Source of the DNA: Nitrosomonas communis
Lineage (GTDB): Bacteria; Pseudomonadota; Gammaproteobacteria; Burkholderiales; Nitrosomonadaceae
Reading direction: 5' to 3'
Assembly (NCBI RefSeq): GCF_900114745.1
Contig: NZ_FOUB01000005.1
Span: 1 to 64,000, forward strand
DNA: 64,000 bases
The notes below the pieces were generated by a model, which was not told the origin of the DNA, ran no database searches, and worked only from the letters and a program-made list of their open reading frames with translations. Both the position numbers and the translations under genes were made by a program. This document shows, piece after piece, positions 1-64,000 of this stretch (its first letter is position 1; every line of letters starts with the position of its first letter).

Positions 1-94
1 ATGGATAATGGAAGGTGTTGGCTTTGCTATCATTTAAAATCTAAATGATAATGTTATTACCTTATCTAAATTCTATTTTCAAGCACTTTTAAGC

Positions 95-448
95 GTGATT
101 GCCCTGAGTATTCCGGGGTTTACTGTGATCTGTGCCTCAGAGTTGGCGGGTGAGATTGGCACCATTGACCAGTTTGCCAGTGAACACAGTCTGGCGCTCT
201 ATCTGGGGATGGCCAACCTTGATAACAGCTCAGGGAAGTTTCGAGGCTCAAAAGCACCGAAACATGTCAATACACGAGCTAAAGGTGCGATGATGGCCGC
301 TGTAGACAAGCATCGAAAATGCGTACCTGAATCACAGGGTTACTATGAAAAAAAACGGATTGAGGGAAAATCACATAATCAGACAATTCGTTCGCTTGGC
401 CGGCAGCCGCATTATATTCAAAATGCTGAAACAAAATCGTGCCTATGA
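95..448 (+). mobile_element. IS110-family transposase, C-terminal remnant
   Basis: The reading frame encodes about 117 residues that resemble the C-terminal (transposase_20, IS116/IS110/IS902) domain: IPGFTVICASELAGEIG is followed by YLGMANLDNSSGKFRG and RAKGAMMAAVD. The N-terminal RuvC-like DEDD catalytic domain is missing, and the last twenty residues drift away from the family pattern. It is therefore a 5'-truncated, inactive copy. It lies directly before a second, unrelated IS remnant, so this edge of the window has been hit by insertions repeatedly. Confidence 0.75.
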
Positions 449-483
449 GATACGTACAAAAATCAATGAAAATACTTGAAAAT

Positions 484-830
484 TCCAGCGGGATGTTCAA
501 GCCAGCGATATCGGGCAGGCTGAGAATTTGTTAGCCCTGATGACGGAAGGTGCGGCTGCCCTGGTGGGTGATAAGGGTTATGATAGCGATGCTTTTATTC
601 AACGCTCACTAAAAAAGCCATTGAGCCTGTCATTCCGCCGCGCAGTAATCAAATTAACCCAAGAGATTGGGATTAGTTCGTTTATAAAAAGCGTCATTTG
701 GTTGAATGTTTCTTCAACAAAATTAAATATTACAGAAGAATATCTTCACGCTATGAAAAAATGACTAAAAATTATATGGAGTTTATATGGTTTGCCTCAG
801 CATTAATTTGGCTCCGCTAAAATGTCAACA
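484..830 (+). mobile_element. IS5-family transposase remnant with frameshift
   Basis: One frame gives ALVGDKGYDSDAFIQ, the DKGYDS motif of IS5-type DDE transposases. After about position 610 the similarity moves to another frame, giving IEPVIPPRSNQ, then RHLVECFFNKIKYYRR and finally FASALIWLR and a stop. These are the canonical C-terminal IS5 motifs including the catalytic E region. The 5' half is absent and at least one frameshift is present, so it is not functional. The right end is probably near 830, just after the ALIWLR stop. Confidence 0.75.
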
Positions 831-860
831 GAACCTAGCCATTTGACTTCTTATTGAAAT

Positions 861-1400
861 TTAAACTTGTTGAAGATTAAATAGAATAGCGAGGTCAATT
901 GTAAAGCCTGACCCTGAGATTACAATTTCGTCTACCAATTCAAACTTGAAAATGCGCGAGTAGAAATAGAGTTCTGCTTTCAGTGCACGCTTGTTGTTTT
1001 CTGCTTTGACGAAACCGTGCTGTTCTCCTACAGAAGTGACATATGCTACCGGCAATCCACGCCTACGCAAGGCGCCAAACATCATCTGTGACTGGTCAGG
1101 CGGCACGATGAGATCATCGAGCCCTTGGATAAGGATCAACGGGCAGGCTAATTGCTCGATGTATTGAATAGGCGAGCGAGGTAAAGGTCACGCCGCTCCG
1201 GATAAGGGCCCACCAGGCCGTCCAGGTAGCGTGACTCGAACTTGTGCGTGTCTCGCGCCAACGCCTCCAGGTCGCTGACGCCATAGTAGCTGGCGCCTGC
1301 ACTAAACAGCTTAAAGAACGTGAGCGCGCACAATGTTGCATAGCCGCCAGCACTGCCGCCGGTAATAGCCAGCCGGTTGACATCCACCATCCCTTGACTA
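861..1400 (-). pseudogene. S9-family (prolyl oligopeptidase-like) peptidase, 3' fragment, frameshifted
   Basis: On the minus strand 1390-1148 encodes [17 protein letters not shown], the nucleophile elbow (GxSxGG) of dipeptidyl/acylaminoacyl peptidases. The frame then shifts near 1148, and 1139-950 encodes [17 protein letters not shown] and then [11 protein letters not shown], which carry the catalytic Asp and His. All three catalytic residues survive, but in two frames, and the beta-propeller N-terminus is gone. The last thirty codons (to 861) match no family and include a short repeated intergenic motif, so the true C-terminus is probably lost too. Confidence 0.75.
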
Positions 1401-1418
1401 ATATGAAGATGTCAACCA

Positions 1419-1742
1419 TTACATTTTAGTTGGAAAACATTGGTAGACATCGAAGCTGCGTCTTCCCTTATTAACCTCTGAAACAGGAACAATTGTGTCG
1501 CCATTAATTAGCGCCGCTTCATTACGCGCAAGATCCGCAAGTTCATCTGCAACTTTTTCTTGATTACGGTTAAACACTATTTTACTGACTACTTTAGTTT
1601 CAACTCTGCCTATTTTTTTGCATGGCTGGACTGCCTTGGCTGAGTGTACCAAGCGTACCCCTTCGCCTTTTGTAGTAACCTTAACCCATGTACAGGAAGA
1701 GAGTATTAAACAACTACCAACAGCAATAAGAATTTTTATCAT
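1419..1742 (-). CDS. DUF4156-type lipoprotein
   Basis: A 107-residue protein begins with a lysine, a hydrophobic stretch and a lipobox (LILSSC, Cys at about residue 17), so it should be a lipid-anchored envelope protein. The mature part, with KIGRVETKVV, LARNEAALINGDTIV and a C-terminal YQCF, resembles the DUF4156 family, whose function is unknown. The two mature cysteines could form a disulfide. It is intact although it sits beside degraded genes. The family call is from pattern memory; export and lipidation are read directly from the sequence. Confidence 0.65.
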   Translation of the reverse strand: MIKILIAVGSCLILSSCTWVKVTTKGEGVRLVHSAKAVQPCKKIGRVETKVVSKIVFNRNQEKVADELADLARNEAALINGDTIVPVSEVNKGRRSFDVYQCFPTKM

Positions 1743-1819
1743 TACACTATCTCAGTTAAAGGGAAAAATTTTAATGAATAGTTTATTCGCAAAATAGGGG
1801 GGGTCATTTTTTTCGGTGG

Positions 1820-3460
1820 TCACATAATCGTTTTGCGCGAACGGAAGTGATTGTAAGGATCGTTTACATAGGTTCGCTTTACTTTTACAAGGTGGTGGTA
1901 GCTTTTATCGAAATAAGTTTGGGTAGGTACTGAACTATCTTTAAAGCTGATGAAAGCGCCTGAAGTATTGGGAATATCATAATCGCGGCAAACCTCCATC
2001 CAGTCGAGCGCCTGGTTTACGCGGGTATACACATGGTTATTCTCACCTTCTTCCTTTTCTTTTTCAGTTTCATTCCACCAGGTTTGGTATTGTATGGTGA
2101 AGAGTTTATCTTTGTAAGGAAAGGCACTTTTATCTTTCTGCTCCAGGGTCATGATATGCTGATAATAGTTGCCGGCAATAGCCCCTAAGGTAATGTAAGT
2201 AAACAATCCCAGCTGTTCATTGCCGCTTAATACCAGCGGGGAAGTGAGACTTTCCAATAATTTATAGTGGCCTTCTGTGCCAAGCCCCTCTTTATTCACT
2301 AAACGTGAGGTGATTTTGTGGGGTGCCGGCTGGTCTTCATCAGGTGGAAATGGCGTTCCTTCTAATCCCTGTTTCAGCAAATTCATATTGTGAAACGAAT
2401 AACGATCCCAAGAACTCATCAGGTGATCACCACCATAGGGTAAGTCTTGGTACTTGCGCCCAGCTTTGTCAATTATGGTTACAGTGTAGATGCCAGTGTG
2501 TTTAAAGTGTTTATCTATAAATTTCTGTAAACTGTTTTCATCTCCCTCCCAGTAGCCATACATCATACAGTTATGGCTTACAGTATGGGGGTTAAAGTGC
2601 TCACCTTCGCTAGCATGCTTAGCGGCAATTTTCAGATTAGTGCCTACTAATTGGTTAGCGTCTGGCTGGGTGGAAGCAATAACTTTTTCCCATGTCTGCA
2701 ATACATGCAGAGTAGGTGTGGCATCGCGCAGAGCAAACAATTTGTTTTCTGGGACATAGTGGTATTTGTTCCACTCAACCTGAAACTTAATCATTTCATC
2801 GGGCAGGTCAAAGGTTTCAATCACGAACTCGGTCACTATGCCGTAGCTGAAACCACCTCCACCTTTTATGGCCCACAGCAGTTCTTGATCGCCAACTATT
2901 TCACTATTCATACTCAGCTCGCGTATGCTGCCATCGCCCAGCACTAGGGTAGCCCCGACGACACTTTCGCAGCACATGCCATACTTGCGAGTCCAGGGAC
3001 CCCAGCCTCCACCCATGGTATAGCCTGCTATGCACACGGTAGCGCAAGTGCCATGCGGAATCATGACATCACATTTAGCCAGCTCCGTGGTCAGGCTCTG
3101 AAAGCGTATACCAGGCTGTATGCGAGCAATCTTGCGCTCACGATCAATTTCTACCGTATTAATCTTCGAGAGATCGAGCAGAATGGTATCAGTGCCGCAG
3201 CATTCTCCTTCATGATCATGCCCACCCGAGCGTACACGTAAAGGCAAAGCATGTTTACTGGTAAATTTAACCGCTACGCTTATCTGTTGAGCTGTTTCAC
3301 ATAGCACAATGGCAGTAGGCATAAATTGGAAGAGACGATTAAAAATTTGACGATATTGATCGTATTTTTGCTGGCTTTGCGTACAGTTAAAAAGAATTTC
3401 GGGAACTTCCACACCGTCTGAGCAGTAGGCCTCTCTAAGTTTTTGAATGATGGCATGCAT
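1820..3460 (-). CDS. FAD-linked oxidase, berberine-bridge (BBE) type
   Basis: This 546-residue protein has the FAD-binding PCMH fold: LRVRSGGHDHEG (residues around 80, the His that usually binds FAD covalently), HGTCATVCIAGYTMGGG (its Cys is a candidate second covalent FAD link), and a C-terminal BBE-like KVKRTYVNDPYNHFRS. The family oxidises sugars, alcohols or secondary metabolites with oxygen; the substrate here cannot be told. The frame stays open upstream to 3628, but that extension is low-complexity, so I chose the ATG at 3460 (MHAIIQKLREAY). No convincing ribosome-binding site is visible at either start. No signal peptide is evident. It stands alone between remnants, consistent with horizontal gain. 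Confidence 0.75.
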   Translation of the reverse strand: MHAIIQKLREAYCSDGVEVPEILFNCTQSQQKYDQYRQIFNRLFQFMPTAIVLCETAQQISVAVKFTSKHALPLRVRSGGHDHEGECCGTDTILLDLSKINTVEIDRERKIARIQPGIRFQSLTTELAKCDVMIPHGTCATVCIAGYTMGGGWGPWTRKYGMCCESVVGATLVLGDGSIRELSMNSEIVGDQELLWAIKGGGGFSYGIVTEFVIETFDLPDEMIKFQVEWNKYHYVPENKLFALRDATPTLHVLQTWEKVIASTQPDANQLVGTNLKIAAKHASEGEHFNPHTVSHNCMMYGYWEGDENSLQKFIDKHFKHTGIYTVTIIDKAGRKYQDLPYGGDHLMSSWDRYSFHNMNLLKQGLEGTPFPPDEDQPAPHKITSRLVNKEGLGTEGHYKLLESLTSPLVLSGNEQLGLFTYITLGAIAGNYYQHIMTLEQKDKSAFPYKDKLFTIQYQTWWNETEKEKEEGENNHVYTRVNQALDWMEVCRDYDIPNTSGAFISFKDSSVPTQTYFDKSYHHLVKVKRTYVNDPYNHFRSRKTIM

Positions 3461-3684
3461 CTGTTTTATATGGATTAAAAGTTTCTTATAAATGAGATAA
3501 TTGATATTTCTGACTAGATAAATAAGTATCAGACTCGGAGAAAAGGGAGGAATTGAGGGCCTGTGCAATAAGAAGTCATGTAAAAGCAAATTAAAACTGA
3601 TATGTTTTTCAAACCGTGCAAAGAACATCGTTCCCTTTCTATGCCATTCTTACAGGAGTGAACTAGGTATGCCTGTCAAGTATT

Positions 3685-3786
3685 TTCATTTCTAAACCAA
3701 AACTGACTTTGTCGGTTTCACCTTGCCATATTATTGATACTGTCGGCAGCTCGCCTTCGCGTCATTTTTAATTTAGAAATGAAATA
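3685..3786. repeat. Inverted-repeat element (MITE-like), copy 1
   Basis: A roughly 100-bp unit bounded by TTTCATTTCTAAA and its complement TTTAGAAATGAAA. The interior carries the words CTGACTTTGTCGG, TTCACCTTGCC and CTCGCCTTCGCGTCA, which recur in four other copies (9776, 20567, 37711 reversed, 59883). The right side is followed by TA. It is a small non-coding repeat. Confidence 0.8.
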
Positions 3787-4416
3787 ACTTTAGCGTTAAT
3801 CTCAAAAATTGTTTATCACAATATATTAAATATTGATGAAGACAAAGGAACACTACCTTACCTTGAGATTAGCATATTATTAATGTATGCCAAGGGCAAG
3901 CTGAATCATATTTGTTGATAAGCCATATTGCAATAACCCGCAGCGAAATTCGGAAAATGGCTTCACCATTGCGGTTGGATGTAGTTAATATTTCGACTAT
4001 TGCTCGGGTCAAGCTAGCTTTGCTTATCATTCCTGAAAGGCAGCGTGATTATAACTAGCTTTAACGTGGTTCATGTGTTATGCATTAAAAATAATTTTGA
4101 ATTGTTATCATTTTTTTCTGGTGAAAAATTTTTCCATGATCAGATTAATAATGTGCTAACCAGATTACAAGGAAAATTGTTTTCTTCGTGTTATGGTAGA
4201 GGGGTACAGGTCGTATGCTCGTGCATTATTGCCTGGTTATTAGTCATACCCTGGCATCAGCATGTGATAAAGCTGGGTTATTTCATTATGGCTCGTTTTC
4301 GTGCTAGTTTGATCTGGAGATGGATGATTGATTTCAGGACAGGATTAAAACCAATACGAAATTGATATAGCCTTTTACTCTATTGATGACACTTTTTTTC
4401 CTAAAAAGCTCGCGGT
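3787..4416. other. Gene-poor stretch
   Basis: No supported gene. An open frame at 4045-4365 (106 codons, plus strand) shows no family pattern, has no ribosome-binding site and has skewed composition, so I do not call it. The stretch separates the repeat from the convergent end of lolD. Confidence 0.5.
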
Positions 4417-5091
4417 TTACACCAGCACACCATCAACCAGTTGTAAAACCCTTTCTGCCTGGTTGGCAAGTTGCGGATCATGCGTGACGATAACAAGAGT
4501 GGCATTCACTTTGCGATTAAGCTCCAGCATCAAATTGAATACACCCTCTGCGGTGTGGCGATCAAGGTTGCCAGTAGGTTCATCGGCCAGCACACAGGCT
4601 GGTTGAGTTACCAATGCTCGCGCTACGGCTGCCCGCTGACGCTCTCCTCCAGAAAGTTCACCAGGCGTATGAGTCAGGCGATGGCTCAGGCCGACGTGCT
4701 GCAGCATTTCCGCTGCGCGCTCCATCGCTTCTTGTTTATTCATGCGCCGTATCAGCAGCGGCATGGCTACGTTTTCCTGGGCGCTGAACTCGGGAAGCAG
4801 ATGGTGGAACTGATAAATAAAACCAAGTGAATGATTGCGCAATTGGCATCTTTTCTCTTCGCTAATGGTGGTGAGGCCTTGACCCAGCAGCAGAATCTCC
4901 CCTTTGGTCGGTGAGTCCAGCCCGCCTAGCAGATGCAGTAATGTGCTTTTACCCGAACCGGATGCACCAACCACCGACACCATTTCCCCCTTGCTCAACG
5001 TTAGATTGACACCTTGCAAGACGGGTACTTCGAGCTTGCCCTGAAAGTAGCTTTTATAGAGATTTTTGCATGAAATGACGGTGTTATTCAT
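4417..5091 (-). CDS. lolD: Lipoprotein-release ABC transporter ATPase LolD
   Basis: A 224-residue ABC ATPase that powers extraction of outer-membrane lipoproteins from the inner membrane by LolCDE. It shows Walker [10 protein letters not shown] (about residue 42), the signature [15 protein letters not shown] and Walker [12 protein letters not shown], with typical LolD wording ([16 protein letters not shown]). I chose the ATG at 5091, which begins [15 protein letters not shown] as in the family; its ATG lies within the last codons of lolC (8-base overlap), indicating translational coupling. The frame extends to 5151, but that part duplicates lolC coding sequence. Confidence 0.93.
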
Positions 5092-6331
5092 AGCGCAGTG
5101 CCTCTGCCGGGTTAACTCTTGATGCACGGTAGCTTGGGTAAAGCGTTGCAAGTAATGTAAGGGTGAAGGATACCACTGCCACTGTCATGATATCATCCAA
5201 CTGTGGATCAGAGGGTATTTCACTGATGTAGTAAACTTCCTGTGAGAGAAACTGAATACTAAATAGCCGCTCGATGAACACAACCACTTCTCCCACGTTA
5301 TAAGCCAGCAGTGTTCCGCCAATGAGACCCAGCACCGTGCCAAGGACACCAATTAATGTTCCCTGCACAATGAATATTTTCATAATGCTGCCAGGGCTGG
5401 CACCCAAGGTGCGCAGGATAGCAATATCTGATTGCTTGTCAGTTACGGCCATGACCAGGGTGGAGACGATATTGAAGGCTGCGACCGCGATGATTAATGC
5501 CAGAATCAAGGACAGCATGCGCTTTTCGATCTGGATGGCTCGGAAGTAATTAGCATGCTGATGTGTCCAGTCAGTGATGTAGTTATCAGCAGAAACCATC
5601 AATGAGAGATCTTTTACAACCTGGGGTGCCTGAAACATATCCTCCAGCTTCAGTCGCACCCCCGATACCTGGTTGGGTTCCATGCGATAAAGCTTCTGCG
5701 CATCTGCCATGTGAATTAATGCTAAGCCAGAATCGTATTCATAATGGCCGGCTTCAAATACGCTGGTTACGGTGAATTGTTTTAGACGAGGTAACATCCC
5801 TGCAGGAGTTACTTGACCTTGTGGAGAGATCAGGACAATCTTATCGCCCGGGAATGCACCCAGACTACGTGCCAGTTCGATGCCAATGGCAATACCGAAT
5901 TCACCTGCTTTCAACTGATTAAGTTCTCCCATCACCATCATTTGCGCGAAATCAGCGACGTGATTTTCATAGTCTGGCAAAATCCCACGCACAATAATGC
6001 CTCGTACTACCTGATTATGAGAGAGCATGCCTTGTGCGCTGACATAGGGGGCTGTTGCGATTACTTGCGGATGCTTGCTTGCCATGTCGGCAACTTGTTG
6101 CCAATTAGTTAAAGTACCGTTAATGCTGCTGATTTGAACGTGCGAAGCAACACCGAGTATGCGTGATCGGATTTCCTTATGAAAGCCATTCATGACTGAC
6201 ATGACCGTGATGAGTGCGGTCATGCCCAGCGTGATACCCAGCAAAGAAATCAAGGAAATAAAAGAGATGAAGTGATTGCGCCGTTTTGCGCGTGTATAGC
6301 GTAAGCCGATTAGCAGTTCATAGAGGAACAC
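5084..6331 (-). CDS. lolC: Lipoprotein-release permease LolC/LolE
   Basis: Inner-membrane permease partner of LolD. There is one membrane segment near the N-terminus ([17 protein letters not shown]), a large periplasmic MacB-like domain, and three C-terminal segments with the FtsX fold (ending in [18 protein letters not shown]). I prefer a GTG start at 6331, which yields [18 protein letters not shown] as in the family, 415 residues, with AGGA nine bases upstream. The ATG at 6436 would add 35 unfamiliar residues. One permease gene is seen, as in many betaproteobacteria where LolC and LolE are not separate. It is divergent from rsmD. Confidence 0.9.
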
Positions 6332-6494
6332 GAATATTTTTCCTGGAGAAAATGAGATCTTATGGGCTATATATTCTAATGAAGCTGGGTGAGTAAAAGC
6401 CAGGAAATTTCCAGAAAAAGTCTGAATTTTTGCCAAATTGCAGAAAGTACCTCTCGTCTTCAGTATAATTGATTAGGAGAAAACAAAATTTGAT

Positions 6495-8503
<2,009 letters not shown>

Positions 8504-8722
8504 GATTTACTAGTGGCAATAATGGCAGTAAAAAATAATGAAATAGTGCTAGCTGGGAAAAGTAGCGCTGGATAAGATTAACTATCAGCTACCAAATATC
8601 TTCTCAATTTTTATTTATCCCTACCGTTATAAACAAGCAGGCTGTTACTTTGAGCTGGATAACCAGGAAGAAATTTGTGTAGACCAACATTACCTACTCA
8701 TAGCATCTAGGGAAAAACATAA

Positions 8723-9766
8723 ATGAACATAGTAGATCTACTTGCCTTTGTGGTCAAGAATAATGCATCTGATTTGCATTTGTCTGCGGGTATGCCACCA
8801 ATGATCCGTGTGCATGGTGATGTCCGACGCATCAATTTGCCAGCCATGGAGCATAAAGACGTCCATGACATGATTTATGACATCATGAATGATGGTCAGC
8901 GCAAATTATATGAAGAGCATCTGGAATGTGATTTTTCTTTTGCCGTACCTAATCTAGCGCGTTTTCGGGTAAATGCATTCAATACTCATCGGGGTGCAGC
9001 TTCAGTCATGCGGACGATTCCATCAAAGGTGCTAACACTGGAACAGATCAAGGCGCCCAAGATTTTTGCAGAAATTGCGCAGCAACCGCGAGGCGTAGTA
9101 TTGGTGACAGGTCCAACCGGTTCTGGTAAGTCAACTACGCTGGCTGCGATGATCGATGATATTAATGAGAATCAGTATGGCCATATTCTTACACTCGAGG
9201 ATCCGATCGAGTTTGTTCATGAAAGTAAGAAATGCCTGATCAATCAACGTGAAATCGGAAAAGATACCCATAATTTCGCTAATGCATTGCGCGCAGCTTT
9301 ACGAGAAGACCCGGACATTATTTTAGTGGGTGAGATGCGTGATTTGGAGACGATTCGTTTGGCGTTGACGGCGGCAGAAACAGGTCATTTGGTATTTGGT
9401 ACCCTGCACACCAGTTCCGCAGCCAAAACCATTGACCGTATTATCGATGTTTTTCCTGCGGAGGAAAAGGAAATGGTTCGTGCCATGCTATCTGAATCCC
9501 TGCGAGCAGTGATCTCTCAGACATTGTTGAAAACTAAAGATGGGACTGGCCGGGTCGCAGCGCATGAAATCATGATGGGTACTCCTGCCATCCGTAATCT
9601 GATCCGGGAGGGAAAAGTAGCGCAGATGTATTCAACTATTCAGACCAGTCAGAGTGTGGGAATGCAAACACTCGATCAAAACCTGACTGATCTGGTGAAG
9701 CGTAATGTCGTTTCCATTGCGGAGGCAAGAGCCAAAGCTATGAACAAGGATAATTTTCGAGGTTAA
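8723..9766 (+). CDS. pilT: Type IV pilus retraction ATPase PilT
   Basis: A 347-residue hexameric ATPase that depolymerises type IV pili for twitching motility and DNA uptake. It carries Walker A GPTGSGKSTT, the aspartate box TLEDPIEFVH, Walker B DIILVGEMRDLET and the HTSSAAKTIDRI histidine box. Length matches PilT (about 345). It lies upstream of pilU, separated by a MITE-like repeat. Confidence 0.96.
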   Translation: MNIVDLLAFVVKNNASDLHLSAGMPPMIRVHGDVRRINLPAMEHKDVHDMIYDIMNDGQRKLYEEHLECDFSFAVPNLARFRVNAFNTHRGAASVMRTIPSKVLTLEQIKAPKIFAEIAQQPRGVVLVTGPTGSGKSTTLAAMIDDINENQYGHILTLEDPIEFVHESKKCLINQREIGKDTHNFANALRAALREDPDIILVGEMRDLETIRLALTAAETGHLVFGTLHTSSAAKTIDRIIDVFPAEEKEMVRAMLSESLRAVISQTLLKTKDGTGRVAAHEIMMGTPAIRNLIREGKVAQMYSTIQTSQSVGMQTLDQNLTDLVKRNVVSIAEARAKAMNKDNFRG

Positions 9767-9775
9767 TGTACGTAA

Positions 9776-9877
9776 TCCCATTTCTAAATCAAAACTGATT
9801 TTGTCGGCTTTACCTTGCCGTATTATTGATACTGTCTGCGGCTCGCCTTCGCGTCATTTTTGATTTAGAAATGGAAT
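9776..9877. repeat. Inverted-repeat element (MITE-like), copy 2
   Basis: About 102 bp bounded by CATTTCTAAATCAAAA and its complement TTTTGATTTAGAAATG. It sits in the pilT-pilU gap, nine bases after the pilT stop and 29 bases before the pilU start. The right end is GGAA followed by TA. The interior words match the other copies. Confidence 0.88.
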
Positions 9878-9906
9878 AATAATAGGAAAGGATACTAAAA
9901 TTTATC

Positions 9907-11043
9907 ATGGAACAAGAGCAGGCAACAAAATTTATGCACGATTTGCTGCGTTTAATGCTTAGCAAAAAGGCTTCCGATTTGTTTATCACAGCTGGCTATC
10001 CGCCTGCGTTTAAAATTGACGGAAACATGACACCCGTATCCCAGCAGCAGCTTTCCCCCCAGCACACGGTGGAACTGGCGCGCGCCATCATGAATGACAA
10101 GCAGGCGGCAGAGTTTGCAGCGACCAAGGAGTGCAATTTTGCTATTCATCCAGCGGGAATCGGACGATTTCGTGTGAATGCATTCATTCAACAACAGCGG
10201 GTGGGTCTCGTGATCCGCACGATTACCACACAAATTCCAAAATTTGATGATTTGGGTTTGCCGCTTGTGCTAAAAGATGTGGTGATGAGCAAGCGCGGTT
10301 TGGTTATTTTTGTAGGAGGTACCGGCTCAGGCAAATCGACATCGCTTGCCGCCTTGATCGGTCACCGTAATCAGAACAGCTATGGCCATATCATCACTAT
10401 TGAAGACCCAGTAGAATATGTGCATGAGCATATTAACTGCGTCATCACGCAACGAGAAGTTGGCGTGGATACTGATTCCTGGGAAGCAGCACTTAAGAAT
10501 ACCTTGCGCCAGGCGCCCGATCTCATTTTGATTGGTGAAATTCGTGATCGTGAAACAATGGAGCATGCAATTGCTTTTGCCGAGACGGGCCACTTATGCA
10601 TGGGGACACTGCACGCCAATAGTGCCAACCAGGCGCTTGACCGCATTATTAATTTCTTTCCAGAAGAACGGCGAGCACAGTTGCTGATGGATTTATCATT
10701 AAATTTGAGAGCATTGATCGCGCAACGGCTGATTCCCAGGAAAGAAGGGAAAGGGCGGGTGGCAGCAATTGAGGTGATGCTGAATTCCCCATTGATCTCA
10801 GATCTGATTTTTAAAGGTGAAGTACATGAAATTAAAGAGATCATGAAGAAATCGCGAGAGCTCGGTATGCAAACTTTTGATATGGCGTTATTTGAGCTTT
10901 ACGAGGCGGGCCTGATCAGTTATGAGGATGCGCTCAGAAATGCAGATTCCATGAATGAACTACGCTTGCAAATAAAACTGCACAGCTCAGAAGCCCAGCA
11001 CAAAAACATCAATGAAGGTATTGAGCACTTGACGATTACCTGA
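9907..11043 (+). CDS. pilU: PilT-like ATPase PilU
   Basis: A 378-residue PilT paralogue that assists pilus retraction under load. It has Walker A GGTGSGKSTS, aspartate box IEDPVEYVHEH, Walker B LILIGEIRDRET and the HANSANQALDRI histidine box. The C-terminal extension past the ATPase core (LELYEAG-like region onward) is typical of PilU. The ATG follows AGGAAAGGATACTAAAATTT upstream; the insertion of a repeat between pilT and pilU may have changed their co-expression. Confidence 0.94.
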   Translation: MEQEQATKFMHDLLRLMLSKKASDLFITAGYPPAFKIDGNMTPVSQQQLSPQHTVELARAIMNDKQAAEFAATKECNFAIHPAGIGRFRVNAFIQQQRVGLVIRTITTQIPKFDDLGLPLVLKDVVMSKRGLVIFVGGTGSGKSTSLAALIGHRNQNSYGHIITIEDPVEYVHEHINCVITQREVGVDTDSWEAALKNTLRQAPDLILIGEIRDRETMEHAIAFAETGHLCMGTLHANSANQALDRIINFFPEERRAQLLMDLSLNLRALIAQRLIPRKEGKGRVAAIEVMLNSPLISDLIFKGEVHEIKEIMKKSRELGMQTFDMALFELYEAGLISYEDALRNADSMNELRLQIKLHSSEAQHKNINEGIEHLTIT

Positions 11044-11085
11044 TTTATAGCGAAGTAAACTCATTATTGTGATTTAGAAAGTTTC

Positions 11086-11113
11086 CGGCGGTTTGGCTTT
11101 CGCCAAACCGCCG
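11086..11113. terminator. Strong hairpin, probable bidirectional terminator
   Basis: A perfect 12-bp stem, CGGCGGTTTGGC with GCCAAACCGCCG, and a four-base loop. It lies between the convergent pilU and carbonic anhydrase genes. The T-run after the stem is short (TTTAGG), so efficiency is uncertain. Confidence 0.75.
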
Positions 11114-11179
11114 TTTAGGATTACCTCTCAACAGCAAACCGATTATTTAGTATTGAGATATCTAACTCATAGTACAGAA

Positions 11180-11974
11180 TTATTGTGCTGTCAGTATAGA
11201 TCGACCATTTATATTTTGAGGTAAACGATTATTATTTGTGTAGAAGCTTTTTAATTGAGTAAGTTGTGCATCTGAAATAGTGATCACTTGGGGCAGAATA
11301 TACCATTGAACACCTTCGCTACAGGGCGGCGTGGTTAAAGATCCGGCTAGAGTATAGTACTTGATTGGCTGCTCAAGTTTTGGTAGTAACGCCGCAGGGT
11401 CGATTTGCAAGCCAGAATTTTGTTTTTTGCCTCCTGAATCAGGCGGTGTATTATCTAGAATGGTTTGAAATGTTGCGTTTTCCTCTCCTACATTGATTGC
11501 AACTGCCAAAACGGCAAGTCTACCATCACTTTTAACATGAACATAGTGCAATTCAGCTGGAAAAGTTGTCGCGCCCACGACATGTTCGCTAGGCTCATGA
11601 AAATGAAATTGGGTTAACGGGAACGATTCTTCTCCAATCTTAAGCTTACCCGTGTAATGGGTGGATGTATTGACTTGTACTGCATGACCGGTATTGAAAA
11701 AATCTGGCGTATCAATAGAATACAATATTTCCATTGGATTAACCTGGGTCTGATCAATTTTTGCAGAAGCCAAATCAACAGGAGATTGGTGCTGCCCTAC
11801 ACCGCATTCAGCAAAGGGAAAACTTAACGGTGGTGTTTGAGAGGTATCTTGCAGGGACCACCATGTTGCTTGCTCTCCATGATCCCAATGAGGTGTTTCT
11901 GAAAAAGCACTTGTTGCGCAGGATATAATGACAGCAGCGAATAAATTATTTAGTAATTTTCTTTTCATGATCAC
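11180..11974 (-). CDS. Alpha-class carbonic anhydrase, periplasmic
   Basis: A 264-residue zinc enzyme for CO2/bicarbonate interconversion. A signal peptide is clear (KRKLLNN, then a hydrophobic core, cleavage probably after ATSAFS). The zinc ligands are the two His of QFHFHEPSEH and the one in AELHYVHV; TTPPCSEGVQW is the family signature near the end. A Cys near the N-terminus (FAECGVG) and the one in PPCSEG can form the conserved disulfide. In an autotroph it would supply CO2 or bicarbonate from the periplasm. The small exported protein gene upstream lies 23 bases away and is probably in the same transcript. Confidence 0.95.
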   Translation of the reverse strand: MIMKRKLLNNLFAAVIISCATSAFSETPHWDHGEQATWWSLQDTSQTPPLSFPFAECGVGQHQSPVDLASAKIDQTQVNPMEILYSIDTPDFFNTGHAVQVNTSTHYTGKLKIGEESFPLTQFHFHEPSEHVVGATTFPAELHYVHVKSDGRLAVLAVAINVGEENATFQTILDNTPPDSGGKKQNSGLQIDPAALLPKLEQPIKYYTLAGSLTTPPCSEGVQWYILPQVITISDAQLTQLKSFYTNNNRLPQNINGRSILTAQ

Positions 11975-11997
11975 TCCGGCGGTAACTAGTTATGAGA

Positions 11998-12270
11998 TTA
12001 GCAAGTATGTTCTCTGCAGTAATCAACCATTGGGGATTGCTTTTTTGGATGGGATGATTCTTGTTCTGAACCTGAATCGGTTTCTTTTGACGATTCTGAG
12101 ATTTCTTTTTTAGTGGATGAATCAGATTGCTGTGCTGGTAGTATCAGATTATTGATGTTTGTGGATGAATTGGATGTATTAGATGTATTGGGTTTATCTT
12201 TTGCCGTGTCTGCTGCGAAACACGAAATACTGAAACTTAGTGCGACAATTAACAAAACTTTAGTAAACAT
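11998..12270 (-). CDS. Small exported low-complexity protein
   Basis: A 90-residue protein with a signal peptide (MFTKVLLIVALSFSISCFAA). The mature part is Ser/Thr/Asn/Glu-rich and disordered, ending in a short segment with two cysteines (YCREHTC). No family is recognised. It ends 23 bases before the carbonic anhydrase start on the same strand, so the two are probably an operon and both go to the periplasm. The biased composition means the coding call rests on the signal peptide and spacing. Confidence 0.55.
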   Translation of the reverse strand: MFTKVLLIVALSFSISCFAADTAKDKPNTSNTSNSSTNINNLILPAQQSDSSTKKEISESSKETDSGSEQESSHPKKQSPMVDYCREHTC

Positions 12271-12544
12271 AATAAAGCCCTTGTGTATTAAAAAAATATA
12301 TAAAAATAAATACTTAAATGGTAAATAATTAGCTCTCTAAGCCCTTCATTTATCTTCCTCTTAACCTATGTGACTAATTTTCCGTTCAAGTGACATGATC
12401 GGCTACAAATACAACATCTTTAGTCCTAACAGCTCAGCAATACTTCTACCAGAACAACTTTTTAATAAACATAGAACTTTTCTCCCTGGTAAAGAAATAA
12501 AGTAAAAATAGTGAAATCAAAATGAGGAAGCAGGAGCAATGCTG

Positions 12545-13045
12545 TCAATTTATATTTATCTTTCGTCCCAGAATATTGACTAAGCGCCATTCGAATTCTT
12601 GGGTGCCATCCGAATCCAAAACCATGGAAAGCGCACCTTTGGATAAGGGCAGTACTGTCACATCGATGCGGTATTCCTTCGTTTCAAGCGGAATTTCAGA
12701 GGATGTACCTATTATCTGTGAGGGAATCAGCTTTATAATGACTCGTTCGATAGCGTAATCTTTATTGCCGTTATAAATGCTGCCATTAAAGATTCCCCAA
12801 CCGAAACCGGCAGCAATCTTGATCTTATTCACCGCATCAGAGGGAAGCGTTATCACATTTGAATTGTCATCAGGAGAGGCTTCCTCGCACTGATTTCTCA
12901 ATTCATGTTTTTGATTGCTATTTTGTACAGAGGCTTTTAAGCAATGATCATAATCAGCTAAAGCTGGATTAGCGACAGTCGTATGAGGCCAGAGAGTAAT
13001 ACCGATCAGCATATACCTGGCTAGTAAAAATTGTTGCATTAACAA
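12545..13045 (-). CDS. Exported protein of unknown function
   Basis: A 166-residue protein starts with a hydrophobic segment (FLLARYMLIGITLWP, probable signal peptide with cleavage near TVANPA). Two cysteines follow (DHCLKAS and RNQCEEA), then a beta-rich domain with FGWGIFNGSIYNGN and the repeated EYRID/EFEWRL strands. It resembles short periplasmic proteins of undefined function; I do not recognise the family. The 274-base gap downstream to the carbonic anhydrase operon shows nothing else. Confidence 0.6.
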   Translation of the reverse strand: MLMQQFLLARYMLIGITLWPHTTVANPALADYDHCLKASVQNSNQKHELRNQCEEASPDDNSNVITLPSDAVNKIKIAAGFGWGIFNGSIYNGNKDYAIERVIIKLIPSQIIGTSSEIPLETKEYRIDVTVLPLSKGALSMVLDSDGTQEFEWRLVNILGRKININ

Positions 13046-13278
13046 ACTCCTTCTCTGTTCTTGCTCATCTATATCTTTGCTTTTGTATAAAGTACATTAC
13101 CTAAGCTAAATAAAATGTGAAGATGGAATAGTCTTAAACAGACTAAATGAAATTTTAAGTGGTAAATTTGTATCATAAGTGCATAACCCTTTTATCAAGC
13201 CGGAATGCTTGTCAGCCGAAGCAATCAAGAGCAAGATATGGTAAAAGGTATTCCGACATACTACTGACGGGAGACCTT

Positions 13279-14273
13279 ATGGCTTATGCACAACTTACCC
13301 TTGCGCAGAGGAATTATATCGAAATGCGCCTGAAATAAGGGGATTTGCAGAATCGGATAGCGCGGGATATGAACTGTTCTCAATCCACCATTAGCCGAGA
13401 ACTTGCACGGAACACAGGGCAGCGCGGTTACCGCCATATGCAGGCGAACAGGAAGGCCAAACAACGCCATACAAACAAACCCAAAGCCATTAAAATGACA
13501 ATGGAGCTGACGTGTCATATCGACATGCTGCTTCAGCAGTAGTAGAGTCCCGAGCAGATCAGTGGCAGGCTGAAACGGGAAGGTAAGAAGAGTGCCTGCC
13601 ATGAAACCATCTATCAGCATATCCTGAAGGATAAACAGGCAGGCGGTCAGCTATACCTGAACTTACGGCTACTATGCAAAAAAATACCGCAAACGCTATG
13701 GCAGTATCACAGGCTGCCGCAAGGGCATTCCTAATCGGATAGACATTGATAGACGCCCCGAGGTGGCAAACCGACGAGAACGGTTAGGTGACTGGGAAGC
13801 AGACACCATGATGGGCCAAGGACACAAGGGCGCATTAGTCACGCTGGACGAGCGCAAATCCAAGCTACATCTTGCCCTACCAGTGGCACACAAAACTGCA
13901 GAGGAGGTGATATGCGGTATCATTACCCTGCTGGGGATATTCAAGGATTAGGTGCATACCCTCACCTTTGACAATGGCAAGGAGTCCGCTAAGCATGAAG
14001 AAGTAGCGAATACTCTTGAATGTGAAACCTATTTTGCCAAACCCTATCACTCGTGAGAGCGTGGTCAGAATGAGAACGCCAATAGGCTGTTACGCCAATA
14101 CTTCCCAAAGCAATAGGGCTGCTGGATGTGACTGCCCAGCAGGTATCGGGGCTGTCCACAAACTTAACAGCAGGCTAAGAAAGCGCCTGGGGTTTAGGAC
14201 GCCTTACGAGATGTTCCGCGAATTGTCAGGCACAGATGCTGAAAAATTGGTGGGTTATGTACTTATTACTTGA
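13279..14273 (+). pseudogene. IS30-family transposase, heavily decayed
   Basis: The start reads MAYAQLTLAQRNYIEMRL and then a stop; further pieces in several frames give RIARDMNCSQSTISRELARN (helix-turn-helix), SPEQISGRL, RRERLGDWEADTMMGQGHKG (DDE domain, first Asp), TLTFDNGKESAKHEEV (second Asp) and ERGQNENANRLLRQYFPK (the Glu region). The order is that of a complete IS30 transposase, but at least five in-frame stops and several frameshifts break it. It is full length and dead, which suggests old insertion and point decay rather than deletion. Confidence 0.88.
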
Positions 14274-14285
14274 ATTCAAGAGATA

Positions 14286-14480
14286 TTATTTTTTAATATT
14301 ACTCAGAAATACGCTTTTTAGTAGTAAAGTGAACAAAAAAGGAATAAAACTCATCCCTGTTACCCAATAATGCTCATAAGTGAATTGATCGCCTTCATCC
14401 ATTATGATATACGTAAAAAAGATACCGACGGGTGCAATCAATGAAAGGAATTGAATCAATAAAAATAGTCTTTTAATCAT
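14286..14480 (-). CDS. Small two-span membrane protein
   Basis: A 64-residue frame with two hydrophobic segments (LFLLIQFLSLIAPVGIFFTYI and WVTGMSFIPFLFTLLLKSVFL) joined by an acidic loop. It ends in lysines, consistent with a small inner-membrane protein. No family is recognised. It lies just beyond the IS30 remnant with its 3' end at the element border, so it could be the leftover of a longer gene. Confidence 0.4.
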   Translation of the reverse strand: MIKRLFLLIQFLSLIAPVGIFFTYIIMDEGDQFTYEHYWVTGMSFIPFLFTLLLKSVFLSNIKK

Positions 14481-14611
14481 ATGGGGTTATCTTATATATT
14501 AATTTCTATCAGTTATTATAAACTTGATAGATTCCTGTATAGTCAAAGTAATTTGAGTTTAGTATAAAAAAAGAATAAAAGGCTTGTGAATCTTCCTGTG
14601 TGTGAGACAAA

Positions 14612-14935
14612 ATGGAAGTTATACTTATTATCACCAATTTTCCTGACAAAACGAGCGCGTTAACGCTTGCTCAAAAACTCATTGAACGTCGAGCTGCAGC
14701 GTGCATCAATATTTTGGCCGAATCCACTTCAATATACCGATGGCAGGGAGAGACTGAAATAAGCAATGAAATACCTGTCTTAATCAAAACATTAGCCAAA
14801 CATTATACGATGGTGGAAGAAATCATTAAAGCCATCCATCCTTATGAACTCCCTGAGATTATTGCAGTCCCTGTAAAGTTGGGATTGCCTGCATATATGC
14901 AGTGGGTTGCCGGTGAAGTGACCGATCATTCTTGA
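14612..14935 (+). CDS. cutA: Divalent-cation tolerance protein CutA
   Basis: A 107-residue trimeric protein linked to copper and other divalent-metal tolerance. It shows the family's TNFPDKTSALTLAQKLIERR, AACINILAESTSIYRWQGE and HPYELPEIIAVPV segments at normal length. It is 34 bases upstream of dsbD; cutA-dsbD linkage is common in proteobacteria. The conserved Cys (AACINI) is present. Confidence 0.94.
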   Translation: MEVILIITNFPDKTSALTLAQKLIERRAAACINILAESTSIYRWQGETEISNEIPVLIKTLAKHYTMVEEIIKAIHPYELPEIIAVPVKLGLPAYMQWVAGEVTDHS

Positions 14936-14969
14936 ATTAGCAATATAAAAAAACAAATTTGGGTCAGCT

Positions 14970-16919
14970 ATGCGTTTAATTCCTATGCGTTTAATTCAAT
15001 TTTTTTTGATTTTATTTATTCTTATTAGCACAAATGTAGTGGCTGAAGAAGAAAAACGCTCCAGCGTACTATCGGTCTTGCAGAAATTAGGTGCGAGCTT
15101 TGGGCAAGCAGAACAGGAGTTGCTGCCTCCGGATGAGGCATTTAAATTTTCAATCGAGGTGCGAGATGAGCGTACGCTCATTGCCAATCTTATTCCTGCA
15201 AAAGACTATTACCTTTATCGCGATAAAATTACCTTTGAGCCGAAAAGTGATGGTATCCATATAGAAAAAATCACATTACCACCCGGCAAGATGAAGGAGG
15301 ATCAGACCTTTGGTAAGACGGAAGTTTATTATCAGCCTATCCAGGCAGTTATTTCATTAAAACGAGAGGTGCCAGCTGCAAACCAGCTTTCTCTTGCCGC
15401 AACTTATCAGGGATGTAATGAACCGGTTGGTGTGTGCTATGCACCGATCAAAAAAGAAAGCGATATTACCCTGCCGACAATCAAAACAGCTTTAAATACA
15501 GTTGCTGAGACGATTAGTAGCAGTGCAGCGGCTGCGAATGTGGATGCTGCTGCAGAATTGTTCCAAACACCCGCAGGCTTACCAGCCATTGAAACTGAGT
15601 CGTACAAAATCGAGCAAATGTTTGCGAGTGGTAATTTCTGGTTGATATTGACCGGTTTTTTTGGCATAGGCTTGTTGCTTGCTTTTACGCCATGCGTTTT
15701 TCCCATGTTTCCAATTTTATCCGGCATCATTGCCAATAGAAGTCAGCATCTTACCAAGCGACGTGGCCTTATTCTTGCGCTGGCTTATGTCCTGGGAATG
15801 GCGATTGCTTATGCCATTGCAGGCATTGCGGCCGGCTTATCAGGAGCGATGCTATCTGCGGCTTTGCAAAACGCCTGGGTACTAGGTACCTTTGCGCTGA
15901 TCTTTATCCTACTAGCTTTTTCGATGTTTGGCTTTTATGAATTGCAGCTACCTAGTTTTCTCCAGAGCAAGCTTTCAGAAGAAGCTGGACATTTGAGAGG
16001 AGGGCATTTATCTGGTGTCTTTGGCATGGGAGCGTTGTCTGCCTTGATTGTCAGTCCTTGTGTAGCTGCTCCCCTTGCCGGTGCGCTGCTCTATATCAGT
16101 CAGACTCGCGATGTCGTATTGGGTGGCTCGTCATTATTTATGATGGCACTGGGTATGGGTGTACCGCTGCTATTATTGGGTGCTTCAGCGGGTGCGTTGC
16201 TACCTAAATCAGGCCCATGGATGGAGTCAATCAAGCAATTTTTCGGTGTTCTGTTATTGGCGGTTGCTATCTGGCTGATATCACCGGTGATTTCTGAAGT
16301 CGCTCATATGTTGCTATGGGCTGCGCTACTCATCATCTCAGCGATTTATCTGCATGCGATCGATCCACTACCTGAAAGAGCATCTGGCTTCAGAAAATTT
16401 CTTAAAGGCATAGGAGTCATTACGTTACTGACCGGGATTGCCTTTTTGATCGGCGTGTTGTCTGGCAGCCGGGATATTCTGCAGCCTCTCTCAAAATTGA
16501 GTATTGCTGGTGCAGGAAACAATGAAACGGTGCAGTCTGCGGGATTAAATCAAGCTGACCATCTGCCATTTCAGCGGATAAAAACAATTGCTGAGCTTGA
16601 TGAGGTTATCCAGCAATCAAAAAATAAATACATTATGGTGGATTTTTATGCTGACTGGTGTATCTCCTGCAAGGAAATGGAGCGCTTCACATTTACTGAT
16701 GCAAGCGTGCAGGCTCGGCTGAAAGATGTGGTTTTATTGCAAGTAGATGTGACTGCCGGAACACCGGATGATGCAGCGCTACTGAAACGTTTCAAACTGT
16801 TTGGTCCGCCCGGAATTCTATTTCTTGACCATCAAGGGAACGAGGTACCGAACATCAAAATTATTGGCTATCTTAATAAGGAAGATTTTCTAACTGTATT
16901 GAATGCAGTATTGATTTAG
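14970..16919 (+). CDS. dsbD: Thiol:disulfide interchange protein DsbD
   Basis: A 649-residue inner-membrane reductase that carries electrons from cytosolic thioredoxin to the periplasm. It has a signal peptide; a periplasmic alpha domain with the redox pair in TYQGCNEPVGVCYAP; an eight-span membrane domain with the key cysteines in LLAFTPCVFPMFP and ALIVSPCVAAPLAG; and a C-terminal thioredoxin domain with WCISCKEME. All six catalytic cysteines are present. The N-terminal codons are duplicated (MRLIP then MRLIQ), so the start may be 14970 or 14985. It leads a probable operon with the TlpA-like protein and a DUF2784 protein. Confidence 0.95.
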   Translation: MRLIPMRLIQFFLILFILISTNVVAEEEKRSSVLSVLQKLGASFGQAEQELLPPDEAFKFSIEVRDERTLIANLIPAKDYYLYRDKITFEPKSDGIHIEKITLPPGKMKEDQTFGKTEVYYQPIQAVISLKREVPAANQLSLAATYQGCNEPVGVCYAPIKKESDITLPTIKTALNTVAETISSSAAAANVDAAAELFQTPAGLPAIETESYKIEQMFASGNFWLILTGFFGIGLLLAFTPCVFPMFPILSGIIANRSQHLTKRRGLILALAYVLGMAIAYAIAGIAAGLSGAMLSAALQNAWVLGTFALIFILLAFSMFGFYELQLPSFLQSKLSEEAGHLRGGHLSGVFGMGALSALIVSPCVAAPLAGALLYISQTRDVVLGGSSLFMMALGMGVPLLLLGASAGALLPKSGPWMESIKQFFGVLLLAVAIWLISPVISEVAHMLLWAALLIISAIYLHAIDPLPERASGFRKFLKGIGVITLLTGIAFLIGVLSGSRDILQPLSKLSIAGAGNNETVQSAGLNQADHLPFQRIKTIAELDEVIQQSKNKYIMVDFYADWCISCKEMERFTFTDASVQARLKDVVLLQVDVTAGTPDDAALLKRFKLFGPPGILFLDHQGNEVPNIKIIGYLNKEDFLTVLNAVLI

Positions 16920-16961
16920 CCTATCTGACTTACCGTTTATTTATCAACAAGGAAAGATTGC

Positions 16962-17501
16962 ATGTCAAAGCTAGGCAAGTGGTTGCTTTATGTTGCTATC
17001 GCTTTTGGAGCGATAACTGCAGGATTTATGTTCAAGTCTTATCAGATGAACCCACAGTTGAGTGGCACCGAAAAGCAAGCGGGTGTGGAAGCGTTCTTTT
17101 CTGCTAATTTGCCAGATATCGAAGGCAATACGCAGTCTTTCTCTCAATGGCGCGGAAATGTGTTGCTCGTAAATTTCTGGGCTACCTGGTGCACACCCTG
17201 TCGTGAAGAAATACCAGAATTTATTGAAACACAAGATAAATTTCGCGAACAGGGGTTGGTTGTAGTAGGCATTGCTATCGATCAAAAAGAAAGGGTAGAC
17301 GCGTTTAGTAAAGAATTTGCTATTAATTATCCTGTCGTGGTGGGGGATTTAGATGCTTTTTCACTCGCAGAGGCAATGGGTAATCCGCAAGGTGCGCTAC
17401 CTTACACAGTGATGATCAATCGTACGGGAGAAATTGTTGATACTCATTTAGGCCGCATCCACATGGATAAAGTCGAAAAAGTACTGAAACCTTTGCTATA
17501 A
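16962..17501 (+). CDS. TlpA/ResA-like membrane-anchored thioredoxin
   Basis: A 179-residue protein with one N-terminal membrane segment (WLLYVAIAFGAITAGFMF) and a periplasmic thioredoxin domain with NFWATWCTPCREEIPEF. The active-site CTPC and the later cis-Pro region (GALPYTVMI) are intact. Such proteins reduce apocytochrome c or copper-site cysteines, receiving electrons from DsbD, whose gene ends 42 bases upstream. That fits a bacterium rich in c-type cytochromes. Confidence 0.9.
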   Translation: MSKLGKWLLYVAIAFGAITAGFMFKSYQMNPQLSGTEKQAGVEAFFSANLPDIEGNTQSFSQWRGNVLLVNFWATWCTPCREEIPEFIETQDKFREQGLVVVGIAIDQKERVDAFSKEFAINYPVVVGDLDAFSLAEAMGNPQGALPYTVMINRTGEIVDTHLGRIHMDKVEKVLKPLL

Positions 17502-17503
17502 CT

Positions 17504-17899
17504 TTGGAAGGGATGCAGTTAGCGGACATTATATTGATCATTCATTTTTTGTTCGTGCTATTCGTTGTGGCTAGTCTTCCTCTTATTTGGATGGGTGAGT
17601 GGCTGCATCTAAAATTTGCCCGAAATTTTGTATTTCGACTCACCCATCTTGCAGCCATACTGTTTGTTGTGGGTGAGTCGCTGATAGGTATTATTTGCCC
17701 GCTGACGAGTTGGGAAAACGAGTTGCGTGGAATCAAATCAGAGCAAAGCTTTATCCAGTACTGGTTACATCGAATGCTATATTATGATTTTCCTGAAGGC
17801 GTACTCACGGCAAGCTATGTAGTATTTGCGCTTTTAGTTGCTATCACTTTCAAGTTTGTTCCACCAGATATTCCCAGAAAATTCAAGTTTAAGCGCTAG
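17504..17899 (+). CDS. DUF2784 membrane protein
   Basis: A 131-residue protein with four hydrophobic segments and the DUF2784 wording (HFLFVLFVV, CPLTSWENELR, YYDFPEG). The function is unknown. The open frame begins at TTG 17504, only two bases after the previous stop, but ATG 17513 is the likelier start although its GGAAGGG is unusually close. It probably belongs to the dsbD operon and is convergent with ttcA, twelve bases away. Confidence 0.85.
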   Translation: MEGMQLADIILIIHFLFVLFVVASLPLIWMGEWLHLKFARNFVFRLTHLAAILFVVGESLIGIICPLTSWENELRGIKSEQSFIQYWLHRMLYYDFPEGVLTASYVVFALLVAITFKFVPPDIPRKFKFKR

Positions 17900-17910
17900 T
17901 GATTTGAGGT

Positions 17911-18822
17911 CTAATCACTTTCTATTTCGTTTAAGTTATTTTTGGTCAGAGGAAGGAGCTCTGCAATCGGTGGTTCAAATATTTCTTCATCAAAAGCCTT
18001 ATCCCCATCAGCAATGGGAGTACCATTTGGTTTGAGCTCTTGGAAATCATAGCGCGCATTGTCTGCTAAGTGAGATAATTGCACATTCTGAAGCGCAGTA
18101 AACATCGTTTCAAGTCTTCCCGGGAATTTTTTATCCCATTGCTGCATCATTTCTTTGATTACCTGGCGTTGCATATTTTTTTGGGAACCACACAAGTTAC
18201 AGGGAATAATTGGAAAATTCTCAATTTCAGCGTAAGTTGCTAGATCCTTTTCTTTGCAATAGGCCAATGGGCGAATAACGATATGATGACCGTCATCACT
18301 AATGAGCTTGGGCGGCATTGCTTTAAGCTTGCCGCCATAAAACATGTTGAGGAAAAAAGTTTCGAGTATGTCGTCTCTATGATGACCCAAAGCTATTTTG
18401 GTCGCGCCAAGTTCAGTTGCCACACGATAAAGTACGCCGCGGCGTAAACGGGAACATAAACTGCATGTGGTTTTCCCTTCAGCAATCACCCGTTTGACTA
18501 CACTATAGGTATCCTGCTCAACAATGCGAAATGGCATGCCAATTTGAGTGAGATATTCCGGTAGTACATGCTCAGGGAAACCAGGTTGTTTCTGATCCAG
18601 GTTGACGGCAATCAGTTCAAAATCCAAGGGAGCATGTGCCTGAAGATTGCGCAAAATATCGAGCAGCGCGTAGCTATCTTTCCCCCCCGATAAACAAACC
18701 ATCACCCGGTCACCGGGTTCGATCATATTAAAATCAAAGATGGCCGTGCCTACCAGGCGACGTAATCGTTTACGAAGTTTGTTGGTGTTATATTGCACTT
18801 TTTTGGATAAGGGTTCCATCAT
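17911..18822 (-). CDS. ttcA: tRNA 2-thiocytidine(32) synthetase TtcA
   Basis: A 303-residue ATP-dependent enzyme that thiolates C32 of certain tRNAs using a [4Fe-4S] cluster. It has the PP-loop [13 protein letters not shown] (about residue 43), the first cluster CxxC in [12 protein letters not shown] (about residue 122) and the second in [11 protein letters not shown] (about residue 210). Length is close to the E. coli enzyme. Start ATG 18822 or the next codon (MMEPLSKK). Confidence 0.95.
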
Positions 18823-18992
18823 AAGAAATGTTGTAGTGTGAAAGTTCTAAAATACCTTATGGGTTATATCACTATTGTCGCCACAAATTAAAGATAAATA
18901 GTTTAACAGCTGGAACAATAAAACAGTGACGCGTTCTAACAATTGGATTTAAAATCACAGTTTTGTACCATGAGCACAGAGGACAGAATTAT

Positions 18993-19460
18993 ATGAAGAA
19001 GCGTATAACAGTATTCTTCGCGTTTATGATGTTCTGGGTGGTGAGTGTATCGGCTGGTTTGAATCACAATCAACATGGTATAAATCCTTCGATCATTGGT
19101 AAGCCAGGTGATCCTGTCAACGTGACACGTACGATAGAAATAAAGACAATGGATAATCACTTTTTACCTTCCAGGATTAATGTGAAACAAGGTGAAACTA
19201 TCAAATTTATTGTTAAGAATGAAGGTATGAGGCGACATGAAATGGTTATTGATTCATTGGAAAATTTAAAGAAGCACGCCCAAATGATGCGTTCAAACCC
19301 TGGCTTAATCAGTGAAGGTCCCAACTCTGTTGATATGCTGCCACGTGAGCAAAAAGAGCTCGTATGGCATTTTACAGAAAGTGGTATAGTTAATTTTGCT
19401 TGTGGTTATCCTGGACATTTCAAAGGGATGCGCGGCAAGATATATGTGGAGATGAAATGA
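18993..19460 (+). CDS. Exported cupredoxin (CopI-like blue copper protein)
   Basis: A 155-residue periplasmic protein with a signal peptide (KKRITVFFAFMMFWVVSVSAG). The type-1 copper ligands are visible: His in GMRRHEMV, then Cys, His and Met in NFACGYPGHFKGM. This pattern fits the plastocyanin-like cupredoxins linked to copper tolerance. I chose ATG 18993, with AGAGGA upstream, over the in-frame ATG ten codons earlier. Its stop overlaps the start of the DUF411 gene by four bases (ATGA), so they are co-translated. Confidence 0.85.
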   Translation: MKKRITVFFAFMMFWVVSVSAGLNHNQHGINPSIIGKPGDPVNVTRTIEIKTMDNHFLPSRINVKQGETIKFIVKNEGMRRHEMVIDSLENLKKHAQMMRSNPGLISEGPNSVDMLPREQKELVWHFTESGIVNFACGYPGHFKGMRGKIYVEMK

Positions 19461-19924
19461 GAATACAAATTAATCGATCTTTGTTGAAATCGATGATGGC
19501 AGGTGCATTAGCCTTAACAGCATTGTCGACTTTCGCTGCTGAGACAGTTGAAGTTTATAAAAGCCCGACATGTGGCTGTTGCTCAAAATGGGTTGATCAT
19601 CTGAGAGATAATGGGTTTACTGTTAATACACATGATGTTGGTAATAAAGAGGCAAGAGCGCGCGCAGGTATCTCTCCTTCTTTAGGCTCTTGCCATACCG
19701 CCTTGGTCAACGGCTACGCCATTGAAGGTCATGTTCCTGCACGCGATATCAAGCGGCTTCTGCGAGAGCGCCCTCAAGCTGTTGGCCTGGCAGTTCCTGA
19801 TATGCCCCATGGTTCCCCGGGTATGGAAGGCGCACGTAGCGATCCTTACGATGTGCTTCTGGTCAAACAAAAAGGCGATCAACGACGTGATGCCGCCGTT
19901 TATAGCAGCTATCCTTCTAAATAA
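19457..19924 (+). CDS. DUF411 periplasmic metal-binding protein
   Basis: A 155-residue exported protein (signal peptide SMMAGALALTALSTFAA). The core YKSPTCGCCSKWVDHLRDNGF with a CxCC motif, then GSCHTALVNGYAIEGHVPA and VPDMPHGSPGME, is diagnostic of DUF411, seen with copper and silver resistance genes. The thioredoxin-like fold with a third Cys (GSCHT) suggests metal or thiol chemistry. It starts in the stop codon of the cupredoxin gene, and the cytochrome c gene follows. Confidence 0.9.
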   Translation: MRIQINRSLLKSMMAGALALTALSTFAAETVEVYKSPTCGCCSKWVDHLRDNGFTVNTHDVGNKEARARAGISPSLGSCHTALVNGYAIEGHVPARDIKRLLRERPQAVGLAVPDMPHGSPGMEGARSDPYDVLLVKQKGDQRRDAAVYSSYPSK

Positions 19925-19984
19925 AAAGCTATAAGTAAAATCGGATAAGTCTTTATTACAACTAAAAGATTTTTGCTTTTTTAT

Positions 19985-20479
19985 ATGCTTATGTGGCTTG
20001 AAAAGAAAAAGTGTTTGCTGCCGACATTAGCGATAAGTGGATTTATTTTAATGTCGGGTTGTACCGATTCTATTTCTACTGCCAATAAGCTTCTGCAGCA
20101 GATCCAGCAAGGACAGACTGAAATAGTTGAGCGAAATTTTGATCCCGCCCAGATTACTCGAGGGCGGGCAATTTTCCGCGAGAATTGTGCTGTTTGTCAT
20201 GGACCAAATGCTGAAGCAACACCCAATTGGAGGAAGCCATTGGAAAATGGGCGGTACCCGCCGCCTCCTTTGGATGGCACGGCGCATGCTTGGCATCATT
20301 CGACTGAGGAATTGAAACGTTTTATTTTAAAGGGTGGCCCTCCTGGAGAGGGCCGTATGCCCGGCTGGGAAGGTAAACTTACAGAACAGGAAATAGATGA
20401 TATTCTTGTTTGGATTAAGTCTTTATGGCCGAATGAAGTATATGATACTTGGTATAAACGAATTGAGCATCGGCAATAA
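19985..20479 (+). CDS. Lipid-anchored mono-heme cytochrome c
   Basis: About 164 residues with a lipobox-like LMSGC near the N-terminus and one heme site, ENCAVCHGPNAEA. A later GEGRMPGWEGKLTEQEIDDI gives the probable axial Met (RMPGW), as in class I cytochromes. It lies 60 bases after DUF411, so cupredoxin, DUF411 and cytochrome may be a copper-inducible redox unit. The start could be ATG 19985 or 19991; no clear ribosome-binding site separates them. Confidence 0.85.
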   Translation: MLMWLEKKKCLLPTLAISGFILMSGCTDSISTANKLLQQIQQGQTEIVERNFDPAQITRGRAIFRENCAVCHGPNAEATPNWRKPLENGRYPPPPLDGTAHAWHHSTEELKRFILKGGPPGEGRMPGWEGKLTEQEIDDILVWIKSLWPNEVYDTWYKRIEHRQ

Positions 20480-20566
20480 TTTGTTTTATTAAGCATAAGC
20501 AAACTGACTTCGATAAAAAAGCAGTCTGGCTTCTGTTTTTCTTAAGCGTGCGTTAAATAGATAGTT

Positions 20567-20669
20567 ATTCCATTTCTACATCAAAACTGACTTTGTCGGT
20601 TTCACCTTGCCGTATAATTTACACTGTCTGCGGCTTGCCTTCGCGTGATTTTTGATTTGGAAATGGAAT
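20567..20669. repeat. Inverted-repeat element (MITE-like), copy 3
   Basis: A 103-bp copy: ATTCCATTTCTACATCAAAA on the left and TTTTGATTTGGAAATGGAAT on the right, flanked by TA on both sides (TA-TTCC and GGAA-TA). It touches the IS630 remnant that follows. Confidence 0.88.
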
Positions 20670-21125
20670 AAGTAGCTGCGAGCGGATGTCTTGCGCTTTA
20701 AACATGCATCCAATGCTTGCTTGATTTCGCTCACAATCAAACTACCTCCTACCGATGCTTTTTCTATAAAGGGCGCCAGAAAAGCAACTTCTTCTTCATG
20801 GAAAAGGTTCTCGCGCCGTCTTCCACCACGGGTGGGCTTTTGGCTGTATCATGTATGCCGCCATTGCTGATAAGACGCAATCGAAGCTGGCACGCCCAGC
20901 CTATTGATCCACCTATTGCTGTAGCTGTCCGCTCCATTTATAAGCCAAGTTCCAAAGGTAGTACTACAGCCTGTGCTTGTTTTAATTCTTCAATTTTCGT
21001 GCATCAACCAACAAATCTTTTGCTTGTTCCAGAACTTCTTTACCACTGGCTACTCGTGCCATTACCATACTTCCTTTGATAAACTGCTTCTATCATTTCA
21101 CTTATGAAGTAGAAGTAGAATTACT
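20670..21125 (-). mobile_element. IS630-family transposase, 5' remnant
   Basis: Read on the minus strand, from about 21065 downwards, it gives MARVASGKEVLEQAKDLL, then LPLELGL, a stop, ERTATAIGGSIGWACQLRL, and in another frame GRRRENLFHEEEVAF followed by LAPFIEKASVGGSLIVSEIK. This is the N-terminal helix-turn-helix and winged-helix part of IS630-type transposases. The DDE domain is absent: the fragment stops where MITE copy 3 begins. The outer end (21081-21120) holds a near-palindrome that recurs alone at 63338-63392 and is probably the IS terminal repeat. Confidence 0.65.
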
Positions 21126-21149
21126 CAGTATTTAATAATGAGTGACTGA

Positions 21150-21225
21150 TGGCGCGCCCAACACGATTCGAACGTGTGACCCCCGCCTTCGGAGGGCGGT
21201 ACTCTATCCACTGAGCTATGAGCGC
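21150..21225 (-). tRNA. tRNA-Arg (anticodon CCG)
   Basis: A 76-base cloverleaf on the minus strand: acceptor GCGCTCA pairs with TGGGCGC, the D arm is GCTCAGTGGATAGAGT, the anticodon stem CCGCC/GGCGG holds loop CTCCGAA with anticodon CCG, and the T arm is ACACG-TTCGAAT-CGTGT. The CCA end is encoded. It reads CGG codons. IS and MITE remnants lie just downstream of its 3' end, a common integration side. Confidence 0.95.
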
Positions 21226-21279
21226 TTAAAACTTTAAATTCCAATTATGGAATTACGATAAAGAAAAATCCGTCTGGAT

Positions 21280-22563
21280 TTATTCCTTTAACCCAGACTT
21301 TGGCAAAGCTGGATAAATACGGACAACTTTGACTACTTGATTTTTTGTTTGAATAATCTCCAGGGGATATCCAGCTATATTTAACCCAATCCCAGCCTCT
21401 GGGATATCCTGAAAATGCTCCAAAATCAAACCGTTTAAAGTTTTGGGTCCATCTAAAGGCAATTGCAACCCAAGTTTCCGATTAAGATCACGTAATAAAA
21501 CACTTCCTTCTACAATTATACTACCATCTGGCTGCCGAATGAATGTGCTAGTCTGAGTAGGTGGGTGTGTTGTGAATTCACCAATAATTTCCTCGAGAAT
21601 ATCTTCCAGGGTTACTAATCCTATCCACTCACCATACTCATCAACAACCAAACCTATTCGTTTCCGATTTTCCTGGAATAGTTGCAATTGTGAAAACAAG
21701 GGGGTGCCAGAAGGAATGAAGTAAGGCTCTTGCATAACTTTCTCAAGTATTGTCGCAGTAATTTTTCCACCTCTCATTTGATTGAATATTTTGCGTACGT
21801 GAATGATTCCGACTACATTATCAAGATGTCCACGATATACCGGCAATCGAGTATGGTGGCAAGTCAGTAATTGATCATGGATGATTTCATCATCAGCTTC
21901 CAGATCGATGGCTTCGATCTGGCCTCGTGGCACAATGACATCGTCAACGGTAACGGTTTCAAGATCAACTAGATTAATCAGTACGGTTTGATGTTTCTTC
22001 TGGATGAAATGGCCGGCTTCCAGAACAAGTGTTTTAAGTTCTTCGGGGCTGATTTTATGACTTGTATTTTCCTTAACTTTTAGGCGAAAGAGGATTAATA
22101 ATCCTTGGACGAAAAGATTAACAAACCAAATGACAGGGTAGAAAATTTTTAGCAAGGGGGTTAATACATAACTTGCTGGTAATGCAATTTTCTCTGGATA
22201 GGCAGCAGCGATAACTTTGGGCGTAATTTCGCTGAATATCAATATTGCCAGTGTCACACCTATTGTGCCGATAAGTAGCGCCAAATCATTGTGCGCAAAG
22301 AATATAGAAACGATTACTGCAACCAGGGTCGCAGCGGCTGTATTTAACAGATTGTTTCCAAGCAAAATGACACCGAGCAATTTGTCGGTGTTGACTAGTA
22401 ATTGAGTTGTTAAGCGAGCGCCGCGATGCCCCTGTTTAGCGAGATGCTTCAAGCGATAGCGATTAATTGCCATCATACTGGTTTCAGAAAGCGAAAAAAA
22501 ACCAGATAATATAAGTAATAAAAATAATGCTATAAGTAATATAGATAAAGGTACGTCTTCCAA
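21280..22563 (-). CDS. CNNM/CorC-type membrane protein (DUF21, CBS pair, CorC_HlyC)
   Basis: A 427-residue protein with an N-terminal DUF21 membrane domain of three to four spans (GFFSLSETSMMAINRYRL is its hallmark), a tandem CBS domain (from about residue 190, VIVPRGQIEAIDLEADDE) and a C-terminal CorC_HlyC domain (GSIIVEGSVLLRDLNRKL). The family is linked to Mg2+/Co2+ efflux; the hemolysin label is historical. It is a single gene downstream of nothing obvious and just before tRNA-Arg. Confidence 0.9.
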   Translation of the reverse strand: MEDVPLSILLIALFLLLILSGFFSLSETSMMAINRYRLKHLAKQGHRGARLTTQLLVNTDKLLGVILLGNNLLNTAAATLVAVIVSIFFAHNDLALLIGTIGVTLAILIFSEITPKVIAAAYPEKIALPASYVLTPLLKIFYPVIWFVNLFVQGLLILFRLKVKENTSHKISPEELKTLVLEAGHFIQKKHQTVLINLVDLETVTVDDVIVPRGQIEAIDLEADDEIIHDQLLTCHHTRLPVYRGHLDNVVGIIHVRKIFNQMRGGKITATILEKVMQEPYFIPSGTPLFSQLQLFQENRKRIGLVVDEYGEWIGLVTLEDILEEIIGEFTTHPPTQTSTFIRQPDGSIIVEGSVLLRDLNRKLGLQLPLDGPKTLNGLILEHFQDIPEAGIGLNIAGYPLEIIQTKNQVVKVVRIYPALPKSGLKE

Positions 22564-22692
22564 ATGGCTTTATCCTTGTGATTTTCCGCAATTAAAGCGT
22601 AAAAACAACTTTAGCTCCATACCAACTTATGAATTGGTTTCAGCTGCTAGCACACATATATTGTTGAAGAAGACTTTCTATCTTTAAAAACT

Positions 22693-22902
22693 CTATTTCT
22701 TTAGCCAATCGAAATAAGCATAACTACTTTGTGGGACTTTCGACTCGGTAAAACGCTTAAGTTCTTCTTGATTCAGTTTTTTATCCCACCACATAGCACG
22801 AGCTTCCTTTTGCTGCTCGACCAAGTATGGTCTTTTAGCAAATAATTCTCGCATAAATTTGGTGTGCTCAGATTCATAATTATCTATAGTTGGTTTGCTC
22901 AT
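22693..22902 (-). CDS. DUF3460 family small protein
   Basis: A 69-residue acidic and basic cytosolic protein with YESEHTKFMRELFAKRPYL and ARAMWWDKKLNQEE, the pattern of the betaproteobacterial DUF3460 family. The function is unknown. The family is restricted mostly to betaproteobacteria, which supports the lineage call. Confidence 0.8.
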   Translation of the reverse strand: MSKPTIDNYESEHTKFMRELFAKRPYLVEQQKEARAMWWDKKLNQEELKRFTESKVPQSSYAYFDWLKK

Positions 22903-23030
22903 AATAATAATAATTTGTAAACTTTAACCACAATTGATTTGACTGTCTTTGTAAATGTAACTATTGCTAATGATAACTTCAACTGGGTAAATTATAAAAG
23001 AAGAAAAAGGATTAAGAAAAGATTAAGCTA

Positions 23031-24449
23031 ATGGTTAATAATGAAAAGCTATTCAAATTTAATGGTAAATTTATATTTATTGGCTTCGGGAGTGTTGGAC
23101 AGGGATTTCTTCCCTTATTATTAAGGCATGTTGATATTTTACCTGCCCAGATTAGGATTATTGCTGCAGATGAAAGGGGCAGAATTGAAGCAGAAAGTCA
23201 AAATATCTCCTTCGAGATTAATCCACTCACGCCGCAGAATTATCGTCCAATACTTAGCTCACTTCTAAAGCCCGGTGATTTTTTGCTTAATGTATCTGTG
23301 AATGTATCCAGTCTGGCACTGATTGAATTATGCCACACACAAGGTGCGCTTTATCTCGATACTTGTATTGAGCCTTGGGTGGGTGGCTATGCTGATACCA
23401 ATTTATCACTTTCTGAGCGATCTAATTATGGATTACGTGAAAAAGCATTGGCGCTGCGTGAGAAATTAGGGAGCGGTCCGACAGCTGTTCTTTGTCATGG
23501 TGTTAATCCCGGTCTTGTTTCTCATTGGGTTAAGCAAGCGCTTCTTAATATCGCGCATGATATTGGCGTAAATTTAGAAGTCCTGAAAACGCGGCACCAA
23601 TGGGCAAAGTTGGCGCAAATGCTCAATATTTCCGTTATTCAATGTGCAGAGCGTGATACGCAAGCAATCCACCCGCCGAAGCAGGTTGATGAGTTTGTTA
23701 ACACATGGTCAATTGATGGTTTTGTTTCTGAAGGAATACAGCCTGCGGAGTTAGGGTGGGGAAGCCATGAAAAGCATATGCCATTTGATGGAAGGCGTCA
23801 TGGTTTTGGTTGTGATGCTGCTATTTACTTGGCACGGCCGGGTATTCAAACGCAGGTCTATGGCTGGACTCCGCTTGAAGGAGCTTATCGCGGTTTTTTG
23901 ATTACACATAGTGAGTCCATTTCCATTGCGGACTATTTAACAGTCAAAGAAGAAAATAAGCTTTGCTACCGTCCAACAGTTTATTATGCGTATCATCCTT
24001 GTGATGCGGCCGTTCTTTCGATACACGAGCTCAATGGAAAGAATTTTAAGCTGCAATCAAAAACTCGCTTGCCTGTGGATGATATTTTTGATGGTGCCGA
24101 TGAGCTTGGGGTATTGTTGATGGGGCATGTCAAGGGAGTATATTGGTATGGCTCGGTACTGTCTATTCATGAGGTGCGAAAGCTTGCTCCTTACAACAAT
24201 GCCACTAGCTTGCAAGTAGCGGCGGGTATATTAGGGGGGGCAATTTGGGCCATGAAAAACCAGCAAGCAGGTATTGTTGAGCCCGATGAAATGCCTTTTG
24301 AGGACATTCAGAAAGTGGCGGCTCCTTACCTGGGAAAAATGGTGGGGCAATATAGTGACTGGACACCACTTAGCGGACGAGGGGATCTGTTTGAAGAAGA
24401 TTTGGATAAAAGCGATCCATGGCAGTTCAAGAATTTTCGTGCTACTTGA
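23031..24449 (+). CDS. hss: Homospermidine synthase
   Basis: A 472-residue NAD-dependent enzyme that makes sym-homospermidine from putrescine (or putrescine and spermidine). It has an N-terminal Rossmann motif FIGFGSVGQGFLPLLL, LYLDTCIEPWVGGY, LCHGVNPGLVSHW and a C-terminal saccharopine-dehydrogenase-like domain with WYGSVLSIHEVRKLAP. Length fits the family. An ornithine decarboxylase gene at 61.3 kb can supply the putrescine. The palindrome with parS downstream may also end its transcript. Confidence 0.92.
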   Translation: MVNNEKLFKFNGKFIFIGFGSVGQGFLPLLLRHVDILPAQIRIIAADERGRIEAESQNISFEINPLTPQNYRPILSSLLKPGDFLLNVSVNVSSLALIELCHTQGALYLDTCIEPWVGGYADTNLSLSERSNYGLREKALALREKLGSGPTAVLCHGVNPGLVSHWVKQALLNIAHDIGVNLEVLKTRHQWAKLAQMLNISVIQCAERDTQAIHPPKQVDEFVNTWSIDGFVSEGIQPAELGWGSHEKHMPFDGRRHGFGCDAAIYLARPGIQTQVYGWTPLEGAYRGFLITHSESISIADYLTVKEENKLCYRPTVYYAYHPCDAAVLSIHELNGKNFKLQSKTRLPVDDIFDGADELGVLLMGHVKGVYWYGSVLSIHEVRKLAPYNNATSLQVAAGILGGAIWAMKNQQAGIVEPDEMPFEDIQKVAAPYLGKMVGQYSDWTPLSGRGDLFEEDLDKSDPWQFKNFRAT

Positions 24450-24567
24450 GTGGGTGATAAGTGACTTTTATTTTTAAGGTTGAGAGGAGACTCCAGCAGA
24501 GTGTATTGCTTGATTTGCAATGCAATATAGCCATGTAGGCGATTTTTAGCTCAGTATTGAAAAATAA

Positions 24568-24583
24568 TGTTTCACGTGAAACA
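24568..24583. promoter_or_regulatory. parS: parS centromere site
   Basis: TGTTTCACGTGAAACA is a perfect 16-bp match to the chromosomal ParB-binding consensus. It sits at the centre of a longer palindrome (AAAAATAATG on the left, CATTATTTTT on the right). It lies 90 bases upstream of mnmG, with parA and parB about 2.6 kb further on, so this is the segregation locus and probably near the replication origin. Confidence 0.93.
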
Positions 24584-24672
24584 TTATTTTTGAAGTTAAT
24601 TTTTTATGAATAAAAATGCTGAATGGCTTAGAATTGACAATAATTTGATTACCGGTTTTACAACGCACATTT

Positions 24673-26562
24673 ATGAGCTTTTCGGAAAACTTTGATGTTA
24701 TCGTGGTAGGCGGGGGTCATGCAGGAACAGAGGCAGCGCTAGCGGCCGCTCGCATGGGGCAGAAAACATTGCTGCTTACCCATAATCTCGAAACGTTAGG
24801 GCAGATGTCCTGTAATCCATCCATAGGCGGTATAGGTAAAGGGCATTTGGTCAAGGAAATCGATGCCTTGGGTGGAGTGATGGCTGAGGCTATAGACGAT
24901 GCGGGGATCCAGTTTCGAATGCTTAATTCAAGTAAAGGTCCGGCTGTGCGTGCGACGCGCGCTCAGGCCGATCGCGTGCTTTATCGTCAGGCTATTCGCA
25001 GGCGTCTGGAGAATCAGCCTAACCTATGGTTAATTCAACAGGCGGTAGATGATCTGGTGCTGCAAGGTGATCGAGTCGTGGGAGTAATTACCCAGCTTGG
25101 CGTTAAGTTCTTTGCCCAAGCAGTCATCTTGACAACCGGTACTTTTTTGGCTGGGTTGGCGCATGTGGGTAATAATAATTTTCAAGCTGGCAGAGCGGGC
25201 GATCCGCCCTCCATCAGCCTTGCGCGACGACTGCGTGAGATGAAATTGCCCGTTGGGCGCCTCAAAACCGGCACACCTCCGCGTATCGATGGGCGCAGCA
25301 TTAATTATCCTTTGCTGCAGGAGCAGCCTGGTGATGATCCTGTGCCGGTATTTTCGTTTCTAGGTAATGTGGCACAGCATCCACGCCAGATAGCTTGCTG
25401 GATGACGCGCACAAATCGTCAGACACATGACATCATTCGCGATGGCTTGGATCGTTCACCTTTATTTACAGGAAAAATAGAAGGAATAGGGCCACGTTAC
25501 TGTCCATCAATCGAAGACAAAATCGTTCGTTTTTCCGATAGAGATTCGCATACAATTTTTCTTGAACCCGAAGGACTGGATACGCATGAGGTGTATCCTA
25601 ATGGTATTTCGACCAGCCTGCCTTATGATGTGCAAGTTAATTTGGTGCGATCGATCAAGGGGCTAGAGAATGCGCATATTACCCGCCCTGGTTATGCCAT
25701 CGAATATGATTATTTTGATCCACGCACACTTAAAAGCTCACTAGAAACTCGAGTTATAGAAGGGCTGTTTTTTGCAGGCCAGATTAATGGAACAACGGGT
25801 TATGAAGAAGCGGCTGCACAGGGATTACTAGCTGGGTTAAATGCAAGCCTCAAAGTGCAAGGACGCGCAGCATGGTGTCCACGCCGTGACGAAGCCTATT
25901 TGGGTGTACTCGTGGATGATCTGATAACTCGTGGTGTGACGGAGCCTTATCGCATGTTTACCAGTCGTGCAGAATATCGTTTGCAGCTACGAGAAGATAA
26001 TGCAGATATGCGATTGACAGAAATAGGTTATCGCTTAGGAATAGTCAGCGAATCGCGTTGGCGAGCGTTTGTGCTTAAACGTGAGGCCATTGAAACCGAG
26101 CAAGAAAAATTACGGAAGATATGGGTGCGCCCGGGTATGTTGCCAGAAGCGGATTTAATCAATGTACTTGGTAAGACCATAGAAAAGGAATATTCGTTAT
26201 ATGAATTGTTGCGCCGCCCGGATGTGACTTATGCCGGATTAATGGCATTGCTAGGCATAGAAGATAGCATGACTGATGAAAAAGTTATTGAGCAAGTGGA
26301 AATCAAGGTTAAATATGAAGGGTATATTGAGCGGCAAAAACAGGAAGTCGCTCGCTATAGTGTCTATGAAATGACGAGGCTGCCAAAGGACATCGATTAT
26401 GGAAGCGTACGCGGTCTTTCCAGTGAAGTGCAACAAAAGCTGAATCAGCATAAACCTGAGACGATCGGTCACGCAGCGCGCATTTCTGGAATCACGCCTG
26501 CGGCCATTTCCCTGTTACTGGTCCATCTAAAGCGCGGTTTCGTGTTGTCAGAAATAAAATAA
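24673..26562 (+). CDS. mnmG: tRNA uridine-34 carboxymethylaminomethyl modification enzyme MnmG
   Basis: A 629-residue FAD enzyme that, with MnmE, forms cmnm5U at the wobble position of tRNA. It shows the dinucleotide motif [53 protein letters not shown] and the [19 protein letters not shown] signature. Length is normal. It is four bases upstream of rsmG, and the classic gidA-gidB-parA-parB order follows. Confidence 0.97.
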
Positions 26563-26565
26563 AAT

Positions 26566-27219
26566 ATGAGTTTAGAAAAACAGCTACTGGAAGGTCTTGA
26601 TAAGCTTGAGGTTGGTCTGCCTGAAGAGAGGGGGCGGATTACTACCTACTTGCTGCAATATATCCATTTTCTGGATAAATGGAATCGTGTCCATAATCTA
26701 ACCGCCGTGCGTAAACCAGAAGAAATGGTAACCAAGCATGTGCTCGATAGCCTGACATTGCTCCCTGTCATTAGCGGGACTCATCATGCTGATGTCGGCG
26801 CTGGCGCGGGCCTGCCTGGTATTCCATTGGCGATTGTCCGATCAGATTGGCATCTGACCTTAATTGAAAGCAATCAGAAAAAAGCTGCTTTTTTAAAACA
26901 GGGCTGCATTGAGTTAGCGTTGAAAAATATCGAGGTGGTTTGTGAGCGTGCTGAGCGCTTCTTTCCCTCTGAGAAATTCGATATAGTTATTTCTCGGGCT
27001 TTTGCTGATCTGAGCACTTTTGTCAAATCAGCAAATCATTTATGTGCTAAGCATAGCAAAAGCAGATTGATCGCGATGAAGGGCCGATTTCCCGATGCCG
27101 AGCTAATGCAGTTACCTGCACAATTTGAAGTTGAAAAAGTATTGCGTGTTATGGTGCCTGGTTTGAGAGCTGCCCGGCATCTCATCGTTATTAAGCCAGA
27201 TCTCGGAAATCGAGATTAA
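26566..27219 (+). CDS. rsmG: 16S rRNA (guanine-527-N7)-methyltransferase RsmG
   Basis: A 217-residue methyltransferase that modifies G527 of 16S rRNA; its loss gives low-level streptomycin resistance. It shows WNRVHNLTAVRKPEEM, KHVLDSLTLL, the SAM motif DVGAGAGLPGIPLAI and VISRAFADL. It begins four bases after mnmG and ends thirteen bases before parA, with AAGGAG for the next gene right after its stop. Confidence 0.96.
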   Translation: MSLEKQLLEGLDKLEVGLPEERGRITTYLLQYIHFLDKWNRVHNLTAVRKPEEMVTKHVLDSLTLLPVISGTHHADVGAGAGLPGIPLAIVRSDWHLTLIESNQKKAAFLKQGCIELALKNIEVVCERAERFFPSEKFDIVISRAFADLSTFVKSANHLCAKHSKSRLIAMKGRFPDAELMQLPAQFEVEKVLRVMVPGLRAARHLIVIKPDLGNRD

Positions 27220-27231
27220 GGAGTTGGTGTT

Positions 27232-27996
27232 GTGGTAAAAATTCTTGCGATCGCTAATCAAAAAGGAGGGGTCGGTAAAACAACAACCGGTATCAATCTG
27301 GCTGCAAGTTTGGCTGCTATCGGTAAGCGTGTGCTTCTGGTGGATCTCGATCCCCAAGGAAATACTACCATGGGAAGCGGCGTGGATAAACGTAGCTTGT
27401 TACAGACGGTTTACCATGTTTTATTGGGCGAGCAGTCCATCACTGAGGTAAGAGTGGCTTCTACGCCGGGTAAATATGATTTGATTCCGGCCAATCAGGA
27501 ACTAGCTGGTACAGAGGTGGAGATGGTCAATTTGGAACAGAGGGAAACGCGCCTCAAAGCAGCCCTTCAACCTGTAAAGGAAGAATATGATTTTATTCTT
27601 ATGGATTGCCCTCCATCGCTCAATTTACTGACATTGAATGGTCTGTGTGCCGCACACTCAGTAGTGATTCCAATGCAGTGCGAATACTTTGCACTGGAGG
27701 GACTGAGTGATCTGGTCAATACTATCAGAAAGGTACGGCTTAATTTTAACCCTACGCTTAAGATTGAAGGTTTGTTGCGGACCATGTTTGATCCTCGTAA
27801 CGTTTTGGCCAAGCAGGTCTCCGACCAACTGCAACAGCATTTTGGCAATAAAGTGTACCGGACTGTAATTCCGCGCAACGTCCGATTAGCGGAGGCGCCC
27901 GGATTTGGTGTGCCTGTTTTATTCCATGACAAATTATCAAAAGGGTCGCAAGCTTATCTTGCCCTTGCGAAAGAGATTATGGGCGATGCAGCTTAA
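27232..27996 (+). CDS. parA: Chromosome partitioning ATPase ParA
   Basis: A 254-residue Walker-type ATPase that forms the gradient moving ParB-parS complexes. It has the deviant Walker A NQKGGVGKTTTGINLA, LLVDLDPQGNTTMG and FILMDCPPSLNLLTLN. The start is GTG with AAGGAG eleven bases upstream. It is followed by parB after 50 bases. Confidence 0.96.
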   Translation: MVKILAIANQKGGVGKTTTGINLAASLAAIGKRVLLVDLDPQGNTTMGSGVDKRSLLQTVYHVLLGEQSITEVRVASTPGKYDLIPANQELAGTEVEMVNLEQRETRLKAALQPVKEEYDFILMDCPPSLNLLTLNGLCAAHSVVIPMQCEYFALEGLSDLVNTIRKVRLNFNPTLKIEGLLRTMFDPRNVLAKQVSDQLQQHFGNKVYRTVIPRNVRLAEAPGFGVPVLFHDKLSKGSQAYLALAKEIMGDAA

Positions 27997-28046
27997 CATA
28001 CCGGATTTTCCCGATAAATTAGAAAAAAACAGGTAATCAAAAGCAA

Positions 28047-28886
28047 ATGGCTAAGGTAAAAGGTCTGGGAAGAGGACTAGACGCATTATTATCAAGTGAT
28101 CACAACGATCATGCGTTAGCAGAATCCTTGCAGTATTTGGATATCAGTTTGCTGCAGCCAGGTAAGTATCAACCCCGTACGAGCACGGATCAAACCTCTC
28201 TGATGGAATTATCCGAATCCATCAAGGTGCAAGGTGTGATGCAACCCATTCTGGTACGACCAGTAACTGCGGAACATTATGAAATCATTGCAGGCGAGCG
28301 CCGCTGGCGCGCGGCGCAGCTGGCTGGGCTGACCCAGGTTCCCGTCATCATACGTGAAGTACCGGATGAATCAGCACTGGCAATGTCTCTCATTGAAAAT
28401 ATCCAACGTGAAAATCTGAACCCCTTAGAAGCCGCCATGGGCATCCAGCGTCTCATCAAAGAGTTTGGCATGACTCATCAAACGGCCGGTGAGGCACTCG
28501 GAAGCTCACGCAGTGCAATTTCAAATTTACTACGGCTGCTTAATCTGGCTGGGCCTGTGCAAGAATTAATGATGCAAGGGAAAATCGATATGGGGCATGG
28601 CCGTGCGCTGCTTGTTTTACCTGCTGCGAAACAAGTTGAAATCGGCCATTTAATTGTTCATAAGCAATTGTCAGTACGTGAAACTGAAAACCTGATCAAA
28701 CGCATCGAGCAAGCTCCTGTAGAAAAAATGGTCAAGCAAGATCGTGACTTGCTACGCCTGCAGGAAGACATTTCTTCCAGGCTGGGCGCCAATGTCGTCA
28801 TCAAGCCTGGAAAGCGTGGAGCAGGCAATCTGGTTATCCACTATACCAGCTTGGAGCAGTTGGATGGCATTCTCTCTAAATTCTAA
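28047..28886 (+). CDS. parB: Chromosome partitioning CTPase/DNA-binding protein ParB
   Basis: A 279-residue ParB. The N-terminal KGLGRGLDALL, the CTP-binding box ITAGERRWRAAQLAG-like segment (IIAGERRWRAAQLAG) and VIIREVPDESALAMSLIENIQREN are typical. A helix-turn-helix (ALGSSRSAISNLLRLL) follows, then a C-terminal dimerisation domain. It should load at the parS site at 24568. Confidence 0.97.
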   Translation: MAKVKGLGRGLDALLSSDHNDHALAESLQYLDISLLQPGKYQPRTSTDQTSLMELSESIKVQGVMQPILVRPVTAEHYEIIAGERRWRAAQLAGLTQVPVIIREVPDESALAMSLIENIQRENLNPLEAAMGIQRLIKEFGMTHQTAGEALGSSRSAISNLLRLLNLAGPVQELMMQGKIDMGHGRALLVLPAAKQVEIGHLIVHKQLSVRETENLIKRIEQAPVEKMVKQDRDLLRLQEDISSRLGANVVIKPGKRGAGNLVIHYTSLEQLDGILSKF

Positions 28887-28944
28887 GAGACCGCTTGGAT
28901 TGCTTGTTAAAAGTAAATCATCAAACTCATCAGGAGCCTAATAA

Positions 28945-29913
28945 GTGAACACGCACATTCTAATCAACCCTGACGTTGCTGCCATCTTTGGCGCACTCAT
29001 TGCTGATGCAGCATCACTTGGCTTGCACTGGCTTTACGATCCCGCGCGCATTGCAGACATAGAAAAGAATGGGGCGTTAGTATTTCGCCAACCCAATGCA
29101 ACCGATTATGCAGGGGTAAGCGGCTTTTTTGCACATGACAATAAGCAGGCAGGAGAATCCTCGGGCTATGGAGAAGTATGCCTGTTAATGCTTAAGCATA
29201 TAGCAAAACACAGCGGGTTCGATCGTGCGGCTTACCAGCTCGAGTTTCGCACTCATTTTGGACCAGGTGGTGAATATGTCGGTTATATCGACTCACCCAC
29301 TGGCCAGACCCTACGGGTTTTATTACCGCTTGATATTGCCAGCTTCCCGGAAGTATCCGGTGCGGATGATGATCAAATGCCTGCGCTCGCTGCCATTCCC
29401 GCGCTGGTTGCTGCGCACCATGGGTCATACGATGCACTTATGCAACGTGTCAAAGAAGCAGTACGCATTACCAATAATAATGAAATCGCCGTTTCCGCAG
29501 CGTGCTGTGCGGCAACTGCATTGCAAGGCATATTGAGTGGCAAACCGATGACTCAGGCTTTGACTGATGCTCTCGCTGTTGCCGGGGATGTGCTGAAGCC
29601 CACGTTGGAGCAGGCACTTTCCATGGAGATGCTGGATAGCCTATCTGCCGCAAAGTCCTTTGGTTCAGCTTGCCATGTGATGGAAGGACTTCCCCTTGTT
29701 TTTCATATCGCCAGGCATGCGCCGGATTACACTACTGCAATCAAAGCCAATATCCGCGCTGGCGGGGATAGCTGCGGACGCGCCATTATGCTCGGAGCAT
29801 TGGTCGCTGCCCATCAGGCCAAGCAACAAAACCTGGTCTCTTCCATTCCATTATCCTGGCTTGCACGCTATCGCAAACTGGCGATAGCGGCTGAGGCTTG
29901 TGAGGGGATTTGA
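28945..29913 (+). CDS. ADP-ribosylglycohydrolase family protein
   Basis: A 322-residue protein with FGALIADAASLGLHWLYDP at the start and GGDSCGRAIMLGALVAA near the end, the two family landmarks. The terminal motif usually reads GGDTD; here it is GGDSC, so the metal site is altered and true hydrolase activity is doubtful. It resembles the J1-crystallin-like branch of the family. The start is GTG, with AGGAGCC upstream. It follows parB by 58 bases, in the place where many genomes have ATP synthase genes. Confidence 0.8.
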   Translation: MNTHILINPDVAAIFGALIADAASLGLHWLYDPARIADIEKNGALVFRQPNATDYAGVSGFFAHDNKQAGESSGYGEVCLLMLKHIAKHSGFDRAAYQLEFRTHFGPGGEYVGYIDSPTGQTLRVLLPLDIASFPEVSGADDDQMPALAAIPALVAAHHGSYDALMQRVKEAVRITNNNEIAVSAACCAATALQGILSGKPMTQALTDALAVAGDVLKPTLEQALSMEMLDSLSAAKSFGSACHVMEGLPLVFHIARHAPDYTTAIKANIRAGGDSCGRAIMLGALVAAHQAKQQNLVSSIPLSWLARYRKLAIAAEACEGI

Positions 29914-29991
29914 TGGGTAGATACCATTTTCAGAATTAGAGTAGGATAAATTCGGTATCAATACCTCGGTTATTCATAATTCGCCTTCTAT

Positions 29992-31404
29992 CTACGCGAG
30001 GAAGGTACCATGGATGCCGAAGGGGATTGGGTGGGGCGCAACGGCGCGAGCCAGCTCAACGAAGGTCGATGCGTCCAGGATCAGCAGGAAGGAAGCGCCC
30101 TTACGGGTATCCAGCACCACGGAGAGAATCACGCCGTCGTCCTCGTTTGGCGCCTGCGGCTTCGCGACAAACACGGGTTCTCCTGGATAGCAACACTCCT
30201 CACGCCAGGTTGAGGCTGTGCCCTTCTCGACATCCACTTTCACCAAGTTGTCGATGAAGTTGCCGGGCACCTGATTACCCGCTCCATAGACATAGCGCTA
30301 GCATCGCCCCACGCGACGCAGGTAATCAAAACGCGGTAATTCGATGGAAACTTCCGCAAGATGCTCACCGAAGACATTTTCTCCCCCACCCGCGGCGGCG
30401 ACCCGGAAGCGTGTGAGCTTTCCTGTAGCGGTAACCGGCTCGGTCGAGCGAAGTCGATCCAGGTAAAGCTGGTCGATGATCGTCGAATCGGGATGGGCTA
30501 CGATGTCCACAACCACCTCATCCCCTTCCTCAAATGCGTTGATGTGGTGGAAGGCGAAAAATGCCGCACTCCGCGCCGTGCAGATTACCCTTCCGCTTTG
30601 CTTCTCCACGATGTGGAATCGGACCCCACGATCCGGTTTCCACTCATAGTTATGAATAAACGGTTTACTGCTGAACCGCAGCTGCAGCGGATTGACCACC
30701 AGCGGAAATTCCGCCAGTATCAGGTAACGCTCGGTCATGCCGAACGAGTGAACGTAGCTGGGCATCTTGACAGGGATTGTTGCCACGTGGGACTGTTGGC
30801 CTGTCTTCTGATCGATGCTGAAGAAGCGGTATTTGCTCTGCCGGCCGAAATCCAGCATGTAGTTGTAATGGCAGCAGCGAATCGCATCGAAGTGTGGGTG
30901 GGCGGTTGCCAGCGGTCCCTTAAACTGGCGATCGTACTCGTATGTCCCAAGCGTGGTCAGTGTGTCTGGGTCGAACCGGACGGCAAGCCGGGACTCAGTG
31001 AGGGCGATAACCGCGTCAGCCCACTGGGCAATGTTAACGGAGCTGTTATTGGTGACCTTCGATGAGAACCAGGATGCAACCCGCTGAAAGAGGGATCGGC
31101 ACGGGTCCGTTGCGAATTCTCCCCGACTGACCTTCCCTTTAGCCATCGCCTCCTCATACGCCTGGCTGCGCAGGTAACGGTTGACATAGGAGATGCGGCC
31201 CGCGGCGAAGGCAAACTTGTGCAGCATCGCCAGCCCATCGAACCAATGGTTGTACCTCTGCTCTCCCACCTCGAACCGCGCCGGTCCATTGCGGATGAGT
31301 GTACCGGTCAGCCATGCCGGTACTGTACCCAGAACGGGTAGCTGCTCGATGCTGGTTTCCGAATTCAGCGTGGTGAAGCCCGAATAGTAAGACGATTGGC
31401 TCAT
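29992..31404 (-). pseudogene. Carotenoid oxygenase (RPE65/CCD family) with in-frame amber codon
   Basis: Both pieces lie in one frame, separated by a single TAG at about 30299. The first piece runs from MSQSSYYSGFTTLNSE (ATG 31404, GGAAAGGAAATC upstream) to YLRRVGRC; after the stop it continues RYVYGAG and ends PFGIHGTFLA. Family members usually read Tyr at the stop position (YRYVYG), so a single base change explains it. The iron-binding His residues appear in TAHPHFD, YVHSFGM and FAFHHINAF; the fourth is the C-terminal HGTF, beyond the stop. A product ending at the stop would lack it and be inactive unless the amber codon is read through. Confidence 0.85.
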
Positions 31405-31507
31405 GATTTCCTTTCCGTTTAGCATGTTTGCTAGTGATGAGCGTGGCACACTTTCTTCGGTACCCGAAAGTCTTCATCGGCGATGAACTTCCCTCTCATG
31501 CGACCCA

Positions 31508-31936
31508 CTACGGTTTAAGATCAATTGCAGCGTGATAACTCCCATCCATGTAGAAGGGTACAGACGAGTGGTCGTGGATAATGCGCCATTGCCCGTTCAT
31601 TTTCCGAAAACACATCGTCGTGCGATACCACAGATCCTGGTATTCACCGCCTTTGCTCCCACGCATTCTGTTTAGCGCCGATGCGAACGCCACGTCGCCC
31701 TCGACAATGAGATTAACGTCGTGCGCATCAATCTGAATCGAGCCATCCCAGCCTGCAAGCCAAGCCGCGACGCTATCGCGGTCCATTCCACGGCGTTCTA
31801 GCGGCGGCGCGAGGTCATAAATCACCGCGTCCGGTGCATAAGCTTCAACGATGGCGTCTGCATCATGATCAGCGTGTGCTCTTACCAATTGCTGGAAAAG
31901 CGCTTCGATCTTGGCTCTATCTGCTGTCGAACTCAT
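31508..31936 (-). CDS. SnoaL/NTF2-like protein (DUF4440/YybH type)
   Basis: A 142-residue single-domain NTF2-like cone protein: FQQLVRAHADHDADAIVEAYAPDAVIYDL, GDVAFASALNRM and WRIIHDHSSVPFYMD are family features. Such domains act as small catalytic or binding pockets; no substrate can be named. It sits next to the interrupted carotenoid oxygenase on the same strand, so it may have come with it. Local composition is richer in GC than the flanks. Confidence 0.8.
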   Translation of the reverse strand: MSSTADRAKIEALFQQLVRAHADHDADAIVEAYAPDAVIYDLAPPLERRGMDRDSVAAWLAGWDGSIQIDAHDVNLIVEGDVAFASALNRMRGSKGGEYQDLWYRTTMCFRKMNGQWRIIHDHSSVPFYMDGSYHAAIDLKP

Positions 31937-32104
31937 CTCATGACTCCTTTAATAGTGGTACAATGCAATAGCAAATCGACGGGCGCCATGAAGCTATCTC
32001 GCGGATGTTATTCCAGCGCCTAACGCCTGTTAGATGTAGTCGCTAGATGGGATTTGTCATTACGTACAGGCTCTCGCTATACATGGGTCTCTCCTTCACG
32101 CTCG

Positions 32105-32315
32105 CTAAGCCAGGAACTCACAGATATGCTGTGCGATGACATCTCCATCCTCCTCGAGTGCAAAATGTCCCGTATCTAGCAGAGGGAAGTCGAGATTTTT
32201 CAGATCGCGTTTATAAGGGTGGGCGCCCGCTATTGGAGCACCATAGTTCATCAGGTACAAACTGAAACGTTCGAGACCGAGATATGAGTAACAATGTTTG
32301 TTGAATTCATGATTC
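32105..32315 (-). pseudogene. Alpha/beta hydrolase, internally deleted remnant
   Basis: The minus strand reads [21 protein letters not shown], then [27 protein letters not shown] and a terminal EFLA stop. The first part matches the region before the nucleophile elbow of haloalkane-dehalogenase-like hydrolases, and the second matches their catalytic-His C-terminus ([11 protein letters not shown]). The roughly 130 residues that normally separate them are missing, so this is a deletion fusion. No start codon or upstream part remains. Confidence 0.7.
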
Positions 32316-33329
32316 TCCTCCTTTTCTGGCTTGTACGCTTCAGCATGATGTTGCGGCTAAGCTGCAACGCTCAGTGATCGATCTTGAACTTCCTTCTCGG
32401 CTTAACTGCTGCATTCTCACAACGCGAAACACCAGGCAAACAAGTAAGATAAAGTTACCGAATATCTAGCATACATTAGAATAAAAAGCAACAATGTGTC
32501 GGAACTCGAATTCCTCGATTGGATTTTTATTCTCTTCTTTGGATGCGTTGAGGTACGCACATGTAGCAAACAGCGCACTGCACTGTATACAAGGCTTTCA
32601 GCTGAACTTGCCTAGGTAAGACCGCGGGGCGCGGCAAGCTCAATGTTCACCATCGAGCACTGCTGCCGATAAAAACCGCTTGGGTTTATCCCTTCGAACA
32701 TAACTTCCGCACGTGCTTTGCGAATAACTTAGTGGCACAAATTCCGCTCCGCCCGGTAGCACACTTGACCAGGTCAGTGTATTTTCATTCCGACAAAAAC
32801 CGTGTCACTTGATCATGACTCATCTCCCCGTCTAAGATGGCTGATAATTCGGTCGCCGTTGCGTAGTCGGTAGTACTGATCAAAAAATCCGTGTATCAAT
32901 CTAAATACTTTGTTTTCATGCCGGCAATGAACGCTATCAGCGTGGGGCTGCGTAACATCAGATTGTAAATAAATGTGTGTTATAAGCCTTTGTTATTGAA
33001 AAAGTAATACTGCAAATTCTCATCATCAGGCTTTATTACAACATCTCGCTATTAACCGAATAATTTTCATCTAATGGAGACTAACTCAAATCCAGCCCCA
33101 GCCAGTGGTATAATTACACATAAATCAAACCACTATACAAACTGCTTAGCCGGAAATACCAGCTTGAACGTGCAAAGATCGCTAGAAACGAACACAGTCA
33201 TTAATCTGCTTTACGCCCATCGCCGCTTGCTTCAAAAGAAAAAATTTTAAGCATGTTTCATCACTTCCACTTCCTGTTTTTGATTCAGCGCTACGGACCT
33301 ATCGATTTATATTATTTATTGGAGGAGAA
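32316..33329. other. One-kilobase gap without a gene
   Basis: I see no frame with family features on either strand and no strong hairpin or repeat. It probably holds degraded sequence on the left and the promoter of the malyl-CoA lyase operon on the right (AT-rich from about 32930). A good ribosome-binding site, TTGGAGGAG, precedes the operon at 33320. Confidence 0.5.
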
Positions 33330-34280
33330 ATGAGTCACACATTGTATGAAACCAAGATTCAGCGCGTGCAACGCTGCGAGCTGGCCGTGCCAGGTTCACG
33401 TCCAGAAATGTTTGAAAAGGCGCTGAAAAGCGGGGTGGATTTCATCTTTCTGGATTTGGAGGATGCCGTTGCGCCAGACGATAAAATACAGGCCCGTAAA
33501 AATATCATTCAGGCGATTAACGATCTGGACTGGAAAGGGCATGGCATCACGCTGTCAGTACGCATTAACGGACTTGATACGCAATTCATGGTACGCGATG
33601 TCGTTGATCTGGTTGAGCAAGCCGGCCACAAAATCGATACCATTCTGATTCCCAAAGTGGGCGTTTACGCAGATGTTTACATGGTTGAAGCCATGCTTAA
33701 TCAGTTGGAAATGCAGCAAGGGCTGAAAAATAGAATCGGCATTGAGGCATTGATCGAAACTGCGCTGGGTATGGCGAATGTTGAGGATATCGCGCGCAAT
33801 GGCACTTACGGGCGACTGGAAGCGCTGCATTTTGGCGTGGCAGATTATGCAGCCAGCAATCGCGCTCGCACTACCAATATCGGCGGACTGAATCCGGATT
33901 ATCCTGGTGATCAATGGCATGCAGCCATCAGTCGCATCACAGTGGCTTGTCGTGCTTTTGGCTTGCGACCAATCGATGGGCCATTCGGTGATATCCAGGA
34001 TCCTGAAGGTTATAAGCAAGCGGCCAAACGGGCGGCGGCTCTCGGTTGCGAGGGAAAATGGGCGATTCATCCGAGTCAAATTGCATTGGCCAACGAGGTA
34101 TTTACCCCGCCTCCAGCTGAAATTGAAAAAGCCAAGCGTATTCTGGCGGCATTGAAAGAAGCAGCGGCGCAAGGTAAAGGTGCTGCTTCACTTGATGGCC
34201 GCTTAATTGATGCGGCTTCGGAAAGAATGGCTAACAATATTGTGAAAGCTGCTGAGGCAATTGCTGCCAAAAATAAATAG
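33330..34280 (+). CDS. mcl: L-malyl-CoA / beta-methylmalyl-CoA lyase (HpcH/HpaI family)
   Basis: A 316-residue TIM-barrel lyase that splits malyl-CoA to acetyl-CoA and glyoxylate. It shows ELAVPGSRPEMFEKAL, FIFLDLEDAVAPDDK (metal ligand), IGIEALIETALGM (the metal-binding Glu) and KWAIHPSQIALANEVF. The ribosome-binding site GGAGGAG is close. It is followed by the two malate thiokinase subunits, so the set converts malate to acetyl-CoA and glyoxylate as in the serine cycle or related glyoxylate routes. Confidence 0.92.
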   Translation: MSHTLYETKIQRVQRCELAVPGSRPEMFEKALKSGVDFIFLDLEDAVAPDDKIQARKNIIQAINDLDWKGHGITLSVRINGLDTQFMVRDVVDLVEQAGHKIDTILIPKVGVYADVYMVEAMLNQLEMQQGLKNRIGIEALIETALGMANVEDIARNGTYGRLEALHFGVADYAASNRARTTNIGGLNPDYPGDQWHAAISRITVACRAFGLRPIDGPFGDIQDPEGYKQAAKRAAALGCEGKWAIHPSQIALANEVFTPPPAEIEKAKRILAALKEAAAQGKGAASLDGRLIDAASERMANNIVKAAEAIAAKNK

Positions 34281-34327
34281 TCAGAAGGCAGGTTTTGGAA
34301 CAGTTTATTAAATAGAAGGGGTAGGCA

Positions 34328-35509
34328 TTGGATATTCACGAGTATCAGGCAAAAGAAATTCTGGCGGAGTATGGTATCAAGATAGCCGAAGGTGGCTTGG
34401 CATATACGGTGGAAGAAGCAGTACAGCGCAGTCGGGAAATCGACGGGAATGTTTGGGTAATTAAGGCACAGATTCATTCTGGTGCACGCGGCAAGGCTGG
34501 TGGCATCAAAGTTTGTAGAACCAATGATGAAGTGGAGGCGGCAGCCGAAGCGCTGTTGGGCAGGAAGTTAGTGACCCATCAGACCGGTCCAGCTGGTAAG
34601 TTGTGCACCCGGCTTTATATCGAAGTGGGTACTGATATTGCCCGAGAACTCTACCTATCTTTCATGATAGATCGCAGCCATGAGCGTGTCATTATGGTGG
34701 GCTCTGCCCAGGGTGGTATGGAAATTGAAAGTCTTGCTGCCACCAATCCCAAAGCAATCGTTAAAATTCATATAGAGCCAGCAGTAGGGTTGCAGGATTT
34801 TCAAGCGCGTACCATGGCTTTTGCCTTAGGACTTGGAGAAGACTTGCTCAACCATGCGGTTAAAACCATCAAGGGATGTTATCGTGCTTTACGTGATCTG
34901 GATGCCAATATTTTGGAAATCAATCCACTGGTCGTGACTAAAACCAACGAGCTAATTGCGTTGGATGCAAAAATGAGTTTCGATGAGAATGCCTTATTCC
35001 GTCGCCATCGAATTGCCGAATTACGCGACACAACACAAATTGATTCGCGCGAAGTTGCCGCGGCAGAGGTTGGTCTGAGCTATGTAGGATTGAATGGTGA
35101 TATTGGATGCATGATCAATGGTGCTGGCCTGGCGATGGCTACTATGGACATGATCAAGCTGGCAGGCGGTGAGCCTGCCAATTTTCTGGATGTAGGTGGA
35201 GGTGCATCAGCTGAGCGAACAGAAAAAGCATTCCGTTTGGTATTGGCTGATGCAGGCGTCAAAGCCATGCTGGTCAATATCTTTGCCGGAATCAATCGCT
35301 GTGACTGGATTGCAGAAGGCGTCGTGCAAGCGGTTAAAAATATCGATATGAAAGTGCCATTGGTGGTACGTTTATCTGGGACGAACGTCGAAGAAGGTCG
35401 CAAAATCATTGCCGACAGTGGTTTACCGATCATTACCGCAGAAACATTGGCAGAGGCAGCAGAAAAAGTCGTTCGGGCACGCAACGAAATGGTTGCAAAA
35501 CAAGGTTAA
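34328..35509 (+). CDS. mtkA: Malate-CoA ligase (malate thiokinase) beta subunit
   Basis: A 393-residue ATP-grasp subunit of the succinyl-CoA synthetase type: [58 protein letters not shown] and [15 protein letters not shown]. The start is TTG with AAGGGG upstream. Linkage to malyl-CoA lyase, rather than to citrate-cycle genes, is why I call it malate thiokinase; by sequence alone succinyl-CoA synthetase remains possible. Confidence 0.85.
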
Positions 35510-35520
35510 AGGAGAACAGA

Positions 35521-36408
35521 GTGGCCATTTTAATTAACGAAAATACACGCATTATTGTGCAAGGGTTTACGGGTAGAATTGGTACCTTTCATGCGCAGGA
35601 AATGATCGAATATGGATCGAAAGTGGTGGGCGGCGTTACCCCAGGTAAGGGTGGCCAAACGCATTTGGGGCTGCCGGTTTTCAATACTGTGAGAGAAGCC
35701 GTTGAACAAGTCGGTGCCGAAGCGAGTATCGTGTTTGTACCATCGGCATTTGCCGCTGATTCGATCATGGAAGCAGCCGAGGCGGGTATCAAGTATTGCG
35801 TTTCTATCACAGATGGTATCCCAACGCAGGATATGATGACGGTCAAGAGTTTTTTACGCCGTTTTCCCAAGGAACAAAGAATGATGCTGACAGGGCCGAA
35901 TTGTTCAGGCACGATTAGCCCGGAGCGCGCTATGCTGGGTATCATGCCTGGTCATATTTATAAACGAGGGAATGTAGGCATAGTTGGCCGTTCAGGCACG
36001 CTGGGTTATGAGGCTGCCGATCAAATGCGGCGATTGGGTATCGGTATTTCGACCTCTGTCGGCATTGGCGGTGATCCAATTATTGGCAGCTCCCATCGTG
36101 ATGTGTTAGAAAAGCTGGAACAGGATCCTGAAACTAAAGTAGCGCTGATGATTGGTGAAATTGGTGGACCCCAGGAAGTGGAAGCAGGTATTTTTGCTAA
36201 AGAGAATATGAGCAAACCGCTCGTAGCCTATATTGCCGGATTGACGGCTCCTGCCGGTCGACGTATGGGGCATGCAGGGGCAATCATTTCTTCTGCGGGT
36301 GAAAGTGCTGCAGAAAAAGTGGAACGGCTGAAAGAGCTGAATGTCACCATCTGTCCAACGCCGTCCTTGATGGGACAAACGGTGGCCTCAGTATTGGCTA
36401 AATTATAA
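35521..36408 (+). CDS. mtkB: Malate-CoA ligase (malate thiokinase) alpha subunit
   Basis: A 295-residue CoA-binding subunit: IIVQGFTGRIGTFHAQEMIEYG, GVTPGKGGQTHLGLPVF, MLTGPNCSGTISP and GRSGTLGYEAADQM. The active-site phosphohistidine is in RRMGHAGAIIS. The start is GTG, eleven bases after mtkA, with GGAG upstream. A hairpin 26 bases past its stop probably ends the three-gene transcript. Confidence 0.88.
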   Translation: MAILINENTRIIVQGFTGRIGTFHAQEMIEYGSKVVGGVTPGKGGQTHLGLPVFNTVREAVEQVGAEASIVFVPSAFAADSIMEAAEAGIKYCVSITDGIPTQDMMTVKSFLRRFPKEQRMMLTGPNCSGTISPERAMLGIMPGHIYKRGNVGIVGRSGTLGYEAADQMRRLGIGISTSVGIGGDPIIGSSHRDVLEKLEQDPETKVALMIGEIGGPQEVEAGIFAKENMSKPLVAYIAGLTAPAGRRMGHAGAIISSAGESAAEKVERLKELNVTICPTPSLMGQTVASVLAKL

Positions 36409-36433
36409 GTTAAATATTGTTTTCTCAGCTTAC

Positions 36434-36472
36434 TGGCCAGACTTTGCAATTACTGTGTTATAAGTCTGGTCA
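36434..36472 (+). terminator. Probable terminator of the mcl-mtkAB operon
   Basis: Stem TGGCCAGACTT pairs with AAGTCTGGTCA (one G-U pair) across a 17-base loop, followed by AATTTTCTTAAATTT. It stands right after mtkB. Confidence 0.55.
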
Positions 36473-36508
36473 ATTTTCTTAAATTTGTTATCAGCATCTA
36501 TACAATAA

Positions 36509-37165
36509 ATGCACGTTATCGTGCGCAAAATTGAAGTAATTTCTGAAGTTATGGACATTAATCAAAAGACTGACAAAAAAAGAATTTCAGCAATAGCCCG
36601 CTTTCTCTTTTTATCGCGCTGGCTGCAATTACCGCTTTATCTAGGGTTAGTACTGGCGCAATGTATTTATGTATTTCATTTCTGGGTAGAATTGACCGAT
36701 CTGCTAGGCGCCATGATGGGTGACAAAGAATCACTGAAGCATATTCTGCATATCGTTTCGCATGAAGAGGCCGACGTGCCGATGAAAATTACTGAAACAG
36801 CGATTATGCTGGTAGTGCTGGGCTTGATTGATGTAGTAATGATTTCCAATCTGCTGATCATGGTAATTATTGGCGGATATGAAACATTTGTTTCACGCAT
36901 GAATCTGGAAGGTCATCCCGACCAACCTGAATGGCTGTCGCATGTTAATGCCTCGGTATTAAAGATCAAGCTCGCCACCGCCATCATTGGTATTTCGTCT
37001 ATTCATCTGCTCAAAACTTTTATCAATGCCAGTGCCTATGATGAAAAGACATTGATTGCCCAAACAGGTATTCATATTGCCTTCTTGCTATCCGCAATTG
37101 CAATTGCCTTTACAGATCGCCTAATGGCGGCGACGCTGCATAACAGTACAGAATCAAGCGAGTGA
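36509..37165 (+). CDS. UPF0114 (YqhA) family membrane protein
   Basis: A protein of 218 residues (204 if the ATG at 36551 is used) with three to four membrane spans: FLFLSRWLQLPLYLGLVLAQ, TAIMLVVLGLIDVVMISNLL, IKLATAIIGISSIHLLKTFI and HIAFLLSAIAIAF. The wording is that of the UPF0114/YqhA family, of unknown function. Its 3' end overlaps the convergent pncC gene by twelve bases. Confidence 0.85.
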   Translation: MHVIVRKIEVISEVMDINQKTDKKRISAIARFLFLSRWLQLPLYLGLVLAQCIYVFHFWVELTDLLGAMMGDKESLKHILHIVSHEEADVPMKITETAIMLVVLGLIDVVMISNLLIMVIIGGYETFVSRMNLEGHPDQPEWLSHVNASVLKIKLATAIIGISSIHLLKTFINASAYDEKTLIAQTGIHIAFLLSAIAIAFTDRLMAATLHNSTESSE

Positions 37166-37666
37166 AGGGGGAATATCCTTTAAGAGTTTGAGAATACCCT
37201 GTAAGGCGGTCCCAACAGATTGCCGTCTTACTGCTTCACGATTTCCTGAGAAAAAATGAGTTTTGCTGAGTGCGAATTCTTGCCTGGATGCCCAAGCAAA
37301 GCACACCATCCCGACAGGCTTTTCCTTCGATCCACCTGTCGGGCCGGCAATGCCAGTTACTGCCACTGCTAGCTGAGCATCACTCATTTTAATGGCGCCT
37401 AATGCCATTTCTTGTGCAGTTTGTTCGGATACTGCACCATATTGAGTCAGAGTGGCAGGTTGGACTCCGAGCATTTGTTGCTTAGCATGGTTACTATAGG
37501 TAATAAAACCACGATCATACCAGGCTGAACTCCCCGCAACGGCAGTCACCGCTTGACCTATCCAACCACCTGTGCATGATTCAGCACTAACCAGCATGAA
37601 GCCTCTTTCAGTAAGCGCCTCGCCTAACTGCTGAGCATAAGTTAGCAGCATTTGATCATCGATCAT
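37154..37666 (-). CDS. pncC: Nicotinamide-nucleotide amidohydrolase (CinA C-terminal domain)
   Basis: A 170-residue enzyme that recycles NMN to NaMN in NAD metabolism. It shows LVSAESCTGGWIGQAVTAVAGSS (catalytic Ser), FITYSNHAKQQMLGV, GAVSEQTAQEMALGA and AVTGIAGPTGGSKEKPVG. I chose ATG 37666, with AGAGGTG seven bases upstream; the longer frame to 37717 only reaches into the neighbouring repeat. Confidence 0.93.
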   Translation of the reverse strand: MIDDQMLLTYAQQLGEALTERGFMLVSAESCTGGWIGQAVTAVAGSSAWYDRGFITYSNHAKQQMLGVQPATLTQYGAVSEQTAQEMALGAIKMSDAQLAVAVTGIAGPTGGSKEKPVGMVCFAWASRQEFALSKTHFFSGNREAVRRQSVGTALQGILKLLKDIPPSLA

Positions 37667-37710
37667 AAAATCACCTCTAGAAATTTGAATCGCAGTCCTG
37701 CGTTTCACCA

Positions 37711-37806
37711 ATTTCATTCAAAAATGGCGCGAAGGTGAGCCGCAGACAGTATAAATAATACGGCAAGGTGAAGCCGACAAAGTCAGGTATGATTTAGAAA
37801 TGAAAT
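37711..37806. repeat. Inverted-repeat element (MITE-like), copy 4, reversed and diverged
   Basis: The reverse orientation of the family: GCGCGAAGGTGAGCCGCAGACAGTATAAATAATACGG is in the middle in pieces that match the other copies, with GATTTAGAAATGAAAT at the right end; the left end (ATTTCATTCAAAAATG) has lost a few bases. It lies between pncC and pgpA. Confidence 0.82.
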
Positions 37807-38351
37807 TAGAAGTAACTTTCAAATAATACCAGTGACTTCCAGCCCGCAAGGCAAAGTAAAGTATAGAATGCTGCCAGTAAATCATCAAACATCACACCGA
37901 AGCCACCGCGTAACTTGCGCTCAAAATATTTGATAGGAGGAGGTTTAAGTATGTCAAAAAAACGAAACAATATAAATGCAGCGCTATACCATAGCACATG
38001 ATTGGGAATGAAATAAAGCACCAGCATGAAAGCCACGATTTCATCCCATACCATACCTGGATGATCCGGTGCGCCCAAAACTTTGCCAGTAATACTGCAC
38101 GCCCATATACCTAGAATGAACAGTATATCAATAGCGAGTAACAGTGCGATCGGTTCGAACCACGAATTCAGGGACCAGAATAATGGAAAAGCAATCAGTG
38201 TTCCAAACGTGCCAGGCGCCAGCCGGATTAATCCTACTCCAGCACCAAATGCGATAAAGTGGGCAAAGCGGCTATGAACAAACGCTAAATCAGGCTGTAA
38301 ACGAGAAAGCTTGAGGTCAGATTGATAAGGTTCAGGTAAGGAAGTGGTCAT
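37806..38351 (-). CDS. pgpA: Phosphatidylglycerophosphatase A
   Basis: A 181-residue membrane phosphatase that dephosphorylates phosphatidylglycerol phosphate. It shows GVGLIRLAPGTFGTLIAFPLFW, DHPGMVWDEIVAFMLVL and the terminal RGGFGVMFDDLLAAFYTLLCL, with the catalytic acidic residues in WDEIVA and FDDLLA. I chose ATG 38351 (MTTSLPEPYQSDL); it overlaps the thiL end by 20 bases. The TAA stop is formed at the border of MITE copy 4. Confidence 0.92.
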   Translation of the reverse strand: MTTSLPEPYQSDLKLSRLQPDLAFVHSRFAHFIAFGAGVGLIRLAPGTFGTLIAFPLFWSLNSWFEPIALLLAIDILFILGIWACSITGKVLGAPDHPGMVWDEIVAFMLVLYFIPNHVLWYSAAFILFRFFDILKPPPIKYFERKLRGGFGVMFDDLLAAFYTLLCLAGWKSLVLFESYF

Positions 38352-39303
38352 AGCCTTTTTTCTCATATGTGATCGCGTTGCCGTTTGAATCCAGAAGGAG
38401 CAATCCTTCGCCTTGGGATATTTTGCCAATGCGGGTAAGGGGAATAGTCAATTCCTGGGATAATCGCGCTATTTCGGCAAATTTTATCTCGGGTGCAGTA
38501 AAACAGAGTTCATAATCATCTCCCCCTGCTAGTAAACAGTCAATCGCGAGTGGTAAAGATAAGTATTTTTGCATGACCCATGAACATGCTATTTTTTCTA
38601 CATGGATCGTGGCGGCCACATGGGAGCATTCCAGGATATGCCCAAGATCAGCCAGCAATCCGTCGGAAATATCGATAGCGCTATGCGCAAGCTCAATTAA
38701 TCGTTGCCCGAGTTCGACGCGTGCTATAGGCATATCAAGTGCAGGTAAACATACAGCTAGTTCTTCTGGAGCCAAAGTGATGCGTTGTTGCAGATGAGCC
38801 AGCGCTAAGGCAGCATTGCCTAAATGCCCGGAAATCCAGATGTCGTCTCCTGGTATTGCGCCACTTCTTCTCAAGGCTTTACCTTTGGGGACTTCTCCCA
38901 TGATTTGTATACCTATATTAAGCGGGCCACAGGTGGTGTCACCACCAATGAGTTCCACTTGATACTTGTTGGCCAACGTAAAAAAGCCCTCTGTAAATGC
39001 TTCCAGCCAGTCACTATTCATGTTAACCAAATTGGCAGGTAATGTCAGTGCGAGTGTGCTCCAACGGGGAACGGCCCCCATTGCTGCCATATCAGAGAGA
39101 TTGACCGCTAACGCTTTGTGACCGAGTTTGCAAGGATCAGTATCGGCGAAGAAATGCTGATCGACTACCAGTGTATCAGTAGAAATAGCTAAATCAGTCG
39201 TCGCAGTGTAGGAAATGAGCGCAGCATCATCGCCTCCGCCAAGAATCGCCCGGGGAGTCGGTCGTGTAAAATAGCGCTGGATAATATCAAACTCGGAACT
39301 CAC
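38332..39303 (-). CDS. thiL: Thiamine-monophosphate kinase
   Basis: A 323-residue kinase that makes thiamine diphosphate, the active cofactor. It shows ILGGGDDAALIS, STDTLVVDQHFF, ALAVNLSDMAAMGAVPRW, LIGGDTTCGPLNIGI and AIDISDGLLADLGHI, and GGDDYELCFT near the end. Length is normal. It is upstream of pgpA, a conserved pair, with nusB and the riboflavin genes further upstream on the same strand. Confidence 0.95.
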   Translation of the reverse strand: MSSEFDIIQRYFTRPTPRAILGGGDDAALISYTATTDLAISTDTLVVDQHFFADTDPCKLGHKALAVNLSDMAAMGAVPRWSTLALTLPANLVNMNSDWLEAFTEGFFTLANKYQVELIGGDTTCGPLNIGIQIMGEVPKGKALRRSGAIPGDDIWISGHLGNAALALAHLQQRITLAPEELAVCLPALDMPIARVELGQRLIELAHSAIDISDGLLADLGHILECSHVAATIHVEKIACSWVMQKYLSLPLAIDCLLAGGDDYELCFTAPEIKFAEIARLSQELTIPLTRIGKISQGEGLLLLDSNGNAITYEKKGYDHFLT

Positions 39304-39364
39304 GATTAGGCTGTGGAATGAAGGTTATCATGAAGGATATATCAGAAAACTGGAAGAAAGAAAC

Positions 39365-39862
39365 TTAGGATGCCGGTTCAATTTTTTTCTTGGCTAGCGA
39401 CTGAATTTCAATGGTGCGTAATTGTGCTGCGAGCTTATCCAGCACCCCATTCACATATTTGTAGCCGTCGGTTCCCCCGTATGTTTTAGCGAGTTCGATG
39501 GCTTCGTTGATAATGGCACGATAAGGAATTTCCAGGTGATAAATGAGCTCATAGGTACTGAGTAAAAGAATAGAAGACTCAATAGGGCTGAGATCGGTCA
39601 GAGAACGATCAAGACAGGGTTGTATGTGTTGTTCCAGCATGGTTGCGTTTTTAAGTACACCGCGAAGTAATTCGGAAAAAAAAGATTCATCTATTTTGGG
39701 AAAAAGGCTGGTATCACGTAATTGTGTCTCGATGAAACTAGCATCGCTTCCAGCGACCCGCCATTGATAAATGCCTTGTAGCACGAGTTCGCGCGAAAGA
39801 TGACGACGTTTCTTGTATTTAAAGCCAGATTTTGAATGTGAAGTTGATTGTGCAGCAGCCAT
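39365..39862 (-). CDS. nusB: Transcription antitermination factor NusB
   Basis: A 165-residue RNA-binding protein of the rRNA antitermination complex. It shows KRRHLSRELVLQGIYQWR at the N-terminus, LSPIESSILLLSTYEL, IPYRAIINEAIELAKTYGG and YKYVNGVLDKLA. It follows ribH by ten bases, the standard ribH-nusB-thiL order of betaproteobacteria. Confidence 0.95.
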   Translation of the reverse strand: MAAAQSTSHSKSGFKYKKRRHLSRELVLQGIYQWRVAGSDASFIETQLRDTSLFPKIDESFFSELLRGVLKNATMLEQHIQPCLDRSLTDLSPIESSILLLSTYELIYHLEIPYRAIINEAIELAKTYGGTDGYKYVNGVLDKLAAQLRTIEIQSLAKKKIEPAS

Positions 39863-39872
39863 GAATGTGTTC

Positions 39873-40352
39873 TTAGGTTATTTCATCAAATTTTGCCAGA
39901 AGATTGGCCATTTCAATCGCTGCGCGTGCAGCTTCTATTCCTTTTTGGGTCATGCGGGCAAGCGCTTGATCACCGTTGTCAGTCGTGAGTATGCCATTTG
40001 CTATAGGAATACCCGTATCGAGCTGCACGGTGATTAAGCCCCTGGCTGATTCATTGGCGACGATTTCAAAATGATAGGTATCGCCTCGTATGACAGCTCC
40101 TAATGCAATCAAAGCATCAAACTGATCGGATAAGGCCATTTTTTGTAATGCTAGCGGGATTTCCAATGCACCAGGTACAGTAGCCAATAACATGTTGGGT
40201 CCTTTAACACCCTGCCTCGTTAATTCCGCAGTGCAAGCGCCAAGTAGCCCTTCTACTACTTCAATATTAAAGCGGCTCATCACGATGCCGATGCGAAGTT
40301 CGGCCCCAACGAGTGTGGTTTCAACTTCTGGGATATTGTCATAATACGCCAT
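39873..40352 (-). CDS. ribH: 6,7-dimethyl-8-ribityllumazine synthase
   Basis: A 159-residue enzyme for the penultimate step of riboflavin synthesis. It shows [52 protein letters not shown] and [15 protein letters not shown] chose ATG 40352, with GGAG five bases upstream, over the in-frame GTG two codons earlier. Confidence 0.95.
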
Positions 40353-40401
40353 GATCACTCCAGTAAGGGTGCTAATAGTTAAAAAAATAAAAAGATTGGA
40401 T

Positions 40402-41517
40402 CTATTGTAAAGCAGTTAGTTTATTCCGAGTTTCCAGATATCCCGTCACTTCAAGGCCAAAACCTGTCATGCTGGGCATTTTGCGGGGTGTTGCAAGCAA
40501 ACGCATCTTACCTACGCCGAGATCTTTTAGTATTTGTGCACCAATGCCATGATCCCGTAAATCAGTCTTGGGCTGATCATGATACTGTGCTTTGCTTTGC
40601 AAAAGACGTTCTGTCAAGATGGCTGCATCGCCTTTGCGATGCAACAGTACGATCACTCCTTGCCCCGCCTCAGCAATGGCACGCATAGCATCATTGATGC
40701 TCCAGGAATGCGTCCGATCATTGACATCCAGAACATCAATGACAGATAAAGGTTCATGCACGCGAACGAGCACTTCTTGATCGGGATGAAGTATGCCTTT
40801 TACCAGGGCAAGGTGAATAGTATTAGCCGTTTTATCATGATAAGCAGTCAGATGAAATTCACCATAGGTCGTTTGAACGGGTCGCTCAGCCACACGTGTG
40901 ACCAAGCTTTCGGTGAGACTGCGATGATGAATGAGATCCGCGATGGTGCCAATTTTGAGTTGATGCTTGGCGGCAAATTCAATGAGATCCGGGAGGCGCG
41001 CCATTTCACCATCTTCTTTCAGAATTTCACAGATGACTGCAGCAGGGGTCAATCCTGCCATATGCGCCAGATCGCACCCTGCTTCGGTATGACCAGCGCG
41101 TACCAATACGCCTCCTTTTTGGGCCTTGAGCGGAAAAATATGGCCAGGCTGCACGATGTCTTCGGGTTTGGCATCTGCTTTAACAGCAGCTTGAATAGTA
41201 CGAGCGCGATCAGCCGCAGAAATCCCTGTCGTGACTCCCTTAGCCGCCTCAATGGAAACAGTAAAGTTGGTGCCATGGACTGAATAATTAGCCGAAACCA
41301 TCATTGGCAATTTGAGTTGATGGCAGCGTTCTTCGGTCAGTGTTAAACAAACCAGTCCGCGGCCATATTTAACCATAAAGTTGATTGCTTCTGCTGTCAC
41401 AAAATCAGCAGCCAAAACCAGATCACCCTCATTTTCACGGTCTTCTTCGTCAATGAGAATAACCATTTTCCCGGCTTTGAAGTCTGCAATGATTTCATCG
41501 GTAGTGCTAATTGCCAT
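40402..41517 (-). CDS. ribBA: Bifunctional-like RibBA with degenerate GTP cyclohydrolase II half
   Basis: A 371-residue protein. The N-terminal half is a normal 3,4-dihydroxy-2-butanone-4-phosphate synthase: [26 protein letters not shown] and [15 protein letters not shown]. The C-terminal half has the GTP cyclohydrolase II outline ([40 protein letters not shown]), but the zinc-binding cysteines of the usual GSLRCDCG segment are replaced ([13 protein letters not shown]). The second activity is therefore probably lost, as in the described RibBX-type fusions. It sits in the ribE-ribBA-ribH run. Confidence 0.9.
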
Positions 41518-41527
41518 ATTTTTTAAT

Positions 41528-42127
41528 TTATCTTCCAGAAGAGAGTTCCATCAGACGCGCTACATAGCGCGCCAGCATGTCCGATTCCAAATTTAATCGT
41601 TCACCCGGTTTAAGATGTTTCAGGTTTGTTTCAGCTAGTGTATGGGGAATAAGATTGATTGCCAAGATATCGTCACAGATACGATTGACGGTTAAACTGA
41701 CACCATTGATCGTAATCGATCCTTTTACTGTGATATATTTTAACAGCGATGGCGGTGATTTGATCGCCAGCAAGTAATTTTCTCCCACTTGCTCGAATTT
41801 CGTAACTTCACCAATCCCATCCACATGGCCACTGACCAGATGACCGCCTAATCTATCCGTTAAGCGCATTGCTTTTTCCAGATTAACATCATTACCTACT
41901 CTATCCAGGCCAAATGTGCAATGCAAAGTCTCCTCGGACACATCAACCGTAAAAAGATGATTGCTTAATGAAGTTACTGTCAGGCACACGCCATTTACTG
42001 CAATACTGTCGCCCACTTTGACATCGCCCATCTCGAGCTTGCCTGGCTCAATTTGCAGGCTGATTGCATTCGATTTCTGGGTAAGTTGTTTAATTTCTCC
42101 GATTGCTTCGATGATTCCTGTAAACAT
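41528..42127 (-). CDS. ribE: Riboflavin synthase alpha subunit
   Basis: A 199-residue enzyme that dismutates lumazine to riboflavin. It has the duplicated barrel: MFTGIIEAIGEIKQ, GDSIAVNGVCLTV, EKAMRLTDRLGGHLVSGHVDG and, in the second half, GSITINGVSLTVN and IPHTLAETNLKH. I chose the ATG at 42127, at the universal MFTGI start; the longer frame to 42193 has no family match. It is first in the ribE-ribBA-ribH-nusB run; no FMN riboswitch is seen upstream. Confidence 0.95.
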   Translation of the reverse strand: MFTGIIEAIGEIKQLTQKSNAISLQIEPGKLEMGDVKVGDSIAVNGVCLTVTSLSNHLFTVDVSEETLHCTFGLDRVGNDVNLEKAMRLTDRLGGHLVSGHVDGIGEVTKFEQVGENYLLAIKSPPSLLKYITVKGSITINGVSLTVNRICDDILAINLIPHTLAETNLKHLKPGERLNLESDMLARYVARLMELSSGR

Positions 42128-42312
42128 TTTTATTTTCCTAACATTGAGAGCCATCGCCTTGATTATGCTTCTTGGCGACGCAATCACCAGCATACGCCAT
42201 CCTGAAAGTTTTTTTCAATTCAAATTGCCCAGAACATACGGCTAGCACCAGCTTTTTTAACGCCACCTATCTTGCCGAAATATTTTTCGCCTCCCAAGGA
42301 GCATTTATTGCC

Positions 42313-42336
42313 TTTGGCGAAGCTAACTTCGCCAAA
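42313..42336. terminator. Hairpin in the ribE-accessory cluster gap
   Basis: A perfect 10-bp stem TTTGGCGAAG/CTTCGCCAAA with a four-base loop, followed by TTTTAC on the plus strand. It separates the riboflavin operon from the sigma-54 cluster. No transcript obviously ends here, so its role is unclear. The surrounding 42128-42442 holds no supported gene. Confidence 0.4.
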
Positions 42337-42442
42337 TTTTACAGTTCCTTTTCCATGTCATACCTCAGATCGATCAATTATTTCATCCTATTTTCAATCT
42401 GTTAACTAATTTTTAAACGGGTGCTCTGGCAACACTCATTTC

Positions 42443-42458
42443 TGGCGCGATCTTTGCA
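42443..42458 (+). promoter_or_regulatory. Sigma-54 promoter of the accessory cluster
   Basis: TGGCGCGATCTTTGCA matches the sigma-54 consensus (TGGCACG, four bases, TTGCA) with one mismatch and has exact GG-N10-GC spacing. It lies 141 bases upstream of the first cluster ATG on the same strand, and a sigma-54 activator gene ends the cluster. Transcription should start near 42469. No regulator-binding repeats were identified. Confidence 0.75.
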
Positions 42459-42598
42459 TATATCTATAGTGAAGGTAACCAAAGTTGAACAGGTTGACCT
42501 GACGATAACGAAACCAAAACACGTTAACGCAAAACTGGATGACTGATTTGACCATAACTCGATGCGTAACGGGGACCTAAAAATTGGAGGACTAAGCC

Positions 42599-43273
42599 AT
42601 GCATGATATTGATCGCACAATGATGGAATATGAGCCAGAGATGGAATATGAGCCAGAGATGGAATCTGAAGCTGGTTATGAGTTCGGTGAATTTGAATAT
42701 GCTGATATGGAAGGCATACTCGATGAAGCCGAGGAAATGGACTTGGCAGCGGAATTGCTGGGTATTACAGATGAAGCAGAACTCGATCAGTTTTTCGGAA
42801 AGTTGTTCAAAAAAATCGGAAGCAAGGTAGGTAAATTTATTAAATCTCCGACCGGACACGCACTGAAGGGCATTCTGAAGAGTGCTGCGCAAAAAGCACT
42901 GCCGATGCTAGGCACAGCGTTTGGTGGTCCTGTAGGCGGTGCGCTGGCCAGTCAATTGCTAGAAGCTGGAAACGAAATCTATGGTATGGAGCTGGAAGGG
43001 CTAAGCGAAGAAGATCAGGAGTTTGAAATGGCAAAACAGTTCGTACGTTTTGCCAGTACGGCGGCAGAGCAAGCGGCCGATGCTCCGTCCAATATCGATT
43101 CAAAAGTAGCGGCAAAATCCGCCGCGATAACATCAGCCAAGCAGTATGCGCCTGGCCTGTTACGCCCTGCCCCTTTCACTACGTCCATGTCTACTATGTC
43201 GCTGCCGGGTAGTGGCCGCAGCGGGCGTTGGGTCAAGCGGGGCAGCAAGATCATTCTGTACGGCGTCAAGTAG
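42599..43273 (+). CDS. Acidic-leader protein with cationic amphipathic core
   Basis: A 224-residue protein of no family I can name. The first 45 residues are Glu/Tyr/Met-rich, partly from an 18-base tandem duplication (42623-42658). Residues about 63-85 (FFGKLFKKIGSKVGKFIKS) are cationic and amphipathic, followed by a Gly/Ala-rich hydrophobic stretch (LPMLGTAFGGPVGGALASQLL). Then come GLSEEDQEFEMAKQFVRFA and a basic C-terminus (GRWVKRGSKIILYGV). No signal peptide is present. The ribosome-binding site AATTGGAGGAC precedes the ATG. It is the first gene after the sigma-54 promoter. The layout recalls a leader plus membrane-active peptide, but that is only inference. Confidence 0.75.
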   Translation: MHDIDRTMMEYEPEMEYEPEMESEAGYEFGEFEYADMEGILDEAEEMDLAAELLGITDEAELDQFFGKLFKKIGSKVGKFIKSPTGHALKGILKSAAQKALPMLGTAFGGPVGGALASQLLEAGNEIYGMELEGLSEEDQEFEMAKQFVRFASTAAEQAADAPSNIDSKVAAKSAAITSAKQYAPGLLRPAPFTTSMSTMSLPGSGRSGRWVKRGSKIILYGVK

Positions 43274-43299
43274 TCATTGCATTGATTGGAGTGTCACTC

Positions 43300-44607
43300 A
43301 TGGTGAACAAACCTGCTTATGTGCGCTGGATGTTGATGCAGGAGGCTCGTGCCATGCTAGTTCGGCTGGCTCAGGTAAAACCGTTTGTATTGACCGAGTC
43401 AACTGTGCCGGCGGCAAATTTCTCGTTATCGGCTCAAAGCGCGATCGATCGCTATCTGATGGCGGGGCGGCATGCATTGCAGTTGCAGGTACAAACCTAC
43501 TTGCATTGGCTGCAAGGCCTGGACGACAAGAGCACCCATCCAGTTGAGGCGCAGCAACGTTTGAGTTTACTGCGGTTACGCTTCAACGCAACACTTTCAC
43601 AGCTTGATATTTTTGCAGATGCCTTGACGCAACGCAGTGAATATGAAACTGGTATCAGGTTGGCTGGGCTAGATGTCGTGGCCGCAGATGCCTTGAGGTT
43701 GGAGGATTATTATGTGCCTCCTCCCGTGATCTGTTATTTAGATCGTGGTTCGGGTGCGGCGATCCGCCGGGCCAGGACCCGCTTGCCGGGTGGTGGAGAA
43801 AATCCGGTGGCCGTGATTCGGGTGCCGCGTGAGCGGATGATTGGCAGTGGCATTGCCTCATCATTAATCCATGAGGTTGGTCACCAAGCAGCGGCGCTGC
43901 TGAATCTCGTCAACTCCCTTCGCGTCGTATTGCAACAGCAGGAGCGTGAGGTCAAGGATAGCATTTGGCGTTATTGGGAACGGTGGATATCGGAAATTGT
44001 TGCGGATTTCTGGTCGGTTGCCAGGGTAGGGGTGACTTCAACCCTTGGCTTGATGGGGGTGGTAAGTCTGCCACGGGCTTTTGTCTTTCGCATGAATATG
44101 AATGATTCCCATCCTTTCCCCTGGATCAGGGTCATCCTGAGCTGCGCCATCGGGCAGGCACTTTATCCTCATCCGCAATGGCATCGACTGGCCCAACTCT
44201 GGAAGTCATTTTATCCAAAGGCAACCTTGGATACGGCAGGTTATAGCTTGCTTAATCAGCTTGAAGCCGGGATCCCTGAGTTCATTGACCTGTTAATTCA
44301 CCATCAGCCTCGAAGCTTGCATGGCCAGTCGCTGATAGAGGTCATGGATACCGCCAATCGTCAACCTGATCGTTTAAATGCTTATTTTGAACACTGGCAG
44401 CGGACACCCGCAGCAATGTATCGCACTGCTCCGACTTTGGTATTTGCGGTGATTGGGCAGGCACGATCCGATGGCAGGATGAGTCCGGAACAGGAGAGCG
44501 CAATTTTGGGCAAGCTTCTGACCTATTGGGCAGTGTATAGCACATTGAAGGCCAATACAGCCTGTGTAACGCCTGAGACAGCCCAACCGCCATCGAAGGC
44601 GTGTTAA
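43300..44607 (+). CDS. HEVGH-motif metalloprotease-like protein
   Basis: A 435-residue protein whose centre carries SSLIHEVGHQAAALL (H191-E192-x-x-H195) and, about 40 residues later, ISEIVADFW (E232, D236), the ligand spacing of gluzincin-type zinc peptidases. The rest matches no family I know; the N-terminal third is helical, and no signal peptide or membrane span is clear. I chose ATG 43300 with GGAG nine bases upstream; the open frame begins earlier but overlaps the previous gene. Zinc binding is read from the motif; proteolysis is inferred. Confidence 0.7.
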   Translation: MVNKPAYVRWMLMQEARAMLVRLAQVKPFVLTESTVPAANFSLSAQSAIDRYLMAGRHALQLQVQTYLHWLQGLDDKSTHPVEAQQRLSLLRLRFNATLSQLDIFADALTQRSEYETGIRLAGLDVVAADALRLEDYYVPPPVICYLDRGSGAAIRRARTRLPGGGENPVAVIRVPRERMIGSGIASSLIHEVGHQAAALLNLVNSLRVVLQQQEREVKDSIWRYWERWISEIVADFWSVARVGVTSTLGLMGVVSLPRAFVFRMNMNDSHPFPWIRVILSCAIGQALYPHPQWHRLAQLWKSFYPKATLDTAGYSLLNQLEAGIPEFIDLLIHHQPRSLHGQSLIEVMDTANRQPDRLNAYFEHWQRTPAAMYRTAPTLVFAVIGQARSDGRMSPEQESAILGKLLTYWAVYSTLKANTACVTPETAQPPSKAC

Positions 44608-44665
44608 TGAACCTAGGATGGTGTAGCACTAGGGATGTAATTGATTTTAATTGAGGAGAAATATT

Positions 44666-46453
44666 ATGGAAAAAGATGATATTGATAAAGATACCATCCG
44701 AGTTAGCCATTCCACCGGAACATATAGTGATATAAAAGTATCACCTGAAATCAGTGGCCTGGTGCAGAAAGCGATGGAGTTCTTCGACGGCGGATTCGTC
44801 CGAAAAACAAGCACAACTTTGCAACGCGCTGCGGGACGGCCAACTGAAGATCAGGCACTCTGGGCAGCGATCCGGGATCGAACGAATGCAATCAGCTTTG
44901 AGCGATATGCTGAGTTTATTGATCGGGTGCTTTGCGATTCCAAAGACAGAGGCAGAGCAACTTGCCCCACTGAGTTATGTTCAGATTTCACTGGTGCTAC
45001 CATATCTAGCCTAGGTCCCCCGCCCACAGCCGGCTCGATTGGATCACCTTCAGTTACGGAGAGGCACGACGAATTGCTCGCCCGACCCGGTATATACGGC
45101 GTCGAAGCTTACCAACTGTTAAAACTGGCAACACAAGCCTTTTTGCTGTTTGAAAGCGGAGTGGTGGTCGAAGGCACGAGACATCCTAACACCGGGCGGT
45201 TTGTCGTTCCTACTCCCAGTGGCTTTAGAGACCGAGAATGCGATGATACCGTACCAGTAGAAAAAGCACGGGGTAACCCAGTTACCTTTGGAGCAATCCA
45301 GGGAGAATTGGAAAATTATCTTCAAGCTACCGTAGGCAATGTCAGTGGCAGGGCGCTGCCTTATCTGAAGCGAATCGTCAGCGCCCTTCCTTCGTTGAAT
45401 TCACGCACTGTAGACGAATCAGAGGGATCACCATTTTGCAATAATATTCTGCAACATCGGCTTAGCTGTCCGAGCCTCCTGGAACTTATCTGGTCCTATT
45501 GGCACGAGGAAGGCATGCTGGTGCAAACGATGAATGCCATTGCTCTGCGTTTTCAAAACAAGAAGCGGCATGCACAAGATCCACTGGCAAATCTAGCGCT
45601 TGATCCTTTGCGCCCTCTGAATAATCTCTTCTGGGGATTCATTCAGGATGAGCCTAATCGCTTAAGCATTCAACGCCGCTGCTATGAATACGACAATCAA
45701 TACGGGATTACCCTTGTAGGTAAAGCCGTGCCCATACTGGATTCCGCCGATAGTCGTTCGCAGTTCATCAAGGCGTTTCATAACTTGCTTTACCGTACGG
45801 CGATGTTCTATCGTGAAGACGATGACACTACTGTCACCGCCGATGCCTTCTCATTACTCAATGCCCTGAGGGAAGTTCATATCATCCTCGCCGAGGGGGC
45901 ACATAACCAGTTCGGCGATCTACCATGGACCGCACGCCACGAGATGCTGGTAATGCAATGGATACTGGCGCGGCCCGAGATGAAGGAATTTCTGCGGGGC
46001 CGTTATTCGGTGCCGTATCAAGAAACGTGGATGGGGGCTGTGGATGACATGAAACGGCTACAGGACTGGACGGATGTCACAATCACCCATTTCCACGAAC
46101 TTGGGACTTATGGTGAACAGATTTTACTCTCTATCCGCTATGGCGATTGGATCGCTGCTAACGATCAGGAACAAGCTAGAAATTGGGCGCGTGACTGGCG
46201 GCCTGAAATTCAGCGCTATATGCATGCATACCATGCAGTATCAGGGGTCGATCTGACTTCGGAAACCGTCGATACCCGCACAGCGGAAGCGCGTTATGCA
46301 CAGCCATCCCTACTGCTCCAAAAACGACTGGCTACGCAGCAGCCAAGAAATAGGGTTACCGGTCCTATCCAACGTTTGGCTAATACTCGGCGGACTGCGT
46401 ATGCATCATTGACAAATAAAATGGCGAACCGTCTGCGCATTGATCGGAAATGA
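44666..46453 (+). CDS. Large protein of unknown function
   Basis: A 595-residue, mostly helical protein with no recognised domain, signal peptide or membrane span. Notable conserved-looking stretches are DPLRPLNNLFWGFIQDEPNRL, RRCYEYDNQYGI, HNLLYRTAMFYREDDDTTV, AEGAHNQFGDLPWTARHEML and FHELGTYGEQILLSIRYGDW. Their density suggests a real, constrained family. I chose ATG 44666 with TTGAGGAG upstream. It is the third gene of the cluster. Confidence 0.75.
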   Translation: MEKDDIDKDTIRVSHSTGTYSDIKVSPEISGLVQKAMEFFDGGFVRKTSTTLQRAAGRPTEDQALWAAIRDRTNAISFERYAEFIDRVLCDSKDRGRATCPTELCSDFTGATISSLGPPPTAGSIGSPSVTERHDELLARPGIYGVEAYQLLKLATQAFLLFESGVVVEGTRHPNTGRFVVPTPSGFRDRECDDTVPVEKARGNPVTFGAIQGELENYLQATVGNVSGRALPYLKRIVSALPSLNSRTVDESEGSPFCNNILQHRLSCPSLLELIWSYWHEEGMLVQTMNAIALRFQNKKRHAQDPLANLALDPLRPLNNLFWGFIQDEPNRLSIQRRCYEYDNQYGITLVGKAVPILDSADSRSQFIKAFHNLLYRTAMFYREDDDTTVTADAFSLLNALREVHIILAEGAHNQFGDLPWTARHEMLVMQWILARPEMKEFLRGRYSVPYQETWMGAVDDMKRLQDWTDVTITHFHELGTYGEQILLSIRYGDWIAANDQEQARNWARDWRPEIQRYMHAYHAVSGVDLTSETVDTRTAEARYAQPSLLLQKRLATQQPRNRVTGPIQRLANTRRTAYASLTNKMANRLRIDRK

Positions 46454-46488
46454 TTGCAACTCGGATTAAAATCTGAAGGAGATCAATT

Positions 46489-48042
46489 ATGAAATATGCA
46501 TTGAATCTAGAACCCGAAATCGTTGGCGATGCCTTCGAAATGAATGGGTTTGAGGGTGAGGCAACCTATAGCTTTTGGGAACCGGGGGGGAAGCCGGATT
46601 ACGAGTACGAAACAAGCGCTGGATTCGACACAGAGTTAGGTGAGGCGGAATGGAAAGCCAAAATCAGAAGGGACCAACGTATGCCCATGCGTCCAGCCGG
46701 ACTTAGACCTGCTGCTTACCGAAGGCCTGGATCATCAAGCCAACCTAAATCTCGTGGTAATTATCCATTTCATAAACCTTTTGGGAAGTATAGGCGCTGG
46801 CCTGGGGGCGTCATAACAGCACCCCATGTTTGTACCTGTCCAGCGCCTAACTGTCCACGTCATGGCAGCGAGTATGTGCGGTGGGTGCAGAGTTCATTGA
46901 ATCAAATCATGAATCTGCGCTTGGCAGTTACCGGCATCATGGATGTGCCAACACGCAGTGCCTTGCGCAGTTTTCAAGAGAAACAGGGCTTGCCAGTCGA
47001 TGGCATCGCGGGGCCGGAATCCAAGGATGCTTTGATAGGAGCGAAAAGTGGAAAATTATCAGGAATCGGCGCTACAAAACCTGCTGAGCCTGCCATGCCG
47101 GAACCAGCCGAACCCGCTAGCACAAACCCAGCTGCAGAATTCAAATTCGAATGGGAGACGTTCAGCGATGAGTTCGAAGATGCCGAGGAAATGACCGAGG
47201 CCGAGCCGGAATGGTTAGGTTCGGAGTGGGAAGAGACGCTCGATCCTGAAATTACTATGCTTTCCGACGGAGCCCTCGATGGCTGGCCGGGGGAGTGGGA
47301 GGTAGGTCGTGATGCCTCACTGGCGGCGATCGCGGAGCAGATCGCGGCAAGGCGCCCAATTAGTGTTTCGGCGATGGAGTTAGAGGAAGAGAAGCCTGCG
47401 CGGCGCTGGACCCGTTGCTTCAAGGGCGCGGACGTCGAGCGAGTCAGGAAGGTTTATCAGGACAATACCATCGCGGCCGGGGCCAACAGCGTCGATCGTG
47501 CCTCCTGCATCGTGATGTTCAACGTGGCGCTAGGGCAGCTGCTGAAGTTAAAGACGAAAGAGTCCCAAGCCCGGAGCAAGAGCAGCCGCAAGGTGCAAAT
47601 GGGAGCGCTCACCACCGAGACGATCGAGAAAGCAATGGCACAGCTTCGCACGGCGGGTTTCGCCAGACCGGCAATCTCAATTGATTTCTTCGATCGCCGC
47701 AACAAGACTGCGGGAACCCTGAGACCGGAGCGTCTCAAGAAGAGCGTGCAGAAAGCAGTGCTCAACCTGTCGACAGTCAAGGGTTGTTGGTACGCCTATG
47801 GTCTCTCTATTATGGACGGCTACCACAGCGTGCTGCTCCTAATCGACAAGACCGGCAATGACGGGAAGATCTATTGGCTCGACCAATTCAGCTCGGACAT
47901 TGACGACGATGTCACCACTACCCTCGACCAGCGCATCACCACCAAGACCCAGGGGTGGTGGCAGGCGGTGAAGGACCGGAAGAACGTCGGCTATAACACC
48001 CCAGCCCGCGTCTGGCCACTTCGAAAGCTGATCTCTTCTTAA
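46489..48042 (+). CDS. Peptidoglycan-binding protein with candidate cysteine-hydrolase domain
   Basis: A 517-residue protein in three parts. Residues 1-60 are acidic and aromatic (FEMNGFEGEATYSFWEPGG). Residues about 120-180 form a PG_binding_1 domain (VRWVQSSLNQIMNLRL, VTGIMDVPTRSALRSFQEKQ, GLPVDGIAGPESKDAL). A Pro/Glu-rich linker leads to a C-terminal domain of about 210 residues with a possible Cys-His-Asp triad: C340 in DRASCIVMF, H446 in DGYHSVLLLID, D465 in IYWLDQF. No family was recognised for that domain. GC content rises sharply from about 47,400, so this part may have been acquired separately. The ribosome-binding site is GAAGGAGAT. Confidence 0.75.
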   Translation: MKYALNLEPEIVGDAFEMNGFEGEATYSFWEPGGKPDYEYETSAGFDTELGEAEWKAKIRRDQRMPMRPAGLRPAAYRRPGSSSQPKSRGNYPFHKPFGKYRRWPGGVITAPHVCTCPAPNCPRHGSEYVRWVQSSLNQIMNLRLAVTGIMDVPTRSALRSFQEKQGLPVDGIAGPESKDALIGAKSGKLSGIGATKPAEPAMPEPAEPASTNPAAEFKFEWETFSDEFEDAEEMTEAEPEWLGSEWEETLDPEITMLSDGALDGWPGEWEVGRDASLAAIAEQIAARRPISVSAMELEEEKPARRWTRCFKGADVERVRKVYQDNTIAAGANSVDRASCIVMFNVALGQLLKLKTKESQARSKSSRKVQMGALTTETIEKAMAQLRTAGFARPAISIDFFDRRNKTAGTLRPERLKKSVQKAVLNLSTVKGCWYAYGLSIMDGYHSVLLLIDKTGNDGKIYWLDQFSSDIDDDVTTTLDQRITTKTQGWWQAVKDRKNVGYNTPARVWPLRKLISS

Positions 48043-48196
48043 GTTCGTACGAAAAAGTAGAGCTTTGCCAGAGGGTACAAACATGAAAGGAAAAATGGAG
48101 ACGGAGTGAGTTTCATGCTGACTTCATGCCCGCGTCGGATGCGTCTGTCTGTGAGTTGGCCCAATAATCAAACGAGCTTGTGAGAGGAGATGTACC

Positions 48197-51100
48197 ATGA
48201 CATATCAATTTCTTTTACGGAATGAACCATTTGAGTTAGATCCACAATTCGAATCCGATTTATTTGAGGAAAAGAATGGAAACGAGCTCGAATTCGCAAT
48301 AGGAAAAAAATGTAAGAATGATTGGTGTAGCCCAAATTACATCCAATGGGTGCAAAAGTCATTAAATCAACTTATAAAGACCGGAACAAAGCTTAGAGAA
48401 GATGGTTTTCACGACAGCCTCACACTTCGTGCGATTAAAAGTTTTCAAAAACAATATGGTTTAAAGCCCGATGGAGAGTTTGGCCCTATCACGGAAAAAA
48501 CGCTCATTTCCAAGGGGGCGAGTCGACCCCCTGAGCTGAAGCAACTGCCATGTTCGCCTACGAAAGCGGAAACGCTCATCGAAAAACTTAATAAGTACAG
48601 AGGCAACATTCCTCTTCACATTCTATTAGGTTGGATCGAGATCGAATCGGGAAGACAAATTGGCAGAATTACTAATCTTTGTGAAAGAGGTTACTTCCAG
48701 ATTTATCCCGGTGAAGCAAAAAACCGTGGAATAAAAAATCATCAACTGCTCAGCTATGATGAAGACCATTCGATTCAAAGCGGAGTGAAACTGATAAATT
48801 ATTTTATTGCGAGAACGAACATTCTTGTTAAAAAATATGGGCTTCCAAATCATGGCGAAGTGTTTTGGAAAGTAGTGAAGCTACATCATTGGATACCTTC
48901 TGGTCCTGAAAAAATTCTTGCAGATATGCATACACACGGCGTTAAACCTTCGAGCTGGGCTGCTATCACAAGCTACGCTTTAGACCTAAAGAATCGAGGC
49001 AGACTTAAGAAAAAAATAAAACGTGACCCACAACAGGGTATCCACAACGCTGATGAAATGCTGAGAAAAGCTGGTGATTGGCTTAAAAAACTGGAAGCCA
49101 ATAAATCTCTAAGCAAAGAAAGTGATAAGAGTGCTCCCGAACTTGGGTGGGAAGCATACTACGGTAACAGTGATGAGCAAGAGTTTGAGATACAAGATGC
49201 CCCGTCTGTACCCATGCTTTTAAACTGCAAAAAAACTTTGCTCGGTGATACCCTTTGCGTCAAGATCGGTCTTGGGATAAACATTGCGCCAAACAAAGTT
49301 GACAAAAAAACAGGTAAACCAACGCCAGACGCAAAGTTTTTCAAAATCCAACCAATGACCGGCATTTTTATCCCACAAGCTTATGTTCCCAAAAAAGAAG
49401 TGAATATTATTATTTATCTTCATGGACATAAAGGTGCGTATCCGGGAAACGCCGCCACAATTGATGATTATTGGAACGGTAGCAAGTTTCCCTTCTTTGC
49501 GTTACGCGAAGAGGTAAGCGCAAGTGAGCAAAATGTCATATTCGTCGCGCCTACACTTGGCCCACTTTCACAAGCAGGAAATCTGACAACTGCCAAAGGA
49601 TTTGACAGCTTTTTATCTAAGATCTTAGCCGCATTGAACAAACACTTTGTAAGCAAGAGCTCACAGCAAGAAGTCAAAAATATTAGCAGGATAATTCTTG
49701 CCGCACATTCCGGTGGTGGAAGTCCGATGTTGCGGATAGCTGAATTGCAGGGAAGCTCGAACACGTTAAAAATATCGGAATGCTGGGGCTTCGATAGTAT
49801 GTATGGGGAAGTAGAAAAGAGGTGGGCTGATTGGGCAATGTCTCATCGAAATGCAAAGCTCTTTATATATTATTACGACACAGCAAGCAGGTCGAAAATA
49901 CTCGAAAAACTTAGCAAGGAGCGGAATCTTCAAAATGTTTGCGTGCATGGGTGGAAAAAAAAAGATTTTGCCGATTGGGTTAAAACACAACCACTCTTAA
50001 AAAAATCTAATGCAGGTCCACACTTCTGGGTTCCTATCATTTACCTTAAAGAACGAATTCAAAATACACCTTGTCGAGTAAAACAAGTTGCATCATTGTC
50101 ACAATCTCCAGCTCGACAAAGAGAGGTTATATTAAGATTTCCTTCACACAGACGTATGACGATGCAAACCTCGAAGTCGCCTTTCCTTGTACATAATTAC
50201 GAATTTAATCCCACAGCAAAATACCCACTAACGGAAGTGGAACTTTATAAGGGTAAAATCAAACTCGCCAGTGCAGGTTTACCTAAAAAAGGGAATTACG
50301 TTGTTATCAAGGAAGCTCCCGCAGTTTTTTTACCTGAGATTATCCGCAAGGCACGAGAAATAGCCCTCAAGGATAAGAAAAAAGATATTGCCATAAAACT
50401 GAATCCCGACACATGGTTCAGACAGTTCACACGCATTACCTTTTTAGGCCGACGGTTTAAGGATGGACAATACATTCATATCGAAATGGCGAAACTGTTG
50501 AAAACCATCGAAGGGGAATTTATTAAAATCTTAGGGAGCAGCAGTGCGGAAAAAACAGGCGATATATTGTTGAATAACAGTAAAGAAGGCATTTCGGGAT
50601 CAAGAAAAACGTCCTCAACCGCTACATTCTCGATGCACATGTTTGGCTTGGCTGTTGATGTCAATTATCTTGGAAATCCTTACATCGAATCAGAAAATGA
50701 CATCAACGCTCTCAACAATGTCTTAAAAAGTGCCGCCCTGTTGATGAATACAGAAGTATTGGCCTATAAAAAAGAAACAAGAGGAAAATTTAAAGACAGA
50801 TTCGATTATGTTCAGGCGCTGGATACTGTCTTGGAGAATTATTTCAAATTATTAGACAGTCCAACTGAACTTTTGAAATACCTACGAGATTCACAATCGT
50901 CTGACTGGCGTAGATTAACTTTATCGGAAGCAAAAACAAAAATTCAGAGCAACCTAAATAACCTCGCAGGATTCCTTGCGCGTGGTAAATATAAAGGTTA
51001 TTTCAAGAAAAATGCAATCCTGAATTTTGATAAACGTTTTGTCGTTGGCATGGAGGCCATGGGCTTGCATTGGGGCGGTCATTACGGCGATATGATGCAC

Positions 51101-51271
51101 TTCGATATGCGACCAACAGGTGTCGGCTACTACATCGAAAAAGCACGTATCGCATACAGCAAAAATGTAAAAGAACAAGCTAGATATTTATTGAGAGAGA
51201 AAAAATACGGTGAATATACGCCTGACAAACATTTCCAAAATATCGGTCAACGTGTCGCGGCCCTTGGATAA
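48197..51271 (+). CDS. Modular peptidoglycan hydrolase (PG-binding, transglycosylase-like, alpha/beta hydrolase, VanY-like)
   Basis: A 1024-residue protein with four recognisable parts. After an acidic N-terminus comes a PG_binding_1 domain (about 50-105, IQWVQKSLNQLIKTG and YGLKPDGEFGPITEKTL). Next is a lysozyme-fold-like segment (about 125-260) with LLGWIEIESGRQIG and RGYFQIYPGEAKNRG. From about 345-630 is an alpha/beta hydrolase: IIIYLHGHKGAYPG and the nucleophile elbow LAAHSGGGSPM (Ser about 504). The C-terminal third is a VanY-like LAS carboxypeptidase: SMHMFGLAVDVNYLG (about 812) and DMMHFDMRPTG (about 965), with the zinc-binding His and Asp. No signal peptide. AT-rich relative to its neighbours. 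The ribosome-binding site is GAGAGGAGAT. Confidence 0.8.
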   Translation: MTYQFLLRNEPFELDPQFESDLFEEKNGNELEFAIGKKCKNDWCSPNYIQWVQKSLNQLIKTGTKLREDGFHDSLTLRAIKSFQKQYGLKPDGEFGPITEKTLISKGASRPPELKQLPCSPTKAETLIEKLNKYRGNIPLHILLGWIEIESGRQIGRITNLCERGYFQIYPGEAKNRGIKNHQLLSYDEDHSIQSGVKLINYFIARTNILVKKYGLPNHGEVFWKVVKLHHWIPSGPEKILADMHTHGVKPSSWAAITSYALDLKNRGRLKKKIKRDPQQGIHNADEMLRKAGDWLKKLEANKSLSKESDKSAPELGWEAYYGNSDEQEFEIQDAPSVPMLLNCKKTLLGDTLCVKIGLGINIAPNKVDKKTGKPTPDAKFFKIQPMTGIFIPQAYVPKKEVNIIIYLHGHKGAYPGNAATIDDYWNGSKFPFFALREEVSASEQNVIFVAPTLGPLSQAGNLTTAKGFDSFLSKILAALNKHFVSKSSQQEVKNISRIILAAHSGGGSPMLRIAELQGSSNTLKISECWGFDSMYGEVEKRWADWAMSHRNAKLFIYYYDTASRSKILEKLSKERNLQNVCVHGWKKKDFADWVKTQPLLKKSNAGPHFWVPIIYLKERIQNTPCRVKQVASLSQSPARQREVILRFPSHRRMTMQTSKSPFLVHNYEFNPTAKYPLTEVELYKGKIKLASAGLPKKGNYVVIKEAPAVFLPEIIRKAREIALKDKKKDIAIKLNPDTWFRQFTRITFLGRRFKDGQYIHIEMAKLLKTIEGEFIKILGSSSAEKTGDILLNNSKEGISGSRKTSSTATFSMHMFGLAVDVNYLGNPYIESENDINALNNVLKSAALLMNTEVLAYKKETRGKFKDRFDYVQALDTVLENYFKLLDSPTELLKYLRDSQSSDWRRLTLSEAKTKIQSNLNNLAGFLARGKYKGYFKKNAILNFDKRFVVGMEAMGLHWGGHYGDMMHFDMRPTGVGYYIEKARIAYSKNVKEQARYLLREKKYGEYTPDKHFQNIGQRVAALG

Positions 51272-51513
51272 AGTGGGAACCGACAGGTATATTGGATATA
51301 GCACAGGGCATAATTTTTACGTTTCGGTCACCAACAATGATCCAAGAATTGCCAAGTGGCTGAAGACTTGCGATGGCATTGTACGTCCGCGATTATTCAG
51401 AATATTTCTTACCGAAGGTGGTTGTCGCTTCCTGCCTGGATGACAAGCAACTCGGCCTGCAATTGCAGCTTGACACCACCAAAAAGCGCTGACATGGCGC
51501 GAGGAGATAATTT

Positions 51514-51910
51514 ATGCAAACTTTAATCTATGAGCAAGACCGCCTGATGAATAGACATCGTGGCACCATGCCGGTGATCTTGACCTGCCCACATGATGGA
51601 ACCGTAAAAATCCAGAGCTTTGATGTGCGAAAGTCGGAGAGCACGCCTGCAAGGATTGCTCAAGGCCTTTCAGTCCGATTTCTCGCCCGCGGACGCTAAG
51701 GGGAAGGAGAACACTTCAGTGGATGGGAGATTTTCCGTTCAACGCTACGGAAAAAGATGCATCAACTCTATTCAAATTGAGCTCGCCGACACGATCTGTC
51801 TCTGTCAGGACGGCGAAAGTGAAATTGAGTGTGAACGGAAACGCCTGCGCCTGATCGAGGATTTAGCGTTCGCGATCATCAACTTCGTGCGGCGCCATGC
51901 TCAGTTCTGA
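51514..51910 (+). pseudogene. N-formylglutamate amidohydrolase-like remnant
   Basis: One frame (51514-51660) reads MPVILTCPHDGTVKIQSFDVR, like the zinc-site start of N-formylglutamate amidohydrolases. Another frame (from about 51735) reads INSIQIELADTICL and LRLIEDLAFAIINFVRRH, like their C-terminus. The central domain is missing and the frames differ, so this is a deletion remnant. The gap before it (51272-51513) holds only short frames of no recognisable kind. Confidence 0.6.
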
Positions 51911-52101
51911 GAGGATAACGAAAAGCTTAATCGCTGTTTCACGGAGGTATTTCACTTTTTAATTGGACACCTTTTAACGTAACGGCAAGTTTGGAATCCC
52001 ACTAAACGGGAATATCGGGTCGCGGACAAGATTTTGTAATGGAGGATTGTGATGGGTTGTCTTCTGCCTAAAACAGTACGCTAACTTACAGGAAAAATAC
52101 G

Positions 52102-52620
52102 ATGACGGCTATTTCTACCAAATCGAACGAGGGTGCCCTTGTTATCACGACGAATGACGGCCATCTTGATTCTGCGTCTGCTGTGCTTTTATTAAAGGCC
52201 ACAAATCCGGAATATAACCAACCCGTGTTACATATCAAACAAGCAGGTGAACATGGAGGTGCTGCCTCCATTAGGATCGATGACCAAAATCCTGACATCG
52301 AGTTCGTCGAAACTGATCAAATAGCTCCTGCAGAAAAATATGAGATTGCCGTTCAGTCGGACAAGCTTCAGATCAACGGCCGCAACGCGAGTGATACCAG
52401 CTTCGAGACCATCGCCGTGTTTCAGCGACGGGCCGTGGGTGGCAATATCGGTTTAGGAACCACTAGCCAATTTGGAGCAGGGCAGGGTGTAATCGCGATT
52501 GCCAATGCTTCGGTCGCTCCGTCCGTGAATCCTGCTGATGGGGGAATCTTGCTTGTTGAGGACGGAGCGCTTATGTACCGGGGTTCGAAGGGAACGGTAA
52601 CCAGGATCGCGCCCGCTTAG
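52102..52620 (+). CDS. Tail-fibre-like structural protein
   Basis: A 172-residue protein rich in beta-strands. Its C-terminus, GQGVIAIANASVAPSVNPA followed by GGILLVEDGALMYRGSKGT and VTRIAPA, matches the short repeat found at the ends of many phage tail-fibre and virion proteins. The N-terminal region (IRIDDQNPDIEFVETDQ) looks like a trimeric stalk segment. No signal peptide is seen. It is the only virion-like protein in the cluster; no sheath, tube or baseplate gene accompanies it. AGGAAAAATACG precedes the ATG. Confidence 0.65.
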   Translation: MTAISTKSNEGALVITTNDGHLDSASAVLLLKATNPEYNQPVLHIKQAGEHGGAASIRIDDQNPDIEFVETDQIAPAEKYEIAVQSDKLQINGRNASDTSFETIAVFQRRAVGGNIGLGTTSQFGAGQGVIAIANASVAPSVNPADGGILLVEDGALMYRGSKGTVTRIAPA

Positions 52621-52760
52621 ACGGTGATCGATTCGTGATGGGGTCTAGCATTTCCATCGCATGGATGGAATGCCGAAAGCAGTATGCAATGAATCACTGA
52701 AATCTTTCGAGCGAAATCTGTTCATGCTAAGCCATTTCGTAGAATTGAGAGGAGGAAAAA

Positions 52761-54260
52761 ATGGGTGCAGATTACATTTGGCCGCTCAGCAGGAGCTCCA
52801 TGCCCAATGCCATGAATACTTCATTCGGGCCACGCATCAATACTAATCGGTGGGATTTCCACGATGGCATAGACCTGCCGGCCGAGAAGGGCGCAAAGAT
52901 TTATGCTATGCGCGAGGGAACAGTGCGCTTTGCCGGAAATAAAGGTCAGGATGGGTACAGTTCGCGCCACATTGTCCTCGAGGTCGACGACCCCAATGAC
53001 GGGAAAATATATCTTGTCCACCTGCATCTCGACAGCATCAACGAGGATGTGACACCCAGTGCGAATGTCGTGCAGGGTCAGGAGCTCGGCACTGTCGGTG
53101 AGGATGATGCGACGTATCCACATTTACATATTGAGTTTCTGCAAGACACGCCTGATTCCAAGGCGCAAACTAGCCGTCACCCTTTGCGGTATCTCCCTTA
53201 TTTTAACACGATGAATTTTACTGCACCGGTTATCGATCGCTTCAACCGGTTTGGGATGGGTATGACAACGCGACTCTTATTCGGCACCTCTAACAAATCA
53301 GAGGGCGATTTGCTCAGGGTCGAAGTGGACCTTCTGAGCGGTTCCCAGCTAATTAACACCCGAGTCGTTGATTTTCACGACAAGGCAACCATCAGCAAGA
53401 AGAGAGGAAACAGCGACACATTGATATTTACCAACGATATTGGGGTGGAAGGCTATCAGAAGTCCCGTATGAATGATCCAAAACATCCACGAACTGACCT
53501 TCGCTATGGCATTCTGGTGCGCAACTTACCCGACGAGTGCGATACTCTTATCGCCCGTGTTTGCGATGTTGGCGGCAATATGGTTATGAGTGCGCCCATT
53601 CCCGTTCCAAATCAGACCGCAACAGATGAGTTTGTTGATTTCGAAGATGGCGTCATGCCGCCCGCAGGCTGGAGACGCGTGAGAAGTACCACGGGGAGCG
53701 GCACGACGGTGACAAACGATGCCACCGCTGCTCACTCAGGTACGCGCGGCATGCTCTGCATCGATAACTCGACAACGGAGACCAACCCACAGCGCGCAGG
53801 TATCGAACTAACGTTGCCGACTGGTCGCTTTGAGTGGGTTGCCGAAGGCCGGTTTAAGCCAACAACGTTGGATTTGAAAGGGGATGAATCGATCCAGTTG
53901 CTTCGTTTTCATGATGGCGAGAACTTGAGCGTTGCGGCACGTATTATCTGTCACAAGGGAGGTTTGCTGTTAGCAGGAATCGTGGCAAATGACTCAAAGC
54001 TCGAAAACAGTTCGGCAATTATTAAACTCGATGAGTGGCGTCGATGGCGATTGCATCTGCTGCGGATTGGAACTCGCGAGAGTACCGCGGTGCTTTATCT
54101 GGACAATGATGGCGTACTAGAAGAGCGTGTCCGTCTTAACTGGGATTCGACAGTTAATGAGCCATCGATTCTGCGGGCTGGCATTGCTCGATCGCCGGCT
54201 GGAAAGAAAGCGATTGTACTGGTCGATGAGCTGCGGGTGAGCGAATCCGGCATCCCATAG
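52761..54260 (+). CDS. M23-type (LytM) metallo-endopeptidase with C-terminal beta-sandwich domain
   Basis: A 499-residue protein. The first 140 residues are an M23 domain with the zinc ligands in WDFHDGIDLPAEKG (HxxxD) and TYPHLHIEF (HxH), plus YLVHLHLDSI; it should cleave peptide cross-links in the wall. The middle (about 150-290) is a beta-rich domain, and the last 200 residues (FVDFEDGVMPPAGWRRV, then GRFEWVAEGRFKP, LYLDNDGVLEERVRLNW) look like a concanavalin-type lectin fold. No signal peptide. The ribosome-binding site GAGAGGAGG is strong. Confidence 0.85.
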   Translation: MGADYIWPLSRSSMPNAMNTSFGPRINTNRWDFHDGIDLPAEKGAKIYAMREGTVRFAGNKGQDGYSSRHIVLEVDDPNDGKIYLVHLHLDSINEDVTPSANVVQGQELGTVGEDDATYPHLHIEFLQDTPDSKAQTSRHPLRYLPYFNTMNFTAPVIDRFNRFGMGMTTRLLFGTSNKSEGDLLRVEVDLLSGSQLINTRVVDFHDKATISKKRGNSDTLIFTNDIGVEGYQKSRMNDPKHPRTDLRYGILVRNLPDECDTLIARVCDVGGNMVMSAPIPVPNQTATDEFVDFEDGVMPPAGWRRVRSTTGSGTTVTNDATAAHSGTRGMLCIDNSTTETNPQRAGIELTLPTGRFEWVAEGRFKPTTLDLKGDESIQLLRFHDGENLSVAARIICHKGGLLLAGIVANDSKLENSSAIIKLDEWRRWRLHLLRIGTRESTAVLYLDNDGVLEERVRLNWDSTVNEPSILRAGIARSPAGKKAIVLVDELRVSESGIP

Positions 54261-54477
54261 CCATAGTGCAGCGTGGTGAAGTTTGGATAATGCAGTCTTT
54301 AACCTTAATACTCATTTCAAATGCTATGAAAATATCATACTTGCATAGGGACTACGCCAGCTTTTTGAAGGAACTACATTTCATGACTGAAATGGACAGT
54401 TCATCGGCTATTCCTAAGCAAATATTCTATTTTTTGAGATGGCACATCCATTCTAATTCCTTAAAGGGAGGTGCACC

Positions 54478-55281
54478 GTGATCATTGATTGCCACTGCCA
54501 TGCTGGAACAGGCGATGGCTTGACTGGCCCCTGGGACACCAGGGCATCATTGCACGATTATCTGCGACGCGCATCAGCAGCAGGAATACACAAAACGGTA
54601 CTGTTTGCCGCTTTTCATTCAAACTATGCCATAGCCAATGAAGAGGTGGCACGCATCGTAGCGAGTAATCCTAAGCGTTTTTTCGGCTTTGCTTTTGTTC
54701 ATCCTGCACGTGATCGGGGACGTGTGCATGAACTGGTCAAGGTTGCCGTTGAGTGCTATGGTTTCGTGGGCATCAAAGTTCACCGCCATGATGCCCCCAT
54801 TACACGCGAGATCTGTGCAACTGCGCGCATTTACAACTTGCCGGTGCTGTACGATGTAGCGGGTGAGGTATCTGTCTGCGAGCTACTTGCTCAAGAATAT
54901 CCTGATGTTAACTTCATCATTCCGCATCTCGGCAGTTTTGCCGACGACTGGCGTGCTCAACTTGCTGTGATCGACCATCTGGTTCGCCATCCGAATATCT
55001 ACGCTGATACCTCTGGCATACGGCGCTTTGATTTGCTGAAACAAGCCGTCAAACGGGCGGGAGCAAATAAACTCTTGTTTGGCTCCGACGGGCCGTGGCT
55101 GCATCCTGGAGTTGAACTGACCAAGATCAAGGCATTAGGACTGCCGCCATCCCAGGAAAACTTAATTTCAGGAGGAAATTTTCTAAATTTAATCAGCGTA
55201 GCTAAAAATGGCAAATCATTAATAGCGACAGGCAAGTTAGCTAATTCAGCGAAAATGATTACTGAAAACGCTCGGTTTTAG
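54478..55281 (+). CDS. Amidohydrolase-2 family metal-dependent hydrolase
   Basis: A 267-residue TIM-barrel protein: IIDCHCHAGTGD at the N-terminus (HxH metal site), GFVGIKVHRHDAP, NFIIPHLGSFADDW and LLFGSDGPWLHPG carry the remaining metal ligands. The start is GTG with GGGAGG seven bases upstream. It is the last gene in the row, convergent with the regulator. Substrate unknown; it may be a passenger rather than part of the wall-active set. The 217 bases before it hold no supported gene. Confidence 0.85.
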   Translation: MIIDCHCHAGTGDGLTGPWDTRASLHDYLRRASAAGIHKTVLFAAFHSNYAIANEEVARIVASNPKRFFGFAFVHPARDRGRVHELVKVAVECYGFVGIKVHRHDAPITREICATARIYNLPVLYDVAGEVSVCELLAQEYPDVNFIIPHLGSFADDWRAQLAVIDHLVRHPNIYADTSGIRRFDLLKQAVKRAGANKLLFGSDGPWLHPGVELTKIKALGLPPSQENLISGGNFLNLISVAKNGKSLIATGKLANSAKMITENARF

Positions 55282-55355
55282 CTTATTGGTCATGTGAGAT
55301 AGAGCATATTGTCCGTCTATCATGTCGCGTAAGTTGGTTATTTTCGTGAAATACG

Positions 55356-56723
55356 CTAAAAGTTTTCCTGCCGCTGCGCTGCCCGCCGCATCTGAAGTGC
55401 GCGGTCAGTAACGCCCAGACGCTGAGCGGCTTTTTGCAGGTTGCCGCTAGCTTCATCCACAGCAATTCGGATAGCAATGTTTTTACTTTCCCGACTGATG
55501 GTTTTGAGACTTACACCACGCGTCAAGGCGACGCGGATAGCACGCTCAAAGCCATCGTCGCACCATGTGCTCCAGCAATTAGTATGATTTGGTCGGTCTT
55601 CCGGAGGGATGCAGCCTACCGTGATTGCTCCTTGCCCGGCGTAACGGCAGAGCATACGTGCTACAACCTGTTTGAGATCACGTACGTTGCCAGGGTATTC
55701 GTGGCGCAGCAGGTATTCCTGTACCGGAGCATCCAGCTCAGGGGGGTCTTGATTGGGGAGGAATACCTTCAGGAAGTGATTGGCCAAGGGAAGAATGTCT
55801 TCAGGACGCTCCCGCAAAGGCGGCAAATGACAAATATAACTAGCGATACGGTAATAGAGATCAGCGCGGAATTCACCGCGTTGCACTTGTGCCCAAAGGT
55901 CGCGATTAGTGGCGCAAATCAAGCGGAAGGAAGTTCGCTGCCAAGCATTGCCACCGACGCGTTTGAAGGTATGTTCTTGTATAACCCGCAATAGCTGGGC
56001 TTGCAGTGTCAGAGGAAGTTCCCCTACTTCATCGAGAAATAGCGTGCCGCCGTTGGCGAGCGCGAACACCCCATCACGGGAAGACACCGCGCCAGTAAAA
56101 GCACCCCGCTCATGACCGAAGAACTCGCTGCCGGATAATTCCGGCACGATCGTGGTGCAATCCTGGATGACCAAATTGCCCTTGTTCGGACGGGGATCCA
56201 AGGCATGCACGAGATTTGCCAGCAATTCCTTACCGGTACCGCTTTCTCCAAGGATCAAAACCGAAGCATCGGTGAAATGGGCTACTTCCACCACTTGACG
56301 TAGAATCGTCTTCAGGACCTGGCTTTCTCCCACTAATACATTTTGCACTGCGGGTGAATATACCAAACGATGCACCGCCCCCCAGCGTTGGAGACGAGAA
56401 ATGATCTCATGGATGAGGGTGTTATCTTGCGAGCTCACCAAGACGTCAGAAGCGCCTGCTTCCAATAGCTGCCAGACGGCATCACCCGGAATAGTCGTAT
56501 GACAACAGGCAAGCACGGCTATCTGGCCATTACGGCTAAGTTCGCGTAATTGCTTGCAGATTTTTGGCGTAACCTCATTACTAAAAATCACTCCTGCAAT
56601 ACAGGAAAAACCATTATCATAGTCTTGAACTTCGATGTCCTGTTGATTCAATCGATCAACAATTTCACCTGCAGCTTGTTTCTGACAGCGACCCATCCAG
56701 CGAAACCAGACTTTGATAGTCAT
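55356..56723 (-). CDS. Sigma-54-dependent transcriptional activator with degenerate receiver
   Basis: A 455-residue NtrC-type activator. The N-terminal 120 residues have a receiver-like outline, but the phospho-acceptor Asp is not evident (IAGVIFSNEVT at that place), so it may sense something other than phosphorylation. The AAA+ domain is complete: Walker A GESGTGKE (159-166), the sigma-54 contact loop GAFTGA (207-212), Walker B TLFLDEVGEL and the arginine-finger region. The C-terminus has a Fis-type helix-turn-helix (LQKAAQRLGVTDRALQMR). The ATG at 56723 has GGAGGT upstream. It probably activates the promoter at 42443. Confidence 0.92.
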   Translation of the reverse strand: MTIKVWFRWMGRCQKQAAGEIVDRLNQQDIEVQDYDNGFSCIAGVIFSNEVTPKICKQLRELSRNGQIAVLACCHTTIPGDAVWQLLEAGASDVLVSSQDNTLIHEIISRLQRWGAVHRLVYSPAVQNVLVGESQVLKTILRQVVEVAHFTDASVLILGESGTGKELLANLVHALDPRPNKGNLVIQDCTTIVPELSGSEFFGHERGAFTGAVSSRDGVFALANGGTLFLDEVGELPLTLQAQLLRVIQEHTFKRVGGNAWQRTSFRLICATNRDLWAQVQRGEFRADLYYRIASYICHLPPLRERPEDILPLANHFLKVFLPNQDPPELDAPVQEYLLRHEYPGNVRDLKQVVARMLCRYAGQGAITVGCIPPEDRPNHTNCWSTWCDDGFERAIRVALTRGVSLKTISRESKNIAIRIAVDEASGNLQKAAQRLGVTDRALQMRRAAQRQENF

Positions 56724-57393
56724 CTAATACCTCCAGTATTCAGTATTCTCGAAGAGGAAGAGCACGCTTAAATAAAGAGGAAAATAGAATTTGCCTAAAC
56801 TAATAATTGAATTGGATCTTTCGAGTTAACGTCAGTGTGTCATTAATCTTACGAGGGTTTGTTCTGATTCGGTATCTCGCTCATCTCTTCTTTTTTGAGT
56901 AATGCTATAAATATTGATAATCACTCTATGTCATTAGCTTTATAGCCTCGTGATACTAATGAATAATAAATAGATGGGCAACCATACATTTGCATACAAT
57001 TTCAATTTCTCATTGGCAGAAATATACAAAATCACCCATGTGATCGCTCAGAAGTACCTTCGCAATACGTTATAAACAAGCTAATTTCTCAGCTATTCTG
57101 GAAAGTTATGAAACATTTGACTATCTAATTGGATCAATCATCAATCAAGAAATGAATGATTACCACTGCTCGAATCTCGGCGATAAATTAACAGTTGATA
57201 ATCTTTTTCAGTTTTTTAATACGCGTACCTTAAACAGATGTGCAGCCACTACAGTGAATCGCATTCTTACTGAAAAAGATTAGCGGAATAGCTCAAGTTT
57301 AGGGGTAGTCACAATAACTGATTATGTCACTGATTTAGTGTATAATTATTTTTGTCCGCATCCATTTCAAGTTAATTCTTAGGTACTTATTAT
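56724..57393. other. Gap before typA
   Basis: AT-rich stretch between divergent genes with no supported gene. An open stretch of about 77 codons on the plus strand (57050-57283) has no family match and no start near its beginning. The right end holds the typA promoter region. Confidence 0.5.
57341..57346 (+). promoter_or_regulatory. Candidate -10 box for typA
   Basis: A consensus TATAAT lies 47 bases upstream of the typA ATG. The -35 region about 17 bases before it is weak. Supported only by position and the perfect hexamer. Confidence 0.4.
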
Positions 57394-59208
57394 ATGTCAC
57401 GCCCACTCCGTAATATCGCAATAATTGCTCACGTTGATCATGGCAAAACTACTATGGTAGACAAATTGCTGCATCAGGCAGGGACGTTTGCCGCGCATCA
57501 GACCATCGCCGAACGCGTCATGGATTCCAACGATATCGAACGTGAGCGTGGCATCACGATTTTTTCCAAGAATTGCGCAGTCGATTATGAGGGTGTGCAT
57601 ATCAATATCGTCGATACGCCTGGGCATGCCGATTTTGGCGGTGAAGTCGAGCGTGTGTTGTCCATGGTGGATGGGGTGTTGTTGCTAGTGGATGCCGTGG
57701 AAGGGCCGATGCCGCAGACACGTTTTGTCACCAAAAAAGCGTTGGCGCTGGGGCTACGGCCGATTGTCGTCATTAACAAAATCGATCGTCCTGGTGCGAG
57801 ACCGGATTGGGTGATCAATCATACTTTTGATCTGTTTGATAAATTGAATGCAACGGAAGCGCAGCTGGATTTTCCAGTCGTGTATGCCTCCGCACTCAAT
57901 GGCTTTGCCACGTTGGATCCGAAGCAAACCAGCCCGGATATGCGACCGTTGTTCGAAACCATTCTCAGGCATGTGCCTGAACCTTCTGGTAATCCTGACG
58001 AACCGCTGCAATTGCAAATCAATGCACTTGATTATTCCAGCTTTGTTGGGCGCATTGGCGTGGGTCGGATTACGCGCGGACGACTCAAGCCTGCTCAGGA
58101 GGTGATGGTTATGACCGGAGATCAAACCCCCAAGAAAGCGCGCGTCAACCAGGTATTTGGTTTCCGCGGCCTGGAACGTGTGCCGCTGAGTGAAGCATTA
58201 GCAGGCGATATCGTGTTAGTGAACGGAATTGAAGAGCTCAGCATCGGCACTACCCTGGCAGATGTCGATCATCCTGAAGCATTACCAATGCCGAAGGTAG
58301 ATGAGCCAACCCTGTCCATGACTTTTCAGGTCAATACCTCTCCCTTTGCGGGCAAAGAAGGAAAATTTGTCACCAGCCGCCAGTTACGCGAGCGTCTGGA
58401 AAAAGAACTGCTCACCAATGTGGCGCTCAAGCTGGAAGAAACGGGTGAGACTGATTCTTTCCTAGTTTCCGGGCGTGGCGAATTGCATTTGACGATCTTA
58501 TTGGAGAATATGCGGCGCGAGGGTTATGAATTAGCTGTTTCGCGCCCCCGAGTGGTGATTCGTGAAATTAATGGGGAAAAATGCGAACCTTTCGAAGTGC
58601 TCACGGTGGATGTCGATGAAGAAAATCAGGGTGCCGTGATGGAAGCGCTGGGGATGCGGCGTGGCGATTTGCTTGATATGGTATCGGATGGGCATGGCCG
58701 GGTCAGACTGGATTATCGTATCCCTGCACGGGGTCTGATTGGCTTCCAATCTGAATTCATGACCATGACGCGTGGTACCGGCATGATGAGTCATGTTTTC
58801 GATGAATACGCACCGATGCGCTCGGAAATTGCAGCACGCAGAAACGGGGTGCTGATTTCTGCCGAGTATGGCGAAGCAGTCGCCTATGCCCTTTGGAAAC
58901 TGCAAGAGCGGGGACGCATGTTTGTCAGCCCGGGTGATCCGGTTTATGAAGGCATGGTGATCGGAATTCATAGCCGCGATAACGATCTGGTGGTTAATCC
59001 GATCAAGGGCAAGCAATTAACCAATATTCGTGCCTCCGGCCATGACGAAGCCGTGGTGCTGACACCACCGATCCAACTGACTTTGGAGTCTGCTATTGAA
59101 TTTATTGCGGATGATGAATTGGCAGAAATTACGCCCAAAAGCATTCGGATACGTAAACGCTTTCTGCTGGAGCATGAACGTAAAAGAGCATCGCGCACGG
59201 CCGCATAA
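57394..59208 (+). CDS. typA: Ribosome-associated GTPase TypA/BipA
   Basis: A 604-residue translational GTPase that aids ribosome assembly at low temperature and under stress. It shows the P-loop [16 protein letters not shown], switch regions [11 protein letters not shown] and [28 protein letters not shown], an elongation-factor fold and the BipA C-terminal domain ([17 protein letters not shown] and [19 protein letters not shown]). Length is normal. It starts at ATG 57394. Confidence 0.97.
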
Positions 59209-59237
59209 ACTATCTTTTTCTGTCTTTACCTGCCGAC

Positions 59238-59876
59238 ATGAATGGACGCACATTGTGGTATATCGCTGATCCGATGTGCTCCTGGTGCTGGGGGTTTTCA
59301 CCCGTCATTGAAGCAATCAGGCGTAATTATGGCGAGCGCCTGGCGATCAAGCTGGTAGTGGGCGGGCTGCGTGCCGGCACCACCGAACCGCTTGCACCCG
59401 GGAAACGTGCAGAGATACTGCAGCACTGGCATAACGTACAGCGTGTGACCGGACAACCCTTCATGTTTAAAGGTGCTCTGCCAGCGGGATTCATTTACGA
59501 TACCGAACCCGCGTGCCGCGCTCTGGTCAGCGCTACGCTCATCGATTCATCGTATACCTTTCCGTTACTCGCTGCCATTCAACATGCTTTTTACGTTGAA
59601 CAAGCCAATGTGACCCAACCCAAAGTGCTGATTCAACTCGCGACTGAGGTAGGTATCTCTGCCGAACCATTCTCGCAAGTGTTTGCGTCAGATGTTGCTA
59701 AGCAGACAACACAGGATCACTTTCACCAGGCTATTCAATGGGGAGTTCGAGGTTTTCCCACCGTTATCGGACAGGATATTACCGGCCTTCATTTGCTGAC
59801 TAATGGCTATTGCACTATTCAAGCCATAAGTCAGCGCATCGATATCTGGTTAAATACGCCTAATAGTCATGGCTGA
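59238..59876 (+). CDS. DsbA-family (FrnE-like) thioredoxin-fold protein
   Basis: A 212-residue cytosolic protein with the CxxC motif in YIADPMCSWCWGFSP near residue 12 and the cis-Pro loop WGVRGFPTVIG near residue 170, the layout of the DsbA/FrnE group. It lacks a signal peptide, so it is not the periplasmic DsbA. It follows typA by 29 bases, possibly in one transcript. MITE copy 5 begins seven bases past its stop. Confidence 0.88.
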   Translation: MNGRTLWYIADPMCSWCWGFSPVIEAIRRNYGERLAIKLVVGGLRAGTTEPLAPGKRAEILQHWHNVQRVTGQPFMFKGALPAGFIYDTEPACRALVSATLIDSSYTFPLLAAIQHAFYVEQANVTQPKVLIQLATEVGISAEPFSQVFASDVAKQTTQDHFHQAIQWGVRGFPTVIGQDITGLHLLTNGYCTIQAISQRIDIWLNTPNSHG

Positions 59877-59882
59877 TCATTT

Positions 59883-59985
59883 ATTCCATTTCTAAATCAA
59901 AACTGACTTTGTCGGCTTCACCTTGCCGTATTATTTATACTGTCTGCGGCTCGCCTTCGCATCATTTTTGATTTGGAAATGGAAT
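59883..59985. repeat. Inverted-repeat element (MITE-like), copy 5
   Basis: A 103-bp copy with ATTCCATTTCTAAATCAAAA on the left and TTTTGATTTGGAAATGGAAT on the right, and the full set of interior words. The best-preserved copy together with that at 20567. The following 59986-60186 shows no gene. Confidence 0.9.
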
Positions 59986-60186
59986 TAGTACCGAGGAGCA
60001 CGTAAACACGCGTAAGGGGAGTAGAGAGTCTGCTCTCTGCTATACTATGTATTGATGGCCAGGTCTACAGATCTAGATTTTATGAACTGTATCACATGTT
60101 ATTGAATATAGAACTGGCCTCTCTGTTGCATAACTTGCCGAGTTCCGATTGATTCAGGATTGCTGAAAAACTGGGGAGGTTTACCA

Positions 60187-60966
60187 ATGATATTTGCTCA
60201 TCGAGAAGGGTGCTTATTGCGAAGTTTGCTGATCACATTTCTACTATTATGTGGAATGTATTCTTCGTTAGCTCAGGCTGAAATCTGGAGTCGTACAGCA
60301 ATAAGCGGAATGAAAGATGTTGCTGTCGCGCCTGACGGCATCATCTGGCTGACCGATAAGAACGGCGCAGTCTGGAAGTCGGATAATATCTACGCCTCCT
60401 CACTCACACAGATTGAGACAAGCGGTTTTAGCCGAATATCTGTTGGACCGGATGGTGTGGTATGGGCAGTTAAATCCAATGGGACATTGTGGAAATTTGC
60501 CACAGATAGCTGGAGCGAAACAGCAGCAAAGGAAATAGAAGATGTGGCTATTGCCCTCGATAGCAAAAAAGTTTGGGTAGTTAGAAAAAATGGCACCATA
60601 TGGTTTAGTAGCGATCAAGGGCAGCGCTTCATGCAGATTGAGGGAAGTGATTTTAGTCGGATTTCTGTTAAATCTGAAAATATGGTATGGGCAGTTAAAT
60701 CCGATGGTACCTTGTGGAATCTGGCCGCGGGAAATTGGAACAAAACAGCGGCAAACGGTATAGAAGATATTGCCATCGCACCAAACGGTTTGATCTGGTT
60801 CAGCGGAAAAGATGGAACGGTATCGAGCTCATCAGATGATGGCATTACTTTCATTCTATACGAAGAAGTCGGTGGTTTGAAAAATATCGATGCCAGGAAC
60901 AGAGGCGCCTGGGTCGTCAGCTTCGATGGCACACTATGGCATAAATTCTTTTCTCCTCAGTTCTGA
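60187..60966 (+). CDS. Exported tectonin-repeat beta-propeller protein
   Basis: A 259-residue protein with a signal peptide (LLITFLLLCGMYSSLAQA) and five to six repeats of the form ISVGPDGVVWAVKSNGTLW or IAIAPNGLIWFSGKDGTV. These are tectonin (TECPR) repeats, which fold into a beta-propeller lectin that binds lipopolysaccharide or glycans in known members. I chose ATG 60187 with GGGGAGG eight bases upstream. It stands alone, and its partner is unknown. Confidence 0.85.
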   Translation: MIFAHREGCLLRSLLITFLLLCGMYSSLAQAEIWSRTAISGMKDVAVAPDGIIWLTDKNGAVWKSDNIYASSLTQIETSGFSRISVGPDGVVWAVKSNGTLWKFATDSWSETAAKEIEDVAIALDSKKVWVVRKNGTIWFSSDQGQRFMQIEGSDFSRISVKSENMVWAVKSDGTLWNLAAGNWNKTAANGIEDIAIAPNGLIWFSGKDGTVSSSSDDGITFILYEEVGGLKNIDARNRGAWVVSFDGTLWHKFFSPQF

Positions 60967-61018
60967 TTCCATTTTTTAATTAAACCAGATACTGCTCTAG
61001 TCAGCCTTCTCGCAGCTT

Positions 61019-61048
61019 GCGTAGGGTGCAATAGCGAAGCGTATGTGC
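61019..61048. repeat. REP-like motif, inverted copy
   Basis: GCGTAGGGTGCAATAGCGAA and GCGTATG form the reverse complement of the two motifs at 61228 and 62525. It is short and imperfect. The rest of 60967-61345 has no gene. Confidence 0.5.
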
Positions 61049-61227
61049 CCTGGTGTGTCCGGCATGGGCTAAAACTTGTTATCTGAAAGCAGATATGAGG
61101 TATGCATGTCCATAAAAAATGTATGCAATTAAATTATTGCTTGGGTTTTTGTTACCGCTTAGCATGGCTATAAAATTTGATTCAAAAAGAGCATTTATAT
61201 CTTTTAGTAGCCGGAAGTTTAAACCTT

Positions 61228-61271
61228 GTCATGGCGGCGCAATATAGTTTCGCCTATTGCACTCTACAGCC
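61228..61271. repeat. REP-like motif, copy upstream of ornithine decarboxylase
   Basis: A 44-base motif (GTCATGGCGGCGCAATATAG, then TTTCGCCTATTGCACTCTAC and AGCC) that recurs with about nine differences at 62525-62568. The two copies flank the ornithine decarboxylase gene in the same orientation. Confidence 0.6.
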
Positions 61272-61345
61272 GTACAGTCCTGTGAGCCGGACAGTGGAAC
61301 AGACTGAAAAGAGAAAATAGAAATGCCAACTGTAAGGCCTTGTAA

Positions 61346-62482
61346 ATGGGCCTGCCGATGAAGAAAAACACAACAGAGTTGAAAAAAACCATCACCTCCC
61401 TTGCGAAAAAGCACGGTACGCCGCTATTTTTGATTAGCGAGAGCCTACTCATCGAGCAGGTGAAGAAATTTCAGACGCTACTGCCAAGCGTTAATCCGTT
61501 CTATGCGGTAAAAGCGAACAGCCATCCCTTCGTGTTGAAGATACTTGCAGAGTACGGAATCGGTTTTGACGTTGCGTCGATGCAGGAGATGGAAGCGGTT
61601 CTCGATCTCGGCGTCAAACCCGATCGCATAATCTTTGCGAACACAGTCAAGCGGCCCGAGGCTTTGCAGTTTGCGGCCCAGCATGGTGTGCGGTTAATGA
61701 CATTCGATTCAGAATACGAGCTCAACAAGATCGCGAAATATGCGCCGGGTGCGCACGTCTTGATAAGGATAAAGGTGCCGAATGTCGGCTCGCTCGTCGA
61801 GCTGTCCTTAAAATTCGGGGCCGAGCCGACCGATGCGATTCCTCTCCTTATCAAAGCCTTTCAAATGAAACTCAAACCGGTGGGAGTGAGTTTCCACGTT
61901 GGGTCGCAAAGTACCAACGAGGAGAACTATCTTGCATCCCTTGAAATGGCGTCAATGATATTCAATGAGGCTAAGCTTAAGCAGTTGCCCCTGGAAATTC
62001 TCGATATCGGTGGCGGCTTTCCGATCCGACACTTTGACCAGGACAAGGATATCTTCTCTCCCATGTCGATTCAAATAAAGAAGGAATTGAAACGCTTGTT
62101 CGGTCCGGATGTCCAAGTGATCGCTGAGCCAGGCCGGGCGTTCGTTGGGCCAGCATGCTATTTGGTTATGCAGGTGGTGGGCAAATCGATTCGTGGCAAT
62201 AAGCATTGGTACTATCTTGACGATGGCGTGTATGGCTCACTGTCCGGCATCATCTTCGATCATGCGAAATACCAGTACCATACCTTTCGTAGAGGAGTCA
62301 CGCAAATAACCACCCTTGCTGGACCTACCTGTGATTCACTGGACATCATATCAGTGAGCGAGGATATGCCAGAATTGGAGATCGGAGATCTTATCTATTG
62401 TGAAAACATTGGAGCCTATTCCTGGACGACAGCTACTAACTTCAACGGCATACCGCCAGCAGAAGTGGTTTTGATACCGTAG
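61346..62482 (+). CDS. Type III PLP-dependent ornithine decarboxylase (ODC/DapDC fold)
   Basis: A 378-residue PLP enzyme that makes putrescine from ornithine (lysine is possible). It shows the PLP lysine in FYAVKANSHPFVL, SFHVGSQS, ILDIGGGFP, VIAEPGRAFVGPA and the catalytic GPTCDSLDII, whose Cys donates the proton. The product can feed homospermidine synthase at 23.0 kb. The start is ATG 61346 or ATG 61358; no strong ribosome-binding site decides. REP-like motifs lie on both sides. Confidence 0.9.
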   Translation: MGLPMKKNTTELKKTITSLAKKHGTPLFLISESLLIEQVKKFQTLLPSVNPFYAVKANSHPFVLKILAEYGIGFDVASMQEMEAVLDLGVKPDRIIFANTVKRPEALQFAAQHGVRLMTFDSEYELNKIAKYAPGAHVLIRIKVPNVGSLVELSLKFGAEPTDAIPLLIKAFQMKLKPVGVSFHVGSQSTNEENYLASLEMASMIFNEAKLKQLPLEILDIGGGFPIRHFDQDKDIFSPMSIQIKKELKRLFGPDVQVIAEPGRAFVGPACYLVMQVVGKSIRGNKHWYYLDDGVYGSLSGIIFDHAKYQYHTFRRGVTQITTLAGPTCDSLDIISVSEDMPELEIGDLIYCENIGAYSWTTATNFNGIPPAEVVLIP

Positions 62483-62524
62483 AGAGTAGAAGATAGCTTC
62501 GTGTAGCCAAGAATGTTAAATCTG

Positions 62525-62568
62525 GTCATAGCGGCGCAATACGGCTTCGCCTACTACGCCCTACGGCC
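62525..62568. repeat. REP-like motif, copy downstream of ornithine decarboxylase
   Basis: GTCATAGCGGCGCAATACGG and CTTCGCCTACTACGCCCTAC with GGCC, the partner of the copy at 61228. It begins 43 bases past the decarboxylase stop. Confidence 0.6.
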
Positions 62569-62623
62569 CTTACCCCGATGTAGTCCGTAGCAAGAGCTAC
62601 GGGCGAATTAAATCTAGAAGAGA

Positions 62624-62797
62624 TTAACTTAATTCCTTAATGATATGCTTAGCCAAGTACTTTTTGATTTCACGATGACATGGTATAGGCTGAGAAACTT
62701 TTGTTTCTGGATTTTGATACCAATCATGCTTTCCACCATGGCGGATCAAAATACATCCCATTTCCTCCAGCCTTACGATCAAGTCTCTTCTCTTCAC
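62624..62797 (-). CDS. hicA: HicA-type mRNA interferase toxin
   Basis: A 57-residue protein read from a GTG start: VKRRDLIVRLEEMGCILIRH, then GGKHDWYQNPETKVSQPIP and HREIKKYLAKHIIKEL. This is the complete HicA double-stranded-RNA-binding-like fold with the catalytic His in RHGGKHD. The GTG overlaps the hicB stop by four bases (GTGA), so translation is coupled. Type II toxin of the pair; toxin gene after antitoxin gene, the reverse of the commonest order. It is easily missed because of the GTG start and small size. Confidence 0.85.
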   Translation of the reverse strand: MKRRDLIVRLEEMGCILIRHGGKHDWYQNPETKVSQPIPCHREIKKYLAKHIIKELS

Positions 62798-62991
62798 AAC
62801 ACGTTAAGTTCTGCATGGTGCCGGACTGCAGGAATATGACCATCTGTCAGCTCCTTATAAATATCTTTCAGGTTTTCCTTTAATTCCTCGAGCGATTCCC
62901 CTTGCGTCATATAATCAGGAAATTCATCAAGGTAACCTAACCACATCTCGCCGTCTTGCCAGTATGTAAAAGCCATTACAGTTTTATTCAT
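62794..62991 (-). CDS. hicB: HicB-type antitoxin
   Basis: A 65-residue protein: FTYWQDGEMWLGYLDEFPDY, then TQGESLEELKENLKDIYKEL, the HicB partial RNase-H-like fold with GxSLEEA-like helix. It lacks the C-terminal DNA-binding domain present in longer HicB proteins, so autoregulation may differ. It directly precedes hicA. Confidence 0.85.
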   Translation of the reverse strand: MNKTVMAFTYWQDGEMWLGYLDEFPDYMTQGESLEELKENLKDIYKELTDGHIPAVRHHAELNVL

Positions 62992-63337
62992 TCATTTACC
63001 TTTTAAGTATCAAGTAAAGTGATTTGCTCTCGCAAAAATCAGCACCATAACCTTATGTCAACGTTTGCATCTCCAAAATAAAAGATTTAAATAAATCCAA
63101 TAAAACCCTATCATAAACCTGTGAGCATTATGCATAAAATATGATTTTTTAAATGAGGCTTGCCTTCTTTATTCGAGAAAGCTTTGGGGAAAGCATTTAA
63201 ATAGATCGAATTCCGCATTCGCGACCTGGCCCCGTTCTATTGTGAGCGGCACGATCGTGAGCCAAATACTCAAATGGGTTGAAAGGAAAGGGTAGAAATG
63301 TCAAATGTAAGGCCTGCCCCCGAAATAGCGCTATATC

Positions 63338-63392
63338 TCCTTTCATAAGCTACTTCTATTATTTCACTTATGAAGTAGAAATGGAATTACTT
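63338..63392. repeat. Solo IS630-type terminal sequence
   Basis: CTACTTCTATTATTTCACTT and ATGAAGTAGAAATGGAATTA match the outer end of the IS630 remnant at 21081-21125 with few changes. It has no transposase nearby. It ends in AAATGGAAT, the same terminal word as the MITE copies. The rest of 62992-63386 holds no gene; a short motif (TAGAAATGTCAAATGTAAGG) at 63293 recurs at 61318 and, in part, at 894. Confidence 0.65.
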
Positions 63393-63752
63393 GGCATATC
63401 CGTACTGATTGACTGCTTTATTAACTAATTCATTTAATGGCAGCGATTCATCATTTTGGTTATAGGCTTCAGTTTTCTTAAAAAAATTTATTAATGCTTT
63501 CCGTAAAGCGATTACATGGTTAACACCTTCCTCAGCACCACTAATTTTTACAGATTCAATGGATTTCACTTCGCCAATGAACGATGGTTTTTCTATCAGT
63601 TTTATAACAAGTTGCAGCAGACGTCCATCCCTGTCGTAAGCGACATACTCACCATTTTTCACATCTATGGGTTCTAACCATATTTCAGCATTCGCCGCTG
63701 AGTTAAATATTGCGACATCGCCATGCTCGACGACAATAATAGGAGCCCTCAT
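63387..63752 (-). CDS. Probable immunity protein of the adjacent toxin
   Basis: A 121-residue cytosolic protein (PIIVVEHGDVAIFNSAANAEIWLEPIDV at the start, in two parts, then KISGAEEGVNHVIALRKALINFF). No family is firmly recognised, but its size, acidic character and position fit an immunity gene: the ATG at 63752 overlaps the stop of the toxin gene by one base (TGATG). AGCGATCCCC-type spacing shows no separate promoter. Confidence 0.7.
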   Translation of the reverse strand: MRAPIIVVEHGDVAIFNSAANAEIWLEPIDVKNGEYVAYDRDGRLLQLVIKLIEKPSFIGEVKSIESVKISGAEEGVNHVIALRKALINFFKKTEAYNQNDESLPLNELVNKAVNQYGYAK

Positions 63753-64000
63753 CAGAAGCGATCCCCAAATGAATTATCAGTAGTATCCCAAGGACGATGT
63801 CTTCCAATACCCTGACCTGGCCTTGTTTGACCAGTCACAGAATCTACGCCTCTTCGATGATAATGAGGAAAGCGCCCAATCGAATGGCCTGTTCTATTTC
63901 CAAAAGGTGCAACCCTAAAATTTTTTCCAATTGATAATTCCCAACCAAGTTGGTAACCTCGATATAGGCCAGCACCCGCAAGGCTTGCTCCCAAACCATG
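63752..64000 (-). CDS. Polymorphic (RHS-like) toxin, C-terminal end, cut by the window
   Basis: The last 80 or more residues of a larger protein that continues past the window edge. ELSIGKNFRVAPFGNRTG and GRFPHYHRRGVDSVTGQT then GIGRHRPWD form the short conserved terminal module seen at the end of many RHS/polymorphic toxins. Only the C-terminal toxin end is visible, so the delivery class cannot be told. The immunity gene follows directly. Confidence 0.7.
   Translation of the reverse strand, partial: HGLGASLAGAGLYRGYQLGWELSIGKNFRVAPFGNRTGHSIGRFPHYHRRGVDSVTGQTRPGQGIGRHRPWDTTDNSFGDRF

What the first reader, a model, noticed from the sequence alone, without database searches (positions are those of the whole stretch)
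42599..49200. Shared acidic/aromatic N-terminal leader on proteins that lack signal peptides
The proteins at 42599, 46489 and 48197 begin with segments of alternating Glu/Asp and Phe/Tyr/Trp (EYEPEMEYEPEM; EMNGFEGEATYSFWE; FELDPQFESDLFEEKNGNE). None has a Sec or Tat signal, although their domains act on peptidoglycan, which is outside the cytoplasm. A common leader on co-located exported-type enzymes could be a recognition tag for an unknown export route or for packaging.
Basis: inference. Interest (0 to 1): 0.7.

Follow-up and report, generated by a model that had tools for sequence, protein, structure and literature searches.

The report
Shared leader tag on wall-cutting enzymes
Several proteins here, at least one of them a likely cell-wall cutter without the usual export signal, start with the same unusual acidic tag, and the tag recurs with the same neighbouring genes in very distant bacteria, which suggests an undescribed way of handling or delivering such enzymes.

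Summary
The leader is real and not chance. Of 48 window ORFs of at least 150 aa, only the three named ones have the acidic/aromatic N-terminus. They lie in an apparently undescribed cassette: tagged small protein(s) "SMALL", an HExxH protein, a ~600-aa protein (p600), tagged cargo, an amidohydrolase and a sigma-54 activator. Relatives come, by record titles, from about eight phyla; p600 and SMALL accompany HExxH in 59 of 59 long loci. A leader profile from other taxa, run on 101 whole genomes, gave 8 hits at E<=0.0022, all in leaders of cassette cargo, and one marginal stray; it missed the window's own genome. Of 47 cargo, 27 carry PG_binding_1. Sec-like starts: 0 of 16 PG_binding_1 places in cassettes, 25 of 37 elsewhere. 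Strong sigma-54 sites precede SMALL in 48 of 85 loci. Two divergent loci keep HExxH beside long-acidic-leader wall hydrolases. Best reading (0.4): a sorting/processing tag read by HExxH.

The parts
42443..42458 (+). predicted sigma-54 (-24/-12) promoter TGGCGCGATCTTTGCA upstream of the cassette
   Evidence: 10 of 11 consensus positions, single exact occurrence in the window; sites scoring >=10 near the start of the SMALL operon in 48 of 85 loci against 6 of 340 other upstream regions
42599..43273 (+). SMALL: tag-bearing protein, 224 aa (acidic leader about residues 1-40, helical glycine-rich module, C-terminal SGRWxxRGxxI hairpin)
   Evidence: no Pfam family, no NCBIfam match above cut-off; AlphaFold model: leader low-confidence, helices 43-183, hairpin 210-221; N- and C-terminal motifs conserved
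42599..42718 (+). acidic/aromatic leader of SMALL (MHDIDRTMMEYEPEMEYEPEM...)
43300..44607 (+). HExxH protein (predicted zinc peptidase); start inferred from alignment
   Evidence: 56-sequence alignment A6: H190 E191 G193 H194, E231 and D235 invariant, 13 of 76 invariant columns are Arg; no Pfam, NCBIfam or PHROG match at the limits used and no PDB-sequence match
44651..46453 (+). p600: conserved, mainly helical protein without a recognised fold
   Evidence: alignment A5, 33 invariant columns in 60 sequences; AlphaFold pLDDT 72.9, no Foldseek match at E<=0.001
46489..48042 (+). cargo 1: leader + PG_binding_1 + C-terminal region without a recognised family
   Evidence: PG_binding_1 E 4e-12 at residues 128-182; leader scored 12.0 bits by a profile trained on other taxa
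46489..46668 (+). leader of cargo 1
48197..51271 (+). cargo 2: leader + PG_binding_1 + region with an AHSGGG motif + Peptidase_M15_4
   Evidence: AHSGGG at about residue 503
48197..48304 (+). leader of cargo 2
   Evidence: 11.6 bits by the held-out leader profile
52102..52620 (+). 172-aa ORF inside the cassette, membership uncertain
   Evidence: weak PHROG match only (phrog_4013, E 5.7e-6)
52761..54260 (+). M23 peptidase inside the cassette, with neither leader nor Sec-like N-terminus
   Evidence: Peptidase_M23 E 5.7e-16
54478..55281 (+). AH: amidohydrolase (Amidohydro_2)
   Evidence: present in 53 of 59 long loci
55356..56723 (-). REG: sigma-54 activator (GAFTGA present), divergent, closes the cassette
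   Evidence: Sigma54_activat E 2.5e-57; GAFTGA; present in 54 of 59 long loci

Best explanation
The leader is a sorting/processing tag of a sigma-54-controlled cassette that produces antibacterial or wall-remodelling proteins. SHOWN by computation: the tag is shared by SMALL proteins and by wall-binding or wall-hydrolysing cargo, it is tied to this gene neighbourhood, the cassette's PG-binding cargo lack Sec-like N-termini, and in most loci the SMALL operon carries a sigma-54-like promoter beside its own activator gene. INFERRED: (1) the acidic tag docks on the basic HExxH protein, which trims it; (2) the tag keeps cargo soluble and inactive, or escorts it, until then; (3) the tagged, glycine-zipper-like SMALL protein helps cargo pass or permeabilise a membrane; (4) mature wall hydrolases act outside the producing cell. 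The exit itself (a general secretion system, vesicles or lysis) is not identified.
For: Leader specificity: a leader HMM trained without Nitrosomonas and without L034 scores >=10 bits in 26 of 36 cargo (27 of the 36 are not held out), 0 of 780 shuffles and 8 of 1,141 background ORFs; by position and sequence I judge all 8 to be cassette cargo missed by my first selection. Held-out rows: 3 of 9 Nitrosomonas/L034 cargo score >=10, both window cargo among them (12.0, 11.6), and so do 11 Nitrosomonas proteins in which cargo is fused to SMALL (11.7-30.5). Search of 101 whole genomes: 8 hits at E<=0.0022, all in leaders of cassette cargo, in 8 of the 12 genomes with SMALL; one marginal stray (E 0.083) in a genome without it. 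Strict box 1: 24 of 47 cargo, 7 of 771 background ORFs, 20 of 2,350 shuffles. A looser box is in 16 of 40 S1/other and 22 of 75 S2 SMALL proteins against 13 of 764 background ORFs; 0 of 25 S3. Synteny: p600 59, SMALL 59, AT 57, REG 54, AH 53 of 59 long loci. Sigma-54 site: >=10/11 in 48 of 85 loci against 6 of 340 other upstream regions. Charge: HExxH mean +13.2 (55 of 56 positive, 13 invariant Arg), SMALL leader mean -10.4. Divergent cassettes (HExxH of G775 28% identical to the window's) have cargo with long acidic/aromatic starts on M74 or M23 wall peptidases: 2 of 2 such loci read.
Against: None of the six window proteins checked has a clear membrane-spanning segment (max 19-residue KD mean 1.1-1.6), so no channel was found in the cassette. 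Leader binding or cleavage by HExxH is untested and no cleavage site was identified. The profile missed the window's own genome and three other SMALL-bearing genomes at E<=0.1. Six of nine held-out cargo rows score below 10 bits, where some shuffles also score (best shuffle 9.5). In 14 of 59 long loci no leader cargo was found by profile (>=8 bits) or box. 48197 does not match the looser box. The M23 protein at 52761 lies in the cassette without a leader. p600 is itself acidic (mean -10). The two divergent cassettes lack the sigma-54 site (best scores 6 and 0 of 11). No immunity-type ORF with a signal sequence was recognised between p600 and REG in the loci of <=56% GC (judged by eye; four ORFs there have moderately hydrophobic starts: two on the opposite strand in L030, one in L041 and a 71-aa window ORF), which is odd for wall toxins delivered to kin.
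Confidence: 0.4

Rival explanations
1. Propeptide, no export route: the acidic leader pairs with the following basic linker and keeps the hydrolases inactive in the cytoplasm. The HExxH peptidase removes it when the sigma-54 programme is switched on, and the enzymes act on self or neighbours after lysis of the producer (programmed or accidental).
For: Leader mean charge -7.4 followed by 60 residues of mean charge +9.0 in the 24 box-1 cargo; no channel found among the proteins checked; no clear immunity gene; no T6SS TssC or sheath found in this genome.
Against: SMALL bears the tag but no recognised hydrolase domain and no such linker (its leader runs into a helical module). No lysis gene was recognised in the window cassette, though none was searched for specifically. 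Box 1 is conserved in sequence, more than mere charge neutralisation needs.
Confidence: 0.25
2. Assembly tag: leaders recruit cargo onto a cytoplasmic particle built from SMALL and/or p600, which is later released.
For: SMALL is usually present in two or more copies per locus (54 of 59) and is fused to cargo domains in Nitrosomonas; SMALL is predicted as a helical module after a disordered leader.
Against: No shell or sheath family among the Pfam matches of the window cassette; no PDB fold match at E<=0.001 for SMALL or p600. SMALL bears the same kind of tag as cargo, which fits a client better than a receptor.
Confidence: 0.15
3. The leader is a substrate signal for a general secretion system encoded elsewhere (type I, II or IV).
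For: No channel found in the cassette, yet PG-binding cargo lack Sec-like N-termini. These systems were not searched for.
Against: A host range from Pseudomonadota to Chloroflexi and Planctomycetia makes one shared general system less likely. T6SS is unlikely: TssC in 12 of 101 genomes, none of them the 12 with SMALL.
Confidence: 0.1
4. Convergent low-complexity acidic starts without a dedicated function.
For: Acidic leaders vary in length and repeat number, and alignment outside box 1 is poor.
Against: Box-1 enrichment, the held-out profile rows and the neighbourhood linkage.
Confidence: 0.05

Closest known systems
PEP-CTERM / exosortase (EpsH) sorting system
   Same: A short homology tag on diverse proteins, matched to a co-occurring processing-enzyme candidate; sigma-54-type sites upstream; environmental bacteria (PMC1569441: abstract and passages seen).
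   Different: The tag there is C-terminal with a transmembrane helix, nearly always on proteins with signal peptides, and the enzyme is an 8-TM membrane protein. Here the tag is N-terminal and acidic, and the enzyme candidate is an HExxH protein without a clear membrane segment.
T6SS effectors with an N-terminal glycine zipper (Tde1)
   Same: A glycine-zipper region (repeated GxxxG) in an effector-like protein; in Tde1 it is needed for crossing the target membrane (PMC10240207: abstract and part 1 of the Discussion read). SMALL has a mean of 9.5 GxxxG against 4.2 in shuffles.
   Different: No TssC in the 12 relatives that carry SMALL; no sequence relation tested or claimed.
Polymorphic wall-targeting effectors (PG_binding plus variable hydrolase)
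   Same: Similar N-terminal parts with variable C-terminal domains: M74, Amidase_2, GH25, glucosaminidase, M15, PLD, GIY-YIG, trypsin; M23 in a divergent cassette.
   Different: No immunity-type gene recognised beside them in the loci read for it; leader not covered by a matched Pfam or NCBIfam family in the tables shown.
RiPP leader peptides with a dedicated peptidase
   Same: A leader and a cassette-encoded peptidase candidate (the comparison is recalled, not from a call).
   Different: Leaders sit on large folded proteins; no RiPP modification enzyme appears among the Pfam matches.

Membership tests
PEP-CTERM/exosortase | C-terminal PEP motif, TM helix and basic cluster on cargo | tested here: not met
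   the shared motif is N-terminal and window cargo 1 and 2 have no TM-like segment
PEP-CTERM/exosortase | multi-TM EpsH partner | tested here: not met
   the conserved partner HExxH has max KD19 1.45 and no Pfam family
T6SS effector | genome encodes the T6SS sheath (TssC/VipB) | tested here: not met
   PF05943 in 12 of 101 genomes, none of them the 12 with SMALL, own genome included
extracellular contractile injection system / tailocin cargo | phage-type sheath in the genome | tested here: not met
   PF04984 not found in the own genome; found in 4 of the 12 SMALL-bearing genomes
Sec substrate | hydrophobic N-terminal signal | tested here: not met
   0 of 16 cassette PG_binding_1 places (one an 11-aa fragment, one at a contig end) against 25 of 37 elsewhere reach KD12>=2.0; heuristic, no dedicated predictor
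Tat substrate | twin-arginine motif plus hydrophobic region | tested here: inconclusive
   no hydrophobic region; no dedicated predictor run
zinc metallopeptidase (HExxH...E clan) | HExxH and downstream Glu conserved | tested here: met
   H190 E191 H194 E231 D235 invariant in the 56 aligned sequences; HEAGH/EVAAD and HESGH/EIAAD in two divergent forms
zinc metallopeptidase (HExxH...E clan) | peptidase activity and leader as substrate | not testable with these tools
   needs biochemistry
sigma-54-dependent regulon | -24/-12 promoter and GAFTGA activator | tested here: met
   window site 10 of 11 and activator with GAFTGA; 37 of 85 loci score below 10 and the two divergent cassettes have no site
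phage or prophage lysis module | relatives in phage records | tested here: not met
   no match for HExxH (an L036 relative) or the window SMALL in 50,697 phage records; 68 viral stretches matched a pattern, none a relative of HExxH

The most novel reading that the evidence does not exclude
A previously undescribed protein-delivery system, spread over about eight bacterial phyla, in which an N-terminal acidic/aromatic tag routes Sec-independent wall hydrolases and glycine-zipper-like proteins to a dedicated HExxH peptidase (and p600) for maturation and exit from the cell, under its own sigma-54 activator.
Probability: 0.27. Interest if true: 0.92.

Novelty: categorically new. Interest (0 to 1): 0.73.

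Why it matters
Three core proteins without a confident family in Pfam, NCBIfam, PHROGs or PADLOC (one p600 relative, L050, has an N-terminal CarboxypepD_reg match) travel together across distant phyla with tagged wall-targeting proteins and their own regulator. If the tag routes or activates these enzymes, it is a new kind of sorting signal and a handle for finding new antibacterial enzymes. It gives a direct test: clip, swap or delete a 40-residue leader. The label 'categorically new' refers to the parts and their arrangement, not to a proven mechanism.

Tried and rejected
Rejected: T6SS cargo, contractile-particle cargo in this genome, phage lysis module, known defence system (only the AAA part of the regulator matches RtcR/PspF-type models, plus one weak 13.5-bit match of cargo 2), chance composition.

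Led nowhere: Pfam, NCBIfam and PDB sequence searches for SMALL, HExxH and p600. SMALL had only sub-threshold matches: NCBIfam E 0.042, PHROGs from E 0.0095, and designed helical proteins plus two weak natural ones in the PDB. Foldseek for p600 and SMALL gave nothing at E<=0.001; VIA-align for p600 gave Z up to 3.1 only. A weak match does not prove a new fold. Profile comparison of p600 and SMALL with their positional counterparts in the divergent cassette was not significant. The leader-composition score with free choice of start did not separate cassette from other PG_binding_1 proteins (9 of 16 against 24 of 37), so composition alone is not diagnostic. The paper searches answered listed no paper that I recognised as describing this cassette; bioRxiv and most subscription journals are not held, so prior description is not excluded.

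Dropped rows and dependence: one search used 59 of 80 loci (21 with less than 7 kb downstream or 1.5 kb upstream left out). One search skipped low-scoring or partial SMALL matches and listed 140 of 148. The 47 cargo of A4 were picked by leader score plus hand additions, so their leader rate is not independent; the held-out tests are the Nitrosomonas and L034 rows. Cassette limits were set by hand. One search read minus-strand loci in the wrong orientation and was replaced. Of the six genomes found, I read the loci of three (G775, G751, G538). G825 was fetched but not examined, G652 was not fetched beyond its search stretch, and the sixth is the window's own.


Full report
1. THE OBSERVATION. 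The window's ORFs at 42599, 46489 and 48197 begin with the quoted segments. Among 48 non-overlapping window ORFs of at least 150 aa, only these three have at least 10 E/D and 5 F/Y/W in their first 45 residues. None has a hydrophobic N-terminal stretch. Pfam finds nothing in 42599, PG_binding_1 in 46489, and PG_binding_1 plus M15_4 in 48197. So 'peptidoglycan enzymes' fits 48197, partly fits 46489, and does not fit 42599.

2. THE NEIGHBOURHOOD. 42599 has relatives in 12 of 101 genomes searched (the window's own included), all in the window's genus. It also has relatives on four Rhizobium, Ensifer and Paraburkholderia records. The next gene, a 430-450 aa protein with an invariant HExxH...E/D pattern, found 268 related places in a collection of one genome per species, of which the best 80 were kept. 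By record titles, many of them metagenome-assembled, they come from Nitrosomonas, Methylococcales, Nitrospira, Bradyrhizobium, Massilia, Variovorax, Janthinobacterium, myxobacteria, Acidobacteria, Planctomycetia, Chloroflexi, Verrucomicrobia and Rokubacteria. In the 59 of 80 loci with enough flanking DNA, a relative of the ~600-aa protein (p600) and of SMALL is present in all 59 (two or more SMALL in 54), the PLP enzyme (AT) in 57, the sigma-54 activator (REG) in 54 and the amidohydrolase (AH) in 53. No AT was found in the window. Within Pseudomonadota the HExxH gene is sporadic: 4 of 398 sampled genomes, the window's own included.

3. THE TAG. Cargo leaders align around a box M-x(1-9)-[F/L]-[E/D/N/K]-x-x-P-[F/W/L/I/Y/M]. 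The box is in 24 of 47 cargo, 7 of 771 background ORFs and 20 of 2,350 shuffles. A looser box also occurs in two SMALL types (16 of 40 S1/other, 22 of 75 S2; 0 of 25 S3) against 13 of 764 background ORFs and 27 of 2,800 shuffles. A leader HMM trained without Nitrosomonas and the closest relative L034 scores at least 10 bits in 26 of 36 cargo, most of which are not held out, and in 0 of 780 shuffles (best 9.5). Of nine held-out cargo rows, three score above 10 (17.3 in L027; 12.0 and 11.6, the two window cargo); the others score 9.5, 6.0, 5.3, 3.7, 0.0 and -0.7. Eleven further held-out Nitrosomonas rows, in which cargo is fused to a SMALL module, score 11.7 to 30.5. The fused proteins of L033 and L054 are not among the 30 best SMALL/core rows printed. 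Eight of 1,141 background ORFs score at least 10, and by position and sequence I judge all eight to be cassette cargo missed by my first selection. As a wider test, a profile from 18 leaders of other taxa was run over 101 whole genomes in six frames: nine genomes gave one hit each at E<=0.1. Eight hits (E 3.5e-7 to 0.0022) are in the leaders of cassette cargo; the ninth (E 0.083, partial) is in a genome without SMALL. The window's own genome and three other SMALL-bearing genomes were missed.

4. WHAT CARRIES THE TAG. Of 47 cargo, 27 have PG_binding_1, 9 PG_binding_3, 5 OmpA, 4 M74, 4 Amidase_2, 2 DUF2272, 2 trypsin, 2 GIY-YIG, and one each GH25, glucosaminidase, PLD, M15_4, extensin-like and M35-type; a cargo can have more than one. 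In the 12 SMALL-bearing genomes, 53 PG_binding_1 places were examined. A Sec-like hydrophobic start (most permissive start codon, KD12>=2.0) is present in 0 of 16 inside cassettes and 25 of 37 outside; one of the 16 is an 11-aa fragment and one is at a contig end. The threshold is a heuristic, not a signal-peptide predictor. No ORF between p600 and REG was recognised as a wall-toxin immunity gene in the loci of <=56% GC (judged from the printed list; four ORFs have moderately hydrophobic starts).

5. CONTROL OF EXPRESSION. REG has the sigma-54 interaction domain and GAFTGA. A -24/-12 site scoring at least 10 of 11 lies in the -400..+250 region of the first SMALL gene in 48 of 85 loci, and at least 9 in 71 of 85. 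Mononucleotide shuffles (20 per locus) give 0.4% at 10 and 4.8% at 9 or more. Real upstream regions of other ORFs in the same loci give 6 of 340 and 32 of 340; the full 11 is seen in 23 of 85 against 0 of 340. The loci are not independent of one another. The window site is 42443-42458.

6. THE CORE PROTEINS. SMALL: AlphaFold gives a low-confidence leader, a confident helical module and a C-terminal hairpin formed by the conserved SGRWxxRGxxI motif. It has a mean of 9.5 GxxxG motifs against 4.2 in shuffles, which may partly reflect glycine clustering. HExxH: mean net charge +13.2, 55 of 56 positive, 13 invariant Arg; SMALL leaders average -10.4. This complementarity is the main reason for proposing that HExxH binds the tag. 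p600: acidic (mean -10), a mainly helical model with no PDB match at E<=0.001. None of the six window proteins checked (SMALL, HExxH, p600, two cargo, M23) has a clear transmembrane-like segment; the highest 19-residue mean is 1.59, in the M23 protein. AH and REG were not checked.

7. A DIVERGENT CASSETTE. The HExxH profile also found G026, a genome of the same genus without a SMALL match. Its HExxH gene lies near a 995-aa protein with a long acidic/aromatic start followed by PG_binding_1 and M74 domains. A search with that HExxH gene found a second such locus, G775, of the same class, where the cargo has a similar start, M23 and PG_binding_1. In both, the first 250 residues show a strong excess of acidic residues (94 E/D against 10 K/R; 59 against 17). 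The HExxH proteins of the two are 48% identical to each other, and the G775 one is 28% identical to the window's over 304 residues. The other two genes are not significantly related to p600 or SMALL, and no sigma-54 site is seen. So the HExxH gene together with an acidic-leader wall hydrolase is the part that persists.

8. BLOCK EXCHANGE. The window's SMALL, HExxH and p600 are 70, 82 and 74% identical to those of Candidatus Methylobacter favarea (L034), but only 50-52, 60-66 and 43-45% to those of four other loci of the genus (L026, L028, L033, L036); one further genome, G018 (L027), shares the window's version (88, 92, 74%). Against Nm132 (L028), the flanking RibBA, RibE and TypA (90, 83, 96%) and the cassette's AH and REG (82, 79%) are close. 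The core therefore looks exchanged as a block at one chromosomal site, which would fit a tag that must match its machinery. This is inference.

9. MECHANISM. I commit to a sorting/processing tag read by HExxH (0.4). Rivals are an inhibitory propeptide with release by lysis (0.25), an assembly tag (0.15), a signal for a general secretion system (0.1) and a functionless convergence (0.05). No T6SS TssC was found in the 12 SMALL-bearing genomes, and no contractile sheath in the window's genome. Nothing here shows that any cargo leaves the cell.

10. COMPARISON WITH THE KNOWN. The nearest parallel in logic is PEP-CTERM/exosortase, also a short tag with a co-occurring enzyme and sigma-54-type sites (PMC1569441, abstract and passages seen), but tag position, chemistry and enzyme differ and membership is not met. 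The glycine-zipper effector Tde1 (PMC10240207, abstract and part 1 of the Discussion read) is a parallel for SMALL only. The paper searches answered listed nothing that I recognised as this cassette; the library holds no bioRxiv preprints and few subscription journals.

On rereading the calls I narrowed the membrane-segment, T6SS and 'no family' statements to what was examined, and added the held-out misses, the non-independence of loci and the G018 exception.

Noticed in passing
window 42599-46453 against L034, L028, L027: SMALL, HExxH and p600 of the window are closer to a Methylobacter cassette than to four other Nitrosomonas loci compared (G018/L027 shares the window's version), while flanks, AH and REG are Nitrosomonas-like: apparent block exchange at the same rib-typA site.
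   Followed up: partly
L178 (5086-13235), L188 (4892-12530): A divergent four-gene cassette: HExxH gene with a wall hydrolase that has a very long acidic/aromatic start, a 777-821 aa protein and a 370-377 aa protein, without a sigma-54 site.
   Followed up: partly
window 52761-54260: M23 peptidase inside the cassette with neither the leader nor a Sec-like start.
   Followed up: no
window 48197-51271, about residue 503: AHSGGG motif, esterase/lipase-like, between the PG-binding and M15 parts of cargo 2; Pfam gives no family there.
   Followed up: no
L026, L040, L041, L051: An ORF of about 480 aa, M20-peptidase-like by eye, sits between cargo and amidohydrolase in several Nitrosomonas loci and one Nitrospira locus; no family search was run on it.
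   Followed up: no
L023 21215-21943, L093 14546-15928, L030 5618-11104 (-): A second leader style with an N-terminal CxCxxC knuckle before the acidic stretch, on S3-type SMALL proteins and on some cargo.
   Followed up: partly
G000 (whole genome of the window): No T6SS TssC and no phage sheath family match found in the window's genome.
   Followed up: yes
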